Source: Candidatus Tenderia electrophaga (GTDB lineage: Bacteria > Pseudomonadota > Gammaproteobacteria > Tenderiales > Tenderiaceae). Taken from it: 64,000 nucleotides of DNA. Every line of letters starts with the position of its first letter. The stretch's first letter is position 1. The stretch is taken from contig CP013099.1 in assembly GCA_001447805.1 (NCBI GenBank), positions 2,737,181 to 2,801,180 of the forward strand, read 5' to 3'. A program made the translations under genes and the position numbers. This document shows positions 1 to 64,000 of the stretch, in pieces. The notes below the pieces were generated by a model. That model was given only the letters and a program-made list of their open reading frames with translations. It was not told the origin of the DNA and made no database searches.

Positions 1-1
1 G

Positions 2-448
2 GGCCGCCACGTGGGCCGTCAGCTGGCCGCCCATTTCGGCACCCTGGAGGCGGTGACCCAGGCCGATCAGGCCGCCATCGAAGCCATCCCCGAGATCGGC
101 CCCGAGATCACCGCCTCAGTCAGCCACTTCTTTGCCGAGCAACGCAATCGCAAAGTCCTGCAGCGTCTGCAGAAAGAAGGGATCGACGTGCAAGCCATGC
201 CGCAGCGGCGGGCACAGCCGCTCAAGGGCAAGACCTTTGTCTTCACCGGCACGCTGGAACACTACAGCCGCACTGAGGCCAAGGAGCAGGTGGAGATGCT
301 GGGCGGTCGCGCCACCTCCAGTGTCAGTGGCGAGACCGATTACGTGGTGGTGGGCAGCGACCCGGGCAGCAAGCGCGAGGACGGACGAAATGAGGGGGTT
401 GCGCTCATCAACGAAGATGAGTTCATCACCATGACCGAAGGCGGCTGA
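2..448 (+). CDS. ligA: NAD+-dependent DNA ligase LigA, C-terminal fragment cut by window edge
   Basis: The reading frame is open from the left edge, so only the last ~149 residues are present. The first residues (GRHVG) match the helix-hairpin-helix repeats of bacterial LigA. From about residue 73 of the fragment a BRCT domain follows (KGKTFVFTGTL, later GGRATSSVSGETDYVVVG), which is the usual LigA C-terminus. The enzyme seals nicks in DNA using NAD+ during replication and repair. The adenylation and OB domains lie outside the window. A GTG at 11 could be read as a start, but homology continues upstream of it, so this is a partial gene and not a short one. Confidence 0.93.
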   Translation, partial: GRHVGRQLAAHFGTLEAVTQADQAAIEAIPEIGPEITASVSHFFAEQRNRKVLQRLQKEGIDVQAMPQRRAQPLKGKTFVFTGTLEHYSRTEAKEQVEMLGGRATSSVSGETDYVVVGSDPGSKREDGRNEGVALINEDEFITMTEGG

Positions 449-493
449 CGGGCGAGCAGGCTCGGCGGCTTTAATGTACCTAAGGAGGAATCT

Positions 494-1192
494 ATGCCCA
501 ATATACTCATCACCGGCAGCAATCGCGGCATCGGCCTGGAATTGGTTCGCCAATACGCCCAGGCGGACTGGCGGGTCTACGCCACCTGCCGCCACCCGGC
601 CGAGGCCCACGAACTACACGGGCTGGCCAAGGAGAACGGCCAGATCTCCATTCACCGTCTCGATGTCACGGTGGCCGAAGACATCAAGGCCATCGGCTGG
701 GCGCTGGAGGATGTCCCCCTGGATATCCTCTATAACAATGCCGGGGTCTATTTGGAAGACGACTACCTCAAGCCCGCGCCGGGCACTATTCGCTATGACC
801 TGTGGCTACGCACACTGGAGGTCAACAGCCTCGGAGCGGTGCGTGTGAGCGAGGCCCTGCTGGATAATGTTGCCGCCAGCGACATGCGTTTGATCACGGT
901 CATGACCAGTCATATGGGCAGTATCGAGGATATCAGCATACCGGGCAGTTATTACTATCGTTCCAGTAAGGCCGCCCTCAATGCCGCCATGCGCGGGTTC
1001 GCCGAAGCGCTGCGCGAGCGCGGCATTGGGGTCTTGCTATTGCACCCGGGCGGGGTCCAGACCCGTATGGGCCCCAGTGACGGCATTCGCCCGGCGGAGA
1101 GTGTACGGGGCCTGCGCCAGGTCATAGACGCCTTCACCCCCGACCAGACCGGCCTCTTCTTCCGTTATGACGGCGAGCCCATGCCCTGGTAG
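494..1192 (+). CDS. Short-chain dehydrogenase/reductase (SDR)
   Basis: A 232-residue classical SDR. It has the Rossmann cofactor motif TGSNRGIG at residues 7-14, NNAG near residue 82 and the catalytic Tyr/Lys in YYRSSKAALN near 155-160. It should be a cytosolic NAD(P)H-dependent oxidoreductase; the substrate is not predictable from sequence. The overall look is that of the C-factor-like SDR group. A strong ribosome site (AAGGAGGAA) lies just before the ATG. The DUF72 gene follows after 4 bp, so the two are probably co-transcribed. Confidence 0.9.
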   Translation: MPNILITGSNRGIGLELVRQYAQADWRVYATCRHPAEAHELHGLAKENGQISIHRLDVTVAEDIKAIGWALEDVPLDILYNNAGVYLEDDYLKPAPGTIRYDLWLRTLEVNSLGAVRVSEALLDNVAASDMRLITVMTSHMGSIEDISIPGSYYYRSSKAALNAAMRGFAEALRERGIGVLLLHPGGVQTRMGPSDGIRPAESVRGLRQVIDAFTPDQTGLFFRYDGEPMPW

Positions 1193-1196
1193 ACCC

Positions 1197-1937
1197 ATGA
1201 CCCAAGGCAAGCTCCACATCGGCACCTCGGGGTGGAACTACGATCATTGGAAGGGCCCCTTCTATCCCGAGGAGCTGCCGGCCAGCCAGATGCTCGACCA
1301 CTATACGATGCATTTCAAGAGCGTCGAACTCAATAACTCGTTTTATCATTTACCCAAACGGGCGACGTTGGAAAAGTGGCGCGAGCTCACACCGGTGGGC
1401 TTTGTCTTCAGCGCCAAGGCCAGTCGTTACATCACCCATATGAAAAAACTCAAGGATCCCGAGGCCAGCGTCAAGAAATTCTTTGAGCGTATCACGGCCC
1501 TGGACGACAAGCTGGGCCCCATACTGTTCCAACTGCCGCCGCATTGGCAGTTCAATCAACAACGACTGCAGCAGTTTCTCGAGTGCCTGAGCCAGGACTT
1601 TCGCTATACCTTTGAATTCCGCGATCCCAGCTGGATCAACGATGAGACCTTCGAACTGCTGGCCCGTTTCGATGGCGCCTTCTGCATCTACGAGCTGGAC
1701 GGCCATCTCTCCCCCAAGGAGATCACCACCGATTTCATCTATATTCGCCTGCACGGGCCGGACGGCCCCTATCAGGGCAATTACGACGATCAGACCCTGA
1801 GTGGCTGGAGTGGCGCCATCTCCGCCTGGGCCAGGCAGGGCCTATCGATATATTGCTATTTCGATAACGACGAAGCGGGCTACGCCCCCCAGAATGCCCT
1901 GCGCCTGCAATCCATGCTCAGACCCAAAGACGACTAG
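1197..1937 (+). CDS. DUF72 family protein
   Basis: A 246-residue TIM-barrel-like DUF72 protein. The family hallmarks are visible: HIGTSGWNYDHWKG near the N-terminus, SVELNNSFYHLP, the FSAKASRYITH segment, and FIYIRLHGPDGPYQGNY near residue 180. The family has no settled biochemical role. A longer reading from GTG 1167 would overlap the SDR gene by 26 bp; I chose ATG 1197 because family homology starts right after it. Confidence 0.85.
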   Translation: MTQGKLHIGTSGWNYDHWKGPFYPEELPASQMLDHYTMHFKSVELNNSFYHLPKRATLEKWRELTPVGFVFSAKASRYITHMKKLKDPEASVKKFFERITALDDKLGPILFQLPPHWQFNQQRLQQFLECLSQDFRYTFEFRDPSWINDETFELLARFDGAFCIYELDGHLSPKEITTDFIYIRLHGPDGPYQGNYDDQTLSGWSGAISAWARQGLSIYCYFDNDEAGYAPQNALRLQSMLRPKDD

Positions 1938-1946
1938 GCCCGTGCC

Positions 1947-1960
1947 TTGACATTCCTCAA
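1947..1960 (+). promoter_or_regulatory. FNR/FixK-type box (exact core TTGA-N6-TCAA)
   Basis: TTGA-CATTCC-TCAA followed by TG. The box is centred at 1953.5. A -10-like TGTATT (1982-1987) lies 31 bp downstream of the centre, the class II promoter geometry. The ATG of the 2021 gene is 67 bp from the centre. Confidence 0.7.
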
Positions 1961-2020
1961 TGACAGCCTATCGGAAAACACTGTATTGCTATCCACTTGC
2001 AGCGCCATAGGAGAACACAC

Positions 2021-2392
2021 ATGGGCGATCAATTGAGCGCCAAAGCCCTGGTAAAGCAATATATCAATATCTGCAATGACGTATTGCTTAGTCATCGTCA
2101 ATCCGCCCTACTGAAACAGGTCCTGGCGCTGATCAATCGCCGCTATTCCCAGGAGTCCATCACCTTCAAGCTTGTGGATGATGAAGGGCATGAACAGGGA
2201 CGCTTCACCACCCGCTTCGTGGACGGCACATTCATGCCCATCGAGGACGCGCAAGACAGTGAGTCATCCGACATCCGCCTGGTCTTGGAGCAACGCTATG
2301 TGCAACAGGTGGTGGAGCATGCAGAGGACTATATGGAACACCCGACCAAACTGGACTGGGATTGGCTGACCGGCGAAGTAAGGTCGGAATAG
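2021..2392 (+). CDS. Hypothetical protein, 123 aa, box-controlled
   Basis: I do not recognise this 123-residue protein. It begins MGDQLSAKALVKQY and is soluble-looking and acidic, with no signal peptide or membrane segment. The N-terminal half looks helical, followed by a beta-rich middle (SITFKLVDDEGHEQGRFTTRF) and an acidic C-terminus. An ATG 24 bp upstream is possible, but AGGAGA sits correctly before ATG 2021. It has its own FNR/FixK-type promoter, which suggests a role under the same stress signal as the other box-bearing genes here. Confidence 0.7.
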   Translation: MGDQLSAKALVKQYINICNDVLLSHRQSALLKQVLALINRRYSQESITFKLVDDEGHEQGRFTTRFVDGTFMPIEDAQDSESSDIRLVLEQRYVQQVVEHAEDYMEHPTKLDWDWLTGEVRSE

Positions 2393-2420
2393 CGATCGGG
2401 TCCAAGCGAGGATAGGCACG

Positions 2421-4142
2421 GTGGCGATACACAATAATGAAATCGCTTCGGCACTGGAACGCCTGGCCGATCTGCTCGATATCGAGGACGCCAATCCGTT
2501 TCGGGTGCGCGCCTATCGCAATGCCGCACGCACCGTGGGCGGCTATTCCCGGAGCATGGCCGACATGGTCGAGCACGGGGAAGATCTCTCCAAGTTGCCC
2601 GAGATCGGTAAGGATCTGGCCGACAAGATCAAGACCATGGTGGAGACCGGCAAGCTGCCCGTGTTGAACGAGGCGGAATCGCGCACCCCACCCGCCCTCA
2701 GCGATTTGATGAAGATCGAGGGTCTGGGACCCAAACGGGTGAAGATCCTCTACCAGCACCTGGACATCCATAGCCTAGAGGATCTCAAGCGCGCCGCCAA
2801 CAAGGGCAAGATTCGCGAACTGGAAGGCTTCGGGAAAAAGACCGAGGCGATGATCAAACAACGGGTGGAGCGCTACAGCGGCGCCGAAAAACGCACCAAA
2901 CTCCTGGTCGCCCAAGAGGTAGCCTCGGCCCTGATCAAGTACCTCAAACGCAGCCAAGGCGTGAAACAGATCACCGTCGCGGGCAGTTATCGGCGCCGCA
3001 AGGAGACGGTGGGCGATTTGGACATTCTGGTCAGCGCCAAAAAGGGGTCCACCGTAATGACGCGTTTCGTCAATTATGAAGAAATCATCGAGGTGATCTC
3101 CCAGGGCAAGACCCGCTCCACGGTGCGTCTGCAAAGCGGCCTGCAGGTGGACGTCCGCGTAGTGCCGCAGGTGAGCTATGGCGCCGCCTTGCACTATTTC
3201 ACCGGCGCCAAGGCCCACAATATCGCGGTGCGCAAGCTGGGGGTCAAACAGGGATACAAGATCAACGAATACGGGGTATTTGAGGACGACAAACGCATTG
3301 CCGGCAAGACCGAGGCAGAGGTCTATCAGGCGGTGGGGCTGCCCTATATCGAGCCGGAGTTGCGGGAGAATCGTGGCGAGATCGAGGCCGCTCGAAAGGG
3401 CAAGCTGCCGCAATTGATTACCCAAGACGAGCTATGCGGCGATCTACACGCCCATACCAAGGCCTCGGACGGCCACCACAGCCTGAGGCAGATGGCCGAG
3501 GCCGCGGCGCAACTGGGTTATCAATATCTCGCCATCACGGAGCACTCCCACCGCGTCACCGTGGCCAACGGACTGGATAAGACGCGCGTGCTCAAGCACA
3601 TCAAAGAGATCGACAAACTGAATGCACAACTGGACGACATCCAGTTGCTCAAGTCCATCGAGGTGGACATCATGGAGGACGGTTCGCTGGACCTGCCCGA
3701 TGACGTACTGGCGCAACTGGATCTCACTGTCTGCTCCGTACACTACAAATTCAATCTATCGCGCACACAGCAGACCGAACGGATCTTAAAGGCCATGGAC
3801 AATCCCCATTTCAATATTCTGGGCCATCCCAGCGGCCGCTTGATCAATGAGCGGGAGCCCTATGACGTCGACCTGGAAAGGCTGATGCAGGGCGCCAAGG
3901 AACGGGGCTGCTTTGTCGAGCTCAATGCCCACCCCGATCGCCTCGACCTCACCGACGACGCTTGTCTGCTGGCCAAGGAGATCGGCCTCAAGGTGGCCAT
4001 CTCCACCGACGCGCACAGCACCAACGATCTGGATTTCATGCACTTTGGCATCGGTCAAGCCCGGCGCGGCTGGCTGACGGCCGATGATGTGATCAATACG
4101 CGGCCGTTAAACCAACTAAAGAGGCTGTTGCGGCGCGACTGA
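2421..4142 (+). CDS. polX: DNA polymerase/3'-5' exonuclease PolX (HhH, Pol X, PHP)
   Basis: 573 residues, the usual length for bacterial PolX. In order: N-terminal 8-kDa helical region and helix-hairpin-helix segments (residues ~1-130); the Pol-beta-type nucleotidyltransferase core with GSYRRRKETVGDLDIL near 187-203, the DLD carrying catalytic aspartates; and a C-terminal PHP metal-dependent nuclease domain from about residue 340 (GDLHAHTKASDG, later STDAHSTNDLDFMHFG). Such enzymes fill short gaps in base-excision and end repair and edit 3' ends. GTG start. The glycosylase gene follows after 17 bp, so the pair forms a base-repair unit. Confidence 0.95.
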   Translation: MAIHNNEIASALERLADLLDIEDANPFRVRAYRNAARTVGGYSRSMADMVEHGEDLSKLPEIGKDLADKIKTMVETGKLPVLNEAESRTPPALSDLMKIEGLGPKRVKILYQHLDIHSLEDLKRAANKGKIRELEGFGKKTEAMIKQRVERYSGAEKRTKLLVAQEVASALIKYLKRSQGVKQITVAGSYRRRKETVGDLDILVSAKKGSTVMTRFVNYEEIIEVISQGKTRSTVRLQSGLQVDVRVVPQVSYGAALHYFTGAKAHNIAVRKLGVKQGYKINEYGVFEDDKRIAGKTEAEVYQAVGLPYIEPELRENRGEIEAARKGKLPQLITQDELCGDLHAHTKASDGHHSLRQMAEAAAQLGYQYLAITEHSHRVTVANGLDKTRVLKHIKEIDKLNAQLDDIQLLKSIEVDIMEDGSLDLPDDVLAQLDLTVCSVHYKFNLSRTQQTERILKAMDNPHFNILGHPSGRLINEREPYDVDLERLMQGAKERGCFVELNAHPDRLDLTDDACLLAKEIGLKVAISTDAHSTNDLDFMHFGIGQARRGWLTADDVINTRPLNQLKRLLRRD

Positions 4143-4159
4143 CGCAAAAGGAAATCATT

Positions 4160-4942
4160 ATGCCGGAACTCGCCGATGTGGAAGTCTTTCGCCAATACCT
4201 CAATGCCACGGCCCTGCACCAGGAGATCGCACATACCCACGTGGAGGGTGAACAGATCCTCGCCGGCACCTCCCCCCAGGGCCTGGGGCGGGCGCTTAAA
4301 AACAACCAGTTCGACGCCACCCGTCGCCACGGCAAGTATCTGTTTATCGAGCTGCATCATGGCGGCTGGTTGGTGATGCACTTCGGCATGACCGGTCGGC
4401 TAAGCTATTTTGACGGCGACCGCCAGACCCCGGAACATACCCAACTACTGCTGGACTTCAAAAACGGTCGGCGGCTGGCCTATGTGGCGCCGCGCAAGCT
4501 GGGACGCATCGAACTCACGCGCAACCCACCGACCTTCATCGCGGCCCATGAGTTGGGTCCGGATGCCCTGACGCCGAGCCTCGCCGACTTCAAACGACTG
4601 GCTGAGGGCCGGCGCGGCAGCGTCAAGGGTTGGCTCATGAACCAACAGGTCATGGCGGGCATCGGCAACGTCTATGCGGACGAAATCCTGTTCCAGGCCC
4701 GCATCCACCCCCGGCGCAAGGTGCAGGACCTGGACGCACGCGACCTGGACACCCTTTATAAAAAGATACATCAGGTCTTCGACGCTGCCATCGCCGCCAA
4801 GGTGGCGCCTGACGACATGCCCGACGACTTTTTGCTGCCCCACCGTAAAAAGGGCGGCAACTGCCCGGGGTGTCAAGGCAAGGTCAAGCAGATCGCCGTA
4901 TCGGGGCGCAACGGCTGGTATTGCCCGCGTTGCCAAGAATAA
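4160..4942 (+). CDS. Fpg/Nei-family DNA glycosylase
   Basis: A 260-residue formamidopyrimidine-DNA glycosylase-type protein. It keeps the catalytic N-terminal Pro-Glu (MPELADVE), the beta-lysine in RRHGKYLFIEL (near residue 60), the helix-two-turn-helix motif (GIGNVYADEILFQARIHP) and a C-terminal zinc finger from about residue 235 (CPGC then CPRC, with Arg in GRNGWYCPRC). It removes oxidised bases and nicks the resulting abasic site. The PELADVE variant differs from classic MutM PELPEVE, so substrate preference (8-oxoG or oxidised pyrimidine) is not certain. It lies directly behind polX. Confidence 0.9.
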   Translation: MPELADVEVFRQYLNATALHQEIAHTHVEGEQILAGTSPQGLGRALKNNQFDATRRHGKYLFIELHHGGWLVMHFGMTGRLSYFDGDRQTPEHTQLLLDFKNGRRLAYVAPRKLGRIELTRNPPTFIAAHELGPDALTPSLADFKRLAEGRRGSVKGWLMNQQVMAGIGNVYADEILFQARIHPRRKVQDLDARDLDTLYKKIHQVFDAAIAAKVAPDDMPDDFLLPHRKKGGNCPGCQGKVKQIAVSGRNGWYCPRCQE

Positions 4943-5022
4943 TAAACAGAGAATCCTGACCTGCCCTTAGGGCCGCCCCTGGATCCTCCCGAGACCCCGC
5001 ATGCACCGCCGCCTCGGGCTTA

Positions 5023-5036
5023 TTGAGTTTTTTCAA
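5023..5036 (+). promoter_or_regulatory. FNR/FixK-type box (exact core)
   Basis: TTGA-GTTTTT-TCAA within ATTGA...TCAATG, centred at 5029.5, 80 bp before the ATG at 5110. No good -10 sits at exactly 31 bp; CAATAC at 5061-5066 is the nearest candidate. Confidence 0.6.
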
Positions 5037-5109
5037 TGACCCGGCCAGTCCTTCTTGCTGCAATACGATCATGGCAGTGAGTGGTGTCGGCAGCGACGGA
5101 GGAGCAGAC

Positions 5110-5388
5110 ATGTACGATGAAAATATGGAACAGCGCGCGCAGCGGATCCATGGATTACGCGCCAAGATCGAGCGCTTAAGGCAACAACAGGAACGGGTAC
5201 CCAGTCACCTGCGCCACGCCTACAGTCACGAATTGCATCGCTTGCAGGAGATGCTGCTTGCGGCGGAACAGGCGCAACACGAGGCACTCGCCCGGCACCA
5301 ACCGGGGCAGCTCGCCAAACAGTCGGATTACGACGACTTGGAACATGAGTTGGACACCGCCTTGGCCCGCTTTGGCGCGCCGGATTGA
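5110..5388 (+). CDS. Small coiled-coil hypothetical protein, 92 aa
   Basis: Unrecognised 92-residue protein, highly charged and almost entirely helical, with heptad-like Leu spacing (IHGLRAKIERLRQQQERV, then ELHRLQEMLLAAEQAQ). A coiled-coil oligomer is likely. ATG 5110 has GGAGGAG 7-8 bp upstream; an in-frame start at 5023 would lie inside the regulatory box and is rejected. The upstream FNR/FixK-type box suggests stress-linked expression. Confidence 0.65.
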   Translation: MYDENMEQRAQRIHGLRAKIERLRQQQERVPSHLRHAYSHELHRLQEMLLAAEQAQHEALARHQPGQLAKQSDYDDLEHELDTALARFGAPD

Positions 5389-5466
5389 GGCGGCTGCGCC
5401 CCAAGCCATCCGCTTGAACCCTTTTCAGACCTCTACCTTTTCACACCTCTAAAAGAGGACGCCGAT

Positions 5467-5937
5467 ATGCGCAAACGAATGATCGAAACGGAACAGGCCG
5501 AGACACCGCCCAACTTGCAATGGCTGGACCTGGCCCAATTGGCCTCGGTGGAGATCACCTCGGAGGATAAGGCCCACCCCATCGAGGCGGCCTTACTGCC
5601 CGGCGAGGCGGGCGGCTGGCGCGCCGCGCGCCCCGGCCGTCAGACCATCCGGCTGCATTTCGACCCACCGCAGCGGCTGCAGCACGTCAGCCTGCTGTTT
5701 CAGGAGACACAGACGGTCCGCACCCAGGAATATGTGTTGCGCCTGTCCCCCGATGGCGGCAAAACCCAGCGGGAGATCGTCAGGCAGCAATGGAACTTCA
5801 GCCCCCAGGGATCGACCCGGGAGACGGAGCACCACACGCTGGACGCGCCCGCCGTGACCCTGCTGGAATTGATCATCATCCCCGATATTGGCGGAGGCAA
5901 TGCCATCGCCTCACTGGAGGCGCTGAGGCTTGCCTAG
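5467..5937 (+). CDS. Hypothetical protein, discoidin-like beta-sandwich candidate, 156 aa
   Basis: 156 residues, no signal peptide. The pattern QWLDLAQLASVEITSED ... RQTIRLHFDPPQRLQHVSLLF ... TLLELIIIPDIGGGNAIASLEALRL resembles a single F5/8 type C (discoidin/jelly-roll) fold, where a polar surface loop set binds sugars or proteins. This is fold-level inference only. AGAGGA precedes the ATG. It lies downstream of the coiled-coil gene with an 78-bp gap and may share its promoter. Confidence 0.6.
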   Translation: MRKRMIETEQAETPPNLQWLDLAQLASVEITSEDKAHPIEAALLPGEAGGWRAARPGRQTIRLHFDPPQRLQHVSLLFQETQTVRTQEYVLRLSPDGGKTQREIVRQQWNFSPQGSTRETEHHTLDAPAVTLLELIIIPDIGGGNAIASLEALRLA

Positions 5938-6157
5938 CGCTGGCGCCGGCGGCGACAAGTTGCACGCGTTAGGAGCCGTAACCCCTGGCCCTCCCTGACC
6001 ATGAGGCGCAACATGTCCGCCGCGCGTAACACCATGCCGCACCCCGGCACAAGCGATGGACGAGGACAGTGATCAGCATTCACAAGACCGCCATACAAAT
6101 CAGTGTAGACTGGAAAGGAGATGGGTTGATGGCACTGTTTACACCGAGGATGGCACC

Positions 6158-6949
6158 ATGTGGTTAGAGACAAGCTGTGATTTATCTTTCGATATCGATG
6201 TGCCGACCCCCTTTATGCTCATGCTGCGGCCGCGCAGCGGCGCGCAGCAGTGGATAGCACGCGAAGAGTATCAGCTGACGCCCAGTGTACCGGTCTTTGA
6301 ATTTACCGATGACTACGGCAACTTATGTCAGCGCCTGGTCGCGCCACCCGGCCACTTCTCCATTCACACCGCCGCCCAGGTCATGACGGCGGACCAGGTG
6401 GACCAAGCGCCGGGGGCCCCTTTTGTCGAGGTTCAGAACCTGCCGGATGCGGTGCTGCGGTATTTGCTGCCCAGCCGTTACTGCGAGTCGGAGCGCTTCG
6501 GCCAGATGGCGACCGAGATCACGGCCGGACGACTGCCGGGATTCGATCAGGTGGCGGCCATCGAAACCTGGGTACGCGACAACATCCGCTACGAGGTGGA
6601 GACCAGCGACATCCCCATATCGGCCGTGGAGGTGAATATGCGCCAGGCCGGCGTATGTCGTGACCTGGCCCATATCGCCATCGCCATGTGCCGCAGCCTG
6701 AGCATCCCGACGCGCATGGGGGTGGGCTATCGCCACGCCTTAGACCCCATGGATCTGCACGCCTGGTTCGAGGCCTTCGTCGGCGGGCGCTGGTATAGCT
6801 TCGATGCCACCCAGGTGGATAACAAAGGTGGCTATGTGACACTGGGCTATGGCCGCGATGCGGCCGATGTGGCGGTTTACACCCAGTTCGGGCCGGCGGT
6901 CTATCCGACGAACCAACAGGTTCAGGTGCGGCGTATTCAGCCGGAATAG
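6158..6949 (+). CDS. Transglutaminase-like cysteine protease-fold protein
   Basis: 263 residues with an N-terminal beta domain (~1-110) and a transglutaminase-like core. The catalytic triad is visible: Cys ~167 in [17 protein letters not shown], His ~201 in DLHAWFEAF, Asp ~217 in WYSFDATQ. Family members are peptidases or amide-bond enzymes and often sit in stress or amide-metabolism clusters. ATG 6158 follows GAGGA with good spacing; earlier in-frame ATGs at 6056 and 6128 lack a ribosome site. No signal peptide is evident, so it is probably cytosolic. Confidence 0.85.
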
Positions 6950-7133
6950 GCCTAAACCTAGCGCGCACTTCTTACCGGGCGCCTCCACGACATCACTCCG
7001 ACGCCCTGTTGAAAAGCCTGTGTCGGCCGCTAACTTTAGCGTGGAAACCTTCTATTTTTGGCATCTCTCACTGCTGACCGTTTGATGTTTCCCGGCATGC
7101 CCGCCATACATTTGTCAATATCGGGAGGAAACA

Positions 7134-7532
7134 GTGGAAGGTATCAGCGACATTAAAATTATCGGCATCGATGAGCGCCGCCCGCCGCGCATAAGAAAAG
7201 CGCCTTATATCGACATCATATTCAAACTATCACCTCAGGCGCCCCCGGATTGGTGCAATGATTTCAATGCCATGCTCTCGAAACACCCGACCAGCCCCAA
7301 GATCAAGGAAAACGAGGGGGTGTACATCGAGGCCTGGGTGAGATCGCCTGATGAAATTGTCCCCTTGTTGGACACCTTGAAGATCAAGGTGGCCGAGTGT
7401 ACCCGGGCCTATATCGAGCGAATCGAACAATCCGCCCGCGATGCCAACGATGACAGCCAGGCCTTGTCCCAGGAAGGGGGCGAGCAAGGCCGCCTGAATA
7501 CCATCATCGCCGCATTGGATTTCGATACCTGA
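7134..7532 (+). CDS. Hypothetical protein, 132 aa
   Basis: Unrecognised. GTG start preceded by GGAGGAAACA. The 132-residue protein has an alpha/beta N-terminal part (SDIKIIGIDERRPPRIRK, then IDIIFKLS) and a helical, polar C-terminus. No membrane or export signals. A stand-alone gene between the transglutaminase-like gene and the convergent reductase gene. Confidence 0.65.
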   Translation: MEGISDIKIIGIDERRPPRIRKAPYIDIIFKLSPQAPPDWCNDFNAMLSKHPTSPKIKENEGVYIEAWVRSPDEIVPLLDTLKIKVAECTRAYIERIEQSARDANDDSQALSQEGGEQGRLNTIIAALDFDT

Positions 7533-7550
7533 GCTCGCTCTAATGCGGCG

Positions 7551-8462
7551 TCAACAACCGCGCTCCAGTCCCGCGGCATCGTAGACACTGAAGAACTGAC
7601 CGCAGCCCTTTGTCAGACCACGATCGTAGTAAAGTGCCTTGAGGGTGAAGTCGGCCGGCGGCCGGAGATAGCCGCCTTCCAGCAGGGTGTCATAGGACGC
7701 GCCGCCGAGCAGGCGATGCACCTGAGTCAGATAGAGTCGGTTGACCGCGCCGGCCTTAAGCAGGGTTTCCAGTACCCCCGGCCCCGCCACCGAATAGATA
7801 CTGCAGAAGCCTTCGGCGGCCAATGCCGTCACCAACATTTCGCCGTCCACCCCCTTACCCTCGCCCACGCGCAGCACGCGTGCGCCGCAGGCCTCGATGT
7901 CCCGCACCCGACCGGCGTCGGCCTGGGCACCGGTGGCCACATACACCGGTCGATCCAGTTTTTCGCAGAGGGCCTGAATGGGCAGGTTCAAGCTGGCACT
8001 CAGAATTACCACCGCCGGCTGCGGGGCCATGCCCTGTTGTCGACGCCAGGCGCGCAGGTCGTCATAGGCCGGATCATCGCTCACCGGCAGGCTGTCCTGC
8101 GCCTTGCCGGCGGAAAGATCGCGCACATAGCGGGCACTGGACACCAGGATGTCGGCCTGGGCGGCCAGCTCCTGGTAAAGGCGCCAGTCACGCCGATTGG
8201 TGATGGCATCGGGAACACCGATCTCGCCAGTCTCCGGGTGGGCCACCGCGATGCGGCCATCCAGACTGGCGATGAAATTACTGTACACCAGGGGCCGCTG
8301 TTGCAACTCGCTGCGGTGTAGGGCGTGTTGCAGATAGAGTCCCTCTAGGGGCACCTCCGCCTCATAGCTGGGCGCCAGTCGGGTAACGGTGGGTGTGGTC
8401 AAGAGTGCGCTTCCATGTTGGACAATATCGCCATGGTCGTCTCTCCCCGCGGGGGTCGTCAT
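7551..8462 (-). CDS. RibD C-terminal-domain (dihydrofolate-reductase-like) pyrimidine reductase family protein
   Basis: 303 residues with the RibD_C/DHFR-like fold: LVYSNFIASLDGRIA near residue 55, RRDWRLYQELAAQADILVSS, and VAGPGVLETLLKAGAVNRLYLTQVH near the C-terminus. It lacks a deaminase domain, so it resembles stand-alone 5-amino-6-(5-phosphoribosylamino)uracil reductase-like proteins whose substrate is often unknown. Its start codon abuts the FNR/FixK-type box that faces the opposite gene, so that box would occlude rather than activate this promoter. Confidence 0.82.
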   Translation of the reverse strand: MTTPAGRDDHGDIVQHGSALLTTPTVTRLAPSYEAEVPLEGLYLQHALHRSELQQRPLVYSNFIASLDGRIAVAHPETGEIGVPDAITNRRDWRLYQELAAQADILVSSARYVRDLSAGKAQDSLPVSDDPAYDDLRAWRRQQGMAPQPAVVILSASLNLPIQALCEKLDRPVYVATGAQADAGRVRDIEACGARVLRVGEGKGVDGEMLVTALAAEGFCSIYSVAGPGVLETLLKAGAVNRLYLTQVHRLLGGASYDTLLEGGYLRPPADFTLKALYYDRGLTKGCGQFFSVYDAAGLERGC

Positions 8463-8475
8463 TGATCTTTTTCAA
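8462..8475 (+). promoter_or_regulatory. FNR/FixK-type box (exact core)
   Basis: TTGA-TCTTTT-TCAA within CATTGA...TCAATG, centred at 8468.5. TAATAG (8497-8502) is a -10-like hexamer exactly 31 bp downstream; the ATG at 8542 follows 73 bp from the centre. Confidence 0.72.
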
Positions 8476-8541
8476 TGCCCCCTGTACTCAAGCCTGTAAT
8501 AGTTACCCTAGACATTAGAAAAATGATCATAAGGAAACAAT

Positions 8542-8856
8542 ATGTTCGACTATTCTACCGGCATGATGATATGGATCGTGGTGCTCATCGCGGTGGTGCC
8601 CTATGTCCACCGCATTCGTCATCCCGACCAGAAGTTCTTGGCCGCCTATCTCATCTTTCTGTTCAGCTTCATCATCGCCTCCTCCGCGCTCTATGCCTTA
8701 CTGGCCTGGTTGGTGGAGGCACTGAACTTGACGCGCCTGTTCGGCGACGTGATGACGACACTGACCTTTCTGATCTTGGTTTTTGTGCCGGCATTTTTGG
8801 TGGCGCGCTGGCTTACCCGCAAACCACCCTCGCAGCACAACACCGTGCCGCCCTGA
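8542..8856 (+). CDS. Small inner-membrane protein, three predicted TM segments
   Basis: 104 residues dominated by hydrophobic stretches: MIWIVVLIAVVPYV (~8-22), FLAAYLIFLFSFIIASSALY (~31-55) and LTFLILVFVPAFLVARW (~76-93), with a short polar C-terminus. Family not recognised. It is the first gene behind an FNR/FixK-type promoter and precedes the CaCA exchanger gene by 47 bp, so the two probably form an operon. Confidence 0.75.
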   Translation: MFDYSTGMMIWIVVLIAVVPYVHRIRHPDQKFLAAYLIFLFSFIIASSALYALLAWLVEALNLTRLFGDVMTTLTFLILVFVPAFLVARWLTRKPPSQHNTVPP

Positions 8857-8903
8857 TCTGAGTCATCTTTCAGCAAGGGCGCGCGGAAGGCCGAACCTAG
8901 GAG

Positions 8904-9944
8904 ATGAGTATCGCCGACTGGCCATTTTGGGCGGTAATCGGGCTGTTCATCCTGGCCACTTGCGTCATTGGCGTCGCCGGGGTACGCATGACCCGCCTGG
9001 CCGATCGACTCGCCGATGTCACCGGCCTTGGCGAGGCCATCTTCGGCGCCGTCTTCCTCGGTATCACCACCTCACTGTCGGGCAGCATCACCTCCATCGT
9101 CAGCGCCTATCAAGGCTATCCGGAACTGGCGGTCAGCAACTCCATCGGCGGCATCGCGGCCCAGACCGCCTTTTTGGCCTTGGCGGATATCACCTATCGC
9201 AACATCAACCTGGAACACGCCGCCGCTTCCGTCGAGAATCTGATGCAGGGCGGCTTGCTCATGCTCATGCTGGCCTTGCCGTTGACCGCCATGAGCATAC
9301 CGTCCCTGACTGTGTGGCAGATCCATCCGCTGTCGCTGTTGCTGGTGGTGGTCTATATCTTCGGCCTGCGCCAGGTGTCTCAGGCACGCGCCGCTCCCCT
9401 GTGGCAACCCAAACACACCGCCGAGACCCGCGTAGACGTGCCCGAATCCGACGCCCAGGCCATCACCGGCGCAGCCGTCGTCACGCTGTGGTTGCGCTTT
9501 ATCCTCCTGATGCTGATTGTGGGCGCGGCTGGCTATACCGTGGCCGAGACCGGCATGAGCATCAGCGATCGCAGCGGCCTGTCCCAGACCGTGGTCGGCG
9601 CCCTGTTCACGGCGGTGGCCACGTCCCTGCCGGAGCTGGTGACGGCACTGGCGGCAGTCCGGCAACGTGCCCTGACCCTGGCGGTGGGCAACATCATTGG
9701 CGGCAACAGTTTCGATGTCTTGTTCCTGGCCTTCGCCGACGTCAGCTATCGCGGCGGCTCGATCTACCACGCCATCAGTGATCGCCAACTCTTCGTCATC
9801 GCCATTGCCCAGGTGATGACCGCCGTGCTGGTGCTGGGTCTGTTGCGACGGGAAAAGCGCGGCATCGCCAATATCGGCTTCGAGAGCTTTCTGGTGCTGG
9901 TCATCTATCTGGTGGCCGTCGCCGTCCTATTCATGGCGCCGTAA
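8904..9944 (+). CDS. Sodium/calcium exchanger (CaCA) family membrane protein
   Basis: 346 residues with about ten hydrophobic segments in two repeats. The second alpha-repeat is classic: TSLPELVTALAAV near residue 235 and GNIIGGNSFDVLFLAFAD near 255. The first repeat (GITTSLSGSITSI, then SNSIGGIAAQTAFLALAD) is more diverged. Family members exchange Ca2+ or other cations for Na+ or H+ at the inner membrane. AGGAG directly abuts the ATG at 8904, which is too close for a normal ribosome site; GAAGG at 8886-8890 is the alternative. The stop lies next to the degenerate RNR remnant on the other strand. Confidence 0.85.
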   Translation: MSIADWPFWAVIGLFILATCVIGVAGVRMTRLADRLADVTGLGEAIFGAVFLGITTSLSGSITSIVSAYQGYPELAVSNSIGGIAAQTAFLALADITYRNINLEHAAASVENLMQGGLLMLMLALPLTAMSIPSLTVWQIHPLSLLLVVVYIFGLRQVSQARAAPLWQPKHTAETRVDVPESDAQAITGAAVVTLWLRFILLMLIVGAAGYTVAETGMSISDRSGLSQTVVGALFTAVATSLPELVTALAAVRQRALTLAVGNIIGGNSFDVLFLAFADVSYRGGSIYHAISDRQLFVIAIAQVMTAVLVLGLLRREKRGIANIGFESFLVLVIYLVAVAVLFMAP

Positions 9945-9969
9945 TCACGCCCCTTCCCGTTCCACATCG

Positions 9970-10242
9970 CAAAAAAAACGGATCCACGAATAGCAGGCCC
10001 GGCTCGGCATGATCATAGGTGGCACGCATAATCTTTTCCCACAGAGCACGGGCCGGCGTAGAAACGCGCTTCCCAATCCGAGCTATCATCTTCGATCCGG
10101 GCGGACTGCGGGCCACCCGGCGCCAGGTATCCTCAATGGTCTGGTCATGCAGCTGTGGTTGGATACGTCACGGATACTTGCTGCGCCAGATGTGTTCGGC
10201 GATGGGATCGTTCAGCGCGCCGTGGGACATAGCTGTGTGCAT
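9970..10242 (-). pseudogene. Remnant of class II (adenosylcobalamin-dependent) ribonucleotide reductase
   Basis: Read on the minus strand, an intact ribosome site (GGGAGG) and ATG at 10242 begin a peptide containing NDPIAEHIWRSKY, the N-terminus of class II RNR. A TGA follows; the frame then continues with QTIEDTWRRVARS, another N-terminal RNR piece, and jumps to ARALWEKIMRATYDHAEPGL and LFVD, a segment several hundred residues further into the enzyme. Catalytic cysteines and the barrel are gone. This is a gene with internal deletions and a nonsense codon, downstream of DUF488 in the same direction. It indicates that a B12-dependent, oxygen-independent dNTP route was once encoded here. Confidence 0.8.
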
Positions 10243-10258
10243 CGCTCCCTCCCCCCGC

Positions 10259-10609
10259 TCAGCAGCGCTGTTCGAGATAGTCTTTGAGCACCCGAGCATT
10301 ACTGTGCTCTTCGTCGCGGGCGGCATAGACCAGGGTGACACGCCCTTGGTCGACCAACTTGCACAACTCGCCCACCTGGTCCCGTCGTTTCTCCAGCTCG
10401 TCGCGGTAACGCGCCTGAAACTGCGGCCAGCGCTCGAGGTCATGGCCATACCAACCACGCAACGCCTGCGTTGGCGCCAGGTCCTTGAACCAGTGGTCGA
10501 TGGCGGCCTGCTGTTTGGACACGCCGCGCGGCCATAAGCGATCCACCAGCACCCGGGTGCCGTCGTGGGCCCCGGGTGGTTCATAGGCGCGTCTGAGCCA
10601 GATCTGCAT
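10259..10609 (-). CDS. DUF488 family protein
   Basis: 116 residues. The signature is clear: IWLRRAYEPP near the N-terminus, VLVDRLWPRGVSK, WFKDLAPTQALRGWYGHD, and TLVYAARDEEHSNARVLKDY at the end. DUF488 proteins are small cytosolic proteins of unknown function, often in stress clusters. I chose ATG 10609 over 10636 because GGAAGG sits correctly before it and family homology starts there. The RNR remnant begins 16 bp downstream. Confidence 0.85.
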   Translation of the reverse strand: MQIWLRRAYEPPGAHDGTRVLVDRLWPRGVSKQQAAIDHWFKDLAPTQALRGWYGHDLERWPQFQARYRDELEKRRDQVGELCKLVDQGRVTLVYAARDEEHSNARVLKDYLEQRC

Positions 10610-10668
10610 TGCCCTTCCCCGTTGTATGAAGCTCACCCCTCAGCCTAGTCGGGGATCACATTTATGCA

Positions 10669-10682
10669 TTGATTTTTTTCAA
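10669..10682 (+). promoter_or_regulatory. FNR/FixK-type box (exact core)
   Basis: TTGA-TTTTTT-TCAA after CA, centred at 10675.5. TATGCT (10705-10710) lies 32 bp downstream as a -10; the DUF427 ATG is 71 bp from the centre. Confidence 0.72.
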
Positions 10683-10746
10683 CAACGCGGGGCCACGACG
10701 GGGGTATGCTGAATAAATCCATACACGACATCGCAGGAGCCAAATC

Positions 10747-11481
10747 ATGCGCCCACCCCGCGACATTCCCCCAGCCGCCGAATGGTTGCCCAGCCCCAAG
10801 TGGATCCGCGCCTACGCCGGCGGACGCAAGATGGTGGACAGCCGCCGGGCCATGCTGTTGCGTCAGGACGGTCGCCCGGCCTTCTATTATTTTCCCGAGA
10901 CCGACGTAGCCATGGACTGTCTCACCGCTGACAGCGAGGAAAACGGCACGCTGCGTTACCGGCATCAGAAGAAGGGGGCCGAATGCGCCTGGCAACTAAT
11001 GGCGGGAGGCAAGCACCCGCCCGAGTTGAACGGCCACCTCACCTTGGACTGGTCTGCCATGGATGCCTGGTTCGAGGAGGACGAGGAGGTCTTTGTTCAT
11101 GCGCGGGACCCGCGCGTGCGGGTGGATACCCTGCACAGCAGTCGCCATGTCCGCGTCGTGGTATTGGGGGAAACAGTGGCCGAGACCCACCACCCGGTAC
11201 TGCTGTTCGAGACCGGCCTGCCAGTCCGCTACTACATTCCCAAGCTGGATGTGAACATGGCACTGCTGGAACCGAGCCCGCATGCGACGCGCTGTCCCTA
11301 CAAGGGCGAAGCCGGTTATTACTCGGTGTGCGTGGATGGTCGGCGTGCCGAGAACATCGCCTGGTATTACCGCTATCCCACCGGCGAGGTCCATGACATC
11401 GCCACCCTGCTCGCCTTTTACGGCGAGCACGTCGATGCCATCTATGTCGATGGCGAGCCCATACAGCAGGAAGGAGCATAG
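10747..11481 (+). CDS. Tandem DUF427 protein
   Basis: 244 residues made of two DUF427 domains. Domain 1 (~30-100) has KMVDSRRAMLLRQ and AFYYFPETDVAMDCL. Domain 2 (~125-235) has VRVVVLGETVAETHHPVLLFE, VRYYIPKLDVNM and ENIAWYYRYPTGE. Function of the fold is unsettled. AGGAG precedes the ATG. The OsmC-like gene starts 4 bp after the stop, so the pair is an operon driven by the upstream box. Confidence 0.88.
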   Translation: MRPPRDIPPAAEWLPSPKWIRAYAGGRKMVDSRRAMLLRQDGRPAFYYFPETDVAMDCLTADSEENGTLRYRHQKKGAECAWQLMAGGKHPPELNGHLTLDWSAMDAWFEEDEEVFVHARDPRVRVDTLHSSRHVRVVVLGETVAETHHPVLLFETGLPVRYYIPKLDVNMALLEPSPHATRCPYKGEAGYYSVCVDGRRAENIAWYYRYPTGEVHDIATLLAFYGEHVDAIYVDGEPIQQEGA

Positions 11482-11485
11482 GCCC

Positions 11486-11860
11486 ATGCATATCGTCATG
11501 AACAGTGCGGAAGACCTGGACATCTCCGACTTTACTCAGCCCGGGATCAACATCGAATCCAATGATCCCGAGGCGCATTACAGCGCCCTGCAAATGTTCG
11601 CTACCTCCCTGGCCCTGTGCACCTATTCGGTGCTGGCCAGTTACGCCGAACAGATCGAGGTCAAGGCCGATAAGCTGGCGGTGCACATGCAGTGGCGCTA
11701 TGCCGAACAGCCCTTTCGCATCGACCACATCGAGATGGAAATCGACTGGCCGGAGCTGCCCGAGTCGCGCCTTCAAGCGGCCCAGCGCGCCGCCGCCATG
11801 TGTACCCTACACAACACCCTGGCCCAGCCCCCGGACGTGATCACCCAGGTCAATCGTTAA
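11486..11860 (+). CDS. OsmC-like protein
   Basis: 124 residues with an OsmC/Ohr-type core: YSALQMFATSLALCTYSVLASYA carries the Cys of the family, followed by DKLAVHMQWRYAE and RAAAMCTLHNTLAQPPDV, where a second Cys resembles the resolving/peroxidatic pair. OsmC proteins reduce organic peroxides. It is short relative to typical OsmC (~140), lacking the N-terminal beta strands. AAGGAG within the DUF427 stop region serves as its ribosome site. Confidence 0.78.
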   Translation: MHIVMNSAEDLDISDFTQPGINIESNDPEAHYSALQMFATSLALCTYSVLASYAEQIEVKADKLAVHMQWRYAEQPFRIDHIEMEIDWPELPESRLQAAQRAAAMCTLHNTLAQPPDVITQVNR

Positions 11861-11873
11861 CAGACGGTCCGGC

Positions 11874-12668
11874 TCAAAGGCACAGTTTGCGACCCGGCTC
11901 CACCGACTGCAGCCAACGGCCGTAGAGCAGGTCAGCAACACGGTGCAGGCGCTGGAGCCGCCCTTGGATGTCAGAGAGAATGGCCTCGGGGCCCTGTACG
12001 ATCTCCTCCCAATTGATGTCCAGCTTGGTATGAACAGTGGGGTTCTCCCGCGGCTGAGAAACCTCGGGGGCATATTCCGCCAGCCAACGTTTGATTATGG
12101 CGGCATCCACCTCCAGATGACCCTGCAGGGCCAGGGTCCGCCCCAAGACAAAGGCCTCATTGGCGTTCCACTGGCTGCGCAACAGACGGGTGGCATTGAG
12201 CGGCAGATCGAAGGCCTGCTCATGCCATTGGAACATCTCCAGCCAATCGGCCACGCCCTCCAGCCATTGGGCCGCCAGCGCCTCCTCACGCAGGGGCTGA
12301 ATCTCAAACCAACCGATGCGCTTGACGGTATTGCGCATGACTCTGGCATCCAGGGCCGCGGCTATCAATTCGGCACCCAAGCCGTGGCCCAGCACCGGGA
12401 TATCGGCCTCCACCGCGCGCTGAATCAGCTCGATCTCCTGCTGCATCCACGGCGCTCTGTGTGCCATTTCTTGGGGATGCAGATCATAGGGGCCGCCGAG
12501 GAGCACGAGACCGGCCAAGGACTCGCCCGCCGGCGGCAGGGGCGCGGCCGGCGAGACCGGGTGCAGCCGCAGGGAAAAACCCTGGCGCGCCGCCACCGCC
12601 TGGAAATAGCCCGGCGGATGCACAGGGCTGTGTTGCAACACATAGATAGGGGCGTCTGGCGAGGCCAT
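11874..12668 (-). CDS. Class I glutamine amidotransferase-like protein lacking the catalytic Cys
   Basis: 264 residues with the GATase1 fold: LAGLVLLGGPYDLHPQE near residue 50, IPVLGHGLGAELIAAAL near 95-110, the segment WHEQAFDLPLNATRL and ALQGHLEVD near 200. The nucleophile elbow, normally G-x-C-x-G, reads GHGLG, so the cysteine is replaced by glycine, while the His-x-Glu pair remains. It is unlikely to hydrolyse glutamine by the usual mechanism. It lies opposite a box-bearing intergenic region, where CATGAT (12702-12707, minus strand) could be its -10. Confidence 0.8.
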   Translation of the reverse strand: MASPDAPIYVLQHSPVHPPGYFQAVAARQGFSLRLHPVSPAAPLPPAGESLAGLVLLGGPYDLHPQEMAHRAPWMQQEIELIQRAVEADIPVLGHGLGAELIAAALDARVMRNTVKRIGWFEIQPLREEALAAQWLEGVADWLEMFQWHEQAFDLPLNATRLLRSQWNANEAFVLGRTLALQGHLEVDAAIIKRWLAEYAPEVSQPRENPTVHTKLDINWEEIVQGPEAILSDIQGRLQRLHRVADLLYGRWLQSVEPGRKLCL

Positions 12669-12731
12669 AGAAACTCCTGTGTGATGGCGGCAGGTGCTGA
12701 ATCATGTTGCGGACGCAACGCCGCGGCGGCA

Positions 12732-12745
12732 TTGACATCCATCAA
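12732..12745. promoter_or_regulatory. FNR/FixK-type box (exact core), divergent
   Basis: TTGA-CATCCA-TCAA within CATTGA...TCAATG, centred at 12738.5, between the GATase-like (minus) and DUF5335-like (plus) genes. Spacing to possible -10s: CATGAT 34 bp on the minus side, TAGTGT about 25 bp on the plus side; direction is undecided. Confidence 0.65.
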
Positions 12746-12831
12746 TGAAGGTCTAAAAGGTAGTGTTACCGGGGCCGAATTGTCGCGCGCTGGCGAAACT
12801 ACCCAGGCATGGGAGAGAAAGGGGCCGCAAT

Positions 12832-13236
12832 ATGAGTTATCAAGTCATCGAGCAAGGCCAATGGCGCGATTTCCTGGACGGGTTTATGCGCGAGCACCTG
12901 GGATGGCTGGTCACGGTAAAGTATTTGCGCACTGATCAGTTGTCCGACGATGAGGCTACGCAGGTGCCGGCCAGCATATTGGTACGGCACTATCCCCTGG
13001 AGGACATCCGGGAGTCGGAAAGGGAGAACGGCATGGACATCATGTTGACCGTGGGCAGCGGTCAGGATGAAAACTCCATATTGATCGAGAGCGTGCACCA
13101 CCTCTACCTGCATAAGGCGGACAGTGCCGATAAGGGACTGCGCATCGACAGCACCGATGATACCACCACCCTGGTGGAGTTTCGCGCACCGATGCTCCCT
13201 GAAAACGTGGACGGCCTGGCAGAGGCGGAACGCTAG
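12832..13236 (+). CDS. DUF5335-like protein
   Basis: 134 residues starting MSYQVIEQGQWRDFLDGF, then HLGWLVTVKYL; this opening matches the DUF5335 pattern (a Gln-Trp-x-x-Phe-Leu segment followed by a GWLVT strand). The C-terminal half (ILIESVHHLYLHKADSADKG, then TTTLVEFRAPM) is beta-rich. No known activity. Earlier in-frame starts from 12763 lie near the box and lack a ribosome site; GAGAAAGGGG is upstream of ATG 12832. Converges with the next gene. Confidence 0.7.
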   Translation: MSYQVIEQGQWRDFLDGFMREHLGWLVTVKYLRTDQLSDDEATQVPASILVRHYPLEDIRESERENGMDIMLTVGSGQDENSILIESVHHLYLHKADSADKGLRIDSTDDTTTLVEFRAPMLPENVDGLAEAER

Positions 13237-13249
13237 TGGAGGCTGCTGC

Positions 13250-13573
13250 TTAGGCGGGCCCCTGCTCATGCAGGGTGCTGGCCAAGCCATCGACCGCCGC
13301 CATGACATGTTCCAAGCTTCCCTCGACTATACTGCGGCCAGCGTGGTCGACGGCGCAAAATATGTCCTTGTCGCGGTCGCGGCGTATCGAGGCCAACAGT
13401 TGTTCCTTGGCGCCACCGCGATAGATCTCGAAGGCCACGTCCACCCCCTTTTCACGATTCCAATGCCAACGCGTGGCATAGCCACGTCCCACTAAATGAC
13501 CGCCGAAGCTCTCCAGCTTGCGTTCGTCTTCCTTACCGATAAAGTCCTCCGGCAGCTTGATAATCTCGGTCAT
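13250..13573 (-). CDS. Hypothetical protein, 107 aa
   Basis: Unrecognised small soluble protein, 107 residues: MTEIIKLPEDFIGKEDERKL at the start, a beta-rich middle (YATRWHWNREKGVDVAFEIY) and a helical C-terminus (LEHVMAAVDGLASTLHEQ). GAGGAG precedes the ATG with slightly long spacing. The start lies on the minus strand 13 bp after the ftsH stop, so it is probably the last gene of the ftsH transcript. Confidence 0.65.
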   Translation of the reverse strand: MTEIIKLPEDFIGKEDERKLESFGGHLVGRGYATRWHWNREKGVDVAFEIYRGGAKEQLLASIRRDRDKDIFCAVDHAGRSIVEGSLEHVMAAVDGLASTLHEQGPA

Positions 13574-13586
13574 GGCTTATGACTCC

Positions 13587-15518
13587 TCAATGTTCACTCA
13601 CCGACGTGTTGCGCCGCCGCCTTGAGCTATCTGTGTCAGCACTGTCTCTGTTTCGCAGCAGAACGTCAATCTCATGCGCATCCAGCGTCTCCCGCTCCAG
13701 CAGACGCTCGGCCAGCCTTTCGAGTTGCGGGCGGTGCTGTTCCAATAACTCTCTCGCCTGTGACTCTACCTTGCACAACAGGGTCTGCACTTCCTCGTCG
13801 ATCAGTCGCGCGGTGTGCTCGCTGAAATCACGCTGCTGAGCCATCTCGCGGCCCAAAAAGACGTGTTCATCGCCACGGCGAAAGGCCACAGGCCCCAGCG
13901 TTTCACTCATGCCCCACTGGCTGACCATGCGGCGCGCCAGTTGCGTGACCTGCTTCAGATCCTGCTCGGCACCACTGCTGACTTCGCCCATGATGAGTTG
14001 TTCGGCCACCCGACCGCCGAGCATAACACCGATGCGGTCCAGCAAATAGCTGTGCTTGAGGTTATGGCGCTCCTCCTCCGGCAATTGCTCGGTGGCGCCC
14101 AAGGCATGACCGCGCGGGATGATGGTGACCTTGTCCAAGGGATCGGCCTGCGGCAAGAGATAGGCCATCAGGGCATGGCCCGATTCATGATAGGCGATGA
14201 CCTCCTTTTCCTGATCGCCGATCATGCTCTCCCGTTCCGCGCCCAGCACGAGCTTGTCGCGGGCCTGGTCGAACCTTGCCATATTCACCTGATCACATCG
14301 ATCACGTCCCGCCAGCAGGGCCGCCTCGTTGACCAGGTTTTCCAGCTCGGCTCCGGAAAAGCCTACGGTTTTGGCCGCCAATGACTCCAGGTCCACATCG
14401 TCAGCCAGAGGCACATCACGGCAATGGACCTCCAGGATGCGGCGCCGGGCATCACGCTGAGGCAGCTCCAGCGTCACCTTGCGGTCGAACCGTCCGGGGC
14501 GCAGCAGGGCCTGATCGAGCACATCCGGCCGATTCGTGGCCGCCAAGACCACGACCGCCTCATGCGGCTCGAAACCATCCATCTCGCCCAGGATTTGATT
14601 GAGGGTCTGCTCGCGTTCGTCATGACCGCCACCCAGGCCGGTACCGCGCGCACGCCCCACCGAATCGATCTCGTCGATGAAGATGATGGCCGGTGCCTCC
14701 TTGCGTGCACTTTGAAACATGTCCCTGACTCTGGATGCACCGACGCCGACAAACATTTCGATGAACTCCGAACCGCTGATGCTATAGAACGGCACCCCGG
14801 CCTCACCCGCCGCGGCCTTGGCCAGCAAGGTCTTGCCGGTACCTGGCGGCCCCATCATCAGAATCCCCTTGGGGATCTTGGCGCCCAGCCCGGTATAGCG
14901 CTGCGGCGCCTTGAGATATTCGATGATTTCGCGCAGATCGCGCTTGGCGTTTTCCAGTCCTGCCACATCGTCGAAGCTCACCCCGGTCATGGCACGGCGG
15001 AACCGCTTGGCCTTGGATTTTCCGAAGCCGAACATGCCACCCGCCTGGCCATTTTTTGCCATACGCTCCTGCATCTTGCGTACGCCAAGAAAGATGAGCA
15101 AGAAAATCAGCACCCAGGGCAACACGCCGACCAGCAGGGGCATCCACCAGGCGGGCTCTGTGCTTTTGGCCTGAATCTGCACCTCGTGCTGCTCGAGCAA
15201 AGACAAGAGTTCAGGATCATCCACCGGCGGCAGGGTGGTCATGAATTGCCTGTCCGCTTGCCGACCCTCCGCGCCCTCATCCTCTGCATAACGCCCGCGC
15301 AGCTGCTGGCCCTGAAACGTGACTTGCGCGATTTCATCGTTTTTCACCGCTTGCTTGAAGTCGGTGTAGGCGATCGCTTTTGCTTTTGGCCCGGCATCGA
15401 GATTAAGCCACAACAGCGCCACCAGGCCCGCCACGAACAGCCAGACCCAGACCGACATTCGACTACCCGGTGTCGGGTTGCGATCCGGGTACTCGGAATC
15501 GCGCCTCTCATCGCCCAT
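13587..15518 (-). CDS. ftsH: ATP-dependent zinc metalloprotease FtsH (accessory copy)
   Basis: 643 residues. Two membrane segments (~22-40 and ~125-145) flank a short periplasmic domain. The AAA+ module has Walker A GPPGTGKT near residue 220, Walker B IFIDEID, and the second region of homology ([19 protein letters not shown]). The zinc protease motif HESGH is near 440. FtsH degrades damaged or regulatory membrane and cytosolic proteins. The start at 15518 is set by GGAGGG 6-8 bp upstream; ATG 15539 is weaker. It is not beside rrmJ/folP as housekeeping ftsH usually is, and it has its own FNR/FixK-type promoter, so I infer a stress-induced extra copy. Confidence 0.95.
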
Positions 15519-15598
15519 CAATTCCCTCCGTCTGTGCATTGACGCCGCGCATTAAACGGCGTTCGCCCCATTTATATCAGGAGGGGACAGCCACGATA

Positions 15599-15612
15599 TT
15601 GACAAATTTCAA
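15599..15612 (-). promoter_or_regulatory. FNR/FixK-type box (exact core) driving ftsH, possibly divergent
   Basis: TTGA-CAAATT-TCAA, centred at 15605.5. On the minus strand TATAAA (15576-15571) sits 32 bp away, a near-ideal class II promoter for ftsH, whose ATG is 87 bp from the centre. On the plus side a weaker GATTAA/TTAATC lies at 15633-15640 toward the BON gene. Confidence 0.75.
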
Positions 15613-15739
15613 TGATTCCGCAACGCCCAATTGATTAATCTGAGACCCAGGTGCAATCCCATAAAATTTAGAATTGCACTGATAGAGTTCATACACCTTG
15701 CCAAGCGTGTCTTTCATCCATCCAGTTCAGGTGATCATC

Positions 15740-16480
15740 ATGGCGCAGGAGATGCACAAGCAGCTCATCAAACAGATCGAGGCGGCCCTGGAGCAGGACG
15801 TCCGCTTCAACCCTTCCCAGTCACGCCTGCGTATTTGCGCCAATGACCGGGGCATTGTCCTGGCAGGTGAGGTAGACAACATCGCGGAGAAACGACTGGC
15901 GGCGAACTTGAGCCGCACACTGGCAGGCGATGAGGTGGACGTCGAGGATCGCTTATGTGTGGCCACCGAACAGGTCGCCGACGCCGAATTGGCACAGCAC
16001 ATCTGCCGCCAACTCGGCGCAGAACCGGTCTTCGCCCGCACGGCCATCAGCCGGGTCGGCCCCGGCGGGGTTGAACCCTGGCAACAGCCGCCGGACAGCG
16101 AAGGCAACATCGACGTTATCGTAGAAGACGGCGTCGTCACCCTGAGCGGGGTCACCGGCTCACTGAGCCATCGCCGCTTGGCCGAAGTGCTGTGTTGGTG
16201 GATCCCCGGCTGCCGCCGTGTCGACAACCGACTGGCCGTGGCCCCCGATCAACCCGATTCCGACAACCTGCTCACCGACGCAATCCGCATTGTGCTGGAC
16301 AAGGATCCGCTGGTGGATGCCGGCCAGGTCCGCCTGGGCAGTGCCGCCGGCATCGTCGAATTGGACGGGTTGTTGCCCTGCGACGAAGCACGCCGCATGG
16401 TGGTTCGCGACACTTGGGCAGTGCCCGGCGTCTGGGATGTGGTCAATCGTCTTCAAACCGGCCCCTCGCCGACGGCGTGA
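15740..16480 (+). CDS. BON-domain protein (three BON-like repeats)
   Basis: 246 residues with no signal peptide. Repeats share the BON pattern of a short helix followed by strands: IEAALEQDVRF ... GIVLAGEVDNIAEKR (~8-60); IDVIVEDGVVTLSGVTGSLSHR (~115-160); AIRIVLDKDPLVDAGQ ... AGIVELDGLLPCDEARR (~180-235). BON domains bind phospholipid or sugar ligands and are common in osmotic-stress proteins (OsmY, Kbp/YgaU). Lacking an export signal, this one is probably cytosolic. AGGTGA precedes ATG 15740; earlier starts are less likely. Confidence 0.82.
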   Translation: MAQEMHKQLIKQIEAALEQDVRFNPSQSRLRICANDRGIVLAGEVDNIAEKRLAANLSRTLAGDEVDVEDRLCVATEQVADAELAQHICRQLGAEPVFARTAISRVGPGGVEPWQQPPDSEGNIDVIVEDGVVTLSGVTGSLSHRRLAEVLCWWIPGCRRVDNRLAVAPDQPDSDNLLTDAIRIVLDKDPLVDAGQVRLGSAAGIVELDGLLPCDEARRMVVRDTWAVPGVWDVVNRLQTGPSPTA

Positions 16481-16518
16481 CAACGATCCTGACAAAGCGG
16501 GCACGCGTGACGCGCAGA

Positions 16519-17922
16519 TTACATCCCGCCCACAAGCGAAAAGGCGATAGGCAGTCGAAACGATATCTGGACATCGGGGGCATCTTCGGTCAGGCCCGCC
16601 CCCAGGGCAATATTGAGATTACGAGTTTTACCGACACGATGAGACAAGCCCATTAACAGAGTCCCCACCTCAAGGCGATCCGAGCCGGGCAAGGTATCCC
16701 CGTTTTGCTTGGTGGCACCAACGGAATTGTGACTGTAGCCCAGGCTGAATGAGGCGCGCGGATTGATAGCGAAGGCCATGCCGAAGCTGATCCCCGTTGC
16801 ATCGCCAGGTTCGATTCGCCCGATGGACGGATTGATTTCACGACCGATGTTACGCAAATAGCTGATGCTGCCGTAAAACACCGCCGGGTCTGAAGGCACG
16901 CTGATACTCAGCCCCGGTTGCACACTCACAAAGCCCGTGCCCGTCGGCAGGGTGGTCTGCAGACCGGTATCGGGATCGACCTCAGTTTCAAACGGATCGC
17001 TGCCGGAACGCGACTTCACGCGCAGGCTACCCACATAATAGGGCCCGCTCCCCCTGCCCCGGTTAAACATGTAGTTGAGTGTCATCTCAACATCCCCCAG
17101 GCCGCTGCCGTCGGCCTGCGTCAGCGTATCCTCCTCCGCCGCCACCGCCAACGGTCGAGTGACCGTGGTGTCGTCGCGACGCACGTAGGGAATCTTGATA
17201 CCCACTTCCAAATGATTGGTGATGCCGTAGCGCAGCGCCAAGGCGGCCATCAGTGTATTTCGGTCCACCTCGCGCACATCGATGGCACCGATGGTAATGG
17301 CGGGGATGATAGTGAAGCCTTCCAGCGCCACGCGGGTCACGCTGGAGTAGGAATAATGCAAAGACGGTTCCACGATTAGGGTGCCCTTATGTGTCAGCAC
17401 ACCCTGACTCTCGATGACATCCACCGGTTGCAGGGGACGGTTGGGCCTGGGAGGTGGGGCCTGCCCCACCGGGCCCTGGTTATCCGGCTGGGAGGCGCTG
17501 CGCTGGTGACGGGGTTGCGACTGCGGCTGTGCGGCGGCGGGTGCACGGGGTTGCGCCTCTTCGTCATCGACCGGAGGCAGCGCCAAATCTTCCATCTGAA
17601 CCTTCAGCCCTTCGATCTTACGACGCTGCTGCTCCAACAATTCTTTCTGCTGGCGAATCAAACGCGCCTGTTCCTCCATGGCATCCCGTTGATCGGTCAG
17701 CCGTTCGGCCTGTTCCTTGAGCGTACGCGCCAGCTCCTTTTCCTGTTGTTCAAGCTGTTTGCGTTTTCCCGTAAGTGCCTCGATCTCCTTCTTGATCTCA
17801 CCCTGCTGCTGTTCGATGGACTCGACGCCGCCTTCACCGCCTTGTTGACCATAGACATTCCCGCCGGGGAGGACCATAACCAGAAATAACGAAACGCATA
17901 CGCAAGCGAAGGACTTAATCAA
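16519..17922 (-). CDS. fapF: FapF-like outer-membrane beta-barrel with N-terminal coiled coil
   Basis: 467 residues with TTG start (GGGGAT upstream; the overlapping ATG frame stops at once). It has a signal peptide (~1-25), a long coiled coil (~35-115, many Gln/Glu/Lys/Arg heptads such as QQKELLEQQRRKIEGL), a Pro/Gln-rich linker (~120-165) and a C-terminal beta-barrel domain ending in alternating strands with terminal hydrophobic residues. In Pseudomonas, FapF is a trimeric barrel with a helical plug that exports amyloid subunits; size and layout match. It is the last gene of the minus-strand amyloid cluster, after a 202-bp gap. Confidence 0.78.
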   Translation of the reverse strand: MIKSFACVCVSLFLVMVLPGGNVYGQQGGEGGVESIEQQQGEIKKEIEALTGKRKQLEQQEKELARTLKEQAERLTDQRDAMEEQARLIRQQKELLEQQRRKIEGLKVQMEDLALPPVDDEEAQPRAPAAAQPQSQPRHQRSASQPDNQGPVGQAPPPRPNRPLQPVDVIESQGVLTHKGTLIVEPSLHYSYSSVTRVALEGFTIIPAITIGAIDVREVDRNTLMAALALRYGITNHLEVGIKIPYVRRDDTTVTRPLAVAAEEDTLTQADGSGLGDVEMTLNYMFNRGRGSGPYYVGSLRVKSRSGSDPFETEVDPDTGLQTTLPTGTGFVSVQPGLSISVPSDPAVFYGSISYLRNIGREINPSIGRIEPGDATGISFGMAFAINPRASFSLGYSHNSVGATKQNGDTLPGSDRLEVGTLLMGLSHRVGKTRNLNIALGAGLTEDAPDVQISFRLPIAFSLVGGM

Positions 17923-18124
17923 TGCTCATCCCCACATTATTATAGTAGTTATATTCCCTGGCGGTGGGCTACAGATCCTCGGTTTACTTAGACCTCACGC
18001 CCCTTATTCCGACCAGAGATTTATCAGCGCAATCTTGGCGCTAGCGCACAACTCACCACATGGGTCGCCCGTATCGGGCGCCGCACCCGGACAACACCTG
18101 GTGGCTGCAATCCGCATGCAGCGA

Positions 18125-18547
18125 TCATTGCGCGCTGGCAAAACTTTGTTTATCGGACTCGCTTTCCAACGAGGCTCTGAGATCGTCGAGACGTCGATGC
18201 TGTTCAAGGTATCTTTCTTTTTGCCTGTCGAGCTGCTTTTCAGCTTCTTGAATGGCAATTCGCTGTGAGATCAACTTGTCTTCCTGCTCAGAAATCATTT
18301 GTGTCACTCTGTTTTCCAGGTCAAGCAGGGCGCGGCGCTGATCCATGAGCTTTTGCAAATCGCTTTCCAATCCCTGCTGCCGATCGACAATCTGAGTGCT
18401 GAGACTGGATATTTGTTGATTCAGGGACTGCAAGTCACTGGATGCGGGATTGTGCTCCCGGGGCGCGTCGCCTTCGGCGAGCACAGCATTTGCGCCGAGC
18501 GAAAACGCAACAGCGGAACACAAAACCATCAATTGTTTGACCTTCAT
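18125..18547 (-). CDS. Exported coiled-coil protein of the amyloid cluster
   Basis: 140 residues. Signal peptide with cleavage likely after ANAVLA (~23), then a mostly helical mature region (LNQQISSLSTQIVDRQQGLE, later LDRQKERYLEQHRRLDDL). ATG 18547 is preferred because GGGAGA lies 6-7 bp upstream; ATG 18553 touches the ribosome site. The role is not recognised. Its position between the FapE-like and FapF-like genes and its periplasmic coiled coil suggest a helper that contacts the FapF coiled-coil plug. The 202 bp before the FapF gene show AT-rich, promoter-like sequence but nothing definite. Confidence 0.7.
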   Translation of the reverse strand: MKVKQLMVLCSAVAFSLGANAVLAEGDAPREHNPASSDLQSLNQQISSLSTQIVDRQQGLESDLQKLMDQRRALLDLENRVTQMISEQEDKLISQRIAIQEAEKQLDRQKERYLEQHRRLDDLRASLESESDKQSFASAQ

Positions 18548-18578
18548 AATCATTCTCCCGGTAATGCCTTATTTATTG

Positions 18579-19133
18579 CTAACGAATGGAGCTCAGCGAA
18601 CGTGTAACTTCGAAATCCACCATCCTCCCCAAATCAGGAATCCTTAGATCCCTGAAATTCTTTACATCAATATCGAGACCGGTGATATGACCGATCTTCT
18701 GCCCATCAAGCGAATTTTGAATAATATTCAGCATTCCCGAGGCCTGCAGCGCGAACGCGCCCTGCCCGCCATTGATCTGCTGCATATAGGGCTCAAACTG
18801 CGGACCTACCTGTGCCGCCAATGCCTCGCGATTGATGTGAGAAAGGTTCATCGCAAAGGAGGACTGCAAGGTATCGTTGAGATATACCAAGCGCTCAATA
18901 CCCACATCGATTTCCAGCCCGTTGGAGGTGACAAACCCACCTCTCAATGTATCCAGCGTGTCATCGGACAAAACAGCGTACTCATGCAGACCACCGCCTG
19001 GAAGATTTTCGGCGGCGCGCGCAAGTCCAGAACACATCATCGTAAACATCAATAGAACAATCGCGCAAACGCATGGAAATTTCACGTTATCCAGGGCAAT
19101 GCATCCAGCAGCTTGTTGGGTGGCATTGTTCAC
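18579..19133 (-). CDS. Exported FapE-position protein with double-Gly leader-like motif
   Basis: 184 residues from GTG 19133, which is 1 bp after the FapD-like stop and has GGAGT upstream; a longer reading into the previous gene is rejected. An N-terminal hydrophobic stretch (VCAIVLLMFTMMCSGLARA) acts as signal peptide. Just after it comes VLSDDTLDTLRGGF, which looks like the L-x-x-E/D-L...GG leader recognised by C39 peptidases. The mature part has amphipathic beta stretches (GLEIDVGIERLVYLNDTL). By position it corresponds to FapE, which is found in Pseudomonas amyloid fibres; sequence identity is not obvious. Confidence 0.65.
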   Translation of the reverse strand: MNNATQQAAGCIALDNVKFPCVCAIVLLMFTMMCSGLARAAENLPGGGLHEYAVLSDDTLDTLRGGFVTSNGLEIDVGIERLVYLNDTLQSSFAMNLSHINREALAAQVGPQFEPYMQQINGGQGAFALQASGMLNIIQNSLDGQKIGHITGLDIDVKNFRDLRIPDLGRMVDFEVTRSLSSIR

Positions 19134-19134
19134 G

Positions 19135-19857
19135 CTAAAACTCCAAATGACTTGTATAGGGCGCCAGCACGGTGGACAAACCATCACGGCTGATAATCGA
19201 TTCAACCGGTGCCCTGGCAATGATTCCATAGCGATCTTGGATATGAAAATTGCGCTGCCCGACATTCTTATTGGTACGAATCAAAAACACGATCCCGTTC
19301 CACATGTCCTCAAACTCATCGCGCGCCAGGTAACGTGTCCCCTTGGCCGGGTCACCCACCAGCACATGAGTCTCGTCTACGCCCTTGATAACGATAAAGT
19401 GTTTATAGCCATCGTCATTGACCAGCACGATGGCCGGCACGCCGATCTTTTTCAGGGTTTCGAGCGGAAATCGAAAGCCATCTGACTCAAAACCTTCCGT
19501 CTCCAAAAACCGCTTGATATCCAGCAGGGAAAATCCGGCGCGCCGGATCAGTGCCTGATCGCCGGAGTTGTACATGAGGGTAAACGCTTCGGTTTCACTC
19601 ACTGGATATTCATAGTGATAAGTCAGCAGCGTGGCCACGGCAGCGGAGCCGCAACTAAAATCGTGCCGCTGTCGAACAGTGGTCAAAAAACGCGCCTCAG
19701 AAAACGCCGTCACCTTGACCACCACATCCGCGGGGCCGGCATCAAACTGCATAAATGCAGCCGCAGCCGCTGCGGGCAGGCCAATCAAGGCAAAAAGCGC
19801 GTAGTGTAATATTTTTCGACAAACGAGCGGCGACGCGTCATCGCGACGGCCGTTCAT
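19135..19857 (-). CDS. fapD: FapD-like C39-family peptidase domain protein
   Basis: 240 residues. After an N-terminal membrane anchor or signal (~11-32, ILHYALFALIGLPAAAAAAF) comes a C39 peptidase-like domain: Gln and Cys in RQRHDFSCGSAAVATLL (~70-85), His in GYKHFIVIKGVDETHVLVGD (~165) and the following Asp. This matches FapD, the periplasmic/inner-membrane peptidase-like component required for Fap amyloid export. ATG 19857 avoids overlap with the upstream gene; 19908 has no ribosome site. The next gene starts 1 bp after the stop, so the two are translationally coupled. Confidence 0.82.
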   Translation of the reverse strand: MNGRRDDASPLVCRKILHYALFALIGLPAAAAAAFMQFDAGPADVVVKVTAFSEARFLTTVRQRHDFSCGSAAVATLLTYHYEYPVSETEAFTLMYNSGDQALIRRAGFSLLDIKRFLETEGFESDGFRFPLETLKKIGVPAIVLVNDDGYKHFIVIKGVDETHVLVGDPAKGTRYLARDEFEDMWNGIVFLIRTNKNVGQRNFHIQDRYGIIARAPVESIISRDGLSTVLAPYTSHLEF

Positions 19858-19873
19858 CCTCGACGCAGCCCTG

Positions 19874-20227
19874 TTACTCACCCAGCTTGAGATTAACAAT
19901 GGTCGCATTTTGGATAATCACATGATTACCGGAATTCTGTATCACAGTGGCAAAGCCGCTGCTATCTGAAAACGCCCCGTGACTGATGGCGTTATTGCCG
20001 CTGGTGCTGGATTGGATGAAATTGTTGTTCAGATTGGCATCCAAATCCATGTCATTCAGCTGCAAAAAGCCGCCCCCTCCCCCCTGTCCCCGAGTAGACT
20101 CCAGCTCGGTCAGAGGCACAGCAGTGGCATGGGACAAAGGTTCGGCCAGCGTTTCATCGGCTATCAAGTCCGCCGAGCCACTCAAACACATCAACACCAG
20201 CAACGAGACACCATAGGGTCCGCGCAT
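19874..20227 (-). CDS. Small Fap-type amyloid or nucleator-like secreted protein, 117 aa
   Basis: 117 residues; signal peptide (~1-24), then VPLTELESTRGQGGGGG, a leader-like segment ending in a glycine run. The C-terminal half is Asn/Ser/Gln rich: NNNFIQSSTSGNNAISHGAF, then ATVIQNSGNHVIIQNATIVN. This half resembles the C-terminus of the large repetitive protein encoded upstream (N-G-x-F ... Q-N-x-G-H-N ... I-Q). By analogy with FapA/FapB it may be a nucleator or chaperone-like subunit. GGAGGTG precedes the ATG. Confidence 0.65.
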   Translation of the reverse strand: MRGPYGVSLLVLMCLSGSADLIADETLAEPLSHATAVPLTELESTRGQGGGGGFLQLNDMDLDANLNNNFIQSSTSGNNAISHGAFSDSSGFATVIQNSGNHVIIQNATIVNLKLGE

Positions 20228-20282
20228 TTCAACACCTCCTCAACAGCCAAACACGACAGCCGTCTCCACTTGTTTTGATGGT

Positions 20283-20309
20283 GCCGGCGGAGGGATCCCC
20301 TCCGCCGGC
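20283..20309 (-). terminator. Strong intercistronic hairpin (attenuator or RNA-processing element)
   Basis: Perfect 12-bp inverted repeat GCCGGCGGAGGG / CCCTCCGCCGGC with a 3-nt loop between the large amyloid gene and the 117-aa gene. No U-tract follows on the minus strand, so it may be a partial terminator or mRNA stabiliser that lets the fibre subunit be made in excess over downstream export proteins. Confidence 0.6.
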
Positions 20310-20354
20310 CACATCACAGCTTATCAAGTTTCAACCAACCGAAAACCAAAGTGG

Positions 20355-22115
20355 TTAGTTTGTGTTTCCGGCGCCGTTGACGTTTGCCTGAACGGTGAAG
20401 TTTTGCTGAATCAGGCTATTGTGACCGTTGTTTTGGGCCGACTGGTTGATGCCATTAGTATTGGCGAATGACCCATTATCAATGGTGTTGTTCACCCGAT
20501 AGGTATAGTCACCGTTACCCATATCAACGCTGTTACCGCTCACCGTGGCTGACAATTCACTTTGCGCCAAGGCGACATCCAGATCGATATCTCCGATGTT
20601 TATGCTGTTGTCGGAGTTATTGCTGTTATCGTTCTGTGAATCAGCCATATTAGTGCTGTTGTCGCTGCTATCGCTGTTCTGCGAATCGGCCAGGTTAGTA
20701 CTGTTGTTGCTGCTGTCTGAGTTGTCGCTATTGTTGCTGTTATCACTGTTATCGCTGTTGTCGTTCTGCGACTGAGCCAGGTTGGTGCTGTTGTTTGAGT
20801 TATCGCTGTTGTTGCTGTTATCACTATTGTTGCTGTTGTCGCTGTTATTGCTGCTGTCGCTGTTGTCGCTGTTGTCGTTCTGCGACTGAGCTAGGTTAGT
20901 ACTGTTATTTGAGTTATCGCTGTTATTGGAATTGTCACTGTTGTTGCTGTTGTCGCTACTGTCACTATTGTCGTTTTGTGACTGCGCCAGATTGGTGCTG
21001 TTGTTTGAATTGTCGCTATTGTTGCTGTTGTCACTGCTATCGCTATTGTCGTTCTGTGACTGAGCTAGATTGGTACTGCTGTTTGAGTTATCGCTGTTGT
21101 TACTGTTGTCGGCGTTTTGGGAGTCGGCAACGCTGGTGCTGTTGTCACTGTTATTACTGTTATCGCTGTTGTTGGTGTTGTCGGTGTTCTGAGAATCCGC
21201 CAGACTGGTGCTGTTGTCACTGTTGTTGCTGTTGTCGGCGTTTTGGGAGTCGGCAACGTTGGTGCTGTTATCGCTGCTATTGCTGTTATCGCTGTTGTTG
21301 TTCTGCGAATCCGCCAGGCTGGTGCTATTGTCGCTGTTGTTACTGTTGTCGGCGTTTTGGGAGTCGGCAACGTTGGTGCTGTTGTCACTGCTATTGCTGT
21401 TATCGCTGTTGTTGCTGTTATCACTGTTATTGGTGTTGTCGGTATTCTGCGAATCCGCCAGGCTGGTGCTGTTGTCACTGTTGTTGCTGTTATCGGCGTT
21501 TTGAGAATCGGCGACGCTGGTGCTGTTGTCGCTGTTGTTGGTATTGTCGGTATTCTGCGAATCCGCCAGGCTGGTGCTGTTGTCACTGTTGTTGCTGTTA
21601 TCGGCGTTTTGAGAATCGGCGACGCTGGTGCTGTTGTCGCTGTTGTTGGTATTGTCGGTATTCTGCGAATCCGCCAGGCTGGTGCTGTTGTCACTGTTGT
21701 TGCTGTTATCGGCGTTTTGAGAATCGGCGACGCTGGTGCTGTTGTCGCTGTTGTTGGTATTGTCGGTATTCTGCGAATCCGCCAGGCTGGTGCTGTTGTC
21801 ACTGTTGTTGCTGTTATCGGCGTTTTGAGAATCGGCGACGCTGGTGCTGTTGTCGCTGTTGTTGGTGTTGTCGGTATTCTGCGAATCCGCCAGGCTGTTA
21901 TCGCTATTATTGCTATTGTCGTTATTCGAATCCATTGCCGAGCTATCGGTTCCCACCGAGCTTGAATTCTCATTCGACGAAACGGCGCCGTTATCCGCCG
22001 TCGACTCGGCGATGGCGTTTGAACCGTCGCTGGTATTATTGGTCGGATTCGCCCAGGCTGAAGTGGACATTCCCAGTGCAAGCGCAATCGCAGTGGCTAA
22101 AAGGCTTTTATTCAT
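20355..22115 (-). CDS. Hyper-repetitive Asn/Ser/Asp-rich secreted protein, candidate Fap-type major amyloid subunit
   Basis: 586 residues from ATG 22115 (GGAGGA upstream); earlier in-frame codons give no signal peptide. The signal peptide is MNKSLLATAIALALGMSTSAWA. About 470 residues are then built almost only from Asn, Ser and Asp with short Thr/Val/Leu-Ala-Asp-Ser-Gln steps, including a 36-residue tandem repeat (blocks such as SDNSTSVADSQNADN). A non-repetitive C-terminal ~95 residues follow (INIGDIDLDVALAQSELSA ... NGINQSAQNNGHNSLIQQNF), which resemble FapB/FapC ends. It leads the minus-strand cluster with C39 peptidase and barrel genes, so I infer it is the fibre protein. Repeat composition is unlike the ordinary FapC linker, so the identity is tentative. 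Confidence 0.72.
   Translation of the reverse strand: MNKSLLATAIALALGMSTSAWANPTNNTSDGSNAIAESTADNGAVSSNENSSSVGTDSSAMDSNNDNSNNSDNSLADSQNTDNTNNSDNSTSVADSQNADNSNNSDNSTSLADSQNTDNTNNSDNSTSVADSQNADNSNNSDNSTSLADSQNTDNTNNSDNSTSVADSQNADNSNNSDNSTSLADSQNTDNTNNSDNSTSVADSQNADNSNNSDNSTSLADSQNTDNTNNSDNSNNSDNSNSSDNSTNVADSQNADNSNNSDNSTSLADSQNNNSDNSNSSDNSTNVADSQNADNSNNSDNSTSLADSQNTDNTNNSDNSNNSDNSTSVADSQNADNSNNSDNSNSSTNLAQSQNDNSDSSDNSNNSDNSNNSTNLAQSQNDNSDSSDNSNNSDNSNNSDNSNNSTNLAQSQNDNSDNSDSSNNSDNSNNSDNSNNSDNSNNSTNLAQSQNDNSDNSDNSNNSDNSDSSNNSTNLADSQNSDSSDNSTNMADSQNDNSNNSDNSINIGDIDLDVALAQSELSATVSGNSVDMGNGDYTYRVNNTIDNGSFANTNGINQSAQNNGHNSLIQQNFTVQANVNGAGNTN
21441..21880 (-). repeat. 108-bp tandem repeat inside the amyloid gene
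   Basis: A marker string beginning GGTATTCTGCGAATCC recurs at 21441, 21549, 21657, 21765 and 21873, a strict 108-bp period (36 codons) with near-identical copies. More diverged and shorter Asn/Ser/Asp repeats extend from about 20600 to 21950. Such arrays change copy number by slippage or recombination and are prone to assembly collapse. Confidence 0.92.
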
Positions 22116-22801
22116 CGTTTGGTTCCTCCATGTAATTATACTTAGAGTATTCTTATTATCACCAAACTCGGTTGTGTTCCGCCCAGGGCCGGTTCCGTTA
22201 TTGTGACTGGCCCTGTTCAGCAAAGTATGGTGAAGACACACTCATCATAGGGATGCTGAGGATACTGCTCGAAACCCCGAGCCCCCATACCATTTTGTTA
22301 TCTCGAACTACTGAACTGCTAGGAACTTCTAACTACGAACTGCTGAACTGCATAACTTCGACGAACGCAAAGTTTAGGCTGGCGACAAACCCCGCACATG
22401 CGCGAGTCCGTACCATTGATTGTCTATTTGCATTTTTTAGGCCAGAAAAAAATCTAACATCGAATCAGTATCTTGCTTTCGGCAGAGATTAGCAGCAACT
22501 AATAATTGTAAAAATACCCGACAATTTCAGTCATTCTGTGTGGCGATTGAGGCGCGCTCACAACACCTCAGGTCCGGCGTCGCAAAGCAAAGGCGATCAC
22601 AGTTTCAGCAAGCACCTCGTTTAGCCTCAATCCTTTTAATAGCTTCAACTACACTCGGCTACGCTGAATGAAATGGCGCGCAATGTTGATAAACCGCAAT
22701 GTATTCGTATGCGCGGGATGTAAGAATATAGTGAAGCCAGTGAGAATCTAGTATTAAGGTGTTCACACGTAACACGGATGGATTGAAGGGGGATTCAGGA
22801 C
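22116..22801. other. 686-bp non-coding region between divergent amyloid and trehalose operons
   Basis: No convincing gene. It is more AT-rich than its surroundings. It holds a direct repeat CGAACT-R-CTGAACTGC at 22304-22319 and 22336-22351 (32-bp offset, about three helical turns) and an inverted repeat GTGTT-N7-AACAC at 22759-22775, 27 bp before the DUF5752 start. A TATAAT on the minus strand at 22140-22135 is too close to the amyloid ATG to be a standard promoter. No FNR/FixK box was found, so both operons may answer to other regulators. Confidence 0.6.
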
Positions 22802-23494
22802 ATGTCTGAAGCCGGCACTGCCAAGCCGAGCAATACGCCCGCATCATTCGCCATCAAGGACTGCGCCCTGGTGGCCCTGGCGACGGGTAAAAAGGTCACA
22901 TTATTACGGGAGTTCCGCCGTGAATTGCAGGACATCGATGCGGCCAGCATCTATCACCACTTCTGGGGCGGGCTGCTACAGCCTCGTTTCGAGGAGCGTG
23001 AATACAATAACGACTTTGCCGCCTGGATGCAGCACGGCATCCACGACGCCGCACTGGCGGAGCGCCTGGCCGTGTTGGACCCCACCCGCGCCACCGATCT
23101 GGAGGCGCTGCGCTGCGAGGTTCTCGAACAGATCGATATTCGTCTGGAGGAAGTGGAATACTTATCCTGGAGCCGTGCCAGCCAGCCATTTGTGTTCATC
23201 TGTTCCCAGATCGTGGTATTCGATACCGGCCGACGCCTGCAACGGCCGCAGGAACTCGCCAAGATCGTGTCTCAACTCTCCACCAGCAGCATCTTTTACC
23301 ACTTCATCGATGCGCGCCGCCGCACCGAACATGGCCATGACGATTTCAGCGATTGGTTGACCCTGTTCGGTGAGCAGTACGGCCCCTTGAAGCAAGCGCT
23401 GCAGGCGGTGGATCCCTATTTCGGCAGCCTCAGCGAACTGCGCCGACAATTGATTTCCCTGTTACAAAGCCATTTCCCGGAGGTTCACGCATGA
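22802..23494 (+). CDS. DUF5752 family protein
   Basis: 230 residues, soluble, helical. Two similar halves: SFAIKDCALVALATGKKVTLLREFRREL ... IYHHFWGGLLQPRFEEREYNNDFAAW (~15-75) and FVFICSQIVVFDTGRRLQRPQELAKIVSQL ... IFYHFIDARRRTEHGHDDFSDW (~125-190), which suggests an internal duplication. DUF5752 proteins are typically encoded beside TreT-like glycosyltransferases; here the stop overlaps the TreT start (ATGA), implying coupled translation and a functional partnership. Activity unknown. Confidence 0.8.
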   Translation: MSEAGTAKPSNTPASFAIKDCALVALATGKKVTLLREFRRELQDIDAASIYHHFWGGLLQPRFEEREYNNDFAAWMQHGIHDAALAERLAVLDPTRATDLEALRCEVLEQIDIRLEEVEYLSWSRASQPFVFICSQIVVFDTGRRLQRPQELAKIVSQLSTSSIFYHFIDARRRTEHGHDDFSDWLTLFGEQYGPLKQALQAVDPYFGSLSELRRQLISLLQSHFPEVHA

Positions 23495-24729
23495 GCCTGT
23501 TGGAGGAATATGCCCGTGTCACCGGCCCGGATGTCATCGCCCAGCTGCAACAATTGACCCAGCCGCTGCAGGGCATGAAGCTGGTCCATGTCAGTTCCAC
23601 CCGCAGTGGCGGCGGGGTGGCCGAGATCCTCAATAAGATGGTGCCCTTGACCCGGGAACTGGGTATCGATACCCAATGGGAGGTCATCAGCGGCGATAGC
23701 GACTTCTTCGAATGTACCAAGGGCATGCACAACACCCTGCAGGGTAATCGCATCCCCTTGGGTGACCACCTGCTCCAGTCCTATGAGGCCACCAATGCGC
23801 ACAACGCCGAGCGTTTGCGTCCCACCCTGGAGGCGGCGGACTTCGTCTTTATCCACGACCCGCAACCGGCGGCGCTGCTCGGGCTGTGCCCCAATCGCAG
23901 GGGTAAATGGATCTGGCGCTGCCATATCGACGCCAGTCATCCCTATCGACCCGTATGGAAATATCTGCGCCAGTTCGTGGCACCTTATGACGCCAGTGTG
24001 TTTTCCCTGGCGGCCTTCGCCCAGGAGTTGCCCCATCCCCAGTACCTGATTCCGCCCAGCATCGATCCGCTGGCGGAAAAGAATATCGACCTGGATGAAG
24101 AGACCATCGCCGAGATCTGCGACCAATACCAGATCGACCGCCAACGCCCCTTGATCGTGCAGATTTCGCGGTTCGATCGATTCAAGGATCCGGTGGGGGT
24201 CATCCAGGCCTATCGCCTGGCCAAGCGCTATCTCCCCGGACTGCAATTGGTGCTCGCCGGCGGCGGTGCCGCCGATGATCCGGAAGGTGAAGTCGTCCTG
24301 GACGAAGTCAAGACGGCGGCCGCCTATGATGCCGATATTCATGTACTGCTGTTGCCGCCCGACGCCAACCTGGAGGTCAACGCGCTGCAGCGGGCCGCGG
24401 ACATCGTCGTGCAAAAATCCTTGCGCGAGGGCTTCGGCCTGACAGTCACCGAGGCCATGTGGAAGGGAAAACCTGTCATCGGCGGCGATGTGGGTGGCAT
24501 TCGCCTGCAGGTGGTGAACTACCACACCGGCTTTCTCGTCAACACGCCCGAGGGGGCAGCCCTGCGCATCCGCTATCTACTACACCAAAAGGAACGGCTG
24601 GAGGAGATGGGCGCCAAGGCCAAGGCCCTGGTGCGCGACAACTTTCTTATCACCCGCCATCTGCGCGAATATCTTACCCTGATGGTGGCATTATTGAATG
24701 AGGGACATGACCGCATCCAACTCGGGTAA
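23491..24729 (+). CDS. treT: Trehalose synthase TreT-like glycosyltransferase (GT4)
   Basis: 412 residues with two Rossmann domains of GT-B type. N-terminal STRSGGGVAEILNKMVPL is typical of TreT, which makes trehalose reversibly from an NDP-glucose and glucose. The C-terminal domain has ISRFDRFKDPVGVIQAY and the GT4 signature KSLREGFGLTVTEAMWKGKP with the two glutamates (~310-325). It would link ADP-glucose from GlgC in this locus to trehalose. It overlaps DUF5752 upstream and TreZ downstream. Confidence 0.85.
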   Translation: MSLLEEYARVTGPDVIAQLQQLTQPLQGMKLVHVSSTRSGGGVAEILNKMVPLTRELGIDTQWEVISGDSDFFECTKGMHNTLQGNRIPLGDHLLQSYEATNAHNAERLRPTLEAADFVFIHDPQPAALLGLCPNRRGKWIWRCHIDASHPYRPVWKYLRQFVAPYDASVFSLAAFAQELPHPQYLIPPSIDPLAEKNIDLDEETIAEICDQYQIDRQRPLIVQISRFDRFKDPVGVIQAYRLAKRYLPGLQLVLAGGGAADDPEGEVVLDEVKTAAAYDADIHVLLLPPDANLEVNALQRAADIVVQKSLREGFGLTVTEAMWKGKPVIGGDVGGIRLQVVNYHTGFLVNTPEGAALRIRYLLHQKERLEEMGAKAKALVRDNFLITRHLREYLTLMVALLNEGHDRIQLG

Positions 24730-26575
24730 ACAACGCCATCACAGCATGCCCTTCGGGGCCCAACTCCTGGACATGGGGGGGGTACGCTTCAGACTCTGGG
24801 CCCCCGCGGCGCAGCGCGTCGAACTGTGCCTGATCGAAGGCGAGGCAGAGACCCGTCTGCCCATGACGCGCCAGGATGAAGGCTGGTTCGAATGGGTGAC
24901 CGAACAGGCCGGCAACGGCAGCCGCTATCGCTTTCGTATCGATGCCGGGATGCACGTCCCGGATCCGGCCTCCCGTTATCAACCGGAGGATGTGCATGGC
25001 CCCAGCGAGGTGGTCGACCCCCGGGCCTGGGCCTGGCAGGATGAGGCCTGGCTGGGGCGGCCGTGGCAGGAGGCCGTCATCTACGAACTGCACGTCGGCA
25101 GTTTCAGCCCACAGGGCAACTATGCCGCCATCCAAGCGCGCCTGGACACGCTGGTCGAACTGGGGGTGACCGCCGTCGAGCTGATGCCGGTGGCCGACTT
25201 TCCCGGTCGGCGCAACTGGGGCTATGACGGCGTCTATCTGTTCGCCCCCGACAGCCAATACGGCCGTCCGGAGGACCTCAAGGCCCTCGTCGAGGCCGCC
25301 CATGCGCGCGGGCTAATGGTGTTCCTGGACGTGGTGTACAACCACTTCGGTCCCGAGGGCAACTATCTCCACGCCTATGCCCCACAGTTCTTCACCGAGC
25401 GCCATCATACCCCCTGGGGCGCGGCCATTAACTATGATGGCAAGCACAGCCATTGGGTCAGGGAATTCTTCATTCACAATGCCTTGTACTGGTTGGCGGA
25501 ATATCATCTCGATGGTCTGCGCCTGGACGCCGTGCACGCCATCATCGACGACTCGCAACCGGACATCCTCACCGAACTCGCGGAGCGGGTGCAAAGGCAC
25601 TTCGGCAACCAGCGCCAGATCCATCTGGTGCTGGAGAATGATCGCAATGCCGCCCATTATCTGAGGCGCAGCGCCAATGGCCGACCGGAACATTATGTCG
25701 CCCAATGGAACGATGACATCCATCACGCCCTGCACGTACTGCTCACCGGCGAAGGGGAAGGTTATTACATGGACTATGCGCCGCACCCCTTGCCCCATCT
25801 ACAGCGCTGCCTGAGCGAGGGGTTCGCCTACCAGGGTGAAGCTTCCGCCTATCGCGAGGCACAAGCGCGGGGCGAGGCCAGCGCGCATCTGCCGGCCACC
25901 GCCTTCGTCTCTTTTTTGCAGAATCACGACCAGGTGGGCAATCGTGCCTTTGGCGAGCGCATCGCCGCACTCACCGACGACAAGCGCCTGCGCGCCGCCC
26001 TGAGCCTGCTGCTGTTGGCCCCCGCCCCGCCCCTGCTGTTCATGGGCCAGGAGTGGAACAGCTCCCAGCCGTTCCCCTTTTTCTGCGACTTCGGCGCCGA
26101 TTTGGCCGAGAAGGTGGTGGAAGGACGACGCAATGAGTTCGCCCATTTTCCCGAATTCAACGCCCCGGCCGCGCGCGAGCGCATCCCCGACCCCATGGCC
26201 GAGGCCACCTTCAACCAGGCCATCCTCGACTGGCAGGCGCGCCACAGTCCCGATCACCAGCCGTGGTTGACACTGCATAAAGAACTGCTGGCACTGCGCC
26301 ACGCCGAGGTGATACCCCGCCTGCACAATCTGGTGGGGGGTGCAGCCGCTACCACCACCTGGGCCGGGCAGGGCCTGCGCGTGGACTGGTCCCTGGGCGA
26401 TGGCGCCGGGCTGGCGCTGCTGGCCAATCTGGGTGATACATCGATCGCAGCGCTCGATCGTCCTTCGGGACGATTACTCTACAGCACCCATCCGACGGCG
26501 ACACAAGCCGATGCGCTAGCGCTGCCCCCGTGGTCAGTCTGCTGGTATCTGGATGAGGCACGCCACTCGCGATGA
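24707..26575 (+). CDS. treZ: Malto-oligosyltrehalose trehalohydrolase TreZ
   Basis: 622 residues, GH13. N-terminal CBM48-like domain (RFRLWAPAAQRVELCL, ~18-105), then the catalytic barrel with AVIYELHVGSFSP, VVYNHFGPEGNYLHAYAP, nucleophile region GLRLDAVHAI and acid/base LVLENDRN, and FLQNHDQVGN. It releases trehalose from the maltooligosyl-trehalose made by TreY. The start overlaps treT by 23 bp with GAGGG just upstream; ATG 24698 is an alternative. Confidence 0.92.
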   Translation: MTASNSGKQRHHSMPFGAQLLDMGGVRFRLWAPAAQRVELCLIEGEAETRLPMTRQDEGWFEWVTEQAGNGSRYRFRIDAGMHVPDPASRYQPEDVHGPSEVVDPRAWAWQDEAWLGRPWQEAVIYELHVGSFSPQGNYAAIQARLDTLVELGVTAVELMPVADFPGRRNWGYDGVYLFAPDSQYGRPEDLKALVEAAHARGLMVFLDVVYNHFGPEGNYLHAYAPQFFTERHHTPWGAAINYDGKHSHWVREFFIHNALYWLAEYHLDGLRLDAVHAIIDDSQPDILTELAERVQRHFGNQRQIHLVLENDRNAAHYLRRSANGRPEHYVAQWNDDIHHALHVLLTGEGEGYYMDYAPHPLPHLQRCLSEGFAYQGEASAYREAQARGEASAHLPATAFVSFLQNHDQVGNRAFGERIAALTDDKRLRAALSLLLLAPAPPLLFMGQEWNSSQPFPFFCDFGADLAEKVVEGRRNEFAHFPEFNAPAARERIPDPMAEATFNQAILDWQARHSPDHQPWLTLHKELLALRHAEVIPRLHNLVGGAAATTTWAGQGLRVDWSLGDGAGLALLANLGDTSIAALDRPSGRLLYSTHPTATQADALALPPWSVCWYLDEARHSR

Positions 26576-29475
26576 AAACGCGCGCTGTCCCCGACGCCAC
26601 CTATCGGTTGCAATTCAACCGCGACTTCACCTTTGCCGATGCCACGCGCCTTATTCCGTATCTGCATCAGCTGGGCATCAGTCATATCTATGCCTCGCCC
26701 TATCTCAAGGCGCGCAGCGGCAGTGCCCATGGCTACGACATCGTCGACCACAATGCGCTGAACCCGGAGATCGGCGATCAGGCCGATTTTCAGCGTTTCG
26801 TGGACACCCTGAAACAGCACGATATGGGCCAGATCCTGGACATCGTGCCCAACCACATGGGCGTAGGCGGCGATGACAACGCCTGGTGGCTGGATGTGCT
26901 GACACACGGCCAGGCCTCCTTATATGCCGAGTATTTCGATATCGATTGGCACCCGGTGATGACCGCATTGAACAATAAAGTCCTGCTGCCATTCCTGGGG
27001 GATCACTACGGCACAATATTGGAGAGCGGCGCCTTACAACTGGAGTTCTCTCAAGAACACGGCAGCTTCGGCGTGCGCTACTACGAACACCTGTTCCCAA
27101 TCGATCCACGCACCTATGTCCATATCCTGGGCCGTCTGAAACAACGCCTCGAGGCCATCCCCCCGCTCGCTGAAGACGCCGGCGCCGAGCTCGACGGCAT
27201 TATGGCGGCCTGCCGCGCCCTGCCACGTCGGACCGAACTGGCAAGGGTCCAACGCCAACGCCGCCACGATGAAGCCGCCGCGTGCCAACAACGCTTGGCG
27301 GCCTGGCATCAGAACTCTCCCCCTGTCCAGGCGCAGTTGGATCACACCCTAAACGAATTCCAGGGCAAGCCCGAGCAATCCAAGAGCTTCGATCCACTGC
27401 ATCGTCTGCTGGAGGCCCAGGCCTATCGCCTGGCCTATTGGAAGGTGGCCACCGACGAGATCAATTACCGACGCTTTTTCGATATCAATGATCTGGCCGG
27501 GTTGCGGGTAGAGCTGCCGGAGGTGTTTCGGGCCACCCACGGCCTTATCCACCAACTCATCGCCACCCATCAGATTCAGGGCCTGCGTCTCGACCACCTG
27601 GACGGCCTCTCCGACCCCTACAAATATTGCCGGGACCTGCAGAGCCTGATCGGCGCGGCCTTGGGCGAGGCGGAGACGGCCGAGCCGTCACCCTTTTATG
27701 TCATCGTGGAAAAGATACTGGCCAGTCACGAACGTCTGCCCAGTCAGTGGCCGGTGGCGGGCACCACCGGCTATGAGAGCGCCCGGCTCTTGAATGGCCT
27801 GTTCGTCTATCCACACGACGAAAACCGGCTCAGTCGCCTGTATAAAAATTTCAGCGGTGACAGTGCCGATTTTGATGAGACGCTCTACGTGCGCAAGAAA
27901 CGGATTATCAACAGCAGCTTATCCAGTGAACTGAACGTGCTCGCCAATCAGCTCAACGGCATCGCCGAGGCCGATCGCCACAGCCGTGATTTCACCCTGC
28001 ATGGATTAAGCCGAGCCCTGACCGAGGTGGCGGCCTGCTTCCCGGTCTATCGCAGCTATGTCACCGCCACCCAGGTCAGCGAGGTGGACCGCCACCATGT
28101 CCGTTGGGCCGTGGCCCAGGCCAAGCGCCGCAATCCCAATACCGAACCCCTCATCTTCGATTTCATCTGCGAGCTCTTGCTGTTGACCGGGCAGAGCCAA
28201 CGGTCACCATCGCTGCAGCGGCGCGTGGTCCAGTTCGTACAGGGGGTCCAGCAATACACGGCACCGGTGACGGCCAAGGGCATGGAGGATACCGCCTTCT
28301 ATCATTTCAACCGGCTGGTGTCACTGAACGACGTAGGTTTTGACCCGCGCAGCGTCGGTATCTCCACAGCGGCCTTTCATGGCGAGAACAAGCAGCGTCT
28401 GGACAGCTGGCCCCACGCCATGATCAACACCTCCACCCATGACAGCAAGCGCAGCGAGGATGTGCGCGCGCGCATCAATGTGTTGTCGGAAATCGTGCCG
28501 CAGTGGCGCCGTTATCTATCGCGCTGGCGCCGTCTGAATCGTCATCGCAAACGCCTGGTGGATGACCAGCACGCACCCAACCGCAACGACGAATACCTGC
28601 TCTACCAGACACTGGTCGGTGCCTGGCCATTGGATGACGCCGCTGGCGACCTGGATGCCTTCAGGCAGCGCATCGAGACGTATATGATCAAAGCGATCCG
28701 TGAAGCCAAGGACCATACCTCCTGGATCAATCCCAATGAAGCATACGAGGCGGCCATGCACCACTTCGTCGGCGCCGTGTTGCAAAGCCCAGGCCAGAAC
28801 GCCTTTCTCGACGATTTCATTCCCCTGCAACGGCAAATCGCACGCTGCGGTCTCTATAACAGTCTGTCCCAGGCCCTGCTCAAGTTCACCATGCCCGGCG
28901 TCCCGGATATCTATCGGGGCAACGAGGTATGGCGCTTCGACTTGGTGGATCCGGACAACCGCCGCCCGGTGGATCACCGCCACCATCATGGCCTACTGCA
29001 AGGCTTGATCGACCAGACCCGCAGCGACCAAGCCCTCACCGAGCTGACACAGTCGTTGATGGCGGCGCTGGAAGACGGACGCGCCAAGCTCTATCTCACC
29101 TGGCGCATCCTGACCCTGCGCCGCCGCCACCCCGAACTGTTCCAGCACGGCGACTACCTGGCCTTGGACGTGACAGGGGCAAAAGGGGAGCATATCTGCG
29201 CCTTTGCCCGCCGCTGGCAGGATCGCCAGCTGATCTGCGCAGCGCCCCGTTGGTATTTCCGCCTGTTGCAGGGCGAGCCCGAGAAATTGCCCTTGGGCGA
29301 AGCCGTCTGGGCGGATACTTGGGTGGCGGCACTGCCGGAGGCGAACGGGCGGCCCTATCGCCACCTGTTTACCGATCGAAGCGTACAGGCTCGTGCGCGT
29401 GCGGATGGCTCACAGGGCTTTGCCGCCGCCGAGCTGTTTGCCGACTTTCCGGTGGCCGTCTTGATCAACGAATGA
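26572..29475 (+). CDS. treY: Malto-oligosyltrehalose synthase TreY
   Basis: 967 residues, GH13. It opens with TYRLQFNRDFTFADA and YASPYLKARSGSAHGYD, hallmarks of TreY. Catalytic residues lie in GLRLDHLDGLSDP (~330) and VIVEKILASHERLP (~380); NTSTHDSKRSEDVRAR near 620 is another family segment. It isomerises the reducing-end alpha-1,4 bond of malto-oligosaccharides to alpha,alpha-1,1, giving the TreZ substrate. It overlaps treZ by 4 bp (ATGA). Confidence 0.93.
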   Translation: MKTRAVPDATYRLQFNRDFTFADATRLIPYLHQLGISHIYASPYLKARSGSAHGYDIVDHNALNPEIGDQADFQRFVDTLKQHDMGQILDIVPNHMGVGGDDNAWWLDVLTHGQASLYAEYFDIDWHPVMTALNNKVLLPFLGDHYGTILESGALQLEFSQEHGSFGVRYYEHLFPIDPRTYVHILGRLKQRLEAIPPLAEDAGAELDGIMAACRALPRRTELARVQRQRRHDEAAACQQRLAAWHQNSPPVQAQLDHTLNEFQGKPEQSKSFDPLHRLLEAQAYRLAYWKVATDEINYRRFFDINDLAGLRVELPEVFRATHGLIHQLIATHQIQGLRLDHLDGLSDPYKYCRDLQSLIGAALGEAETAEPSPFYVIVEKILASHERLPSQWPVAGTTGYESARLLNGLFVYPHDENRLSRLYKNFSGDSADFDETLYVRKKRIINSSLSSELNVLANQLNGIAEADRHSRDFTLHGLSRALTEVAACFPVYRSYVTATQVSEVDRHHVRWAVAQAKRRNPNTEPLIFDFICELLLLTGQSQRSPSLQRRVVQFVQGVQQYTAPVTAKGMEDTAFYHFNRLVSLNDVGFDPRSVGISTAAFHGENKQRLDSWPHAMINTSTHDSKRSEDVRARINVLSEIVPQWRRYLSRWRRLNRHRKRLVDDQHAPNRNDEYLLYQTLVGAWPLDDAAGDLDAFRQRIETYMIKAIREAKDHTSWINPNEAYEAAMHHFVGAVLQSPGQNAFLDDFIPLQRQIARCGLYNSLSQALLKFTMPGVPDIYRGNEVWRFDLVDPDNRRPVDHRHHHGLLQGLIDQTRSDQALTELTQSLMAALEDGRAKLYLTWRILTLRRRHPELFQHGDYLALDVTGAKGEHICAFARRWQDRQLICAAPRWYFRLLQGEPEKLPLGEAVWADTWVAALPEANGRPYRHLFTDRSVQARARADGSQGFAAAELFADFPVAVLINE

Positions 29476-29496
29476 CGGGCGCGCGTTCCCGCAGCC

Positions 29497-30765
29497 CTAC
29501 TCCTCGTAGCCCGGTCCTGCGCCGCGGGAATTGCGTGCAAAGTAATCGGTGCGTCCCTTCGGTACCACCACCAGACCGCCCTCGGTGACGTGATAACGGG
29601 CACGATCCGCCGCCGCATCAAAGCCGATCCGGGCATTGGGCTCGATGCAGTTGTGACGGTCCACGATGACGCGCCGCAAGCGTGCACCGGCGCAGATGCG
29701 CACATAGTCCATGATGACGCAATCCTCCAACTCCGCCCCCGGCTCAATCACGGCCTCGCGGCGGATGATACTGTTGCGGATCTTGGACCGATCCACCAAG
29801 GCCGCCGCCCCCAGCAGGCAATTATCTATCTCGCTCTCGAACACCCGCGCCACCGGCCCCTGGTAGTGACTGGAGAATATCGGCCACTGAGGATTAAAGG
29901 CATCGAAGCACGGTTCCCGGCCGAGCACGTCCTTATGGGCGTCGAAATAGGAATCCAGATTACCGACGTCGCGCCAATAGTTCGGCTCTTCATAGTCCTT
30001 TACACCTGGCACCTTGTTGTCGGCAAAGTTATAGGCATAGAGGCGGTGCGTGGACAGCAGGCGGGGCAGGACGTGATGACCAAAGTCGGTCTCGCCGCGC
30101 TCATGGGCCTCCTCCAGCGCCTGCATCAAGACATCGGCATTGAATAGATAGTTGCCCATGGACGCATAGGCCCGGTTCGAGTCACCCGGCATGGATTGGG
30201 GGCGGGCCGGCTTCTCGGCAAAACCGAGGATGCGACCGTCATGTTCGGCCTCGATAACGCCAAAGCTGGAGGCCTGTTCCAAGGGGACCGGCAAGGCGGC
30301 GACACTGATGTCGGCATGGTGATCCCGGTGAAAGCGCATCATTTGACGCACATCCATGCGATAGATATGGTCGGCGCCGAACACGGCCACCATGTCGGGC
30401 CGGTGTCGGCGCAGCAGGCCGAGGCTTTGGTAGACGGCATCGGCGGTCCCCTGAAACCAGCTGCTGCCCTCCTGCATCTGCGGCGGCACGACAGTGACGA
30501 ACTGGTCGGGCAACAAGGGCGAAATGGTCCAGCCTTTACGCACATGCTCGATCAGGGACTGCGCCTTATATTGCACCAATAAATAGATAGCGCGGATTTC
30601 GGAGTTAATCAGGTTGCTGAGGACGAAATCGATAATCCGATAACGCCCGCCGAAAGGCACGGCCGGCTTGCAACGCTCCGTGGTCAGGGGGCGCAAGCGC
30701 TTGCCCTCGCCGCCCGCCATGACGAAGGCCACGACTTTGTCCTTGCGTTTGCGTCGCTCTTCCAA
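29497..30765 (-). CDS. glgC: Glucose-1-phosphate adenylyltransferase GlgC
   Basis: About 422 residues from TTG 30765. Nucleotidyltransferase motif VMAGGEGKRLRPLT near the N-terminus, KPAVPFGGRYRIIDF, the catalytic FGADHIYRMD, and a C-terminal left-handed beta-helix (VIMDYVRICAGARLRRVIVD). It makes ADP-glucose for glycogen or, with TreT, trehalose. An in-frame ATG at 30849 lies inside the FNR/FixK-type box and cannot be the start if that box acts; AGAGGAGAG lies 6-8 bp before TTG 30765, so I chose it. It is transcribed toward the end of treY. Confidence 0.9.
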   Translation of the reverse strand: MEERRKRKDKVVAFVMAGGEGKRLRPLTTERCKPAVPFGGRYRIIDFVLSNLINSEIRAIYLLVQYKAQSLIEHVRKGWTISPLLPDQFVTVVPPQMQEGSSWFQGTADAVYQSLGLLRRHRPDMVAVFGADHIYRMDVRQMMRFHRDHHADISVAALPVPLEQASSFGVIEAEHDGRILGFAEKPARPQSMPGDSNRAYASMGNYLFNADVLMQALEEAHERGETDFGHHVLPRLLSTHRLYAYNFADNKVPGVKDYEEPNYWRDVGNLDSYFDAHKDVLGREPCFDAFNPQWPIFSSHYQGPVARVFESEIDNCLLGAAALVDRSKIRNSIIRREAVIEPGAELEDCVIMDYVRICAGARLRRVIVDRHNCIEPNARIGFDAAADRARYHVTEGGLVVVPKGRTDYFARNSRGAGPGYEE

Positions 30766-30835
30766 TTCGTCTCTCCTCTTACTAAACCCGGCAACCGCTC
30801 GACCCTTATGAGAACAGATCAGCAGTCCGTTATCA

Positions 30836-30849
30836 TTGAGATTTTTCAA
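30836..30849 (-). promoter_or_regulatory. FNR/FixK-type box (exact core) upstream of glgC
   Basis: TTGA-GATTTT-TCAA within CATTGA...TCAATG, centred at 30842.5 and 77 bp before the proposed glgC TTG. The -10 is weak: CATAAG (30810-30805, minus) is 35 bp away. No -10 is visible toward the amylosucrase gene. Confidence 0.62.
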
Positions 30850-31017
30850 TGTGCCGCACGCCCGCCGAGCCGTCGCAGGGCTTGAGATTTATCAGTGCAG
30901 CCACCGGCTGCAAGCCGCATAATGTCGAGTTGAACCTGCCTGTCATGCGACCCCAACATGGCCGGTGTCTGGGATACCCCGGCCCGACCAACACGGTCAC
31001 GAAATAAGGAGGCACTG

Positions 31018-32970
31018 ATGCCCGACACAGCCCTTTCGAACCCGGAACACAGCGCCACGGCCCTAAAGCGACTCATGCCGCGCATCGAGGCGCGTTACAG
31101 TGACAAGACCGACCCCACCGAGTGGCAGGCCTATACGCAGCGCATGCGCAAGCATTTTCCGCGCCTGTTCGAACGTCTGCATGCGCTCTACGGAAACAAA
31201 CACGATTTTTACTACCACCTGGAGGGCATCCTGGCCTCCGCCACCGAAATGTGGCTGGCGCGCCCGGACGAGCTAAAGGCGCTGGACGCCCTGCGCGAGG
31301 CCGACCCCCACTGGTATCACTCCAACCGCATGGTGGGCGCCATGTGTTATGTCGACCTGCTCGCCGGCGACCTGCAAGGGCTGCGCGAGCGCATCCCCTA
31401 CCTGTCAGAACTGGGCATCACCTATCTGCACCTGATGCCCTTGTTCAAGGCGCCGGAGGGCGACAACGACGGCGGCTACGCGGTCAGCAGTTATCGCGAG
31501 GTGGAGCCACGCCTGGGGACTATGGACGATCTGGCGGCGCTGGCCACAGAACTGCGCCATCACGGCATTTCGCTGGTGGTGGACTTCGTCTTCAACCATA
31601 CCTCGGACGAACACGACTGGGCCCAGCGCGCCTTGGCCGGCGACAAAGACTACCAGGACTACTACCGCATGTACCCCAACCGCGAGCTGCCGGACGCCTT
31701 CGAACGTTCCATGCCTGAGGTGTTCACCGAGGATCATCCGGGCGCTTTCACCTATCGCACGCGGATCAAGAAATGGGTCTGGACCACCTTCCACACCTAT
31801 CAATGGGATCTGAATTACGAAAATCCCGCGGTCTTCAACAGCATGCTGGAGGAGATGCTGTTTCTGGCCAACCAGGGCGTGGAGATCCTGCGCCTGGACG
31901 CGGTGGCCTTCATCTGGAAACGCCTGGGCACGAATTGCCAGAACCTGCCTGAGGCACACTGGATCATCCAGGCCTTTAACGCCGTCGCCAGCATCGCCGC
32001 GCCGGCCATGGTGTTCAAATCCGAGGCCATCGTGCATCCGGACGAAGTGCGCAAATACATCGACATGGGGGAGTGTCAGTTGTCCTACAATCCCCAGCTC
32101 ATGGCCCTGCTTTGGGAGGCGCTGGCCACCCGCGACACGCGCGTGCTGCAACACGCCATGCAGCACCGCTACGCCATGCCCGAGGGCTGCGGCTGGGTCA
32201 ACTACGTGCGCTCCCACGATGACATCGGCTGGGCCTTCGCCGATGATGACGTCCAAGCGGTGGGCTTCGACCCCGGGCAGCACCGCCGCTTTCTGACCCG
32301 TTTTTATAGCGGCAAATTCGAAGGCAGCTTCGCCCGTGGCGCGCCGTTCCAGGAAGATCCGATCAGCGGCGATGCGCGCGTGTCGGGCACCTGCGCTTCG
32401 CTGGCGGGGGTGGAAAAGGCGCTGGCCGAGCAAGACGAGAAAGAACTCGATTTCGCTCTCCAACGCATGTTGCTGATCCACGGCGTCATCATCACCATGG
32501 GCGGCATTCCGCTGATCTATCTCGGCGATGAGGTGGCCATGTTAAATAATTACGATTACGATCAAGACCCGGCCAAGAGCGGCGATTCGCGCTGGCTGCA
32601 TCGTACCAACTTCGATGCCGGGCGCGCCGAACAGCGCCGTGATACGGCGTCGGCGCCGGGCCGCGTCTATCAGGGGCTGCTGCGCCTGATCCAACTGCGC
32701 GGTCAGAACCTGGCCTTCTCGCGCGGCGATACCGAGTTCGTGGCCACGGGCAACCAACACGTGTTCGGTTTTGTTCGCAGTAACGCTCAGCACGTGGTCT
32801 TCGTGTTGGCCAATTTCAGTGAACGGGAACAGGGACTGGAAGCTCGGCGCCTGCGCCAGATGGGCATGCGCAAGACCATGGTGGATCTCTACGGCGGGCG
32901 GGTGCTCACCGCCACCCAGGAACTGGCGATGGCACCCTATCAATTGTTGGTACTGGCGCGCGTCGCCTGA
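31018..32970 (+). CDS. Amylosucrase (GH13)
   Basis: 650 residues, GH13 subfamily of amylosucrases. It has the all-helical N-terminal domain (~1-90), YLHLMPLFKAPEGDNDGGYAV, VVDFVFNHTSDEHDWAQRA, nucleophile region EILRLDAVAFIWKRLGT (~290), acid/base FKSEAIVHPDEV (~340) and VRSHDDIGWAF. It splits sucrose and extends alpha-1,4-glucan with the glucosyl unit, releasing fructose, so it makes storage glucan without ADP-glucose. Clear ribosome site AAGGAGG before the ATG. Confidence 0.9.
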   Translation: MPDTALSNPEHSATALKRLMPRIEARYSDKTDPTEWQAYTQRMRKHFPRLFERLHALYGNKHDFYYHLEGILASATEMWLARPDELKALDALREADPHWYHSNRMVGAMCYVDLLAGDLQGLRERIPYLSELGITYLHLMPLFKAPEGDNDGGYAVSSYREVEPRLGTMDDLAALATELRHHGISLVVDFVFNHTSDEHDWAQRALAGDKDYQDYYRMYPNRELPDAFERSMPEVFTEDHPGAFTYRTRIKKWVWTTFHTYQWDLNYENPAVFNSMLEEMLFLANQGVEILRLDAVAFIWKRLGTNCQNLPEAHWIIQAFNAVASIAAPAMVFKSEAIVHPDEVRKYIDMGECQLSYNPQLMALLWEALATRDTRVLQHAMQHRYAMPEGCGWVNYVRSHDDIGWAFADDDVQAVGFDPGQHRRFLTRFYSGKFEGSFARGAPFQEDPISGDARVSGTCASLAGVEKALAEQDEKELDFALQRMLLIHGVIITMGGIPLIYLGDEVAMLNNYDYDQDPAKSGDSRWLHRTNFDAGRAEQRRDTASAPGRVYQGLLRLIQLRGQNLAFSRGDTEFVATGNQHVFGFVRSNAQHVVFVLANFSEREQGLEARRLRQMGMRKTMVDLYGGRVLTATQELAMAPYQLLVLARVA

Positions 32971-33015
32971 TGCAGGTGCCGGCGCCCACCGGCCTCGCTC
33001 GCCCCACCCCGGTGG

Positions 33016-33630
33016 TTATGCTTTAACTGGGTTTCTTCTTCTGGATAAGGCCAGGCCGGCCAGCCCCAGCCCCAGCAAGGCAAGACTGGCCGGTTCGGGG
33101 ACACTGCCGGCAACCGCAGACGTCGCCGCATTGAACGAAATCGTATACGTGCCCGCACTGCCGCCGCCGGTCCAACTCGACAAGGGGTCGGCCGCGCCCG
33201 GTCCGGTGGGCAGCTCGGTGCCGCAACAACCATTATTGAAGATATTACCGCTCGCCGACGTCGGTTCATTATTGTAGCCATCGATGCCCAAGAAATAGTC
33301 ACCGGTCACCAGCACGGTGGATATGAACGCATTGACACCGCTGCCACTATCGTCATCGGCCAGGATGCCCAAACCGCTGCCATCGAAAAGGAAAAGCTGT
33401 GAATCACCCGTCGCGCTCACCGTCGCGCTGAAGGCGCCACCGCTCCACCCGAAACTGAACAAATCGACATCGCCCGTGCCGGCCGAACCGGAGACCGAGG
33501 TGGCCCCTGCCCCCAGCACCTGGGCGGTACCCATCAGATCACCGGCGTCACCCACCTCGGTGATGGGCACTGCATAGGCGTTGCCGCTGGCGCAGGCAAG
33601 GGTAAACATCGAAATCAACATTTTTTTCAT
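33016..33630 (-). CDS. PEP-CTERM exosortase-sorted secreted protein
   Basis: 204 residues. Signal peptide (~1-20), Gly/Ser/Asp-rich beta domain resembling DVUA0089/PPC-like extracellular domains (DVDLFSFGWSGGAFSATVSA, later TGDYFLGIDGYNN), and a C-terminal sorting signal: VPEPASLALLGLGLAGLAL followed by SRRR. PEP-CTERM proteins are processed by an EpsH-type exosortase, encoded outside this window, and linked to exopolysaccharide. ATG 33630 has AAGGTGG upstream; ATG 33645 lacks one. Confidence 0.9.
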   Translation of the reverse strand: MKKMLISMFTLACASGNAYAVPITEVGDAGDLMGTAQVLGAGATSVSGSAGTGDVDLFSFGWSGGAFSATVSATGDSQLFLFDGSGLGILADDDSGSGVNAFISTVLVTGDYFLGIDGYNNEPTSASGNIFNNGCCGTELPTGPGAADPLSSWTGGGSAGTYTISFNAATSAVAGSVPEPASLALLGLGLAGLALSRRRNPVKA

Positions 33631-33658
33631 TTTAGCCACCTTCATGTTAGATATTTAT

Positions 33659-33680
33659 TTATTGCTAATATTAGCAATAA
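33659..33680. promoter_or_regulatory. 22-bp perfect palindrome upstream of PEP-CTERM gene
   Basis: Half-site TTATTGCTAAT followed directly by its reverse complement, 29 bp before the PEP-CTERM start. AT-rich and uninterrupted, it looks like an operator for a dimeric regulator. It could also form an mRNA hairpin in the 5' leader. Confidence 0.6.
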
Positions 33681-33831
33681 CCATACCTAAAATTGTTAAC
33701 AGTTGATTTCATTGGGAAATATGACTTAAACGTGCAATACGCCCGCACATGATGTGTAAATAATTCCGACGCTTTTTACACCGTGCCGGCCGGACGCCTA
33801 TTGGATGGATGGCTGCCGCAACCGGCTGTGC

Positions 33832-34977
33832 TTAGCCACGCCTCAGGCGGACACCACTGTCGGCGTCAAAGAGCTGCAGATGCTCGGGCGACATACATAG
33901 CGTCAGGCGGTCACCCGTCTGGATGCCGTGGCTCGGGTCGATACGGGCGACCAGTTCGAGACGATCGCTGTTGGCGCTGATGTCCAGATCGCCGGGGAGG
34001 CGCAGCGTTTCGAAGTCACCGAAATCAAGACCGAAGTATACGAACAGATCGGCGCCCAGCCATTCCACCACTTCGGCCTGGGCCTCAAAGCACAGCTCGT
34101 TGTCCCGTGCCTGCTCGACAGCCTGCAGGTGTTCCGGACGAAAGCCCGCCACCAGCGGCCCGTCGCTGCCTGTTAGCGCCGCGCGCTGGTCTTGCGTTAA
34201 GGCCATTGCCCCCGCCGGGGTTTCAACGCATGCGTCGCGATAGCGCGCCGGCACGAAGTTCATGGCGGGCGACCCGATAAAGCCGGCCACAAATAAAGTG
34301 TCCGGGGTCTCATACAGCTCGCGTGGCGTGCCGATCTGCAATACCTCGCCTTGGCGCAGCACGGCGATGCGATCGCCCAGGGTCATGGCCTCGGTCTGGT
34401 CGTGGGTCACATATACCGTGGTGGTCTCGAGCCGGTTCTGCAGCCGGGCGATTTCGGTGCGCATCTGCACGCGCAGCTTGGCGTCGAGATTGGACAGCGG
34501 TTCATCCAGCAAAAACGCCTTGGGCTCGCGCACGATGGCCCGCCCCATGGCGACGCGCTGGCGCTGACCGCCGGACAGGGCGCGCGGTTTGCGCTCCAGC
34601 AAGTCGCCGAGCTCCAAAATCTCGGCGGCCTGGCTGATGCGCCGCTCGATCTCTTTGGCAGAGAGCTTGGCGAGCTTGAGCGGAAAGGCCATGTTGTCGC
34701 GCACGCTCATATGCGGATAAATGGCGTAGCTTTGAAACACCATGGCCATGTTGCGGTCCTTGGGATCGAGGTCGTCGACGCGCTCGCCGTCGACGAGGAT
34801 CTCACCCGTGCTGACATCCTCCAGGCCCATGATCATGTTCAACAGGGTGGACTTGCCGCAGCCGGAGGGCCCGACCAAAATGAAGAACTCGCCGTCTTCA
34901 ATGGTAAAATCGGCGTCCTTCACCGCCGTGTTCTCGCCAAAGTGTTTGCTCACATTGTGCAATTCGATCTTGGCCAT
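33832..34977 (-). CDS. Sugar ABC transporter ATP-binding protein (MalK/UgpC type)
   Basis: 381 residues. Walker A GPSGCGKST near 37-45, signature LSGGQRQRVAMGRAIV near 133, Walker B FLLDEPLSNLDA, H-loop THDQTEAMTLGD, then the C-terminal regulatory/TOBE domain (VAGFRPEHLQAVEQ) typical of MalK-like subunits. It powers the two permeases encoded immediately upstream. Last gene of the four-gene importer operon. Confidence 0.92.
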   Translation of the reverse strand: MAKIELHNVSKHFGENTAVKDADFTIEDGEFFILVGPSGCGKSTLLNMIMGLEDVSTGEILVDGERVDDLDPKDRNMAMVFQSYAIYPHMSVRDNMAFPLKLAKLSAKEIERRISQAAEILELGDLLERKPRALSGGQRQRVAMGRAIVREPKAFLLDEPLSNLDAKLRVQMRTEIARLQNRLETTTVYVTHDQTEAMTLGDRIAVLRQGEVLQIGTPRELYETPDTLFVAGFIGSPAMNFVPARYRDACVETPAGAMALTQDQRAALTGSDGPLVAGFRPEHLQAVEQARDNELCFEAQAEVVEWLGADLFVYFGLDFGDFETLRLPGDLDISANSDRLELVARIDPSHGIQTGDRLTLCMSPEHLQLFDADSGVRLRRG

Positions 34978-34981
34978 GGGC

Positions 34982-35812
34982 TTATCCTTTGACGGCCCCC
35001 GAGGTCAGTCCGGCCACGATACGGCGCTGAAAGATCAACACCACGATGATGATCGGCAGCGTCACCACCACCGAGGCGGCGGCGATGGAGCCGGTGGGCT
35101 GCTCGAAGCGCGAACTGCCGGTGAAGAAGGCGATGGCCGCCGGCACGGTGCGCGCGTCGTTGGTGGAGGTGAGCGCAATGGCGAACAGAAAATCATTCCA
35201 GGCGAACATGAAGACCAGGATGGCGGCGGTGAACACACCGGGCGCCGCCAGGGGCGCGATGACATAGGTGAAGGCCTGCAGGGGCGTGGCGCCGTCGACC
35301 CGTGCCGCTTTGTCCAGGTCCCAGGGGATTTCGCGGAAAAACGCCGACAGGGTCCAGATGGCCAGCGGCAGGGTGAAGGTCATGTAGGGCAGGATCAAGC
35401 CCAACCAGGTGTCGTATAAGCCTAGCGTGCGCCAGACATTGAACAACGGTCCGATGATGGAGACCGGCGGAAACATGGCGATGGACAGGGCGGCGGCGAG
35501 GATAACGCGCCGACCCGGAAACTCCAGCCGCACAATGGCGTAGGCCGCGAACATCGCCAACACCACGGCGGCCAGGGTGGAGATAGCGGCGATGCCGATG
35601 GAATTCCATAAGGCGGCGGAAAACTGGGGGTCGGCGAACACCGCTCGATAGTGTTCCAGGCTGATCGTTTGGGGAAAAAAACGCTGGTCGCTGAGATCGG
35701 CGCTGCGCTTGAGCGACAGGGATATAATCCACGCCACCGGTATCAGGGCATAGATCACCACCAGCACGCTGCCCGCCCCCCAGAACAAACGCTCCAGGCG
35801 CGCGGCGTTCAT
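34982..35812 (-). CDS. Sugar ABC transporter permease (MalG type)
   Basis: 276 residues, six hydrophobic segments; the first is ~11-33. The cytoplasmic coupling motif reads [20 protein letters not shown] (EAA-like loop, ~185). ATG 35812 overlaps the upstream permease stop by 4 bp; a longer frame into that gene is rejected. It pairs with the MalF-type gene. Confidence 0.9.
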
Positions 35813-36684
35813 TGCCCCTCCCGGCGCGACAAGTCGATGCCGAACCCCTTGATGTAGATCAGGGCAATGACCACTACGCAAACGAATATCAACACCGACA
35901 CCGCCGAACCCAGTCCCAGATTCAAACGTGTAATCAGGGCATTATATCCGACGATGGAGACCGACTCGGTCCCTTGGGCACCGCGGGTTTGGATAAACAC
36001 CGTATCGAAGATACGAAAGGCATCCAGGGTGCGAAACAGCAATGCCACCATTATCACCTGCCGCATCAGCGGCAGCGTGATCTTGAAAAAACGCTGTACG
36101 GCATTGGCGCCATCGACGCGCGCCGCACGCAGTAAATCATCGGGCACCAGGGTGAGCCCGGCCAACAACAGCAGCGCCATGAACGGCGTGGTCTTCCAGA
36201 TCTCGGTCTGGATAATGACGAAGAAGGCGGACCAGCGCTCGCTCAGCCAGGCCCCCTCTAAACCGAGCAAGGCATTGACGAAGCCGGTGGTGGGATCAAA
36301 GGCGAAACGCCAGCTCATGGCCGCCACCACGGTGATGATGCCGTAGGGCACCAGCAGCGAGGTGCGCACCAGACGCCGTCCGACGACGGCCCGGTGCATG
36401 ATCAGGGCGAACACGAAACCGAGCAACAATTCGGCCAACACCGAGCCGACGGTGATCACCAGGGTGTTGAATAAAGACTGCCACCAGGCCTCGGAATTCA
36501 AAACGCTGAGATAATTGTCGATACCGACAAACTGACGCTGCTCGGGGAAACGCAGGTCATAGCGAAACAGCGACAGCCACAGGGCATAGAGCATGGGGTA
36601 GGCGGTCACTACCAGCATGGCGATGAGCGCCGGCGCACACAGCTTCCAGGCCAGACGATGCTCGGCCGCCGCGCGCCGACTCAC
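35809..36684 (-). CDS. Sugar ABC transporter permease (MalF type)
   Basis: 291 residues with six membrane segments and the EAA-like loop [20 protein letters not shown] near 190. The start overlaps the substrate-binding protein stop (ATGA). With the other three genes it forms an importer of the trehalose/maltose (Thu/LpqY-SugABC-like) type; trehalose or a glucan oligomer is a likely substrate given the neighbours. Confidence 0.9.
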
Positions 36685-37931
36685 AACAGGCCCTCCGAGC
36701 GCAGCGCGCGCCCGACCGCCGCGCGCAGGCGCCCCACATCCCGCTCCGGATCGATGTCGCGCATGGGATGCAGGGTATGACTAATCGCCAGCGACACATC
36801 GGCGTACAACGGCGTTTTGGGACGCTGCACCGCATCCCGCAGGGTCTGGCGCAGCAGGTCGGCGAAAGGGAAGGTGCGGCGCACGTCGGCGTCTTCATAC
36901 AAGGCGACGCTCGTGGGCGGCAAACCACCCAGAGTGGCGGCCAGGCGTTGGTTGGCCGTCGAGGTCAGGCAGGCAGCGGCCGCGAAGGCGAGTTCGGGAT
37001 GACGACTGTGGGCGCCGATGCCCAGATTGATACCCCCGATTGTGACTCGGCTCAGCCGGCCTTCGATGACCGCTGGCCAGCGCGCCCAGGCCATGTGCTC
37101 GGCCACGCTGGGGGCATTGGCCCGGGCACTGGGCCAGACGAAGGTATAGTTGATAATGAAACTGGAATCGCCGGCCTCGAAACCGAGCCTGGCCTGATCT
37201 TCGCGCGCCGTAGCCAGCGACGCAGCGGCGGCCGGTGAGTTGGCAAGCCGGTGCATGATCTCCAGGGCGCGCCGCGTCGGCGCGGTTTCGAGCGCGACGG
37301 TTTCGCCTTCGGGCCCGAGTACCGATCCGCCCGCAGAAGCGAGCAATGAGACAAAAAATACCGTCAGACCTTCGTAGCGCGCACCCTGCGCCTGTATCGT
37401 CCCCTTGGCGCCGATGCGCTCGGCCATTTGAATCATTTCATCCCAGCTGGCCGGCGGCGCAGCGACGCGGTCGCTGCGATACCACAACAGCTGGGTGTTG
37501 GTGGTCAGGGGCGCGGCCCACAACTGTTGCTCGTAGCTCGCACTTTCGACGGCGCTGGCAAAGCGGCCCAAACGCGCGGCCCGTGCGGCCTCGTCCTGCC
37601 AGGGCAGTATCCAGCCCGCCTCGGCGAATTCGGCGGTCCAGATCACATCCATGCCGATGATATCGATATCCGCGTCGCCTGCTGCCAGTCGCCGCACCAA
37701 TTGTTCGCGCTGTTGGTTGGCGTCGGTGGGCAGCGGCACCAGCTCGATGACATAACGCCCTTCAGCGGCGGCGCCACACTCCCGCGCCGCCTGCTGAAAC
37801 GCCCCGGAGGGCTCGTCGAAGACATACCAACGCAGCCGCGGCGTATCGGCGTCCTGCTCGGAGCAGGCGGGCGCCGCCATCACGACGGCGGCTAAAATCA
37901 GTTGACCGATCGTCTGTCTTACCGTGCGCAT
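36681..37931 (-). CDS. ABC transporter extracellular solute-binding protein (family 1)
   Basis: 416 residues. The N-terminus TIGQLILAAVVMAAPAC looks like a lipoprotein signal, though Pro at -2 makes the lipobox imperfect. The mature part shows the family 1 pattern (RRLAAGDADIDIIGMDVIWTAEFAEAGWI, then PLTTNTQLLWYRSD). First gene of the importer operon. ATG 37931 has GGGGA upstream, and a longer reading would cross the predicted transcription start. Confidence 0.88.
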   Translation of the reverse strand: MRTVRQTIGQLILAAVVMAAPACSEQDADTPRLRWYVFDEPSGAFQQAARECGAAAEGRYVIELVPLPTDANQQREQLVRRLAAGDADIDIIGMDVIWTAEFAEAGWILPWQDEAARAARLGRFASAVESASYEQQLWAAPLTTNTQLLWYRSDRVAAPPASWDEMIQMAERIGAKGTIQAQGARYEGLTVFFVSLLASAGGSVLGPEGETVALETAPTRRALEIMHRLANSPAAAASLATAREDQARLGFEAGDSSFIINYTFVWPSARANAPSVAEHMAWARWPAVIEGRLSRVTIGGINLGIGAHSRHPELAFAAAACLTSTANQRLAATLGGLPPTSVALYEDADVRRTFPFADLLRQTLRDAVQRPKTPLYADVSLAISHTLHPMRDIDPERDVGRLRAAVGRALRSEGLL

Positions 37932-38007
37932 GCTATTCCCCTGTGACCGTGAAGAGGCACGCATCAATCCGCGCATGTTCATTATAGGTTCCCACCGACC
38001 CGTAACC

Positions 38008-38021
38008 TTGAATTCTTTCGA
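38008..38021 (-). promoter_or_regulatory. FNR/FixK-type box (one mismatch) with consensus -10, sugar importer operon
   Basis: TTGA-ATTCTT-TCGA followed by TG, centred at 38014.5. A perfect TATAAT on the minus strand (37986-37981) lies exactly 31 bp away. This is the clearest -10 of the set and argues the mismatched site is functional. Confidence 0.7.
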
Positions 38022-38148
38022 TGTCTGTTGTCGCGACAGCGTTTATTCCGACACTAGGAAACGCCAGCGCCGCGCAACAACATACAGTGCGAGCCATGAC
38101 GCGCATAAACGTCGCCGGCGGACGCTAACTCCTCCATCCGTGTTAGCG

Positions 38149-40281
38149 CTATTGTTGTGTCGCTGCATAGCGGATCAGCACCAGGCTGCGAGGCTGAACC
38201 GGGTAGGAGCCTGCTATCGCCTCCTCGACTTCCGCCGCCTGGTCTTCGCGCGCCGTGTCTATCACCAGGGCGGGCTGGGCCAGGCTATCCAAGGACGGCA
38301 AGTTGTATTCCTGCGTCTCGCCCGTAGGGTTGAGAATTACCATAAAGGTATCATCCGGTTCTTGTTCACCCTCCTTGGTCAAGTGATATATCCCCGCCTC
38401 ACCGCTCAGTAACATGGCGATCGGCTGCGCTTCGTGAACGTGCCAGTCTTGCCCCTGCATCTCCTCGCCGTCGGCCTTAAGCCAGCTGATATCCTTGTTC
38501 TCGGTACCAGGCGTTACCGCGCCATGAAAAAAGCGGTGACGGTGAAACACGATATGCGTTTGACGCAAGCGGGTGAGCAGCTGCGTCAACCTCAATAGGG
38601 CCTGGCCGTGCGCGTCTATATTCGACCAATCGAGCCAATTGATCTCGTTGTCCTGGCAATAGGCATTGTTGTTGCCCTGCTGGCTATGGCCGAATTCATC
38701 GCCACCACGCAACATGGGCAAGCCCTGGGAAAATAATAAGGTTGCCAGCAGATTGCGCTTCTGACGCTCACGCTGGCGGATGATCTCCGGGTCGTCCGTA
38801 TCCCCCTCGACGCCGCAATTCCAACTAAAATTCTGATCGCTGCCGTCGCGATTATCTTCCTGATTGGCCTCGTTGTGCTTCTCGTTGTAGCTCACTAGAT
38901 CATGCAGGGAAAAGCCGTCATGGGCGGTGACGAAGTTGACGCTAGCCCAAGGGCGGCGGCCGCGCCGATCGTAGATATCGCTGGAGCCGGTAATGCGCGA
39001 CGCCAGTTCCGGCAACTGCCCCTCGTCGCCGCGCCAAAAGCGGCGTACGGTGTCGCGGTAACGGTCATTCCACTCCGACCAGCCGGGCGGGAATTGGCCG
39101 AGACGATACCCGTTATGACCCACATCCCAGGGTTCGGCAATCAGTCTGGTGGTGGACAACAAGGGGTCCTGGGCGACGGCATCGAGAAAGCTGGAGTGCT
39201 CGTTAAACTCCCCGTCCACCCGCGCCAGGGTGGTGGCGAGATCGAAACGGAAGCCGTCGACGCGCATCTCCTCCACCCAATAGCGTAATGAGTCGGTCAC
39301 CATGCGCAGGGCATTGGCGTGGCGCAGTTCCAGCGCATTCCCGGTGCCCGTGTAGTCATGGTAATAGCGGGGCTGGTCCCCCAGCAGATTGTAATAGGAG
39401 AGATTGTCGATGCCGCGCAGTGACAAGGTGGGGCCCAAGTGATTGCCCTCGGCAGTATGATTGTAGACCACGTCGAGGATGACCTCGATATCGGCATCGT
39501 GCAACAGCTGGACGAAGGTCTTGAATTCATTGACACCCCCTTCGCCCAGGTATTGCGGATGGGGTGCAAAAAAGCCAAGGGGATTATAGCCCCAGTAATT
39601 GCTCAACCCCTTATCCACCAGCGCCCGCTCGTCGGCAAAGGCGTGCACGGGCAATAACTCCACCGCGGTGATGCCTAAATCCTGGAGATAGCGGACGATC
39701 TCATGATTGGCCAGACCGCCGAAGGTGCCACGCTCGGCGTCGGCGATATTGGGATGTCGCATGGTATAACCGCGCACATGCATCTCATAGGCGATGATCT
39801 CATGCCAAGGGCGCAGCAGGTTGCGATCCCGACCCCAGGTGAAGGCGGGGTCGATGACCCGACACTTGGGCATATAGGGCGCGCTGTCCCGTTCGTCGAA
39901 GGACAAATCTTCATCCTCGTCGCCCACGCGGTAGCCGAACAAGGCATCATGCCATTGCAACGCCCCGTGCAGACACTTGGCATAGGGATCGAGCAGCAAC
40001 TTGTTGTGATTGAAACGGTGCCCCTGATCCGGCTCATAGGGCCCGTAGACGCGATAGCCATAGAGCTGTCCGACCCGCACATCGGGGAGATAGCCGTGCC
40101 AGACCTCGTTGGTGCACTCGGGCAATTCGATGCGTTCGACTTCCTTTTCGCCCTTGCTGTCAAACAGACACAGCTCGACGCGCTCGGCATGGGCCGAGAA
40201 CAAGGCAAAATTTATCCCACTGCCGTCCCATGCCGCCCCCAAGGGAAAGGGCAAGCCGGGCCAAACACGCTGTTTCGCCAT
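38149..40281 (-). CDS. glgX: Glycogen debranching enzyme GlgX
   Basis: 710 residues, GH13 isoamylase type. N-terminal CBM48 (FPLGAAWDGSGINFALFSAHAERVELCLFD), then HVRGYT, VVYNHTAEGNHLGPTLSLRG, nucleophile region VDGFRFDLATTL (~345), acid/base LIAEPWDVG (~380) and VTAHDGFSLHDLVSYN. It removes short alpha-1,6 branches from glycogen, feeding linear oligomers to TreY. Typical length for GlgX. ATG 40281 has AAGGAG upstream. Confidence 0.93.
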   Translation of the reverse strand: MAKQRVWPGLPFPLGAAWDGSGINFALFSAHAERVELCLFDSKGEKEVERIELPECTNEVWHGYLPDVRVGQLYGYRVYGPYEPDQGHRFNHNKLLLDPYAKCLHGALQWHDALFGYRVGDEDEDLSFDERDSAPYMPKCRVIDPAFTWGRDRNLLRPWHEIIAYEMHVRGYTMRHPNIADAERGTFGGLANHEIVRYLQDLGITAVELLPVHAFADERALVDKGLSNYWGYNPLGFFAPHPQYLGEGGVNEFKTFVQLLHDADIEVILDVVYNHTAEGNHLGPTLSLRGIDNLSYYNLLGDQPRYYHDYTGTGNALELRHANALRMVTDSLRYWVEEMRVDGFRFDLATTLARVDGEFNEHSSFLDAVAQDPLLSTTRLIAEPWDVGHNGYRLGQFPPGWSEWNDRYRDTVRRFWRGDEGQLPELASRITGSSDIYDRRGRRPWASVNFVTAHDGFSLHDLVSYNEKHNEANQEDNRDGSDQNFSWNCGVEGDTDDPEIIRQRERQKRNLLATLLFSQGLPMLRGGDEFGHSQQGNNNAYCQDNEINWLDWSNIDAHGQALLRLTQLLTRLRQTHIVFHRHRFFHGAVTPGTENKDISWLKADGEEMQGQDWHVHEAQPIAMLLSGEAGIYHLTKEGEQEPDDTFMVILNPTGETQEYNLPSLDSLAQPALVIDTAREDQAAEVEEAIAGSYPVQPRSLVLIRYAATQQ

Positions 40282-40358
40282 GGCGTAAAGACTCCTTAAA
40301 TTTTAATGGGCGTACCAGACTCAATGGCAAAGCTTGGCAAAACGCCCGATGACACGCA

Positions 40359-40372
40359 TTGAGATTTAGCAA
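40359..40372 (-). promoter_or_regulatory. Possible FNR/FixK-type box (one mismatch) upstream of glgX
   Basis: TTGA-GATTTA-GCAA after CA, centred at 40365.5, 84 bp before the glgX ATG, a distance similar to other boxes. No good -10 at 31 bp, so support is weak. Confidence 0.4.
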
Positions 40373-40409
40373 TACCCCCTCACGACCTAGATTAAGCCTC
40401 TGAATCGAT

Positions 40410-40423
40410 TTGACGTATGTCAA
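40410..40423 (+). promoter_or_regulatory. FNR/FixK-type box (exact core) upstream of phosphoglycerate mutase remnant
   Basis: TTGA-CGTATG-TCAA followed by TG, centred at 40416.5. TAAGTT (40446-40451) lies 32 bp downstream. The box now drives a broken gene starting at 40488, or may still serve glgX at a distance. Confidence 0.62.
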
Positions 40424-40487
40424 TGCATCCAGCCTATCGCCGGGCTAAGTTGCGTCTATCTAAGCTACTTTATCAGGGAGTCGGCTC

Positions 40488-40910
40488 ATGGATTTATTGA
40501 ACGGTATAGTGCCGCGAATCAACTGGCTATGGGTGCCAATGCTAGCCGTGTCTTGCCTGCCCTTGGCCGCATGGAGCGCCGAGAAGATACCTACTACTCC
40601 CCACCTCGATCAGCTGGCGCGCTGGCGCAACGCTTTGGCTTGCAGGGGCTGTGCATCGCGGGCTATCCCATGTACCGCGGCCTGAGTCGCCTGTTGGGCA
40701 TGGAGGTGGCGGAAGTGCCCGACGACCTCGACGCGGCCTTTGACACCCTGCCACAACACTACTCCAAGCAGCAGCACGACCTTTATTTCCTGCATATCAA
40801 GGGCACAGACAAGCGCGGCGAAGACGCCGATTTTGACGCCAAGGTAGCCGTCATCGAGGCCCTGGATCAACGCCTGCCAGCGCTACTGGCGAATGAGGTC
40901 GGCGACGGCG
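40488..40910 (+). pseudogene. Remnant of cofactor-independent phosphoglycerate mutase (ApgM type)
   Basis: From ATG 40488 (AGGGAG upstream) the frame contains TPHLDQLAR, an ApgM N-terminal motif. The match then shifts to another frame at the short repeat CTGGCG (about 40615-40628) and continues ALAQRFGLQGLCIAGYPMYR, GLSRLLGMEV and YFLHIKGTDKRGEDADFDAK, then VIEALDQRLPALLA, which is the distal half of ApgM. The middle of the enzyme, including much of the metal site, is absent and the C-terminal active-site region (VTGDHSTP) is missing. A frameshifted, internally deleted copy. Confidence 0.68.
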
Positions 40911-40922
40911 ACACTATGGATT

Positions 40923-41534
40923 TCAGGCCATGCGCTGCGAGCCCGGAGCGCCGCCGCGCTTGGACAACCCGGCCGTCAGCACCTGGCGCATGGCGTCTTC
41001 CACCGACATGTCTAAAGGCACCACCCGGTCGTGCGGCAGATAGACCGTATAGCCGCCGATCTGATAGCTCATGGGCAGATACACGGCGACCATGTGCTCC
41101 TTGTCCGGCAGACCCGGCATGTCCGTCAGGCGCTCACGGGTCAAAAATCCGATCAGATGCATATCCGCCACGGTTACCATGACCACCTGTTTGAGTTCAC
41201 CGCGCTCCTTGGTGGCGGAAAAATAGTCCATGAAATCACGCAGCCCCCCGTAGATGGACTTGACCAGGGGAATCTTCTCCAGGATATATTCCCCCACTCG
41301 AAACAAGCGCTGCACCACCCAGGCATTGACCACCAGCCCGATGAAAAACAGCAAGACCAAGCCCGCCACCAGCCCCGCGCCGGGCAGGTAGTACTCTGCA
41401 GGCACCAGGGTGGTGATCACCGGCCGTAGCACGCGTTCGATGGAGATTCCCAGCCAATACAGGAGGTAGAGCGTTAGACCGATGGGAAGAACGGCCGCCA
41501 GCCCTTTCAACAGAATGTCCCACACATACCGCAT
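40923..41534 (-). CDS. DUF502 family inner-membrane protein
   Basis: 203 residues. Two membrane segments (ILLKGLAAVLPIGLTLYLLYWLG ~7-28; YYLPGAGLVAGLVLLFFIGLVV ~48-70), then a soluble domain with IPLVKSIYGGLRDFMDYFSATK and VYLPMSYQIGGYTVYLP, the DUF502 signature. The true start is ATG 41534 with GGAG 8 bp upstream; the much longer open frame behind it is antisense to the next operon and lacks coding character. Confidence 0.88.
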   Translation of the reverse strand: MRYVWDILLKGLAAVLPIGLTLYLLYWLGISIERVLRPVITTLVPAEYYLPGAGLVAGLVLLFFIGLVVNAWVVQRLFRVGEYILEKIPLVKSIYGGLRDFMDYFSATKERGELKQVVMVTVADMHLIGFLTRERLTDMPGLPDKEHMVAVYLPMSYQIGGYTVYLPHDRVVPLDMSVEDAMRQVLTAGLSKRGGAPGSQRMA

Positions 41535-41612
41535 ACACATTTCTCCATTGCGGATAAAGTCGCTTAGGCTAGCATAGTCGATGCCCGCGACCTGCCATGA
41601 AGCTATTGCGCA

Positions 41613-41626
41613 TTGACGTATTTCAA
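41613..41626. promoter_or_regulatory. FNR/FixK-type box (exact core), divergent
   Basis: TTGA-CGTATT-TCAA within CATTGA...TCAATG, centred at 41619.5. It is 80 bp from the HAD/OtsB start (plus) and 85 bp from the DUF502 start (minus). No clear -10 at 31 bp on either side; a second TATTGA half-site follows at 41631. Confidence 0.6.
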
Positions 41627-41699
41627 TGAATATTGACGCGGCGCGGGCGAGCCTCGTACACAGCCCTAAATCAATCAGAACAAGGCGGAACCCACCCGC

Positions 41700-43274
41700 A
41701 TGGATCGCAACCATTCTCAACCCTGCCTGGAGCTGAATCGCTTCGACGCTGCCGTGTTTGACCTCGACGGTATCATCACCCGCACTGCCGATCTGCACGC
41801 CGCGGCATGGAAGGCAATGTTCGACGATTATCTGAAGCAACGCAGCGGACCCGGGCAGTTCCGTCCCTTTGACAGGCACGGTGACTATCGCCGCTATGTG
41901 GACGGCAAACCCCGTTATGAAGGGGTGCGCAGTTTCCTTGAAAGCCGCGCGATTGAGCTGCCCGACGGCCGACCCGAGGACGGTCCGGACCAGGAGACGA
42001 TCTACGGCCTGGGCCAGCGCAAGAACCGGCTGTTCCTGGACCTGCTGCGTCATCAAGGTGTCGAGGTCTACAGCTCCACTCTGCAATTCATTCGCCGTCT
42101 GCGTCAGGCCGGTCTGGGCATCGCGGTGGTCTCGTCCAGTCGCAACTGCGCGGCCGTACTTGAGGCGGCGGATGTCGCCGACCTGTTTGATGCCCGCGTC
42201 GACGGCAGAGACCTTCAGCGTGACGCGCTGGCCGGCAAACCCGCGCCCGACATGTTTCGGGAGGCCGCCCGGCGACTGGCCATAGCGCCGCACCGCTGCC
42301 TCGGCATCGAGGACGCCACCGCCGGGGTGGCGGCCGCCCATGCCGCCGGGTACGCCCATGTCATCGGCGTCGACCGGGCGGGTCAGGCCAAGGACCTGCG
42401 CGAGCACGGTGCCGACACGGTGGTTGAGGACCTGGGCGAGGTGGTGCTGTGCGCCGATCACAGCGACAAACCGCATCCCGCCCTGCCCTCGGCCCTGGAC
42501 AGCCTGGACCGTATTGTTCCGGACGCAGACGGCGACGTGGCCCTGTTCCTCGACTTCGATGGCACGCTGACGCCCATCGTCTCGCAGCCGGACCAGGCCG
42601 CGCTGAGCACGACCATGCGCACCACCCTCCAACACCTTGCCGGCCTATGCGAGCTGGCGGTAATCAGCGGCCGTGATCTGGCCGACGTGCGCCGACGCAT
42701 GGGCATCGAGGGTATCTGGTATGCGGGCAGCCATGGCTTCGAACTTACCGGTCCCGGCGGTCAGCACGACGAATATCAGGAAGGCGGCGCCTACCTGCCC
42801 AAACTGGATCAGGCGCAGCGCCAGCTGAACGATCAGATAGGCGACATCCAGGGCTGTCTGGTGGAGCGCAAGCGTTTCGCCATCGCCGTCCATTACCGCC
42901 AGGTGGATAATGATGACGCGGTTAACGAGATAAAGCAGACTGTCAAACAGATTCACAGCGCCGTCGAAGGCCTGCGGCTCAGTACCGGCAAAATGATCCT
43001 GGAGCTGCGCCCCGACATCGATTGGGACAAGGGCAAGGCCCTGCACTGGTTGATGCAGATGATGGATCTGGACCCGGCGCGCTTCCGGCCCATTTACCTG
43101 GGCGATGACGTCACCGATGAAGATGCCTTTCGTGAGATCAAAGGAGAAGGCGTCGGCATCCTGGTCGCACCCGCCGACCAGCCCACCCGCGCCCGCTACC
43201 GTTTGGCCGACGTGGATGCCGTACAAACCTTCCTGCAGCGCTTTGGCCAGCGCCTGGAATCGCAATCGAAATGA
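41700..43274 (+). CDS. otsB: Beta-phosphoglucomutase-like / trehalose-6-phosphate phosphatase (OtsB) fusion
   Basis: 524 residues, two HAD modules. Module 1 (~1-250) is beta-PGM-like: FDLDGIITRTADLHAAAWK, VVSSSRNC, GKPAPDMF and GIEDATAGVAAAHAAG. Module 2 (~265-520) is OtsB-like: LFLDFDGTLTPI near 281, VISGRDLADVRRRMG, IWYAGSHGFEL and LGDDVTDEDAF. Beta-PGM would convert beta-glucose-1-phosphate, released by the GH65 enzyme next door, to glucose-6-phosphate; OtsB dephosphorylates trehalose-6-phosphate. The order beta-PGM, OtsB, then GH65 (next gene, 4-bp overlap) is the domain order of mycobacterial OtsB1, here split into two genes. Confidence 0.9.
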   Translation: MDRNHSQPCLELNRFDAAVFDLDGIITRTADLHAAAWKAMFDDYLKQRSGPGQFRPFDRHGDYRRYVDGKPRYEGVRSFLESRAIELPDGRPEDGPDQETIYGLGQRKNRLFLDLLRHQGVEVYSSTLQFIRRLRQAGLGIAVVSSSRNCAAVLEAADVADLFDARVDGRDLQRDALAGKPAPDMFREAARRLAIAPHRCLGIEDATAGVAAAHAAGYAHVIGVDRAGQAKDLREHGADTVVEDLGEVVLCADHSDKPHPALPSALDSLDRIVPDADGDVALFLDFDGTLTPIVSQPDQAALSTTMRTTLQHLAGLCELAVISGRDLADVRRRMGIEGIWYAGSHGFELTGPGGQHDEYQEGGAYLPKLDQAQRQLNDQIGDIQGCLVERKRFAIAVHYRQVDNDDAVNEIKQTVKQIHSAVEGLRLSTGKMILELRPDIDWDKGKALHWLMQMMDLDPARFRPIYLGDDVTDEDAFREIKGEGVGILVAPADQPTRARYRLADVDAVQTFLQRFGQRLESQSK

Positions 43275-45676
43275 GCGACTGGACCCTGGATTATGACGGC
43301 TTCGAGCCGGGGCAGGAGGCCTTGCGCGAGGCCTTGTGCACCCTGGGCAACGGCTATTTTGCCTGGCGCGGGGCCGCGCCTGAATCCCGGGCCGACGAGG
43401 TGCACTATCCGGGCACCTATATCGCCGGATGCTATAACCGCCTGCGCACCGAGATCGTCGGCGAGACCATCGAAAACGAAAGCCTGGTCAATGTCCCCAA
43501 CGGCTTGGTGTTGCAGTGGCGCATCGACGACGGCGATTGGGTTCGACTCGCCGACGTCGACATCCTAGAGTACCGCCAGCAGTTGATGATCAAACACGGC
43601 ATACTCAAGCGCAGCCTGCGCTATTGCGATCCGCAGGGTCGTCTCACCCGCATCGAACAACAACGCCTGGTCTCCTTGGACTCGCCTCACCTCGCGATTC
43701 TCAGCACCGTGATTCACGCTGAAAACTGGGCCGATACCATCGAGATCCGTAGCGCCCTGGACGGCCGGGTGTTAAACGCCGGCGTGGCGCGTTACAAGGA
43801 CTTGAACAAGCAGCACCTGCGTAGCGTGAACAGCGAGACACTCGACCCCGACAGCTTCGCCCTGACGGTGGCAACCACGCAGTCGCATATACGGATTGCT
43901 CAAGCCGTGCGCACGCGCTTGTGGCGCGGTGACACACGCATCACGCCCGCACCGGACATCGAACGCCGGGACGGCTACATCGCCCATCGCTATCACCTCG
44001 AACTCGATCCCGAACGAGCGCTCAGGATCGACAAGCTCATCGCCCTCTATACCTCGCGTGATCACGCCATTAGCGAGACGGGGCTGGAGGCGCGCAAGGC
44101 GGTGTCCGTCGACCAGGACTATGATGAACTGGCGGCAAGGCATATCACCCTGTGGAAGCAGCTATGGCAGCGCTTTGATGTCGATATACTCCATGACGAT
44201 CCGCGCGTGGAGTCCCGCACCAAACAGGTGCTGCGCCTGCATATCTTGCACTTGCTGCAGACCACCTCCCCCCATGTCATGGATTTGGACGTGGGCGTGC
44301 CCGCACGCGGTCTGCACGGCGAGGCCTATCGCGGTCATATCTTCTGGGACGAGCTGTTCGTCTTTCCCCTGTTCAACCTGCGCATGCCCGAGATCACCCG
44401 TGCCCTGCTGCGCTATCGCCATCGTCGCCTGGGGGAAGCGCGCGCGGCGGCCCGAAGGGCCGGGTATCAAGGCGCCATGTACCCCTGGCAAAGCGGCAGC
44501 AATGGTCGAGAAGAGAGTCAACATCTGCACCTGAACCCGAAGTCGGGCAACTGGATCCCGGACAACTCCCATCTGCAGCGTCATATCAACGCCGCCATCG
44601 CCTATAACGTCTGGCAGTATTATCAAGTGACCTGCGATGTTGAGTTTCTGTCCTGCTACGGTGCCGAAATGATCCTGGAGATCGCCCGCTTCTGGGCCAG
44701 CCTGGCCTCCTATAATGACTCCCTGGAGCGCTATGAGATTCACGCTGTCATGGGGCCGGACGAATATCATGATGCCTACCCGGGCAGCGAACAGCCCGGC
44801 GTGAACAACAACGCCTATACCAACGTGATGGCCGCGTGGGTGCTACTGCGCGCCTTGGAGATGCGCGACATCTTACCCAGCCAACGCTTCGCTGAACTGT
44901 GTCAGGCGCTGAACCTCGCCAGCGAGGAATTGGCGCACTGGGAGCAGGTGAGCCGGCGCATGTATATCCCGTTTCATGATGACGGCATCATCAGCCAGTT
45001 CGACGGCTATGACCAATTGGCGGCGTTCGACTGGGAGGGCTATCGCAGGAAATACGGCGACATACAGCGGCTGGACCGCATCCTGGAGGCCGAAGACGAT
45101 ACGCCAAACCGCTATCAGGTCTCTAAACAGGCGGACGTCTTGATGCTGTTTTACCTGTTCTCCGCCGAAGAACTGGGGGCGTTGTTCTCACGCCTGGGCT
45201 ACCCCTTCGAATATGAGACCATCCCGCGCAATATCGACTATTACGTGCAGCGCACCTGCCACGGCTCCACCCTCAGCCGGGTGGTCCATGCCTGGGTGCT
45301 GGCGCGGGCCGACCGCCCGGGGGCCTGGCCCCTGTTTATGCAGGCCTTGGAGAGCGACGTGGCCGACGTCCAGGGCGGCACAACCCCGGAGGGCATCCAC
45401 TGCGGCGCCATGGCCGGCACCGTCGACCTGGTCCAACGTTGCTTCACCGGCATCGAGACCCGCGGGGATGTGCTTTGGCTAAATCCACGCCTGCCCGAAG
45501 GACTCAAGCGCTTGACGCTCAACATTCGCTATCGCCAACAGATCTTGGAACTGTGGATCAGCCCCACCGCCCTGCGCATCAGTGCCGATCCGACCACCGG
45601 GCAGACGATCAAGCTGGGAATCGGTACGCAGATTCACCGGCTGCGCCCGGGCGAGTTGCGTGAATTCCAGTTGTGA
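43271..45676 (+). CDS. GH65 family disaccharide phosphorylase (trehalose/kojibiose/maltose type)
   Basis: 801 residues. N-terminal beta-sandwich (LGNGYFAWRGAAPES, ~25-40), helical linker, then the (alpha/alpha)6 barrel with GEAYRGHIFWDELFVFPLFN (~350), catalytic acid Glu ~498 in MGPDEYHD, and the phosphate-site region HGSTLSRVVHAWVLAR (~665). GH65 phosphorylases split disaccharides with phosphate to beta-glucose-1-phosphate and a sugar. With beta-PGM in the preceding overlapping gene, trehalose phosphorolysis to glucose-6-phosphate is the simplest pathway. Exact disaccharide not provable by eye. Confidence 0.88.
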   Translation: MSDWTLDYDGFEPGQEALREALCTLGNGYFAWRGAAPESRADEVHYPGTYIAGCYNRLRTEIVGETIENESLVNVPNGLVLQWRIDDGDWVRLADVDILEYRQQLMIKHGILKRSLRYCDPQGRLTRIEQQRLVSLDSPHLAILSTVIHAENWADTIEIRSALDGRVLNAGVARYKDLNKQHLRSVNSETLDPDSFALTVATTQSHIRIAQAVRTRLWRGDTRITPAPDIERRDGYIAHRYHLELDPERALRIDKLIALYTSRDHAISETGLEARKAVSVDQDYDELAARHITLWKQLWQRFDVDILHDDPRVESRTKQVLRLHILHLLQTTSPHVMDLDVGVPARGLHGEAYRGHIFWDELFVFPLFNLRMPEITRALLRYRHRRLGEARAAARRAGYQGAMYPWQSGSNGREESQHLHLNPKSGNWIPDNSHLQRHINAAIAYNVWQYYQVTCDVEFLSCYGAEMILEIARFWASLASYNDSLERYEIHAVMGPDEYHDAYPGSEQPGVNNNAYTNVMAAWVLLRALEMRDILPSQRFAELCQALNLASEELAHWEQVSRRMYIPFHDDGIISQFDGYDQLAAFDWEGYRRKYGDIQRLDRILEAEDDTPNRYQVSKQADVLMLFYLFSAEELGALFSRLGYPFEYETIPRNIDYYVQRTCHGSTLSRVVHAWVLARADRPGAWPLFMQALESDVADVQGGTTPEGIHCGAMAGTVDLVQRCFTGIETRGDVLWLNPRLPEGLKRLTLNIRYRQQILELWISPTALRISADPTTGQTIKLGIGTQIHRLRPGELREFQL

Positions 45677-45691
45677 AGCGGTCGCCGGTGA

Positions 45692-46345
45692 TCACTCCTG
45701 AGCGACATAGCGCAATTTGCGGCTGTCGAACGTATAGGTATGTCCGCTGCCCTGCTTGGTCAGGATTTGACTGCGCTTGAACAGGGCCAGGGTGCGACTC
45801 ACGCTTTCCGCCGTCACGCCCAGGATGTCCGCCATTTCATGCACCGTCAATAATTCCACCACACCGGCTGCCGCGCTGCGTTCGAATCTGGACAGGAACT
45901 CGATCAGCCGTGCCACCCGTGGCTTGATGCCACCGGTGGAGAACTCGGCGATCCAACGGTCCGCCTCGACCAGGTGGGCATAGACCTGGGTCAATATTTC
46001 CGCGAACTGGGCCGGCTCCTGACACCTGAGCAGGCGTAGCTTTTCCAGGGAGACGAACTGGGCATCCACATCCTCCACGGCCACGGCGGTGTGCTCGTAG
46101 GGCTGGCCAAGGATGCTTTCCAGCCCGATCCAATGATCGGGCGAATGCAGGCGTATGATGCGCGCCCGGCCATTGGGGAGATAGCTGAGCAACTTCACCA
46201 TACCCGCACGAATCCGATAGACGCCTGCGGCCGTGCCACCCTCCCGATACAGAACGTCTTTGGCGCAAAACTGTTTTGCGCGACAGTCCGCAATCAAAGA
46301 TGTTGCGTCACTGACGCCACTCTCTACGGCGTTAATCACGGCCAT
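45692..46345 (-). CDS. Crp/Fnr-family transcription regulator, FixK/Dnr-like
   Basis: 217 residues from ATG 46345 (AGGTGG upstream). An N-terminal cyclic-nucleotide-binding-fold domain (~15-125), dimerisation helix (LTQVYAHLVEADRWIAEF) and C-terminal winged helix with VHEMADILGVTAESVSRTLA. The recognition helix E-S-V-S-R matches the E-x-x-S-R of FNR, which reads TTGA half-sites, the same motif found upstream of many genes in this window. Only two N-terminal cysteines (C21, C27, C-X5-C) are present; the first FNR ligand cysteine and the C122 position are not conserved, so an oxygen-labile 4Fe-4S cluster is unlikely. It follows the PilZ gene with overlap. Confidence 0.92.
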   Translation of the reverse strand: MAVINAVESGVSDATSLIADCRAKQFCAKDVLYREGGTAAGVYRIRAGMVKLLSYLPNGRARIIRLHSPDHWIGLESILGQPYEHTAVAVEDVDAQFVSLEKLRLLRCQEPAQFAEILTQVYAHLVEADRWIAEFSTGGIKPRVARLIEFLSRFERSAAAGVVELLTVHEMADILGVTAESVSRTLALFKRSQILTKQGSGHTYTFDSRKLRYVAQE

Positions 46346-46799
46346 TCTCCCCACCTATGGCCAAGCGACGCTGACCCGTTTCATTGGACAGCCCCGCCTC
46401 GCCAGGCGCTTCAAGCGCCTCCAAAGGCGGGCGAAGAAGCTGTTCGACCACTTTACGCGCCGGCTCGTCCAGGGGCCTGAACATGACCCCGAATCCGCTG
46501 CTGGCGCGGTGCACCACCATGGCCGGCAGACACAACCAGTCCTCCGCATCCGTCCCCACCCGCACCAGAATATCGACGCATTCACAGCGACGTACGCGGG
46601 CCTTGCTCAGAACGAACATACCCTCGCCGCTGATGTTGTACATCAGCCCGGTCACGCCCGCATCGGCACGGCAATACACGTTGACGAAGGCCCAAGCGGA
46701 TTGCCTGGGATCCAGCCGGTGCTCCATGCATTCGCCGTGCACTGGCGATTGCGCCTTGATCTCTGCCGACTGCCATAGCCTCTTCCCTGACCCTACCAT
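46332..46799 (-). CDS. PilZ-domain protein
   Basis: 155 residues. The c-di-GMP-binding pattern appears as EHRLDPRQSAWAFVNVYC and, ~25 residues on, GLMYNISGEGMFVLSK, corresponding to R-x3-R and D/N-x-S-x2-G motifs; here the first motif is H-R-L-D-P-R, a spacing variant. The C-terminal half holds GFGVMFRPLDEPARKVVEQL. It overlaps the Crp/Fnr gene, suggesting that second-messenger input and oxygen/redox regulation are co-expressed. AGGAGG lies 11 bp upstream of the ATG. Confidence 0.8.
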   Translation of the reverse strand: MVGSGKRLWQSAEIKAQSPVHGECMEHRLDPRQSAWAFVNVYCRADAGVTGLMYNISGEGMFVLSKARVRRCECVDILVRVGTDAEDWLCLPAMVVHRASSGFGVMFRPLDEPARKVVEQLLRPPLEALEAPGEAGLSNETGQRRLAIGGENGRD

Positions 46800-46941
46800 T
46801 TGCTTCCGTGCCTCCTAGTTTATGCGCCTCAGTGATCACGCCGGCCCAGGCATCCTGTGCCGAGACCCAGCCGCCGGGGACACTGCAACTCCCCAGCCTC
46901 AACAAGGCTATTAGACTATGGAGGGGATGGATACTGGGACG

Positions 46942-46957
46942 AATCCTAAGTAGGATT
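46942..46957. promoter_or_regulatory. Inverted repeat upstream of PilZ-Crp/Fnr operon
   Basis: AATCCTA-AG-TAGGATT, a perfect 7-bp inverted repeat, followed by the 8-bp palindrome TTACGTAA (46956-46963), in the 202-bp gap before the PilZ gene. A 2-nt loop is too small for a terminator, so an operator, perhaps for the FixJ-like regulator encoded next door, is more likely. Confidence 0.5.
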
Positions 46958-47001
46958 ACGTAAATCGCTGAACACCTTGTTTGACTAAAAGGCTAGAGAA
47001 T

Positions 47002-47613
47002 TCAGCGTGTCTTGGTTGGACACAAATCCGAGAGCTTGATCAGCTCGGCAAGGTTGCTGGCACCCAGTTTGCGCATGATGTTGGCACGGTGCACCTCCAC
47101 GGTACGGGGGCTGAGATCCAGCGCGCGCGCGATCTCCTTGCTGGACAGCCCCTCCGTGACATGCGACATGACCTGTCGTTCTCTCGGCGTCAGGCGCTCA
47201 TAGGATTGTTGGGCGTGCCATTGCTGTTGTGTTGATTCACGCCGGTCCTCCGCCAGTGCCAGGGCCCCGCGCACCCGCTCCAGCAACACCTTGCCCCGGA
47301 CCGGCTTTTCCAGAAAATCCACCGCACCCGCCTGTAAGGCCTGGACCGCCATCGGGATGGTGCCGTGACCGGTGAGGAATATAACGGGGATGCGGTGCCC
47401 GGTCTCGGTCATCGCCGCCTGCACTTCGGCGCCGCTCAGACCGGGCATGGCCATGTCCAGGATGACACAACCGTGGCAATCCGCGTCAAATTGCGCCAAA
47501 AAGGCGGGGCCGTCGGCATAGGTCTGCACCCTAAACCCGGCCTCCTCCAACAATTGGCATAAGGCATCGCGCAGGGCCGCATCATCTTCAACGATATAAA
47601 CCGTTCCCGTCAT
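47002..47613 (-). CDS. FixJ-family response regulator
   Basis: 203 residues. Receiver domain (~4-118) with acidic pocket VEDDAA, phospho-acceptor Asp in VILDMAMPG (~54), Thr in FLTGHGTIPM and Lys in FLEKPV. LuxR/FixJ-type HTH (~140-200): LTPRERQVMSHVTEGLSSKEIARALDLSPRTVEVH. It should be phosphorylated by the kinase gene, whose stop overlaps its start by 4 bp (ATGA). In FixLJ systems the regulator activates fixK; here a Crp/Fnr gene lies just downstream on the same strand. Confidence 0.93.
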   Translation of the reverse strand: MTGTVYIVEDDAALRDALCQLLEEAGFRVQTYADGPAFLAQFDADCHGCVILDMAMPGLSGAEVQAAMTETGHRIPVIFLTGHGTIPMAVQALQAGAVDFLEKPVRGKVLLERVRGALALAEDRRESTQQQWHAQQSYERLTPRERQVMSHVTEGLSSKEIARALDLSPRTVEVHRANIMRKLGASNLAELIKLSDLCPTKTR

Positions 47614-50600
47614 GGCGCAAAGGGCAGGCGGAAATGAAATATACCGCCCGGTTGTTGTGGTTCAACCCACAGCCGGCCGCCGCTGGATTGGATCAGACTG
47701 AGGCTGATGCGCAGCCCAACCCCCAGGCCATAGGGCTTGTCACTGGCAAGTTTCTCGAACAGCCCCGCGGCCGTGTTCTCATCGAGGCCGGGCCCGGTGT
47801 CGACGACGCTGACCTGGGCCGCCTCGTTCACTGCACGTGAATACACGGTAATAACCCCTCCTGTCATTTGCGCGCCGTAAATGGCTTCGATGGCGTTACG
47901 CAGCAGGTTAAGTACGACCTGTTCGATGTGCACCTCGTCCGCCAAGACCGGCGGCAACGTGTCGTCCAGTTTCAGGCGAATGTTAATACCACAGGCCAAT
48001 GCCTTCGATTTCATCAAGCCGCAGGCGCGTCGGATCACCCCGTTCAAATCCATCGGGACCCGTTCGCTGCCATTGCGACCGACGAATTTGCGCAAGCGCC
48101 GAATGATCTCGCCGGCATGCATGGCCTGTTCGCTGATATCGCGCACTTTTTTACCGATCTGCTCCGGATCCAGGGGCGGATGATGCAACAACCGCTCACT
48201 ACTGTCGGCATGCATGATAATGGTGGCGAGCGGCTGGTTAAGTTCGTGGGCCAAGGTGGTGGCCAGCTCGTTGGCGGTCTGCAGGCGTTGCAGCCGGGAC
48301 GCCTCCTCCAGATGCTGGCGCGCCTCGGATTCCGCCTTGCGCTGTTCGGTCACATCCGTGCCGGAGCCGACGATACACTGGATCTCACCGGCCGTATTAC
48401 GAATGGCCGTCGAGCGCCAGCTGATGAGGCGCATGTCGCCCCCTTTTGTGAACCAGTGGTTCTCGTTGACCACCAGCCGTTCACCGGCGGCCAGGCGATC
48501 TACCACGGACCTGACGGAATCGGCTTCGTCCGCGGGAATCAGTTTCCACCACGCATCGGTTCCCTTTAGGGCGTCGAAGCGGTGCCCGGTCAGGCTCTCG
48601 CAAGCCGGGTTGAATTGAACCAGCTTTTCATCTTGATCGATCACGATGATCAAACTGCCCACGGTATCCAACACAACATCCTTGAAATTGCGTTCTGCCT
48701 CCAGTTGTTCACGGCGCTCCGCCAAGTTCAACTCCAAGGCCTTGCGCTGGCTGATATCGGCCACCGCGATAATTGCGTACAGGGGCACGCCTTCGGCGTC
48801 ACGCACCATAATCGTCTTTACCTCACCCCAGACGACATTGCCGTCGTGGTGCAGGAAACGCTGTTCGCACTGATATACCGCGCGCGCGTCCTGCGCCGCG
48901 CCGGACAGCTGCTCGAAGTAGACAGGCCGGTCATCGGGGTGGAGCAAATCGACGAAACTGCGCTGTTGCAAGTCGGCGTCCCTATAGCCCGTCATTTGAC
49001 GAAAGCGCGCATTCACCACAAGCAGGCGGCCGCTCTGCGGCTCGACCTGGCACATCCCCACAGGCGCATCAGCGAAGATTGCGCGAAACTCCCATTCGCG
49101 TTTCGCCAGAGATTCTTGCGCCACACGCCGTTCCTGGATTTCATCCTCCAGCTCGGCGGTGCGCGTGACCACGCGCTGCTCCAGGGTCCGGGCCATCTCG
49201 CGCAGCTCCAGCTCGGTTTGCTTGAGCTGGGTGATGTCGGTAAATGTCAGCACCACCCCGTCGACACGCCCGTCATGGCGCCGGTAGGAGGTGATTTGAC
49301 GCAGATACCAATGATCATCCTGCCCCTGCACCTCTTTGCTGATGGGAGCGACATGATTCAACACCTGGCGGATGTCCTGCTCCAGATCGGCGTCTTGGCA
49401 GCGGTAACTGATATCACTCAGGGGACGTCCGAGATCACTGTCAATAAGATTGAATAAGCGCGTAGCACTGGGTGTGAAACGCTGAATGGTATGGTCCGGC
49501 GCCAAGAACAATATCGCGGTATCGACGCTGGCGATGAGGTTGTCCATGTCGTTATTGGAACTTTCCAGCTCCTCGACCTTGTCCTGCAGCTGATTGTTGA
49601 CCGTGCTCAACTCTTCGTTGAGGGACTGCAATTCCTCCTTGGAACTCTCCAGCTCTTCATTGGTGGACTGCAGTTCCTCGTTGATCGACATGACCTCTTC
49701 GTTGGAGACCTTGAGTTCTTCATTGCTGCTTTCCAGCTCCTCGATGGTGCTCTGCAATTCCTCGCGGGTGGACTTGAGTTCAAACTCCAGTTGCTGCACC
49801 AAGGACTGGTCGCTGGCATCCGGATGAGCGGCGGCCGCCGGCGCCGGGCCGGGCAGCGTTTGCGGTTCGTCCTGGAATGTAATCAGGAACAGCTTGTCGC
49901 CCAGGCGCCGGTCCGGCAACGCTTGAACGCGCATCCGGACCGGCACGTTGCGGCCGTCGCGCTTGATGTGTAAATCCTGAATTTCGATATGCTGCTTGTC
50001 GCCCAGCGCGCCCTGCACCACGGCACGAATACGGGGCCGCAAGCCCGCATAGGCCAGGCTGAGCAAATCACTGCACGGCGGCCCGTCGGGCTGCTGCAGA
50101 TATAGATGAGTCGGCCCCGAGTAGTGCAGCACGTGGAAGCGCGTGTCGATCACCACCGCCGCCGGGGCGTACTTCTCCACCAAGATCTTGCGGGTGAGTT
50201 CTTGCAGCGCATTGGCCTGCCGCTGCACCGGCGGCGACGCGCGGTCCTGCTCGGCGCGGCGCTCTCCCGGCTGGATGGGAAAATTGGCATGCACCCGCCG
50301 CGCCGCGCTGAGACGACGAAAAATACGCCACTTGCGCGACACCGGCTGAAACAGATCCACCTGTCGGCCGATGCTCTCGGACGAACCCAACATCAGGAAG
50401 CCGCCCTCTTTGAGCGCGAAATGAAACAGCTGCAACAACATCTGCTGGACCTGGGATTCCAGATAGATGAGAAGATTGCGGCAACTCACCAGATCGAGTC
50501 GGGAAAACGGCGCATCGGTAAGCAGGTTCTGTGGCGCGAACAGCACCGCCTCTCGTAAGAACTTCTTGACCTGCCGCTTGTGACCGTCGACCTTGGTAAA

Positions 50601-51845
50601 AAAATGCTCAACCCGCCCGCCCCCCAGATCGTTGACCACACTCTCCGGATAGACGCCGCGACGGCCGACTTCGAGGGCGTTCTCATCCACGTCGGTGGCG
50701 AACACCTGCACCGGGCAGGTCTTGCCCGCGGCGTTGAGCGCCTCGAGCAGCAGGATGGCGATGGAATACGCCTCTTCGCCGGTGGCGCAGCCCGGCACCC
50801 AGACACGTATCGGCGCATCCGCAGCGCGCCCCTCGATCAAGTCCGGCAACACCAGGGTTTGCAGCACCTCATACATCTCAGGATTACGAAAAAAGGCGGT
50901 GACGCTGATAAGCAGGTCTTTACACAAGCGCTGCAGCTCATCCGGTTGGTCGCGCAACAGCGCCGCATAGTCGCTCAGCGTGTCTAGATGGTTAATCCCC
51001 ATACGCCGCAGCACGCGGCGCAGCACCATGCGTTTGCGATAGGCGCGGAAATCGAAACGGGTGCGCGCCTGAATCAATGCCAACACCTGGCTCAGGTCTT
51101 GCTCTACATCAGGGGATTGGACCGCCTCCTCGGTCTCAATAGGAAAATGGCGCACATAGTCAAGCAGCGCCTTGGGCATCTGTTCGGGCGCCAACACATA
51201 ATCCGCCAGACCCGTGTCAATGGCGCTCGTGGGCATGGACTCGTACTCGGCGCTGGACGGCTCCTGCACCATGACCATACCACCGGCACCCTTGATCGCC
51301 TTCAAGCCCGCGCTGCCGTAGCTGCCGGTGCCTGACAGAATAATGCCGATGGCCCATTCATGTTGATCGTCCGCCAGTGAGCGCAAAAAGGGGTCGATGG
51401 GCAGATCACTGGCGCTTTTCTGGGCTGGCCGGCGCAAACGGATCACACCTTGATCAAGGCTGAGAAAATGATCGGGGGGGATGACATAGACATGGTTGGG
51501 CGCCAAGCGTTGTCCGTCTTGCGCCTCGGACACCGGCATATCGGTTGTTCGGCCCACCAGCGTCGCCATCATGCTTTCGTGGCTGGGATCGAGATGGGGC
51601 ACCAGCACAAAGGCCATACCGCTGTCACCCGGCATGGCCTTGAAGAACGATTTAAAGGCCTCCACCCCCCCCGCGGAAGCCACCACACCGACGACGGGAA
51701 AGGGGCTTTCTGTTATATCACCGTCGGCTTGATCGCCGGACTCATGATGCGGCGCATCCGGATCTTGCAGCGCTGCGTGCGTATCTGACCGGCTGTCGCC
51801 TTCCGGCACGGAGTTTTCGGAATCATCCTCCCGTTCATCGGCCAT
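47610..51845 (-). CDS. CheB-CheR-PAS-histidine kinase fusion protein
   Basis: About 1411 residues from ATG 51845. Acidic N-terminal tail (~1-45); CheB-like methylesterase (~48-225: VVGVVASAGGVEAFKSFF, LVPHLDPSHESMM, GIILSGTGSYGSAG); CheR methyltransferase (~245-500: WVPGCATGEEAYSIAILL, LVSCRNLLIYLE); PAS-like region; a long coiled coil of repeated N-E-E-L blocks (~690-770); further PAS domains (FRAIFADAPVGMCQVEP; VVLDTVGSLIIVID); then HisKA (TLAHELNQPLATI) and HATPase (LNLLRNAIEAI, GVGLRISLSL) of FixL type. I infer a soluble PAS sensor kinase for the FixJ-like partner; what it senses is unknown. No haem-specific PAS residues could be confirmed. Confidence 0.92.
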   Translation of the reverse strand: MADEREDDSENSVPEGDSRSDTHAALQDPDAPHHESGDQADGDITESPFPVVGVVASAGGVEAFKSFFKAMPGDSGMAFVLVPHLDPSHESMMATLVGRTTDMPVSEAQDGQRLAPNHVYVIPPDHFLSLDQGVIRLRRPAQKSASDLPIDPFLRSLADDQHEWAIGIILSGTGSYGSAGLKAIKGAGGMVMVQEPSSAEYESMPTSAIDTGLADYVLAPEQMPKALLDYVRHFPIETEEAVQSPDVEQDLSQVLALIQARTRFDFRAYRKRMVLRRVLRRMGINHLDTLSDYAALLRDQPDELQRLCKDLLISVTAFFRNPEMYEVLQTLVLPDLIEGRAADAPIRVWVPGCATGEEAYSIAILLLEALNAAGKTCPVQVFATDVDENALEVGRRGVYPESVVNDLGGGRVEHFFTKVDGHKRQVKKFLREAVLFAPQNLLTDAPFSRLDLVSCRNLLIYLESQVQQMLLQLFHFALKEGGFLMLGSSESIGRQVDLFQPVSRKWRIFRRLSAARRVHANFPIQPGERRAEQDRASPPVQRQANALQELTRKILVEKYAPAAVVIDTRFHVLHYSGPTHLYLQQPDGPPCSDLLSLAYAGLRPRIRAVVQGALGDKQHIEIQDLHIKRDGRNVPVRMRVQALPDRRLGDKLFLITFQDEPQTLPGPAPAAAAHPDASDQSLVQQLEFELKSTREELQSTIEELESSNEELKVSNEEVMSINEELQSTNEELESSKEELQSLNEELSTVNNQLQDKVEELESSNNDMDNLIASVDTAILFLAPDHTIQRFTPSATRLFNLIDSDLGRPLSDISYRCQDADLEQDIRQVLNHVAPISKEVQGQDDHWYLRQITSYRRHDGRVDGVVLTFTDITQLKQTELELREMARTLEQRVVTRTAELEDEIQERRVAQESLAKREWEFRAIFADAPVGMCQVEPQSGRLLVVNARFRQMTGYRDADLQQRSFVDLLHPDDRPVYFEQLSGAAQDARAVYQCEQRFLHHDGNVVWGEVKTIMVRDAEGVPLYAIIAVADISQRKALELNLAERREQLEAERNFKDVVLDTVGSLIIVIDQDEKLVQFNPACESLTGHRFDALKGTDAWWKLIPADEADSVRSVVDRLAAGERLVVNENHWFTKGGDMRLISWRSTAIRNTAGEIQCIVGSGTDVTEQRKAESEARQHLEEASRLQRLQTANELATTLAHELNQPLATIIMHADSSERLLHHPPLDPEQIGKKVRDISEQAMHAGEIIRRLRKFVGRNGSERVPMDLNGVIRRACGLMKSKALACGINIRLKLDDTLPPVLADEVHIEQVVLNLLRNAIEAIYGAQMTGGVITVYSRAVNEAAQVSVVDTGPGLDENTAAGLFEKLASDKPYGLGVGLRISLSLIQSSGGRLWVEPQQPGGIFHFRLPFAP

Positions 51846-51991
51846 CTGCTGCTTTTTCCATCGTTTCACTGTCCCCCGTGCATGGCGCGTATGCAACTGC
51901 CTGCGGCAATATAACGGCCTCCCCTAGCTTATTCTACCGGATTCAAATCAGCGCCGTGCGGACTCTATTTGTCGCCTCTATCGCTGCCACT

Positions 51992-52006
51992 TTATCACCG
52001 TGATAA
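51992..52006. promoter_or_regulatory. Palindrome TTATCAC-C-GTGATAA upstream of kinase gene
   Basis: Perfect 7-bp half-sites around a single C, about 147 bp before the kinase start. It resembles a dimeric repressor/activator operator; the cognate protein is unknown. Confidence 0.5.
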
Positions 52007-52172
52007 GTCGCGCATACTCCTTGGCGCAACATCATATTAAATCTGCGCACCCGATATTATCAGCGCATAAAGTGGTATTGTGAATCTGACTTCCACTCCG
52101 CTGAAATAAGCCTTTTGAACGGGACGATTCGCGACGTAACGGCACTATTCCGGGAGGCAGGCAGAGATGACG

Positions 52173-52206
52173 GCCCGCACCGGGGCGACGCTGCGCCGGT
52201 GCGGGC
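52173..52206. terminator. GC-rich hairpin downstream of cytochrome c gene
   Basis: GCCCGCACCGG paired with CCGGTGCGGGC across a 12-nt loop. It could end the minus-strand cytochrome c transcript, but there is no U-tract after it, so termination is uncertain. Confidence 0.45.
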
Positions 52207-52324
52207 GTACTGCGGGGACAATCGGCATCGCTCGGCACATCGGGGTCGGGCGCTTAACCAACACGCGCGCGGCCGATCCCTGAGACGACAACCGCCGATG
52301 CAGCTCGGCGGGATGCGACGAGAT

Positions 52325-52693
52325 CTAGTCGTTAGGGGGCTTCACCGGATCCAGACCGAGAATGAACTCCGCCAACTGATCCCGTTGCTCCGCCGTGGTG
52401 CGCGGTCCATAGGGCGGCATAGGCACACCGCCGGTGTATTCAGTCCACTTACCCTTACCCCCCTTTTCCATCTGCGCCAAGAGCGTCTTTTTGGCCTCGG
52501 CCTGGTCCTGGTCCTGATAGCGATGCGCGACCCAGGCCCACGCAGGTCCGACCACCTTTTTGTCGACAGCATGACAGGCGGTACACCCCGACTTGGTGGC
52601 TATCTCCGGCATTTCTTGCGCCAATGCTCCATTGGAGCCCAGTGCCGCGATCGCCAGGGCACTTCCCATAAACATACTCTGTGTTAGCTTCAT
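52325..52693 (-). CDS. Periplasmic class I cytochrome c
   Basis: 122 residues. Signal peptide with cleavage after GALAQ (~25), haem-binding CTACH near 37-41 and axial Met in GGVPMPPYGPR near 90, typical of c551/c552-type electron carriers. It likely donates electrons to a terminal oxidase, peroxidase or reductase elsewhere. AGGAGG precedes the ATG. It follows the USP gene on the same strand after 48 bp and may be co-transcribed from the box at 53234. Confidence 0.9.
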   Translation of the reverse strand: MKLTQSMFMGSALAIAALGSNGALAQEMPEIATKSGCTACHAVDKKVVGPAWAWVAHRYQDQDQAEAKKTLLAQMEKGGKGKWTEYTGGVPMPPYGPRTTAEQRDQLAEFILGLDPVKPPND

Positions 52694-52741
52694 TGCATCC
52701 TCCTTATTTATTTGTAGTTACCGGTGATTGCTCACCGCTCC

Positions 52742-53194
52742 TCAGCCAACGCCCCGACGCATCGGCACAATCAACACATCGCAAACCTGCGTCTGGGGCA
52801 GGTGTTCGATGGCCGTGGGCAGCAGCGCCTTCAAGCCGCGCTGTTCGTGTTCGGCCAGCACCACAAGATCGATCTGATGCGCCTGGGCATAGTCGGCAAT
52901 CGCGTGCCACGCCGACTCGGTGGTGAATTTCACCTGTTGATGAGTCGGCTTGAAGCCGACCCGATCGACCTGTTCACGCAAGCGCCGGCGGGCCTCGTCT
53001 TCACGGTACTGCTGCGGATCCGCGTCTTCCGGTGCGATGACCTGATTGGAACGGCGTTCGGGAAAGTTTTCCACGACATGGAGCAGGGTCAGTTGCGCAC
53101 CGAAACACTCATTCAATGCCGCCGCCCGGGCACAGGCCAGGTCGCTGGCGGCGGAAAAGTCGGTGGCACACAAGATGTGTCTATAGCTATGCAT
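52742..53194 (-). CDS. Universal stress protein (UspA family)
   Basis: 150 residues with the USP fold: HILCATDFSAASDLACARAA at the start, LLHVVENFPE near 45, and the final IEHLPQTQVCDVLIVP. The usual ATP-binding G-x2-G-x9-G-S/T pattern is degenerate here, so it may not bind ATP. Three in-frame ATGs exist; the upstream one (53206) falls before the predicted transcription start (~53199), so ATG 53197 or 53194 is used, giving almost no 5' leader. I chose 53194 because family homology begins there. Confidence 0.88.
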   Translation of the reverse strand: MHSYRHILCATDFSAASDLACARAAALNECFGAQLTLLHVVENFPERRSNQVIAPEDADPQQYREDEARRRLREQVDRVGFKPTHQQVKFTTESAWHAIADYAQAHQIDLVVLAEHEQRGLKALLPTAIEHLPQTQVCDVLIVPMRRGVG

Positions 53195-53233
53195 CATGGA
53201 GTCCAAACGTAGCGCCGCCCGGCCGTGGTTTCA

Positions 53234-53247
53234 TTGACAAATATCAA
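53234..53247 (-). promoter_or_regulatory. FNR/FixK-type box (exact core) upstream of USP gene
   Basis: TTGA-CAAATA-TCAA within CATTGA...TCAATG, centred at 53240.5. TACGTT on the minus strand (53211-53206) is 32 bp away. Predicted transcription starts about at the USP start codon. Confidence 0.7.
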
Positions 53248-53295
53248 TGACGCGCGGCTACCGGCGTTTAGGCCGCCCGACCGGTAATGCCGACA

Positions 53296-53309
53296 TTGAC
53301 ATATCTTAA
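53296..53309 (+). promoter_or_regulatory. FNR/FixK-type box (one mismatch) upstream of split ligD operon
   Basis: TTGA-CATATC-TTAA within CATTGA...TTAATG, centred at 53302.5. TAGGCT (53331-53336) is a -10-like hexamer exactly 31 bp downstream; the start codon at 53375 follows 72 bp from the centre. Confidence 0.65.
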
Positions 53310-53374
53310 TGTGTCGTTGTTCCACTCTTGCTAGGCTCAATACAACTCAACGGACGCGTCGTCTCGCCAAGACT

Positions 53375-53971
53375 ATGAACGATAAACTTAAGGGCTATCG
53401 CAGCAAACGCGACTTCAGCAAGACCCAAGAGCCCCAAGGCGGCGATGGACAGAGCGGCGGGCGGCGCTTTGTCATTCAAAAACACGAGGCCTCCAGCCTG
53501 CATTACGATTTTCGTCTGGAATTCGGCGGTGTACTGGTCTCTTGGGCGGTGCCCAAGGGCCTGTCCACCGACCCCGGCGAAAAACGTTTGGCCATCCAAA
53601 CCGAGGACCATCCGCGCGGCTACATCGACTTCGAGGGCGTCATCCCCGCCGGGGAATATGGCGCTGGCACGGTGATGGTCTGGGATACCGGCCACTACAG
53701 GAATCTCAAGGCGCGTAAGGGTCCCGATAGCCAGCGCATGGAAGACGCCTTGAGCGACGGCCTGATTGAGGTCTGGCTGGAGGGTCAGAAGCTCCAGGGG
53801 GGCTATGCCCTGAAGCGCACCCAAGGGGGCAAAAAACCGCGCTGGCTGGTGATCAAGATGGATGACGCGGCGGCCGACGCCCGGCGCAACCCCGTCAGCA
53901 CTGAACCCGACTCGGTCAAGAGCGGGCGCAGCTTGAAGCAGATCGCCGCCGAGGCAGACGAGGATGACTGA
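53375..53971 (+). CDS. LigD 3'-phosphoesterase (PE) domain as a separate protein
   Basis: 198 residues. LigD PE signature: RRFVIQKHEASSLHYDFRLE with the active-site His and Asp (~35-52), SWAVPKGLS, HPRGYIDFEGVIPAGEYGAG and RWLVIKMDD. It trims 3'-phosphate and ribonucleotide ends during end joining. The C-terminus SVKSGRSLKQIAAEADE resembles the linker that joins PE to ligase in fused LigD, suggesting descent from a fusion. No strong ribosome site before ATG 53375. It overlaps the ligase gene by 8 bp. Confidence 0.88.
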   Translation: MNDKLKGYRSKRDFSKTQEPQGGDGQSGGRRFVIQKHEASSLHYDFRLEFGGVLVSWAVPKGLSTDPGEKRLAIQTEDHPRGYIDFEGVIPAGEYGAGTVMVWDTGHYRNLKARKGPDSQRMEDALSDGLIEVWLEGQKLQGGYALKRTQGGKKPRWLVIKMDDAAADARRNPVSTEPDSVKSGRSLKQIAAEADEDD

Positions 53972-54971
53972 CTGGCGCGACCAATTGAGCGCGGCGCAAC
54001 GCCAGGCCCTAACACGAAAGACCATGCCCAAATGGACCGAGCCCATGTTGGCCACCCTCACCGATGCGCGTTTCTCCGCTGACGATTGGATCTTCGAACG
54101 CAAGCTGGACGGCGAACGCTGCCTGGTGTTCCGACGCAAAAGCCGCTTGCATATCCTGTCGCGCAACCGGCAGGACCTCAACGACACCTATCCCGAACTG
54201 GTCCGCGCGCTGTCCCAGGAAGGACCCGAGCACTACATCGTCGACGGCGAGATCGTCGCCTTCGAGGGTAGGCGCACTAGTTTCTCCCGCTTGCAGGGAC
54301 GCATCGGCATCGACGACCCCGACGCGGCGCGCGCCAGCGGCATCAAGGTCTATCTCTATCTCTTTGACCTGCTCTATCTGGACAACGCCGATCTGACGGG
54401 CTTGCCCCTGCGCAGGCGCAAGCAGCTGTTGCGGCGTTGTTTCGACTTCAAGGACCCGTTACGGTTTACCGCCCACCGCAACGAATGCGGCGAAGCCTAC
54501 TATCAGGAGGCCTGCGACAAGGGCTGGGAGGGCTTGATCGCCAAGCGCGCCGACAGCCCCTATGTCCACAGCCGCTCCAAGCACTGGCTGAAGTTCAAGT
54601 GCGTCAAGCGCCAGGAGCTGGTGATCGCCGGCTATACCGACCCCCAAGGCAGTCGCATCGGCTTCGGCGCCCTGTTGCTGGGCTACTATCACCACAAGCA
54701 ACTGCGCTATGCCGGCAAGGTGGGCACCGGCTTCGATGACAAAACCCTGAAACAGTTGGGCGAGACGCTTAAATCTATGCAACAGGATGACTGCCCCTAT
54801 GCCGAGACCCCCAACCAGGCCGGCAAGGACGTACACTGGGTCAAACCCACGCTGGTGGCCGAGATCGGCTTCACCGAATGGACCGCGGATCAGCGCCTGC
54901 GCCATCCGCGCTTTGTGGGATTGCGTCACGACAAGGCCGCCACCCAGGTGGTGCGCGAGACGCCGGAGTAA
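53964..54971 (+). CDS. ATP-dependent DNA ligase (LigD ligase domain)
   Basis: 335 residues. Adenylation motif I is KLDGERC (~50-56, Lys nucleophile), then YIVDGEIVAFEG, YLFDLLYLDNADL, EGLIAKRADSPY and WLKFKC (motif V), followed by an OB domain (LVIAGYTDPQGSRIGFGALL). It matches the ligase domain of LigD, the NHEJ ligase. Stop at 54969-54971; the polymerase domain gene follows after 6 bp in the same frame, separated by that single stop. Confidence 0.92.
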   Translation: MTDWRDQLSAAQRQALTRKTMPKWTEPMLATLTDARFSADDWIFERKLDGERCLVFRRKSRLHILSRNRQDLNDTYPELVRALSQEGPEHYIVDGEIVAFEGRRTSFSRLQGRIGIDDPDAARASGIKVYLYLFDLLYLDNADLTGLPLRRRKQLLRRCFDFKDPLRFTAHRNECGEAYYQEACDKGWEGLIAKRADSPYVHSRSKHWLKFKCVKRQELVIAGYTDPQGSRIGFGALLLGYYHHKQLRYAGKVGTGFDDKTLKQLGETLKSMQQDDCPYAETPNQAGKDVHWVKPTLVAEIGFTEWTADQRLRHPRFVGLRHDKAATQVVRETPE

Positions 54972-54977
54972 GCTGAG

Positions 54978-55895
54978 GTGGCACGCTTCGGTCGCTACAC
55001 GGTGGAACTCTCCAATACCGACAAGGTATTTTTTCCCGACGCCGGGATTAGCAAAGGGGATCTTATCGACTACTACAGCGCGGTGGCCGAGTGGTTGGTG
55101 CCCCATGCCAAGGACCGTCCCCTGACCCTGCACCGCTTTCCCGACGGCATCGACCAAGACGGCTTTTACCAGCAGCAACGCAGCGATTATTTTCCCGATT
55201 GGATCCAAAGCCGCAAGACAGCGCGGGTCGAGGACAGCCACGAGGATGAAAAGGCCGTGGACCACGTGCTGTGCAACAATCAGGCGACCCTGGTCTATCT
55301 CGCCAACCAGGGGGTGATTACCCTGCACGGCTGGCTGTCCCGGGCGCCCCGCCTGACCCGTCCGGATCGCCTCATCTTCGATCTCGATCCGGCGCACAAG
55401 GATTTTGGCACCGTGCGCCGCGCCGCCCGGCAGGTGGCGGCGCTGATGCAGCAGCTAAACCTGACGCCCTATGCCATGACCACCGGCTCGCGCGGCCTGC
55501 ATGTCGTGGCGCCGTTACGGCGCGGGCAGCAGTTCGACGCGGTGCGCGACCTGGCCCAGGCCATGGCCCAGCACCTGGCGCAGCAACACAGTGACGACTT
55601 GACGGTGGAGCAGCGCAAGGACAAACGCCAAGGCCGCATCTATCTGGATGTGATGCGCAACGCCTATGGTCAGACCGCAGTGCTGCCCTATGCGGTGCGC
55701 GCCAAGCCCGGCGCCCCGGTGGCCACGCCGCTGGACCTGGACGAATTGGACGACAGCGGGCTCGATCCTCAGGGCTGGCATATCAAGAACATTCTGCGAC
55801 GTTTGGGTCAAAAGGGCGACCCGTGGGCCGACATTCGCCGTCACGCCGTCAGCATCGAGGGGGTGCGCAAAGCGCTGGACAAGATGCGGGATTGA
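54978..55895 (+). CDS. LigD polymerase/primase (POL) domain as a separate protein
   Basis: 305 residues, archaeo-eukaryotic primase fold of LigD POL: VELSNTDKVFFPDAGISKGD at the start, HRFPDGIDQDGFYQQQ, the metal-binding RLIFDLDPAHKDF (~130, two aspartates), TTGSRGLHVVAPL and RIYLDVMRNAYGQTAVLPYAVRAKPGAPVATPL. It adds nucleotides, preferably ribonucleotides, at broken ends. GTG start with GAG just upstream. PE, Lig, POL is the domain order of Pseudomonas LigD, here as three genes. No Ku gene is visible in the window. Confidence 0.92.
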   Translation: MARFGRYTVELSNTDKVFFPDAGISKGDLIDYYSAVAEWLVPHAKDRPLTLHRFPDGIDQDGFYQQQRSDYFPDWIQSRKTARVEDSHEDEKAVDHVLCNNQATLVYLANQGVITLHGWLSRAPRLTRPDRLIFDLDPAHKDFGTVRRAARQVAALMQQLNLTPYAMTTGSRGLHVVAPLRRGQQFDAVRDLAQAMAQHLAQQHSDDLTVEQRKDKRQGRIYLDVMRNAYGQTAVLPYAVRAKPGAPVATPLDLDELDDSGLDPQGWHIKNILRRLGQKGDPWADIRRHAVSIEGVRKALDKMRD

Positions 55896-55989
55896 GTGGC
55901 CCCAGCCCGCCCCGGCGAGGGGAGGAAAAAACCAGGCGGGTCTAAAGCGCCGTTTCTCCTGCTCCGCAAACCGGGCAGCCGGGTGAAAA

Positions 55990-56003
55990 TTGACCATTGT
56001 CAA
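55990..56003 (+). promoter_or_regulatory. FNR/FixK-type box (exact core) upstream of D-hydroxyacid dehydrogenase
   Basis: TTGA-CCATTG-TCAA within ATTGA...TCAATG, centred at 55996.5. TTGAAT (56026-56031) lies 32 bp downstream as a -10. Confidence 0.72.
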
Positions 56004-56105
56004 TGCCACCTTCCGAGCCAGTTGTTTGAATGTTCCCTGTGCTGCTCAGGCGGTGACTGCGACGCCGGGCCGATGGTGATACATATGAATCACAAGGAAG
56101 ATCCA

Positions 56106-57110
56106 ATGCACATCACTCTGTTTGAGATCGAACAATGGGAATGCCAGGCCTTTGCCCCATTGCAGGAACAGCACCGGCTTGTCTTTGAGGAACACCCCCT
56201 GCGCATGGACAACGCCTCGGACTATGCCGAGACCGAAGTGATCTCGACCTTTCTCTATTCCAAGCTGGATGCCCAGGTGTTGCAGAAACTCCCCCAGCTG
56301 AAGATGATCACCACCCGCTCCACCGGTTTCGATCATATCGACCTGGACTATTGTCGTGAGCATGACATCATGGTGTGCAACGTACCGACCTACGGCGAGA
56401 ACACCGTGGCCGAACACGTATTCGCCCTGCTGCTGGCCATCAGCCATCGGCTAGGCGAATCGGTGGACCGTACCCGCAAGGGCGATTTTACCAATGATGG
56501 TCTGCGCGGCTTCGATCTCATGGGTAAGACCCTGGGGGTCATCGGCAGCGGCAATATCGGCCGCCATGTCATCAAGATCGCCCAGGGATTCGGTATGGAG
56601 GTGGTGGCCTATGACCTGCATCCAGACGAGCAGTTCGCCGCGGAGTGGAACTTTGAATATCTCGCCATGGAGCAACTACTCGGCCGCGCCGACGTGATCA
56701 CCCTGCACGTGCCGGGCAACCAGGCCACTCATCATCTCATCGATCAGGCGGCCTTTGCCGCCATGAAAGACGGCGCGGTGCTGATCAACACCTCGCGCGG
56801 TACGGTAGTGGATGTCAATGCCCTGCTCCACGCCCTGGCCGAGGGCAAGATCAAGGCGGCCGGGCTGGATGTGCTGGCCGAGGAACCAGTGATCCGTGAA
56901 GAGGCCGAGCTGCTGCGCGCGGTATTCTCCCAACGCCATGACCTGAGTGATCTGCTGGCCGACCACATTTTGCTGCATATGAACAACGTCATCATCACGC
57001 CCCACAATGCCTTCAACACCACCGAGGCGGTGCAGCGCATCCTTGATACGACCCGCGACAATATCGCCGCCTATATTCGCGGCGAACCCCGGAATACCGT
57101 ACCCGAATAA
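56106..57110 (+). CDS. D-isomer-specific 2-hydroxyacid dehydrogenase (D-lactate dehydrogenase type)
   Basis: 334 residues. Rossmann motif GVIGSGNIGRHVIKIAQGFG (~145-165) and the catalytic Arg/Glu/His set: NTSRGTVVD, LDVLAEEP and ITPHNAF. Length and the inserted loop (RAVFSQRHDLSDLLADHILL) match fermentative D-lactate dehydrogenases, which reduce pyruvate to D-lactate and reoxidise NADH when respiration is limited. Start chosen at ATG 56106 (AAGGAAG upstream); ATG 56085 is also in frame. The FNR/FixK-type promoter fits an oxygen-limited role. Confidence 0.88.
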   Translation: MHITLFEIEQWECQAFAPLQEQHRLVFEEHPLRMDNASDYAETEVISTFLYSKLDAQVLQKLPQLKMITTRSTGFDHIDLDYCREHDIMVCNVPTYGENTVAEHVFALLLAISHRLGESVDRTRKGDFTNDGLRGFDLMGKTLGVIGSGNIGRHVIKIAQGFGMEVVAYDLHPDEQFAAEWNFEYLAMEQLLGRADVITLHVPGNQATHHLIDQAAFAAMKDGAVLINTSRGTVVDVNALLHALAEGKIKAAGLDVLAEEPVIREEAELLRAVFSQRHDLSDLLADHILLHMNNVIITPHNAFNTTEAVQRILDTTRDNIAAYIRGEPRNTVPE

Positions 57111-57136
57111 TTGCCGACCCCTCGCGCGGCGAATCC

Positions 57137-59800
57137 ATGAGCGAACCCTATCGACAAACGGCCGAGCAGGTCCTGCAGCAACAAGACGTCTCCGCCGCGC
57201 AGGGGCTGTCGTCCCAGCAGATAGAACAGCGACAGCGGGAATACGGGCCCAACCGGCTGCGGCGCGCCGGCACGCGTCCCGCCTGGCGCATCCTGCTGAA
57301 GCAGCTGGAGAGCGTGGTAGTCATATTGTTGATCAGCGCCGCGCTGGCAGCGGCCGCCTTCGCCCGTGTGTTGGAGGCCCTCGCCATCGCTGCCGCGGTA
57401 TTGGTCAACACCGTCATCGGCTTCTTTATGGAGTGGCGCGCCACCCGCGCCATGGAGGCCTTGCAACGCATGGGCAAGATCCAGGCGCGGGTATGTCGCG
57501 AGGGCAAGGTGCAACAGCTGACGGCCGGTGCTCTGGTGCCGGGCGACATCGTGCTGCTGGAGGCCGGCGACATGGTAGCCGCCGACCTGCGCCTGCTGGA
57601 GAGTAACAAACTACAATGCGATGAAGCCGCCCTGACCGGGGAATCGGTGGCGGTCAACAAACAGGTGGAGCCCCTCTCCGGGGACGACATCCCCCTGGGT
57701 GAGCGCAGCAACATGGCGTACAAGGGCACCGCAGTGACCCAGGGCTCGGGCAGCGGGGTGGTGGTGGCCACCGCCATGGACACCGAGCTGGGCCATATCT
57801 CCGAGCTGGTGGAACAGGCCGAGCAGGCCGCCACCCCGCTGGAAAAACGGCTCGATGCCCTGGGGCGGCGCCTGGCCTGGATCACTTTGGCCATCGCCGT
57901 AGTGGTCGCGGGGGTCGGACTGCTGGCGGGCAAGGACTGGCTCATCATGGTGGAGACCGCCATCGCCTTGGCCATCGCCGCGGTACCCGAGGGGCTGCCG
58001 GTGGTCTCCACCCTGGCCCTGGCACGCGGCATGCAACGCATGGCGCGACGTAATGCCGTGGTCAAGCAGCTCTCCGCGGTGGAGACCCTGGGCGCGACCA
58101 GTCTGATCTTCACCGACAAGACCGGCACCCTCACCGAAAACCGCATGCGGCTGCAGCAATTGGCACTGGACACCGGTATCCTGCAGCGCGAAGACGACAC
58201 GTGGTGCCGGGACGACAACCGGGTCGAAGCGAGTCAATGCCCTGCCCTACAGGCCGCCCTGGAGGTGGCCGCGCTGTGTAACAACGCCGCCCTGGATGAA
58301 GATGAGGCGGTGGGCGATCCCACCGAGGTGGCCCTGTTGGAGGCGGCCGCCGGTGCCGGCCTGCAACGCCGAGCATTGCTGGAAGATTACCCCGAGCTGC
58401 GCGAGGTGAGCTTCGATCCGCAGGTGAAGATGATGGCGACCTATCACCGCTGCGATGAGGATGTATGCGTGGCGGTGAAAGGGGCCCCGGAGGCGGTGCT
58501 GCCAGCCTGCACCCACCTGCTCTGCGATGACGGTGAACGCGACTTGGACGACGAACAACGGCGCCAATGGCAACAGCACAGCGAGGAACTGGCCAGCCAG
58601 GGACTGCGCCTACTGGCCCTGGCCCGGAAACGCGTCGCCGAGGAGCAGGCCGAACCCTATGAAAATCTGACCCTGATCGGCCTGGCGGGGCTCTACGACC
58701 CGCCACGGACCGGGATCAAACAGGCCATCGCCGCCTGTCAACATGCCGGTATCCGCGTAGTCATGGGCACCGGGGATCATGCCGCCACCGCCGGCGCCAT
58801 TGCGCGGGAGATCGGGCTGGATGGTCCCGACCGGGTGGTGCAGGCCGCCGAGCTGCCGGCCCTGGAGGCGCCGGATAAGATGGCGGAATCGCGGCGCAGT
58901 GAATTGCTCGACACCTCGGTCTATGCCCGCATCAGTCCGGAACAAAAGCTGGGGTTGATCCGCCTCTATCAACAGGCCGGCTATGTGGTCGGGATGACGG
59001 GCGACGGCGTGAACGACGCCCCGGGCCTGAAGAAGGCCGACATCGGCATCGCCATGGGCCAGCGCGGCACCGAGGTGGCGCGCGAGACCGCCGACATTGT
59101 GCTCAAGGACGACGCCTTCGACACCATCGTCGTCGCCGTCGAACAGGGGCGTAACATTTTCGCCAACATCCGCCGCTTCATCGTCTATCTGTTATCGGGC
59201 AACCTGGGCGAGATCATGGCCATTTCCGCCGCCGCCCTGGTGGCCGCGCCCCTGCCCATGCTGCCCTTGCAGATCCTGTATATCAATTTCATTTCCGATG
59301 TCATGCCGGCACTGGCCCTGGGATTGAGCCGCAGCGAACCCGGCGTCATGGACCAGCCACCTCGCGCCAGTGGCGAACCACTGTTGCTGCGGCGTCACTG
59401 GCTCGCCATCGTCGCCTACGGTGCCTTGATCGCCGCGGCGGTGTTGAGCGCCTTTGCCATCGCCCTGCAAGTACTGGAACTAACAGAGGCCGAGGCGGTG
59501 ACCATCGGTTTTCTTACCTTCGGCTTCGCCCGCCTCTGGCACGTCTTCAATATGCGCAATCCCGCCTCTCCCCTGCTGCTCAACGAGATCAGTCGCAACC
59601 CCTATGTGTGGCTGGCCTTGTTCATCGGTGTCGCATTGTTGCTGGGCGCCGCTTATCTGCCCCTATTGGCCCAGGTATTGACCGTGGTGGCGCCCGACTG
59701 GCGCGGCTGGCTGTTGAGCCTGGGGTTTTCCCTACTGCCGTTAGTGTGGGTTCAGGTGATGAAGGGCCTGCGCCTGGGCTGGGAAAAAGAGGCGACTTGA
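57137..59800 (+). CDS. P2-type cation-transporting ATPase (CtpF/Ca2+-ATPase-like)
   Basis: 887 residues. N-terminal cation ATPase domain, TGES actuator loop (ALTGESVAVNK, ~165), M4 motif AVPEGLPVV (~285), phosphorylation site DKTGTLTEN (~330), nucleotide-binding KGAPEAVLP and hinge GDGVNDAPGLKKADIGIAMG (~620), with about ten membrane segments. PEGLP indicates a P2 pump for Ca2+ or related cations. Length is close to mycobacterial CtpF. It starts 26 bp after the dehydrogenase stop, so both are probably one transcript. Confidence 0.92.
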   Translation: MSEPYRQTAEQVLQQQDVSAAQGLSSQQIEQRQREYGPNRLRRAGTRPAWRILLKQLESVVVILLISAALAAAAFARVLEALAIAAAVLVNTVIGFFMEWRATRAMEALQRMGKIQARVCREGKVQQLTAGALVPGDIVLLEAGDMVAADLRLLESNKLQCDEAALTGESVAVNKQVEPLSGDDIPLGERSNMAYKGTAVTQGSGSGVVVATAMDTELGHISELVEQAEQAATPLEKRLDALGRRLAWITLAIAVVVAGVGLLAGKDWLIMVETAIALAIAAVPEGLPVVSTLALARGMQRMARRNAVVKQLSAVETLGATSLIFTDKTGTLTENRMRLQQLALDTGILQREDDTWCRDDNRVEASQCPALQAALEVAALCNNAALDEDEAVGDPTEVALLEAAAGAGLQRRALLEDYPELREVSFDPQVKMMATYHRCDEDVCVAVKGAPEAVLPACTHLLCDDGERDLDDEQRRQWQQHSEELASQGLRLLALARKRVAEEQAEPYENLTLIGLAGLYDPPRTGIKQAIAACQHAGIRVVMGTGDHAATAGAIAREIGLDGPDRVVQAAELPALEAPDKMAESRRSELLDTSVYARISPEQKLGLIRLYQQAGYVVGMTGDGVNDAPGLKKADIGIAMGQRGTEVARETADIVLKDDAFDTIVVAVEQGRNIFANIRRFIVYLLSGNLGEIMAISAAALVAAPLPMLPLQILYINFISDVMPALALGLSRSEPGVMDQPPRASGEPLLLRRHWLAIVAYGALIAAAVLSAFAIALQVLELTEAEAVTIGFLTFGFARLWHVFNMRNPASPLLLNEISRNPYVWLALFIGVALLLGAAYLPLLAQVLTVVAPDWRGWLLSLGFSLLPLVWVQVMKGLRLGWEKEAT

Positions 59801-59812
59801 ACACCGCGGGAA

Positions 59813-59826
59813 TTGCGAATTTTCAA
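59813..59826 (+). promoter_or_regulatory. FNR/FixK-type box (one mismatch) upstream of DUF2267 gene
   Basis: TTGC-GAATTT-TCAA followed by TG, centred at 59819.5. TATACG (59847-59852) lies 30 bp downstream. The start at 59906 is 86 bp from the centre. Confidence 0.58.
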
Positions 59827-59905
59827 TGCTCCGTTGCGGCACGCCTTATACGCTCAGTCACAACATCGCATGTTGAATCAAGACCACGAACAGGGGGTGA
59901 CTTTA

Positions 59906-60301
59906 ATGGACTTTCACCACTTCATCGGACAGATTCAGGATCGCGCCCAGTTGGGCACCACCCAGGCCGCAGTAAGCGCGACCCACGCCACCCTCACCAC
60001 CCTGGGCGAGCGGCTGACGGAAGGCGAACGGAAGGACTTGGCGGCACAACTGCCGCAGGAGGTGGGCCATTACCTGATCGAGGGTGACAGCGGCCAGACA
60101 TTCGATATAGATGCGTTCTTCAGTCGCATCAGTGCCCGGGAACACAGTGACGTGCAAGACGCCGTTTATCATTCGCGCGTGGTGCTGGAGGTATTGCAGG
60201 AGGCCGTGTCCCCCGGCGAGATTCGCCAGATCAAGGACCAGCTGCCGCCGGAGTTTTACAGCGTCTTCGAGTCGGGCAGCAGCGGCAAGCTCAAGCGCTA
60301 A
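59906..60301 (+). CDS. DUF2267 family protein
   Basis: 131 residues, helical, starting MDFHHFIGQIQDRAQLG and continuing HATLTTLGERLTEGERKDLA and AQLPQEVGHYLIEG, then VLEVLQEAVSPGEIRQIKDQLP, EFYSVFE; these are the DUF2267 repeat features (two similar helical halves). Function unknown; common in stress-associated clusters. ATG 59906 follows AGGGGGTGA; an earlier frame from 59813 lies in the box. Confidence 0.85.
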   Translation: MDFHHFIGQIQDRAQLGTTQAAVSATHATLTTLGERLTEGERKDLAAQLPQEVGHYLIEGDSGQTFDIDAFFSRISAREHSDVQDAVYHSRVVLEVLQEAVSPGEIRQIKDQLPPEFYSVFESGSSGKLKR

Positions 60302-60409
60302 CCCCGTTTGGCGACGCCACTCGCCTCGCCATGGGCGTGGTGGCTTGGCCACTTCCGGCGTCCCGACGGATAAGGACGTCACCTTTTCATTCCCGACGGA
60401 GATTTTCCC

Positions 60410-62164
60410 ATGGCCAAGCAGAGCGCAGCAGATATCTTGGTGGAACGCCTGCTGGATTGGGGTGTAGAGGTGGTATTCGGCATGCCCGGCGACGGCATCA
60501 ACGGCCTCATGGAAGCGCTGCGCAAATGCAGTCAACGTATACAATTCATCCAGGTACGCCATGAAGAGGCGGCCGCCTTCATGGCCTGCGCCTATGCCAA
60601 GTACAGCGGTCGACTGGGGGTCTGCCTGGCCACCTCCGGTCCCGGCGGCATTCATCTACTCAACGGTCTCTACGATGCCAAACTGGACGGGCAGCCGGTA
60701 CTGGCCCTGACGGGTCTGCAATTTCATGACCTGATCGGTACCAGCACTCAGCAGGACGTGGAATTGGACAAACTGTTTATGGATGTGGCCAAGTTCAACG
60801 CCCGCATCATGGGCGCCGCCCATGTGGAGAACATGGTGGACGTGGCCTGCCGCACAGCGTTGGCCTATCAAGGGGTGAGCCATCTGACCTTTCCGGTGGA
60901 TCTGCAAAGCGCGCCGGCTGAACGCAAGGGATCCAAGCGCAACATCCCCTATCACAGCTCCGATGAATTCGCCCGCACAGCCCGACTGCCCACGCGCCAA
61001 GATCTGGAACAGGCGGCGGCGATCCTCAACAGCGGAGAACGCATCGTCATCCTCGCCGGCCGCGGCGCCTTGGGCGCCACCGACGAGCTACTGGAACTGG
61101 CGGAGCGACTCGGCGCCCCCATCGCCAAGGCCTTATTGGGCAAGGCATGCGTCCCCGACGACAGTCCTTACACCACCGGCCCGGTGGGCATGCTGGGCAG
61201 CCGCCCCTCACAACAGGCCTTGGAAAACTGCGATACCCTGCTGATTGTCGGCAGCAGTTTCCCCTATATCGAATATTATCCTGCCCCCGGTCAGGCGCGG
61301 GCGGTACAGATTGAACTGGACCCGGCCCGCCTGGGGCTGCGCTATCCCGTCGAGGTGGGATTGATCGGCGACAGCGCCCGTACCCTGCAAGAGCTGTTAC
61401 CGCTCCTGGAATACCAGGAGAAACGCGATTTTCTTGAACGGGCACAACAGGGAATGGAGGATTGGCAGGCGCTGATGCGCGACCGCGGCACTGTCCGGGA
61501 CACACCCATGAAGCCGCAGGTGGTGGCTTGGGAACTTGGCCGACGCCTGCCGGACAACGCCATCGTCTCCTGCGACTCAGGCACCATTACCACCTGGTTT
61601 GCCCGTCAGATCCCGGTCAAACGCGGCCAGATGCACTCTCTTTCCGGCACCCTGGCCAGCATGGCCAACGGCCTGCCCTACGCCATCGCCGCCAAGATTG
61701 CCCACCCTGATCGCCCCAGCGTCGCCTTTGTCGGTGACGGCGGTCTATCCATGCTGATGGCCGAGCTGGCGACCTGTGTCAAATACCAACTGGATGTCAA
61801 GATCGTAGTGATCAAAAACAATTCCCTGGGCATGATCAAGTGGGAACAGATGGTCTTTCTGGGTAATCCTGAATACGGTTGTGAATTGCAACCCATCGAT
61901 TTCGTCAGTGTGGCAAAGGGCTTCGGCGTGAGCGCCTTTCACATCGAGGATCCGGCCGCTTGCGGCGCGACATTGGAGCGGGCCTTTGCCACCGACGGGC
62001 CGGTCTTAGTTGAGGCCTTGGTCGATCCCCACGAACCGCCGCTGCCGCCATCGGTGGACTTAAAAGACGCTAAGCATTTCGCCCAAGCCCTGATCAAGGG
62101 CCAACCCAACCGCAAGAAGATCGCGCTTACCGCCCTCTCGGACAAGGTGCGGGAATTGATCTAG
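60410..62164 (+). CDS. Thiamine-pyrophosphate-dependent enzyme, pyruvate oxidase (PoxB)/acetolactate synthase-like
   Basis: 584 residues. N-terminal pyrimidine-binding domain (GVEVVFGMPGDGINGLMEAL, then VRHEEAAAFMACAYAK with the catalytic Glu ~51), central FAD/DHAP-synthase-like domain (~190-330) and C-terminal PP domain with the TPP motif FVGDGGLSMLMAELATCVKY ... KNNSLGMIKWEQ (~440-480). The best guess is a pyruvate oxidase making acetate under low energy, as with PoxB; acetolactate synthase activity cannot be excluded. PfkB and SOD genes follow on the same strand. Confidence 0.87.
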   Translation: MAKQSAADILVERLLDWGVEVVFGMPGDGINGLMEALRKCSQRIQFIQVRHEEAAAFMACAYAKYSGRLGVCLATSGPGGIHLLNGLYDAKLDGQPVLALTGLQFHDLIGTSTQQDVELDKLFMDVAKFNARIMGAAHVENMVDVACRTALAYQGVSHLTFPVDLQSAPAERKGSKRNIPYHSSDEFARTARLPTRQDLEQAAAILNSGERIVILAGRGALGATDELLELAERLGAPIAKALLGKACVPDDSPYTTGPVGMLGSRPSQQALENCDTLLIVGSSFPYIEYYPAPGQARAVQIELDPARLGLRYPVEVGLIGDSARTLQELLPLLEYQEKRDFLERAQQGMEDWQALMRDRGTVRDTPMKPQVVAWELGRRLPDNAIVSCDSGTITTWFARQIPVKRGQMHSLSGTLASMANGLPYAIAAKIAHPDRPSVAFVGDGGLSMLMAELATCVKYQLDVKIVVIKNNSLGMIKWEQMVFLGNPEYGCELQPIDFVSVAKGFGVSAFHIEDPAACGATLERAFATDGPVLVEALVDPHEPPLPPSVDLKDAKHFAQALIKGQPNRKKIALTALSDKVRELI

Positions 62165-62229
62165 CGCCTTTACCTAACATGGATCACGCAGCAGCGTGTG
62201 AATGTCACCACAGCACTCAAATTATAAAT

Positions 62230-63195
62230 ATGAAACCTATCGCCACACTGACCATGAACCCCGCCGTGGATGTGATCGCCGAGGTGGAACAGCTACAGCC
62301 GGGCAAGAAACTGCGCAGCCCAAGCCGCACTGATCATCCGGGCGGCGGCGGCATCAATGTTGCTCGAGTCATACGCCGCTTCGGCGGCGAGGTCCGGGCG
62401 GTATTCCCCGCCGGGGGCGAGGTGGGCGAGAGACTGTCCCACCTGCTTGAGCGGGAGAATGTTCAGTACCACGCCGTACCGGTAACGGCGCAGCCACGCC
62501 AGAACTTTGTCGTGCATGTAAAACAACCCGATGAGCTATACCACTTCGTCATGCCCGGTGCGCCCCTGAGCGAGGCCGAGGCCGAACGCTGCCTGAAGGA
62601 GTTGCTGCGACTGCAACCGCGGCCCCGTTATCTGGTGGCCAGCGGCAGCCTGCCACCGGGCGTGGATGAAACGTTCTACGCCCGAGTGGCCCATCTCGCC
62701 CATCGACACGACATGCGCTTGATCCTGGATACCTCGGGGGCGCCGCTGCGCGCCGCTCTGGATGAAGGGATCTATTTGATTAAACCCAATCAACGGGAAT
62801 TCGCCGACCTGGCGGGAGAACCCCTGGCCGAAGACGAGACGCAGCGGCGCGAGCAAGTCGCGGCCATGTTGGCACAAGGCAATATGGAGACCCTGATCGT
62901 CACCTTGGGTGAGGCGGGCGCCATCCTGGCCACACCGCAACAACAGATACGGGTCCGCCCACCTGCCATAAAAGGCGTCAGCCCCGTCGGCGCCGGAGAC
63001 AGTTTCGTCGCCCTGCTGGTCCTGAAGCTGGCGCAGGGTAACGCTATGCAAGAGGCGCTTGGCTACGCTGTGGCCGCAGCCGCGGGGGCGGTCCTCACCC
63101 GCGGTACCGAATTATGCCGAGTGCAAGATGTGGAGCGCATCTATGAACAGATGTCGCACGATGACACCGCCATTCAAATCCATGGCAACCCTTAA
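62230..63195 (+). CDS. pfkB: PfkB-family sugar-phosphate kinase (6-phosphofructokinase 2/1-phosphofructokinase type)
   Basis: 321 residues. TMNPAVDVIAEVEQLQPGKK at the start, HPGGGGINVARVIRRFGG (PfkB signature 1, ~38-54), VASGSLPPGV, LIKPNQREFADLAG, and GVSPVGAGDSFVALLVLKLA (signature 2 with the catalytic Asp ~258). It phosphorylates fructose-6-phosphate or a related sugar phosphate. ATG 62230 matches the family start; the 17-codon extension upstream is unlikely. It may let glucan- and trehalose-derived hexose phosphate enter glycolysis. Confidence 0.9.
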   Translation: MKPIATLTMNPAVDVIAEVEQLQPGKKLRSPSRTDHPGGGGINVARVIRRFGGEVRAVFPAGGEVGERLSHLLERENVQYHAVPVTAQPRQNFVVHVKQPDELYHFVMPGAPLSEAEAERCLKELLRLQPRPRYLVASGSLPPGVDETFYARVAHLAHRHDMRLILDTSGAPLRAALDEGIYLIKPNQREFADLAGEPLAEDETQRREQVAAMLAQGNMETLIVTLGEAGAILATPQQQIRVRPPAIKGVSPVGAGDSFVALLVLKLAQGNAMQEALGYAVAAAAGAVLTRGTELCRVQDVERIYEQMSHDDTAIQIHGNP

Positions 63196-63209
63196 AGGAG
63201 GCGAGCACC

Positions 63210-63797
63210 ATGCCCATTGAACTGCCATCCCTACCCTATCCCAAAAACGGCCTGGAACCCTATCTCAGCGCCGAGACCCTCGAGTTTCATCATGACAAAC
63301 ATCATCAAAAATATGTATCCAAACTCAATGGGCTGATCAAAGACACAGAGTTCGCCGCGCAGTCCTTGGAAACGATTATCACCACGGCCCCCATCGGTCC
63401 GATTTTCAACAACGCCGCCCAGGTCTGGAACCACAACTTTTACTGGCGCTGTCTCACGCCTAACGGTGAACAACAACCGGAAGATCCCTTGGCCGAGGCC
63501 ATCGACTCGAGTTTTGGTTCCTATGATCAATTCAAGGCGCAATTCAACCAGGCCGCCACCGACTTGTTCGGGGTGGGATGGGTATGGTTGGTGAAGGATG
63601 GTGCCGGCGTGGTCTCCATACTCGCCACCAAAGACGCCGACAATCCATTAAAACACGGGCGCATTGCCCTGCTCACCTGCGATGTCTGGGAGCATGCCTT
63701 TTACATCGATTATCGCAACGACAAGGCGCGCTATATGCAGGCGTTCTGGCAGGTGTGCAACCTACGCTTCGCCGAGGAACGCTATCGCGCCAATTGA
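63210..63797 (+). CDS. sodB: Superoxide dismutase, Fe/Mn family
   Basis: 195 residues. Metal ligands are visible: His in FHHDKHHQKYV (~28), His in VWNHNFYWRCL (~74), Asp and His in CDVWEHAFYIDYRN (~156-160). PFAM-like N- and C-terminal halves are both complete. The sequence FGVGWVWLVKDG and length fit FeSOD (SodB). It dismutates superoxide in the cytosol. Strong AAAGGAGG before the ATG, 14 bp after pfkB, so the two are probably in one operon. Confidence 0.93.
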   Translation: MPIELPSLPYPKNGLEPYLSAETLEFHHDKHHQKYVSKLNGLIKDTEFAAQSLETIITTAPIGPIFNNAAQVWNHNFYWRCLTPNGEQQPEDPLAEAIDSSFGSYDQFKAQFNQAATDLFGVGWVWLVKDGAGVVSILATKDADNPLKHGRIALLTCDVWEHAFYIDYRNDKARYMQAFWQVCNLRFAEERYRAN

Positions 63798-63863
63798 CCG
63801 GCCTGTGCCGGGTCGAGCAACGCGGCAGATCGGTAAATATTTAAAGGAAAAACGGAGGCGTAT

Positions 63864-64000
63864 ATGACTAAAGTCGCCATCAACGGCCTGGGCCGCATCG
63901 GCCGGGCCACCTCCACCGGGGCCGCCAGCGCCACCATCGATGTTTTGCCGAACTATCGCGGCAAGTTCGACGGTCTGGCCATTCGCGCGCCGGTGGTGGT
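63864..64000 (+). pseudogene. Glyceraldehyde-3-phosphate dehydrogenase with large in-frame internal deletion (runs off window)
   Basis: ATG 63864 with ACGGAGG upstream opens MTKVAINGLGRIGRA, the GAPDH N-terminus with the NAD+-binding G-x-G-x-x-G. The very next codons read TSTGAASATIDVLPNYRGKF, then DGLAIRAPVVV, which in GAPDH lies roughly 190 residues further on. The catalytic Cys region (SNASCTTNCLAP) is therefore absent. The frame stays open to the edge. Either a deleted remnant or a small GAPDH-derived protein; catalysis is not possible. Confidence 0.78.

Follow-up and report, generated by a model that had tools for sequence, protein, structure and literature searches.

The window, i.e., the whole 64,000-nucleotide stretch of Candidatus Tenderia electrophaga DNA analyzed here, contains six genes on its minus strand between positions 16519 and 22115, and an ORF check found all six where the first-pass annotation had listed them (Table 1). 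The gene order is C-B-D-E-(coiled coil)-F, and the genome contains one such operon. Canonical Fap operons are ordered fapABCDEF or fapBCDEF, whereas this locus lacks fapA and places the major subunit ahead of the minor one, so that it departs from the canonical order. Of the fapABCDEF logic proposed originally, the Fap-type machinery stood, while the presence of fapA and the order of the genes did not. A GGAGG ribosome site lies immediately 5' of the major subunit gene, and the sigma-70 match upstream of that gene was no better than expected by chance.

Table 1. Genes, motifs and other features of the Fap-like locus
Feature	Position	Strand	Remarks
Major fibre subunit (FapC-position), 586 aa	20355..22115	-	Sec signal peptide; most loci have a homologue in this position
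Asn/Ser/Asp low-complexity array, aa 61-505 of the subunit	20601..21935	-	18-aa units, ADSQN/AQSQN boxes, predicted disordered
Conserved C-terminal core (last 50 aa of the subunit), single amyloid-type repeat GINQSAQNNGHNSLIQQNFTVQANV	20358..20507	-	
Perfect 12-bp hairpin, subunit/FapB-like intergenic region	20283..20309	-	z -3.3 in the window
Small secreted FapB-like protein, 117 aa, putative nucleator	19874..20227	-	C-terminal repeat about 19889-19996
Leader-like motif VPLTELESTRGQ in the FapB-like protein	20084..20119	-	RGG form in 45/80 homologues
FapD-like periplasmic C39 peptidase	19135..19908	-	Gln, Cys86, His170, Asp186 present
FapE-position secreted protein, 184 aa	18579..19133	-	Probable GTG start
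C39 double-glycine leader motif LSDDTLDTLRGG, aa 55-66 of the FapE-like protein	18936..18971	-	Proposed FapD site
Secreted coiled-coil protein, 142 aa	18125..18553	-	Clade-specific
FapF-like outer-membrane channel, N-terminal coiled coil	16519..17922	-	

The peptidase, for which the gene start is uncertain (possibly 19824), matched Pfam Peptidase_C39 (E=4e-22) and the NCBIfam FapD model (145 bits, E=2e-42), and among solved structures the FapD profile came closest to the double-glycine peptidase domain 6mpz. The channel matched the NCBIfam FapF model (135 bits, E=2e-39) and the solved FapF structures 5o65, 5o67 and 5o68 (E 2e-24 or better; 5o65, E=3e-25). Both model scores fall far short of the NCBIfam equivalog cut-offs, i.e., 330 bits for FapD and 700 for FapF; nevertheless, the initial identification of a C39-like FapD and a coiled-coil/barrel FapF is borne out. 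The other four products, i.e., the subunit, the small protein, the FapE-position protein and the coiled-coil protein, matched no curated Fap model in Pfam or NCBIfam, including NCBIfam FapB and FapC, though canonical FapB, FapC and FapE from a related genome did match their own NCBIfam models, at scores below the cut-offs.

The search for FapD relatives covered neighboring genomes, followed by 84,980 named species, and used two patterns that were built on FapD residues of the branch in which we place this locus (here called single-repeat Fap, or type A) and that do not fit the canonical FapD sequences encountered. At least 554 relatives were confirmed, and among these 80 loci from named genomes were examined. 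The profiles of the FapB-like, FapD, FapE-like and FapF proteins match nearly all 80 loci in a constant order, and in most of them the upstream neighbor of the FapB-like gene codes for a long protein of low complexity that has a conserved core at its C-terminus. The catalytic Gln-Cys and His are present in 80 of 80 type-A FapD proteins. A VGQAP motif was rejected as a signature of type-A FapF, being found in only 44 of 77. Type-A loci occur in Gamma-, Beta- and Alphaproteobacteria, in Geobacteraceae and in single MAGs of other phyla. The coiled-coil protein, noted as an extra gene from the start, is confined to the small clade of the window and resembles the N-terminal coiled coil of FapF; it was perhaps derived by duplication of that region, a reading of the sequence that calls for caution because coiled coils resemble one another.

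The subunit array is a real, non-chance feature. Within its 445 residues, 143 Asn, 124 Ser and 74 Asp account for 77%, with Asn at 32%, Asp at about 17% and almost no hydrophobic residues, so that the description of hundreds of residues as nearly all Asn, Ser and Asp was accurate. Self-identity is 0.52 at an offset of 18 residues and 0.45 at 36, which makes 18 residues the basic period; the 36-residue repeat reported at first does exist, as a superperiod formed by dimers of 18-residue units. The array includes 20 A(D/Q)SQN boxes. The DNA contains 4.5 copies of a 108-bp unit at 98% match (score 935), indicating that some of the array arose by recent tandem expansion, and the array units differ by 704 synonymous and 565 residue-changing codon differences, indicating that an older array survives around the recent duplication.

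In 60 type-A subunits the linker has a median length of 380 residues (range 115-832) and is rich in Asn, Ser, Asp, Thr and Gln in 14, including the window, and in Gly and Ala in 45; in the subunits, conservation is limited to the last ~50 residues. The homologue search suggested by the first-pass annotation recovered same-position subunits in most loci, with a linker in the compositional class of the window in 14 of the 60. AlphaFold assigned the array a pLDDT of about 34, with values climbing only at the C-terminus (45-64). Because the composition of the linker varies freely and the core does not, we interpret the linker as a hydrophilic brush on display rather than as the amyloid. Two options had been offered for this protein, and these data favor an extended hydrophilic linker with a short amyloid core at its end; a distinct amyloid class of Asn/Ser/Asp repeats finds no support, and a folded or amyloid array was rejected given the predicted disorder and the unconserved composition. 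Asn-rich sequences can form amyloid, and the high Asn content and regular 18-residue period could also mean that the array itself is the amyloid, a prion-like cross-beta stack for which the C-terminus merely provides export targeting. We consider this very unlikely, since Asp is abundant and hydrophobic residues are scarce, the pLDDT is low, and the homologues swap the array for Gly/Ala/Ser/Thr-rich sequence while keeping the C-terminal core.

Across most loci the core takes the form AAGIxVxAQNSGxxSLIQQSVxVQANL. Type-A fibre proteins contain one copy each, apart from one small lineage (loci L023 and L128) with four copies and no low-complexity region. Profile comparison of the subunit core with the C-terminus of the FapB-like protein gave an hhalign E-value of 9e-9, in agreement with the early view of the small secreted protein as a relative of the subunit. 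The canonical Fap repeat aligned in register with the FapB-like C-terminus with a score of 23.8, versus 15.4 for the best of 100 column-shuffled controls (0/100). When the canonical repeat was compared directly with the subunit core, the profile match was marginal, being equaled by 1 to 8 of 100 shuffles, and was set aside; the kinship of the window subunit to FapC depends therefore on the FapB-like link. The relation of the subunit C-terminus to FapB and FapC, on which the Fap-like assignment had been staked, thus holds only through the FapB-like protein, and with the homology of FapD and FapF that assignment is sustained. In published surveys, about 94% of FapC and FapB proteins contain three repeats (PMC12392863, PMC12822426), and the latest census, in which nearly all FapB and FapC have three repeats, describes Fap as evolutionarily fixed (PMC12822426). 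In contrast to canonical FapB and FapC, with about three repeats of ~39 residues each, the window fibre proteins have one repeat each, and type A combines a single repeat with a one-sided linker of 115-832 residues. The hairpin between the two fibre genes has counterparts, as 44 of the 55 intergenic regions compared from homologous loci have folding z-scores under -2 relative to shuffles of their composition; it is plausible that it serves as an attenuator or mRNA stabilizer yielding more subunit than nucleator.

The combination of a C39 peptidase and a FapF-like channel is also found in the Fil system of Acinetobacter, which we compared through the FilB and FilC models only. The window proteins scored 114 bits against FilB (cut-off 475) and 64 bits against FilC (cut-off 630), lower than against FapD and FapF, and the locus does not qualify as Fil. 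These weaker matches would be in keeping with a non-amyloid surface layer, pilus or adhesin, in which the QN-rich core would be a binding or assembly domain; such a structure is, however, very unlikely given the higher FapD and FapF scores and the in-register alignment of the FapB-like C-terminus with the canonical amyloid repeat.

The secreted protein at the FapE position, correctly placed at the outset, bears a leader motif that ends about 26 residues past the predicted signal cleavage. The motif, [LIV]SxxxLxxMRGG, is found in 75 of 78 FapE-like proteins, where it sits as [LIV]xxxxLxxxRGG(F/Y) shortly past the signal peptide, and in many FapB-like proteins; the FapB-like protein of the window ends it in RGQ instead of RGG. 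The strict C39-leader form ([LIV]xxxxLxxMxGG) was counted in 41 FapE-like and 20 FapB-like proteins, where shuffling expects 1.0 and 0.1, and it was absent from the FapD and subunit proteins of type-A loci. Of the 2961 remaining ORFs in these loci, 3 contain the RGG leader motif. A leader-like motif in 8 of 77 type-A FapF proteins amounted to no rule and was dropped as a FapF feature. An alignment of 25 FapE-like proteins is invariant only at the RGG and at a QN pair further on. Canonical FapE, including the Pseudomonas-type, i.e., proteins scoring above the curated FapE cut-off, has ELxxLRG(R/K)(Y/F) at the equivalent position, e.g., ELKDAEMAELRGRYVMPG, and we count the RGR/RGK block in 33 of the 35 such loci read. 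Type A thus ends the leader in RGG and has it in the FapB-like protein as well, whereas canonical FapE ends it in RGR or RGK. The NCBIfam FapE model matched neither the window protein nor the FapE-like protein of locus L022, so that neither is FapE by the curated model. The features common to the window protein and canonical FapE are position and leader motif only, and the predicted structure is too weak for a fold comparison, with a mean pLDDT of 59 and a pTM of 0.33. No published FapE leader was found in the open-licence papers searched.

The FapD Cys is essential, and its target was left open (PMC5557850); the protease activity is essential for secretion, with the substrate reported as unknown (PMC5557850, PMC6173800). 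Given that no FapD substrate is named in the literature consulted, the RGG leader is a candidate FapD site. The catalytic residues are common to the type-A peptidase and to C39 ABC transporters (e.g., 6mpz), and the type-A motif has the C39 leader consensus, with L at -7, a hydrophobic residue at -4 and G at -2 and -1. Unlike peptidase-containing ABC transporters, the type-A peptidase stands alone, is Sec-exported and comes from an operon without an ABC transporter, and, unlike double-glycine leader peptides, its candidate substrates first bear a Sec signal peptide. The intact double glycine of the type-A branch suggests the position of the FapD cut, if, as the motif leads us to infer, FapD cuts at the leader; in canonical FapE, Arg or Lys occupies the -1 position where C39 substrates have Gly, which leaves the exact cut there uncertain. 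Fap proteins have been said to lack canonical C39 sequences, and by mass spectrometry FapE alone of the Fap proteins was found minus its N-terminus (PMC5557850). The same Arg or Lys would be accommodated if the RGG motif were a docking signal for FapF or a chaperone and no protease site at all, and the FapE N-terminus was proposed earlier as a possible secretion-targeting sequence (PMC5557850). We hold docking to be unlikely, as the spacing and residues fit a C39 leader ([LIV] at -12, L at -7, M/L/I at -4, G at -2) and the operon encodes a C39 peptidase with a profile closest to a double-glycine protease.

In the FapD tree, type A forms a clade with a support of 97, which takes in two rows first labelled 'other', both with RGG FapE-like genes, and canonical FapD falls outside. 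Furthermore, the two systems occur together on a single contig of Pseudoxanthomonas daejeonensis (L103 and L027). When 369 gammaproteobacterial genomes were sampled evenly, we counted about 14 with type A and about 15 with canonical Fap. Type A and Pseudomonas Fap have in common a C39 FapD, a coiled-coil FapF and two repeat-bearing fibre proteins, and from the FapD and FapF homology and the leader motif common with canonical FapE one could regard the window operon as an ordinary fap system that has merely drifted. It is very doubtful that drift accounts for the separate FapD clade, the coexistence of both systems in one genome, the single repeat in place of three, the absence of fapA with C ahead of B, and window proteins without a match to the FapB, FapC and FapE models. 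The locus is Fap-like in its machinery, but judged by its number of repeats, the order of its genes and the curated models, it falls outside canonical Fap. Type A is apparently a widespread and so far unrecognized sister branch of Pseudomonas Fap; no description of a single-repeat Fap branch was found in the open-licence literature searched.

We propose that Sec would take every protein of the operon to the periplasm, where FapD would remove short RGG-ending leader pro-peptides from the FapE-like and FapB-like proteins, a cleavage that may license or start export. FapF would then conduct the FapB-like protein, the FapE-like protein and the big subunit across the outer membrane, and the subunit would polymerize on the FapB-like nucleator via stacking of its single C-terminal repeat. 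Each subunit would contribute one cross-beta layer and display a hydrated, acidic and disordered stretch of about 500 residues, which would make the fibre an amyloid core with a dense brush. The Q/N-rich repeat amyloid logic, with nucleator and subunit, is as in curli (CsgA/CsgB); curli, however, has many short repeats free of linkers where type A has a single repeat with a long linker, and no csgEFG proteins are encoded among the genes of the window operon. It is likely that the locus represents a complete member of a separate and widespread Fap-export branch that works as proposed. On balance, we also favor the broader view that this branch is a sister of Fap with one-repeat subunits and a lineage-specific brush, and that FapD cleavage of the FapE/FapB-like leader activates both branches.

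If this is true, the FapD substrate would be identified and Fap would not be evolutionarily fixed at three repeats. Among the sampled gammaproteobacterial genomes, type A and canonical Fap are about equally common; type A departs from the three-repeat rule and has probably been overlooked by repeat-based searches. The leader offers a concrete candidate target site for the essential protease FapD, and the natural variety of linkers on one conserved core provides a test set for the effect of a brush on fibre properties.

Only two type-A subunits among the matches listed, those of loci L023 and L128, contained four repeats and lacked the low-complexity linker. Both are positioned near the base of the type-A clade, and the ancestral form of the subunit may have been of this four-repeat, linker-free type. 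One genome, G449, apparently carries three FapD genes, one of type A and two of canonical type. A second, weak FapF-like barrel match (E 2e-6) was detected elsewhere in the genome of the window.

The coiled-coil proteins of loci L036 and L139 terminate in FEEIRG(R/K)F, which resembles the FapE leader block; this likeness may be a coincidence. Beside the window operon lies a trehalose-type cluster with genes for a TreT-type glycosyltransferase, a DUF5752 protein and, judged by eye only, a probable malto-oligosyltrehalose trehalohydrolase.

Coordinates of the features discussed
Feature	Position	Strand
Four-repeat type-A subunit	L023:3093-4004	
Four-repeat type-A subunit	L128:95-1000	
Second FapF-like match	G000:C1:1970093-1970548	
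Coiled-coil protein, FEEIRG(R/K)F end	L036:2170-2583	
Coiled-coil protein, FEEIRG(R/K)F end	L139:2705-3166	
Trehalose-type cluster adjoining the Fap-like operon	window 22802-26575	+
C39 peptidase, predicted barrel and small Sec-signal protein	L030:2955-6392 (numbered on reverse complement of locus)	

A further stand-alone C39 peptidase, encoded at locus L030, is close to a predicted outer-membrane barrel and near a 129-aa protein with a Sec signal and a bacteriocin-like leader (LSDQEMKNTEGA). This arrangement hints at a periplasmic C39 maturation route of a more general kind.
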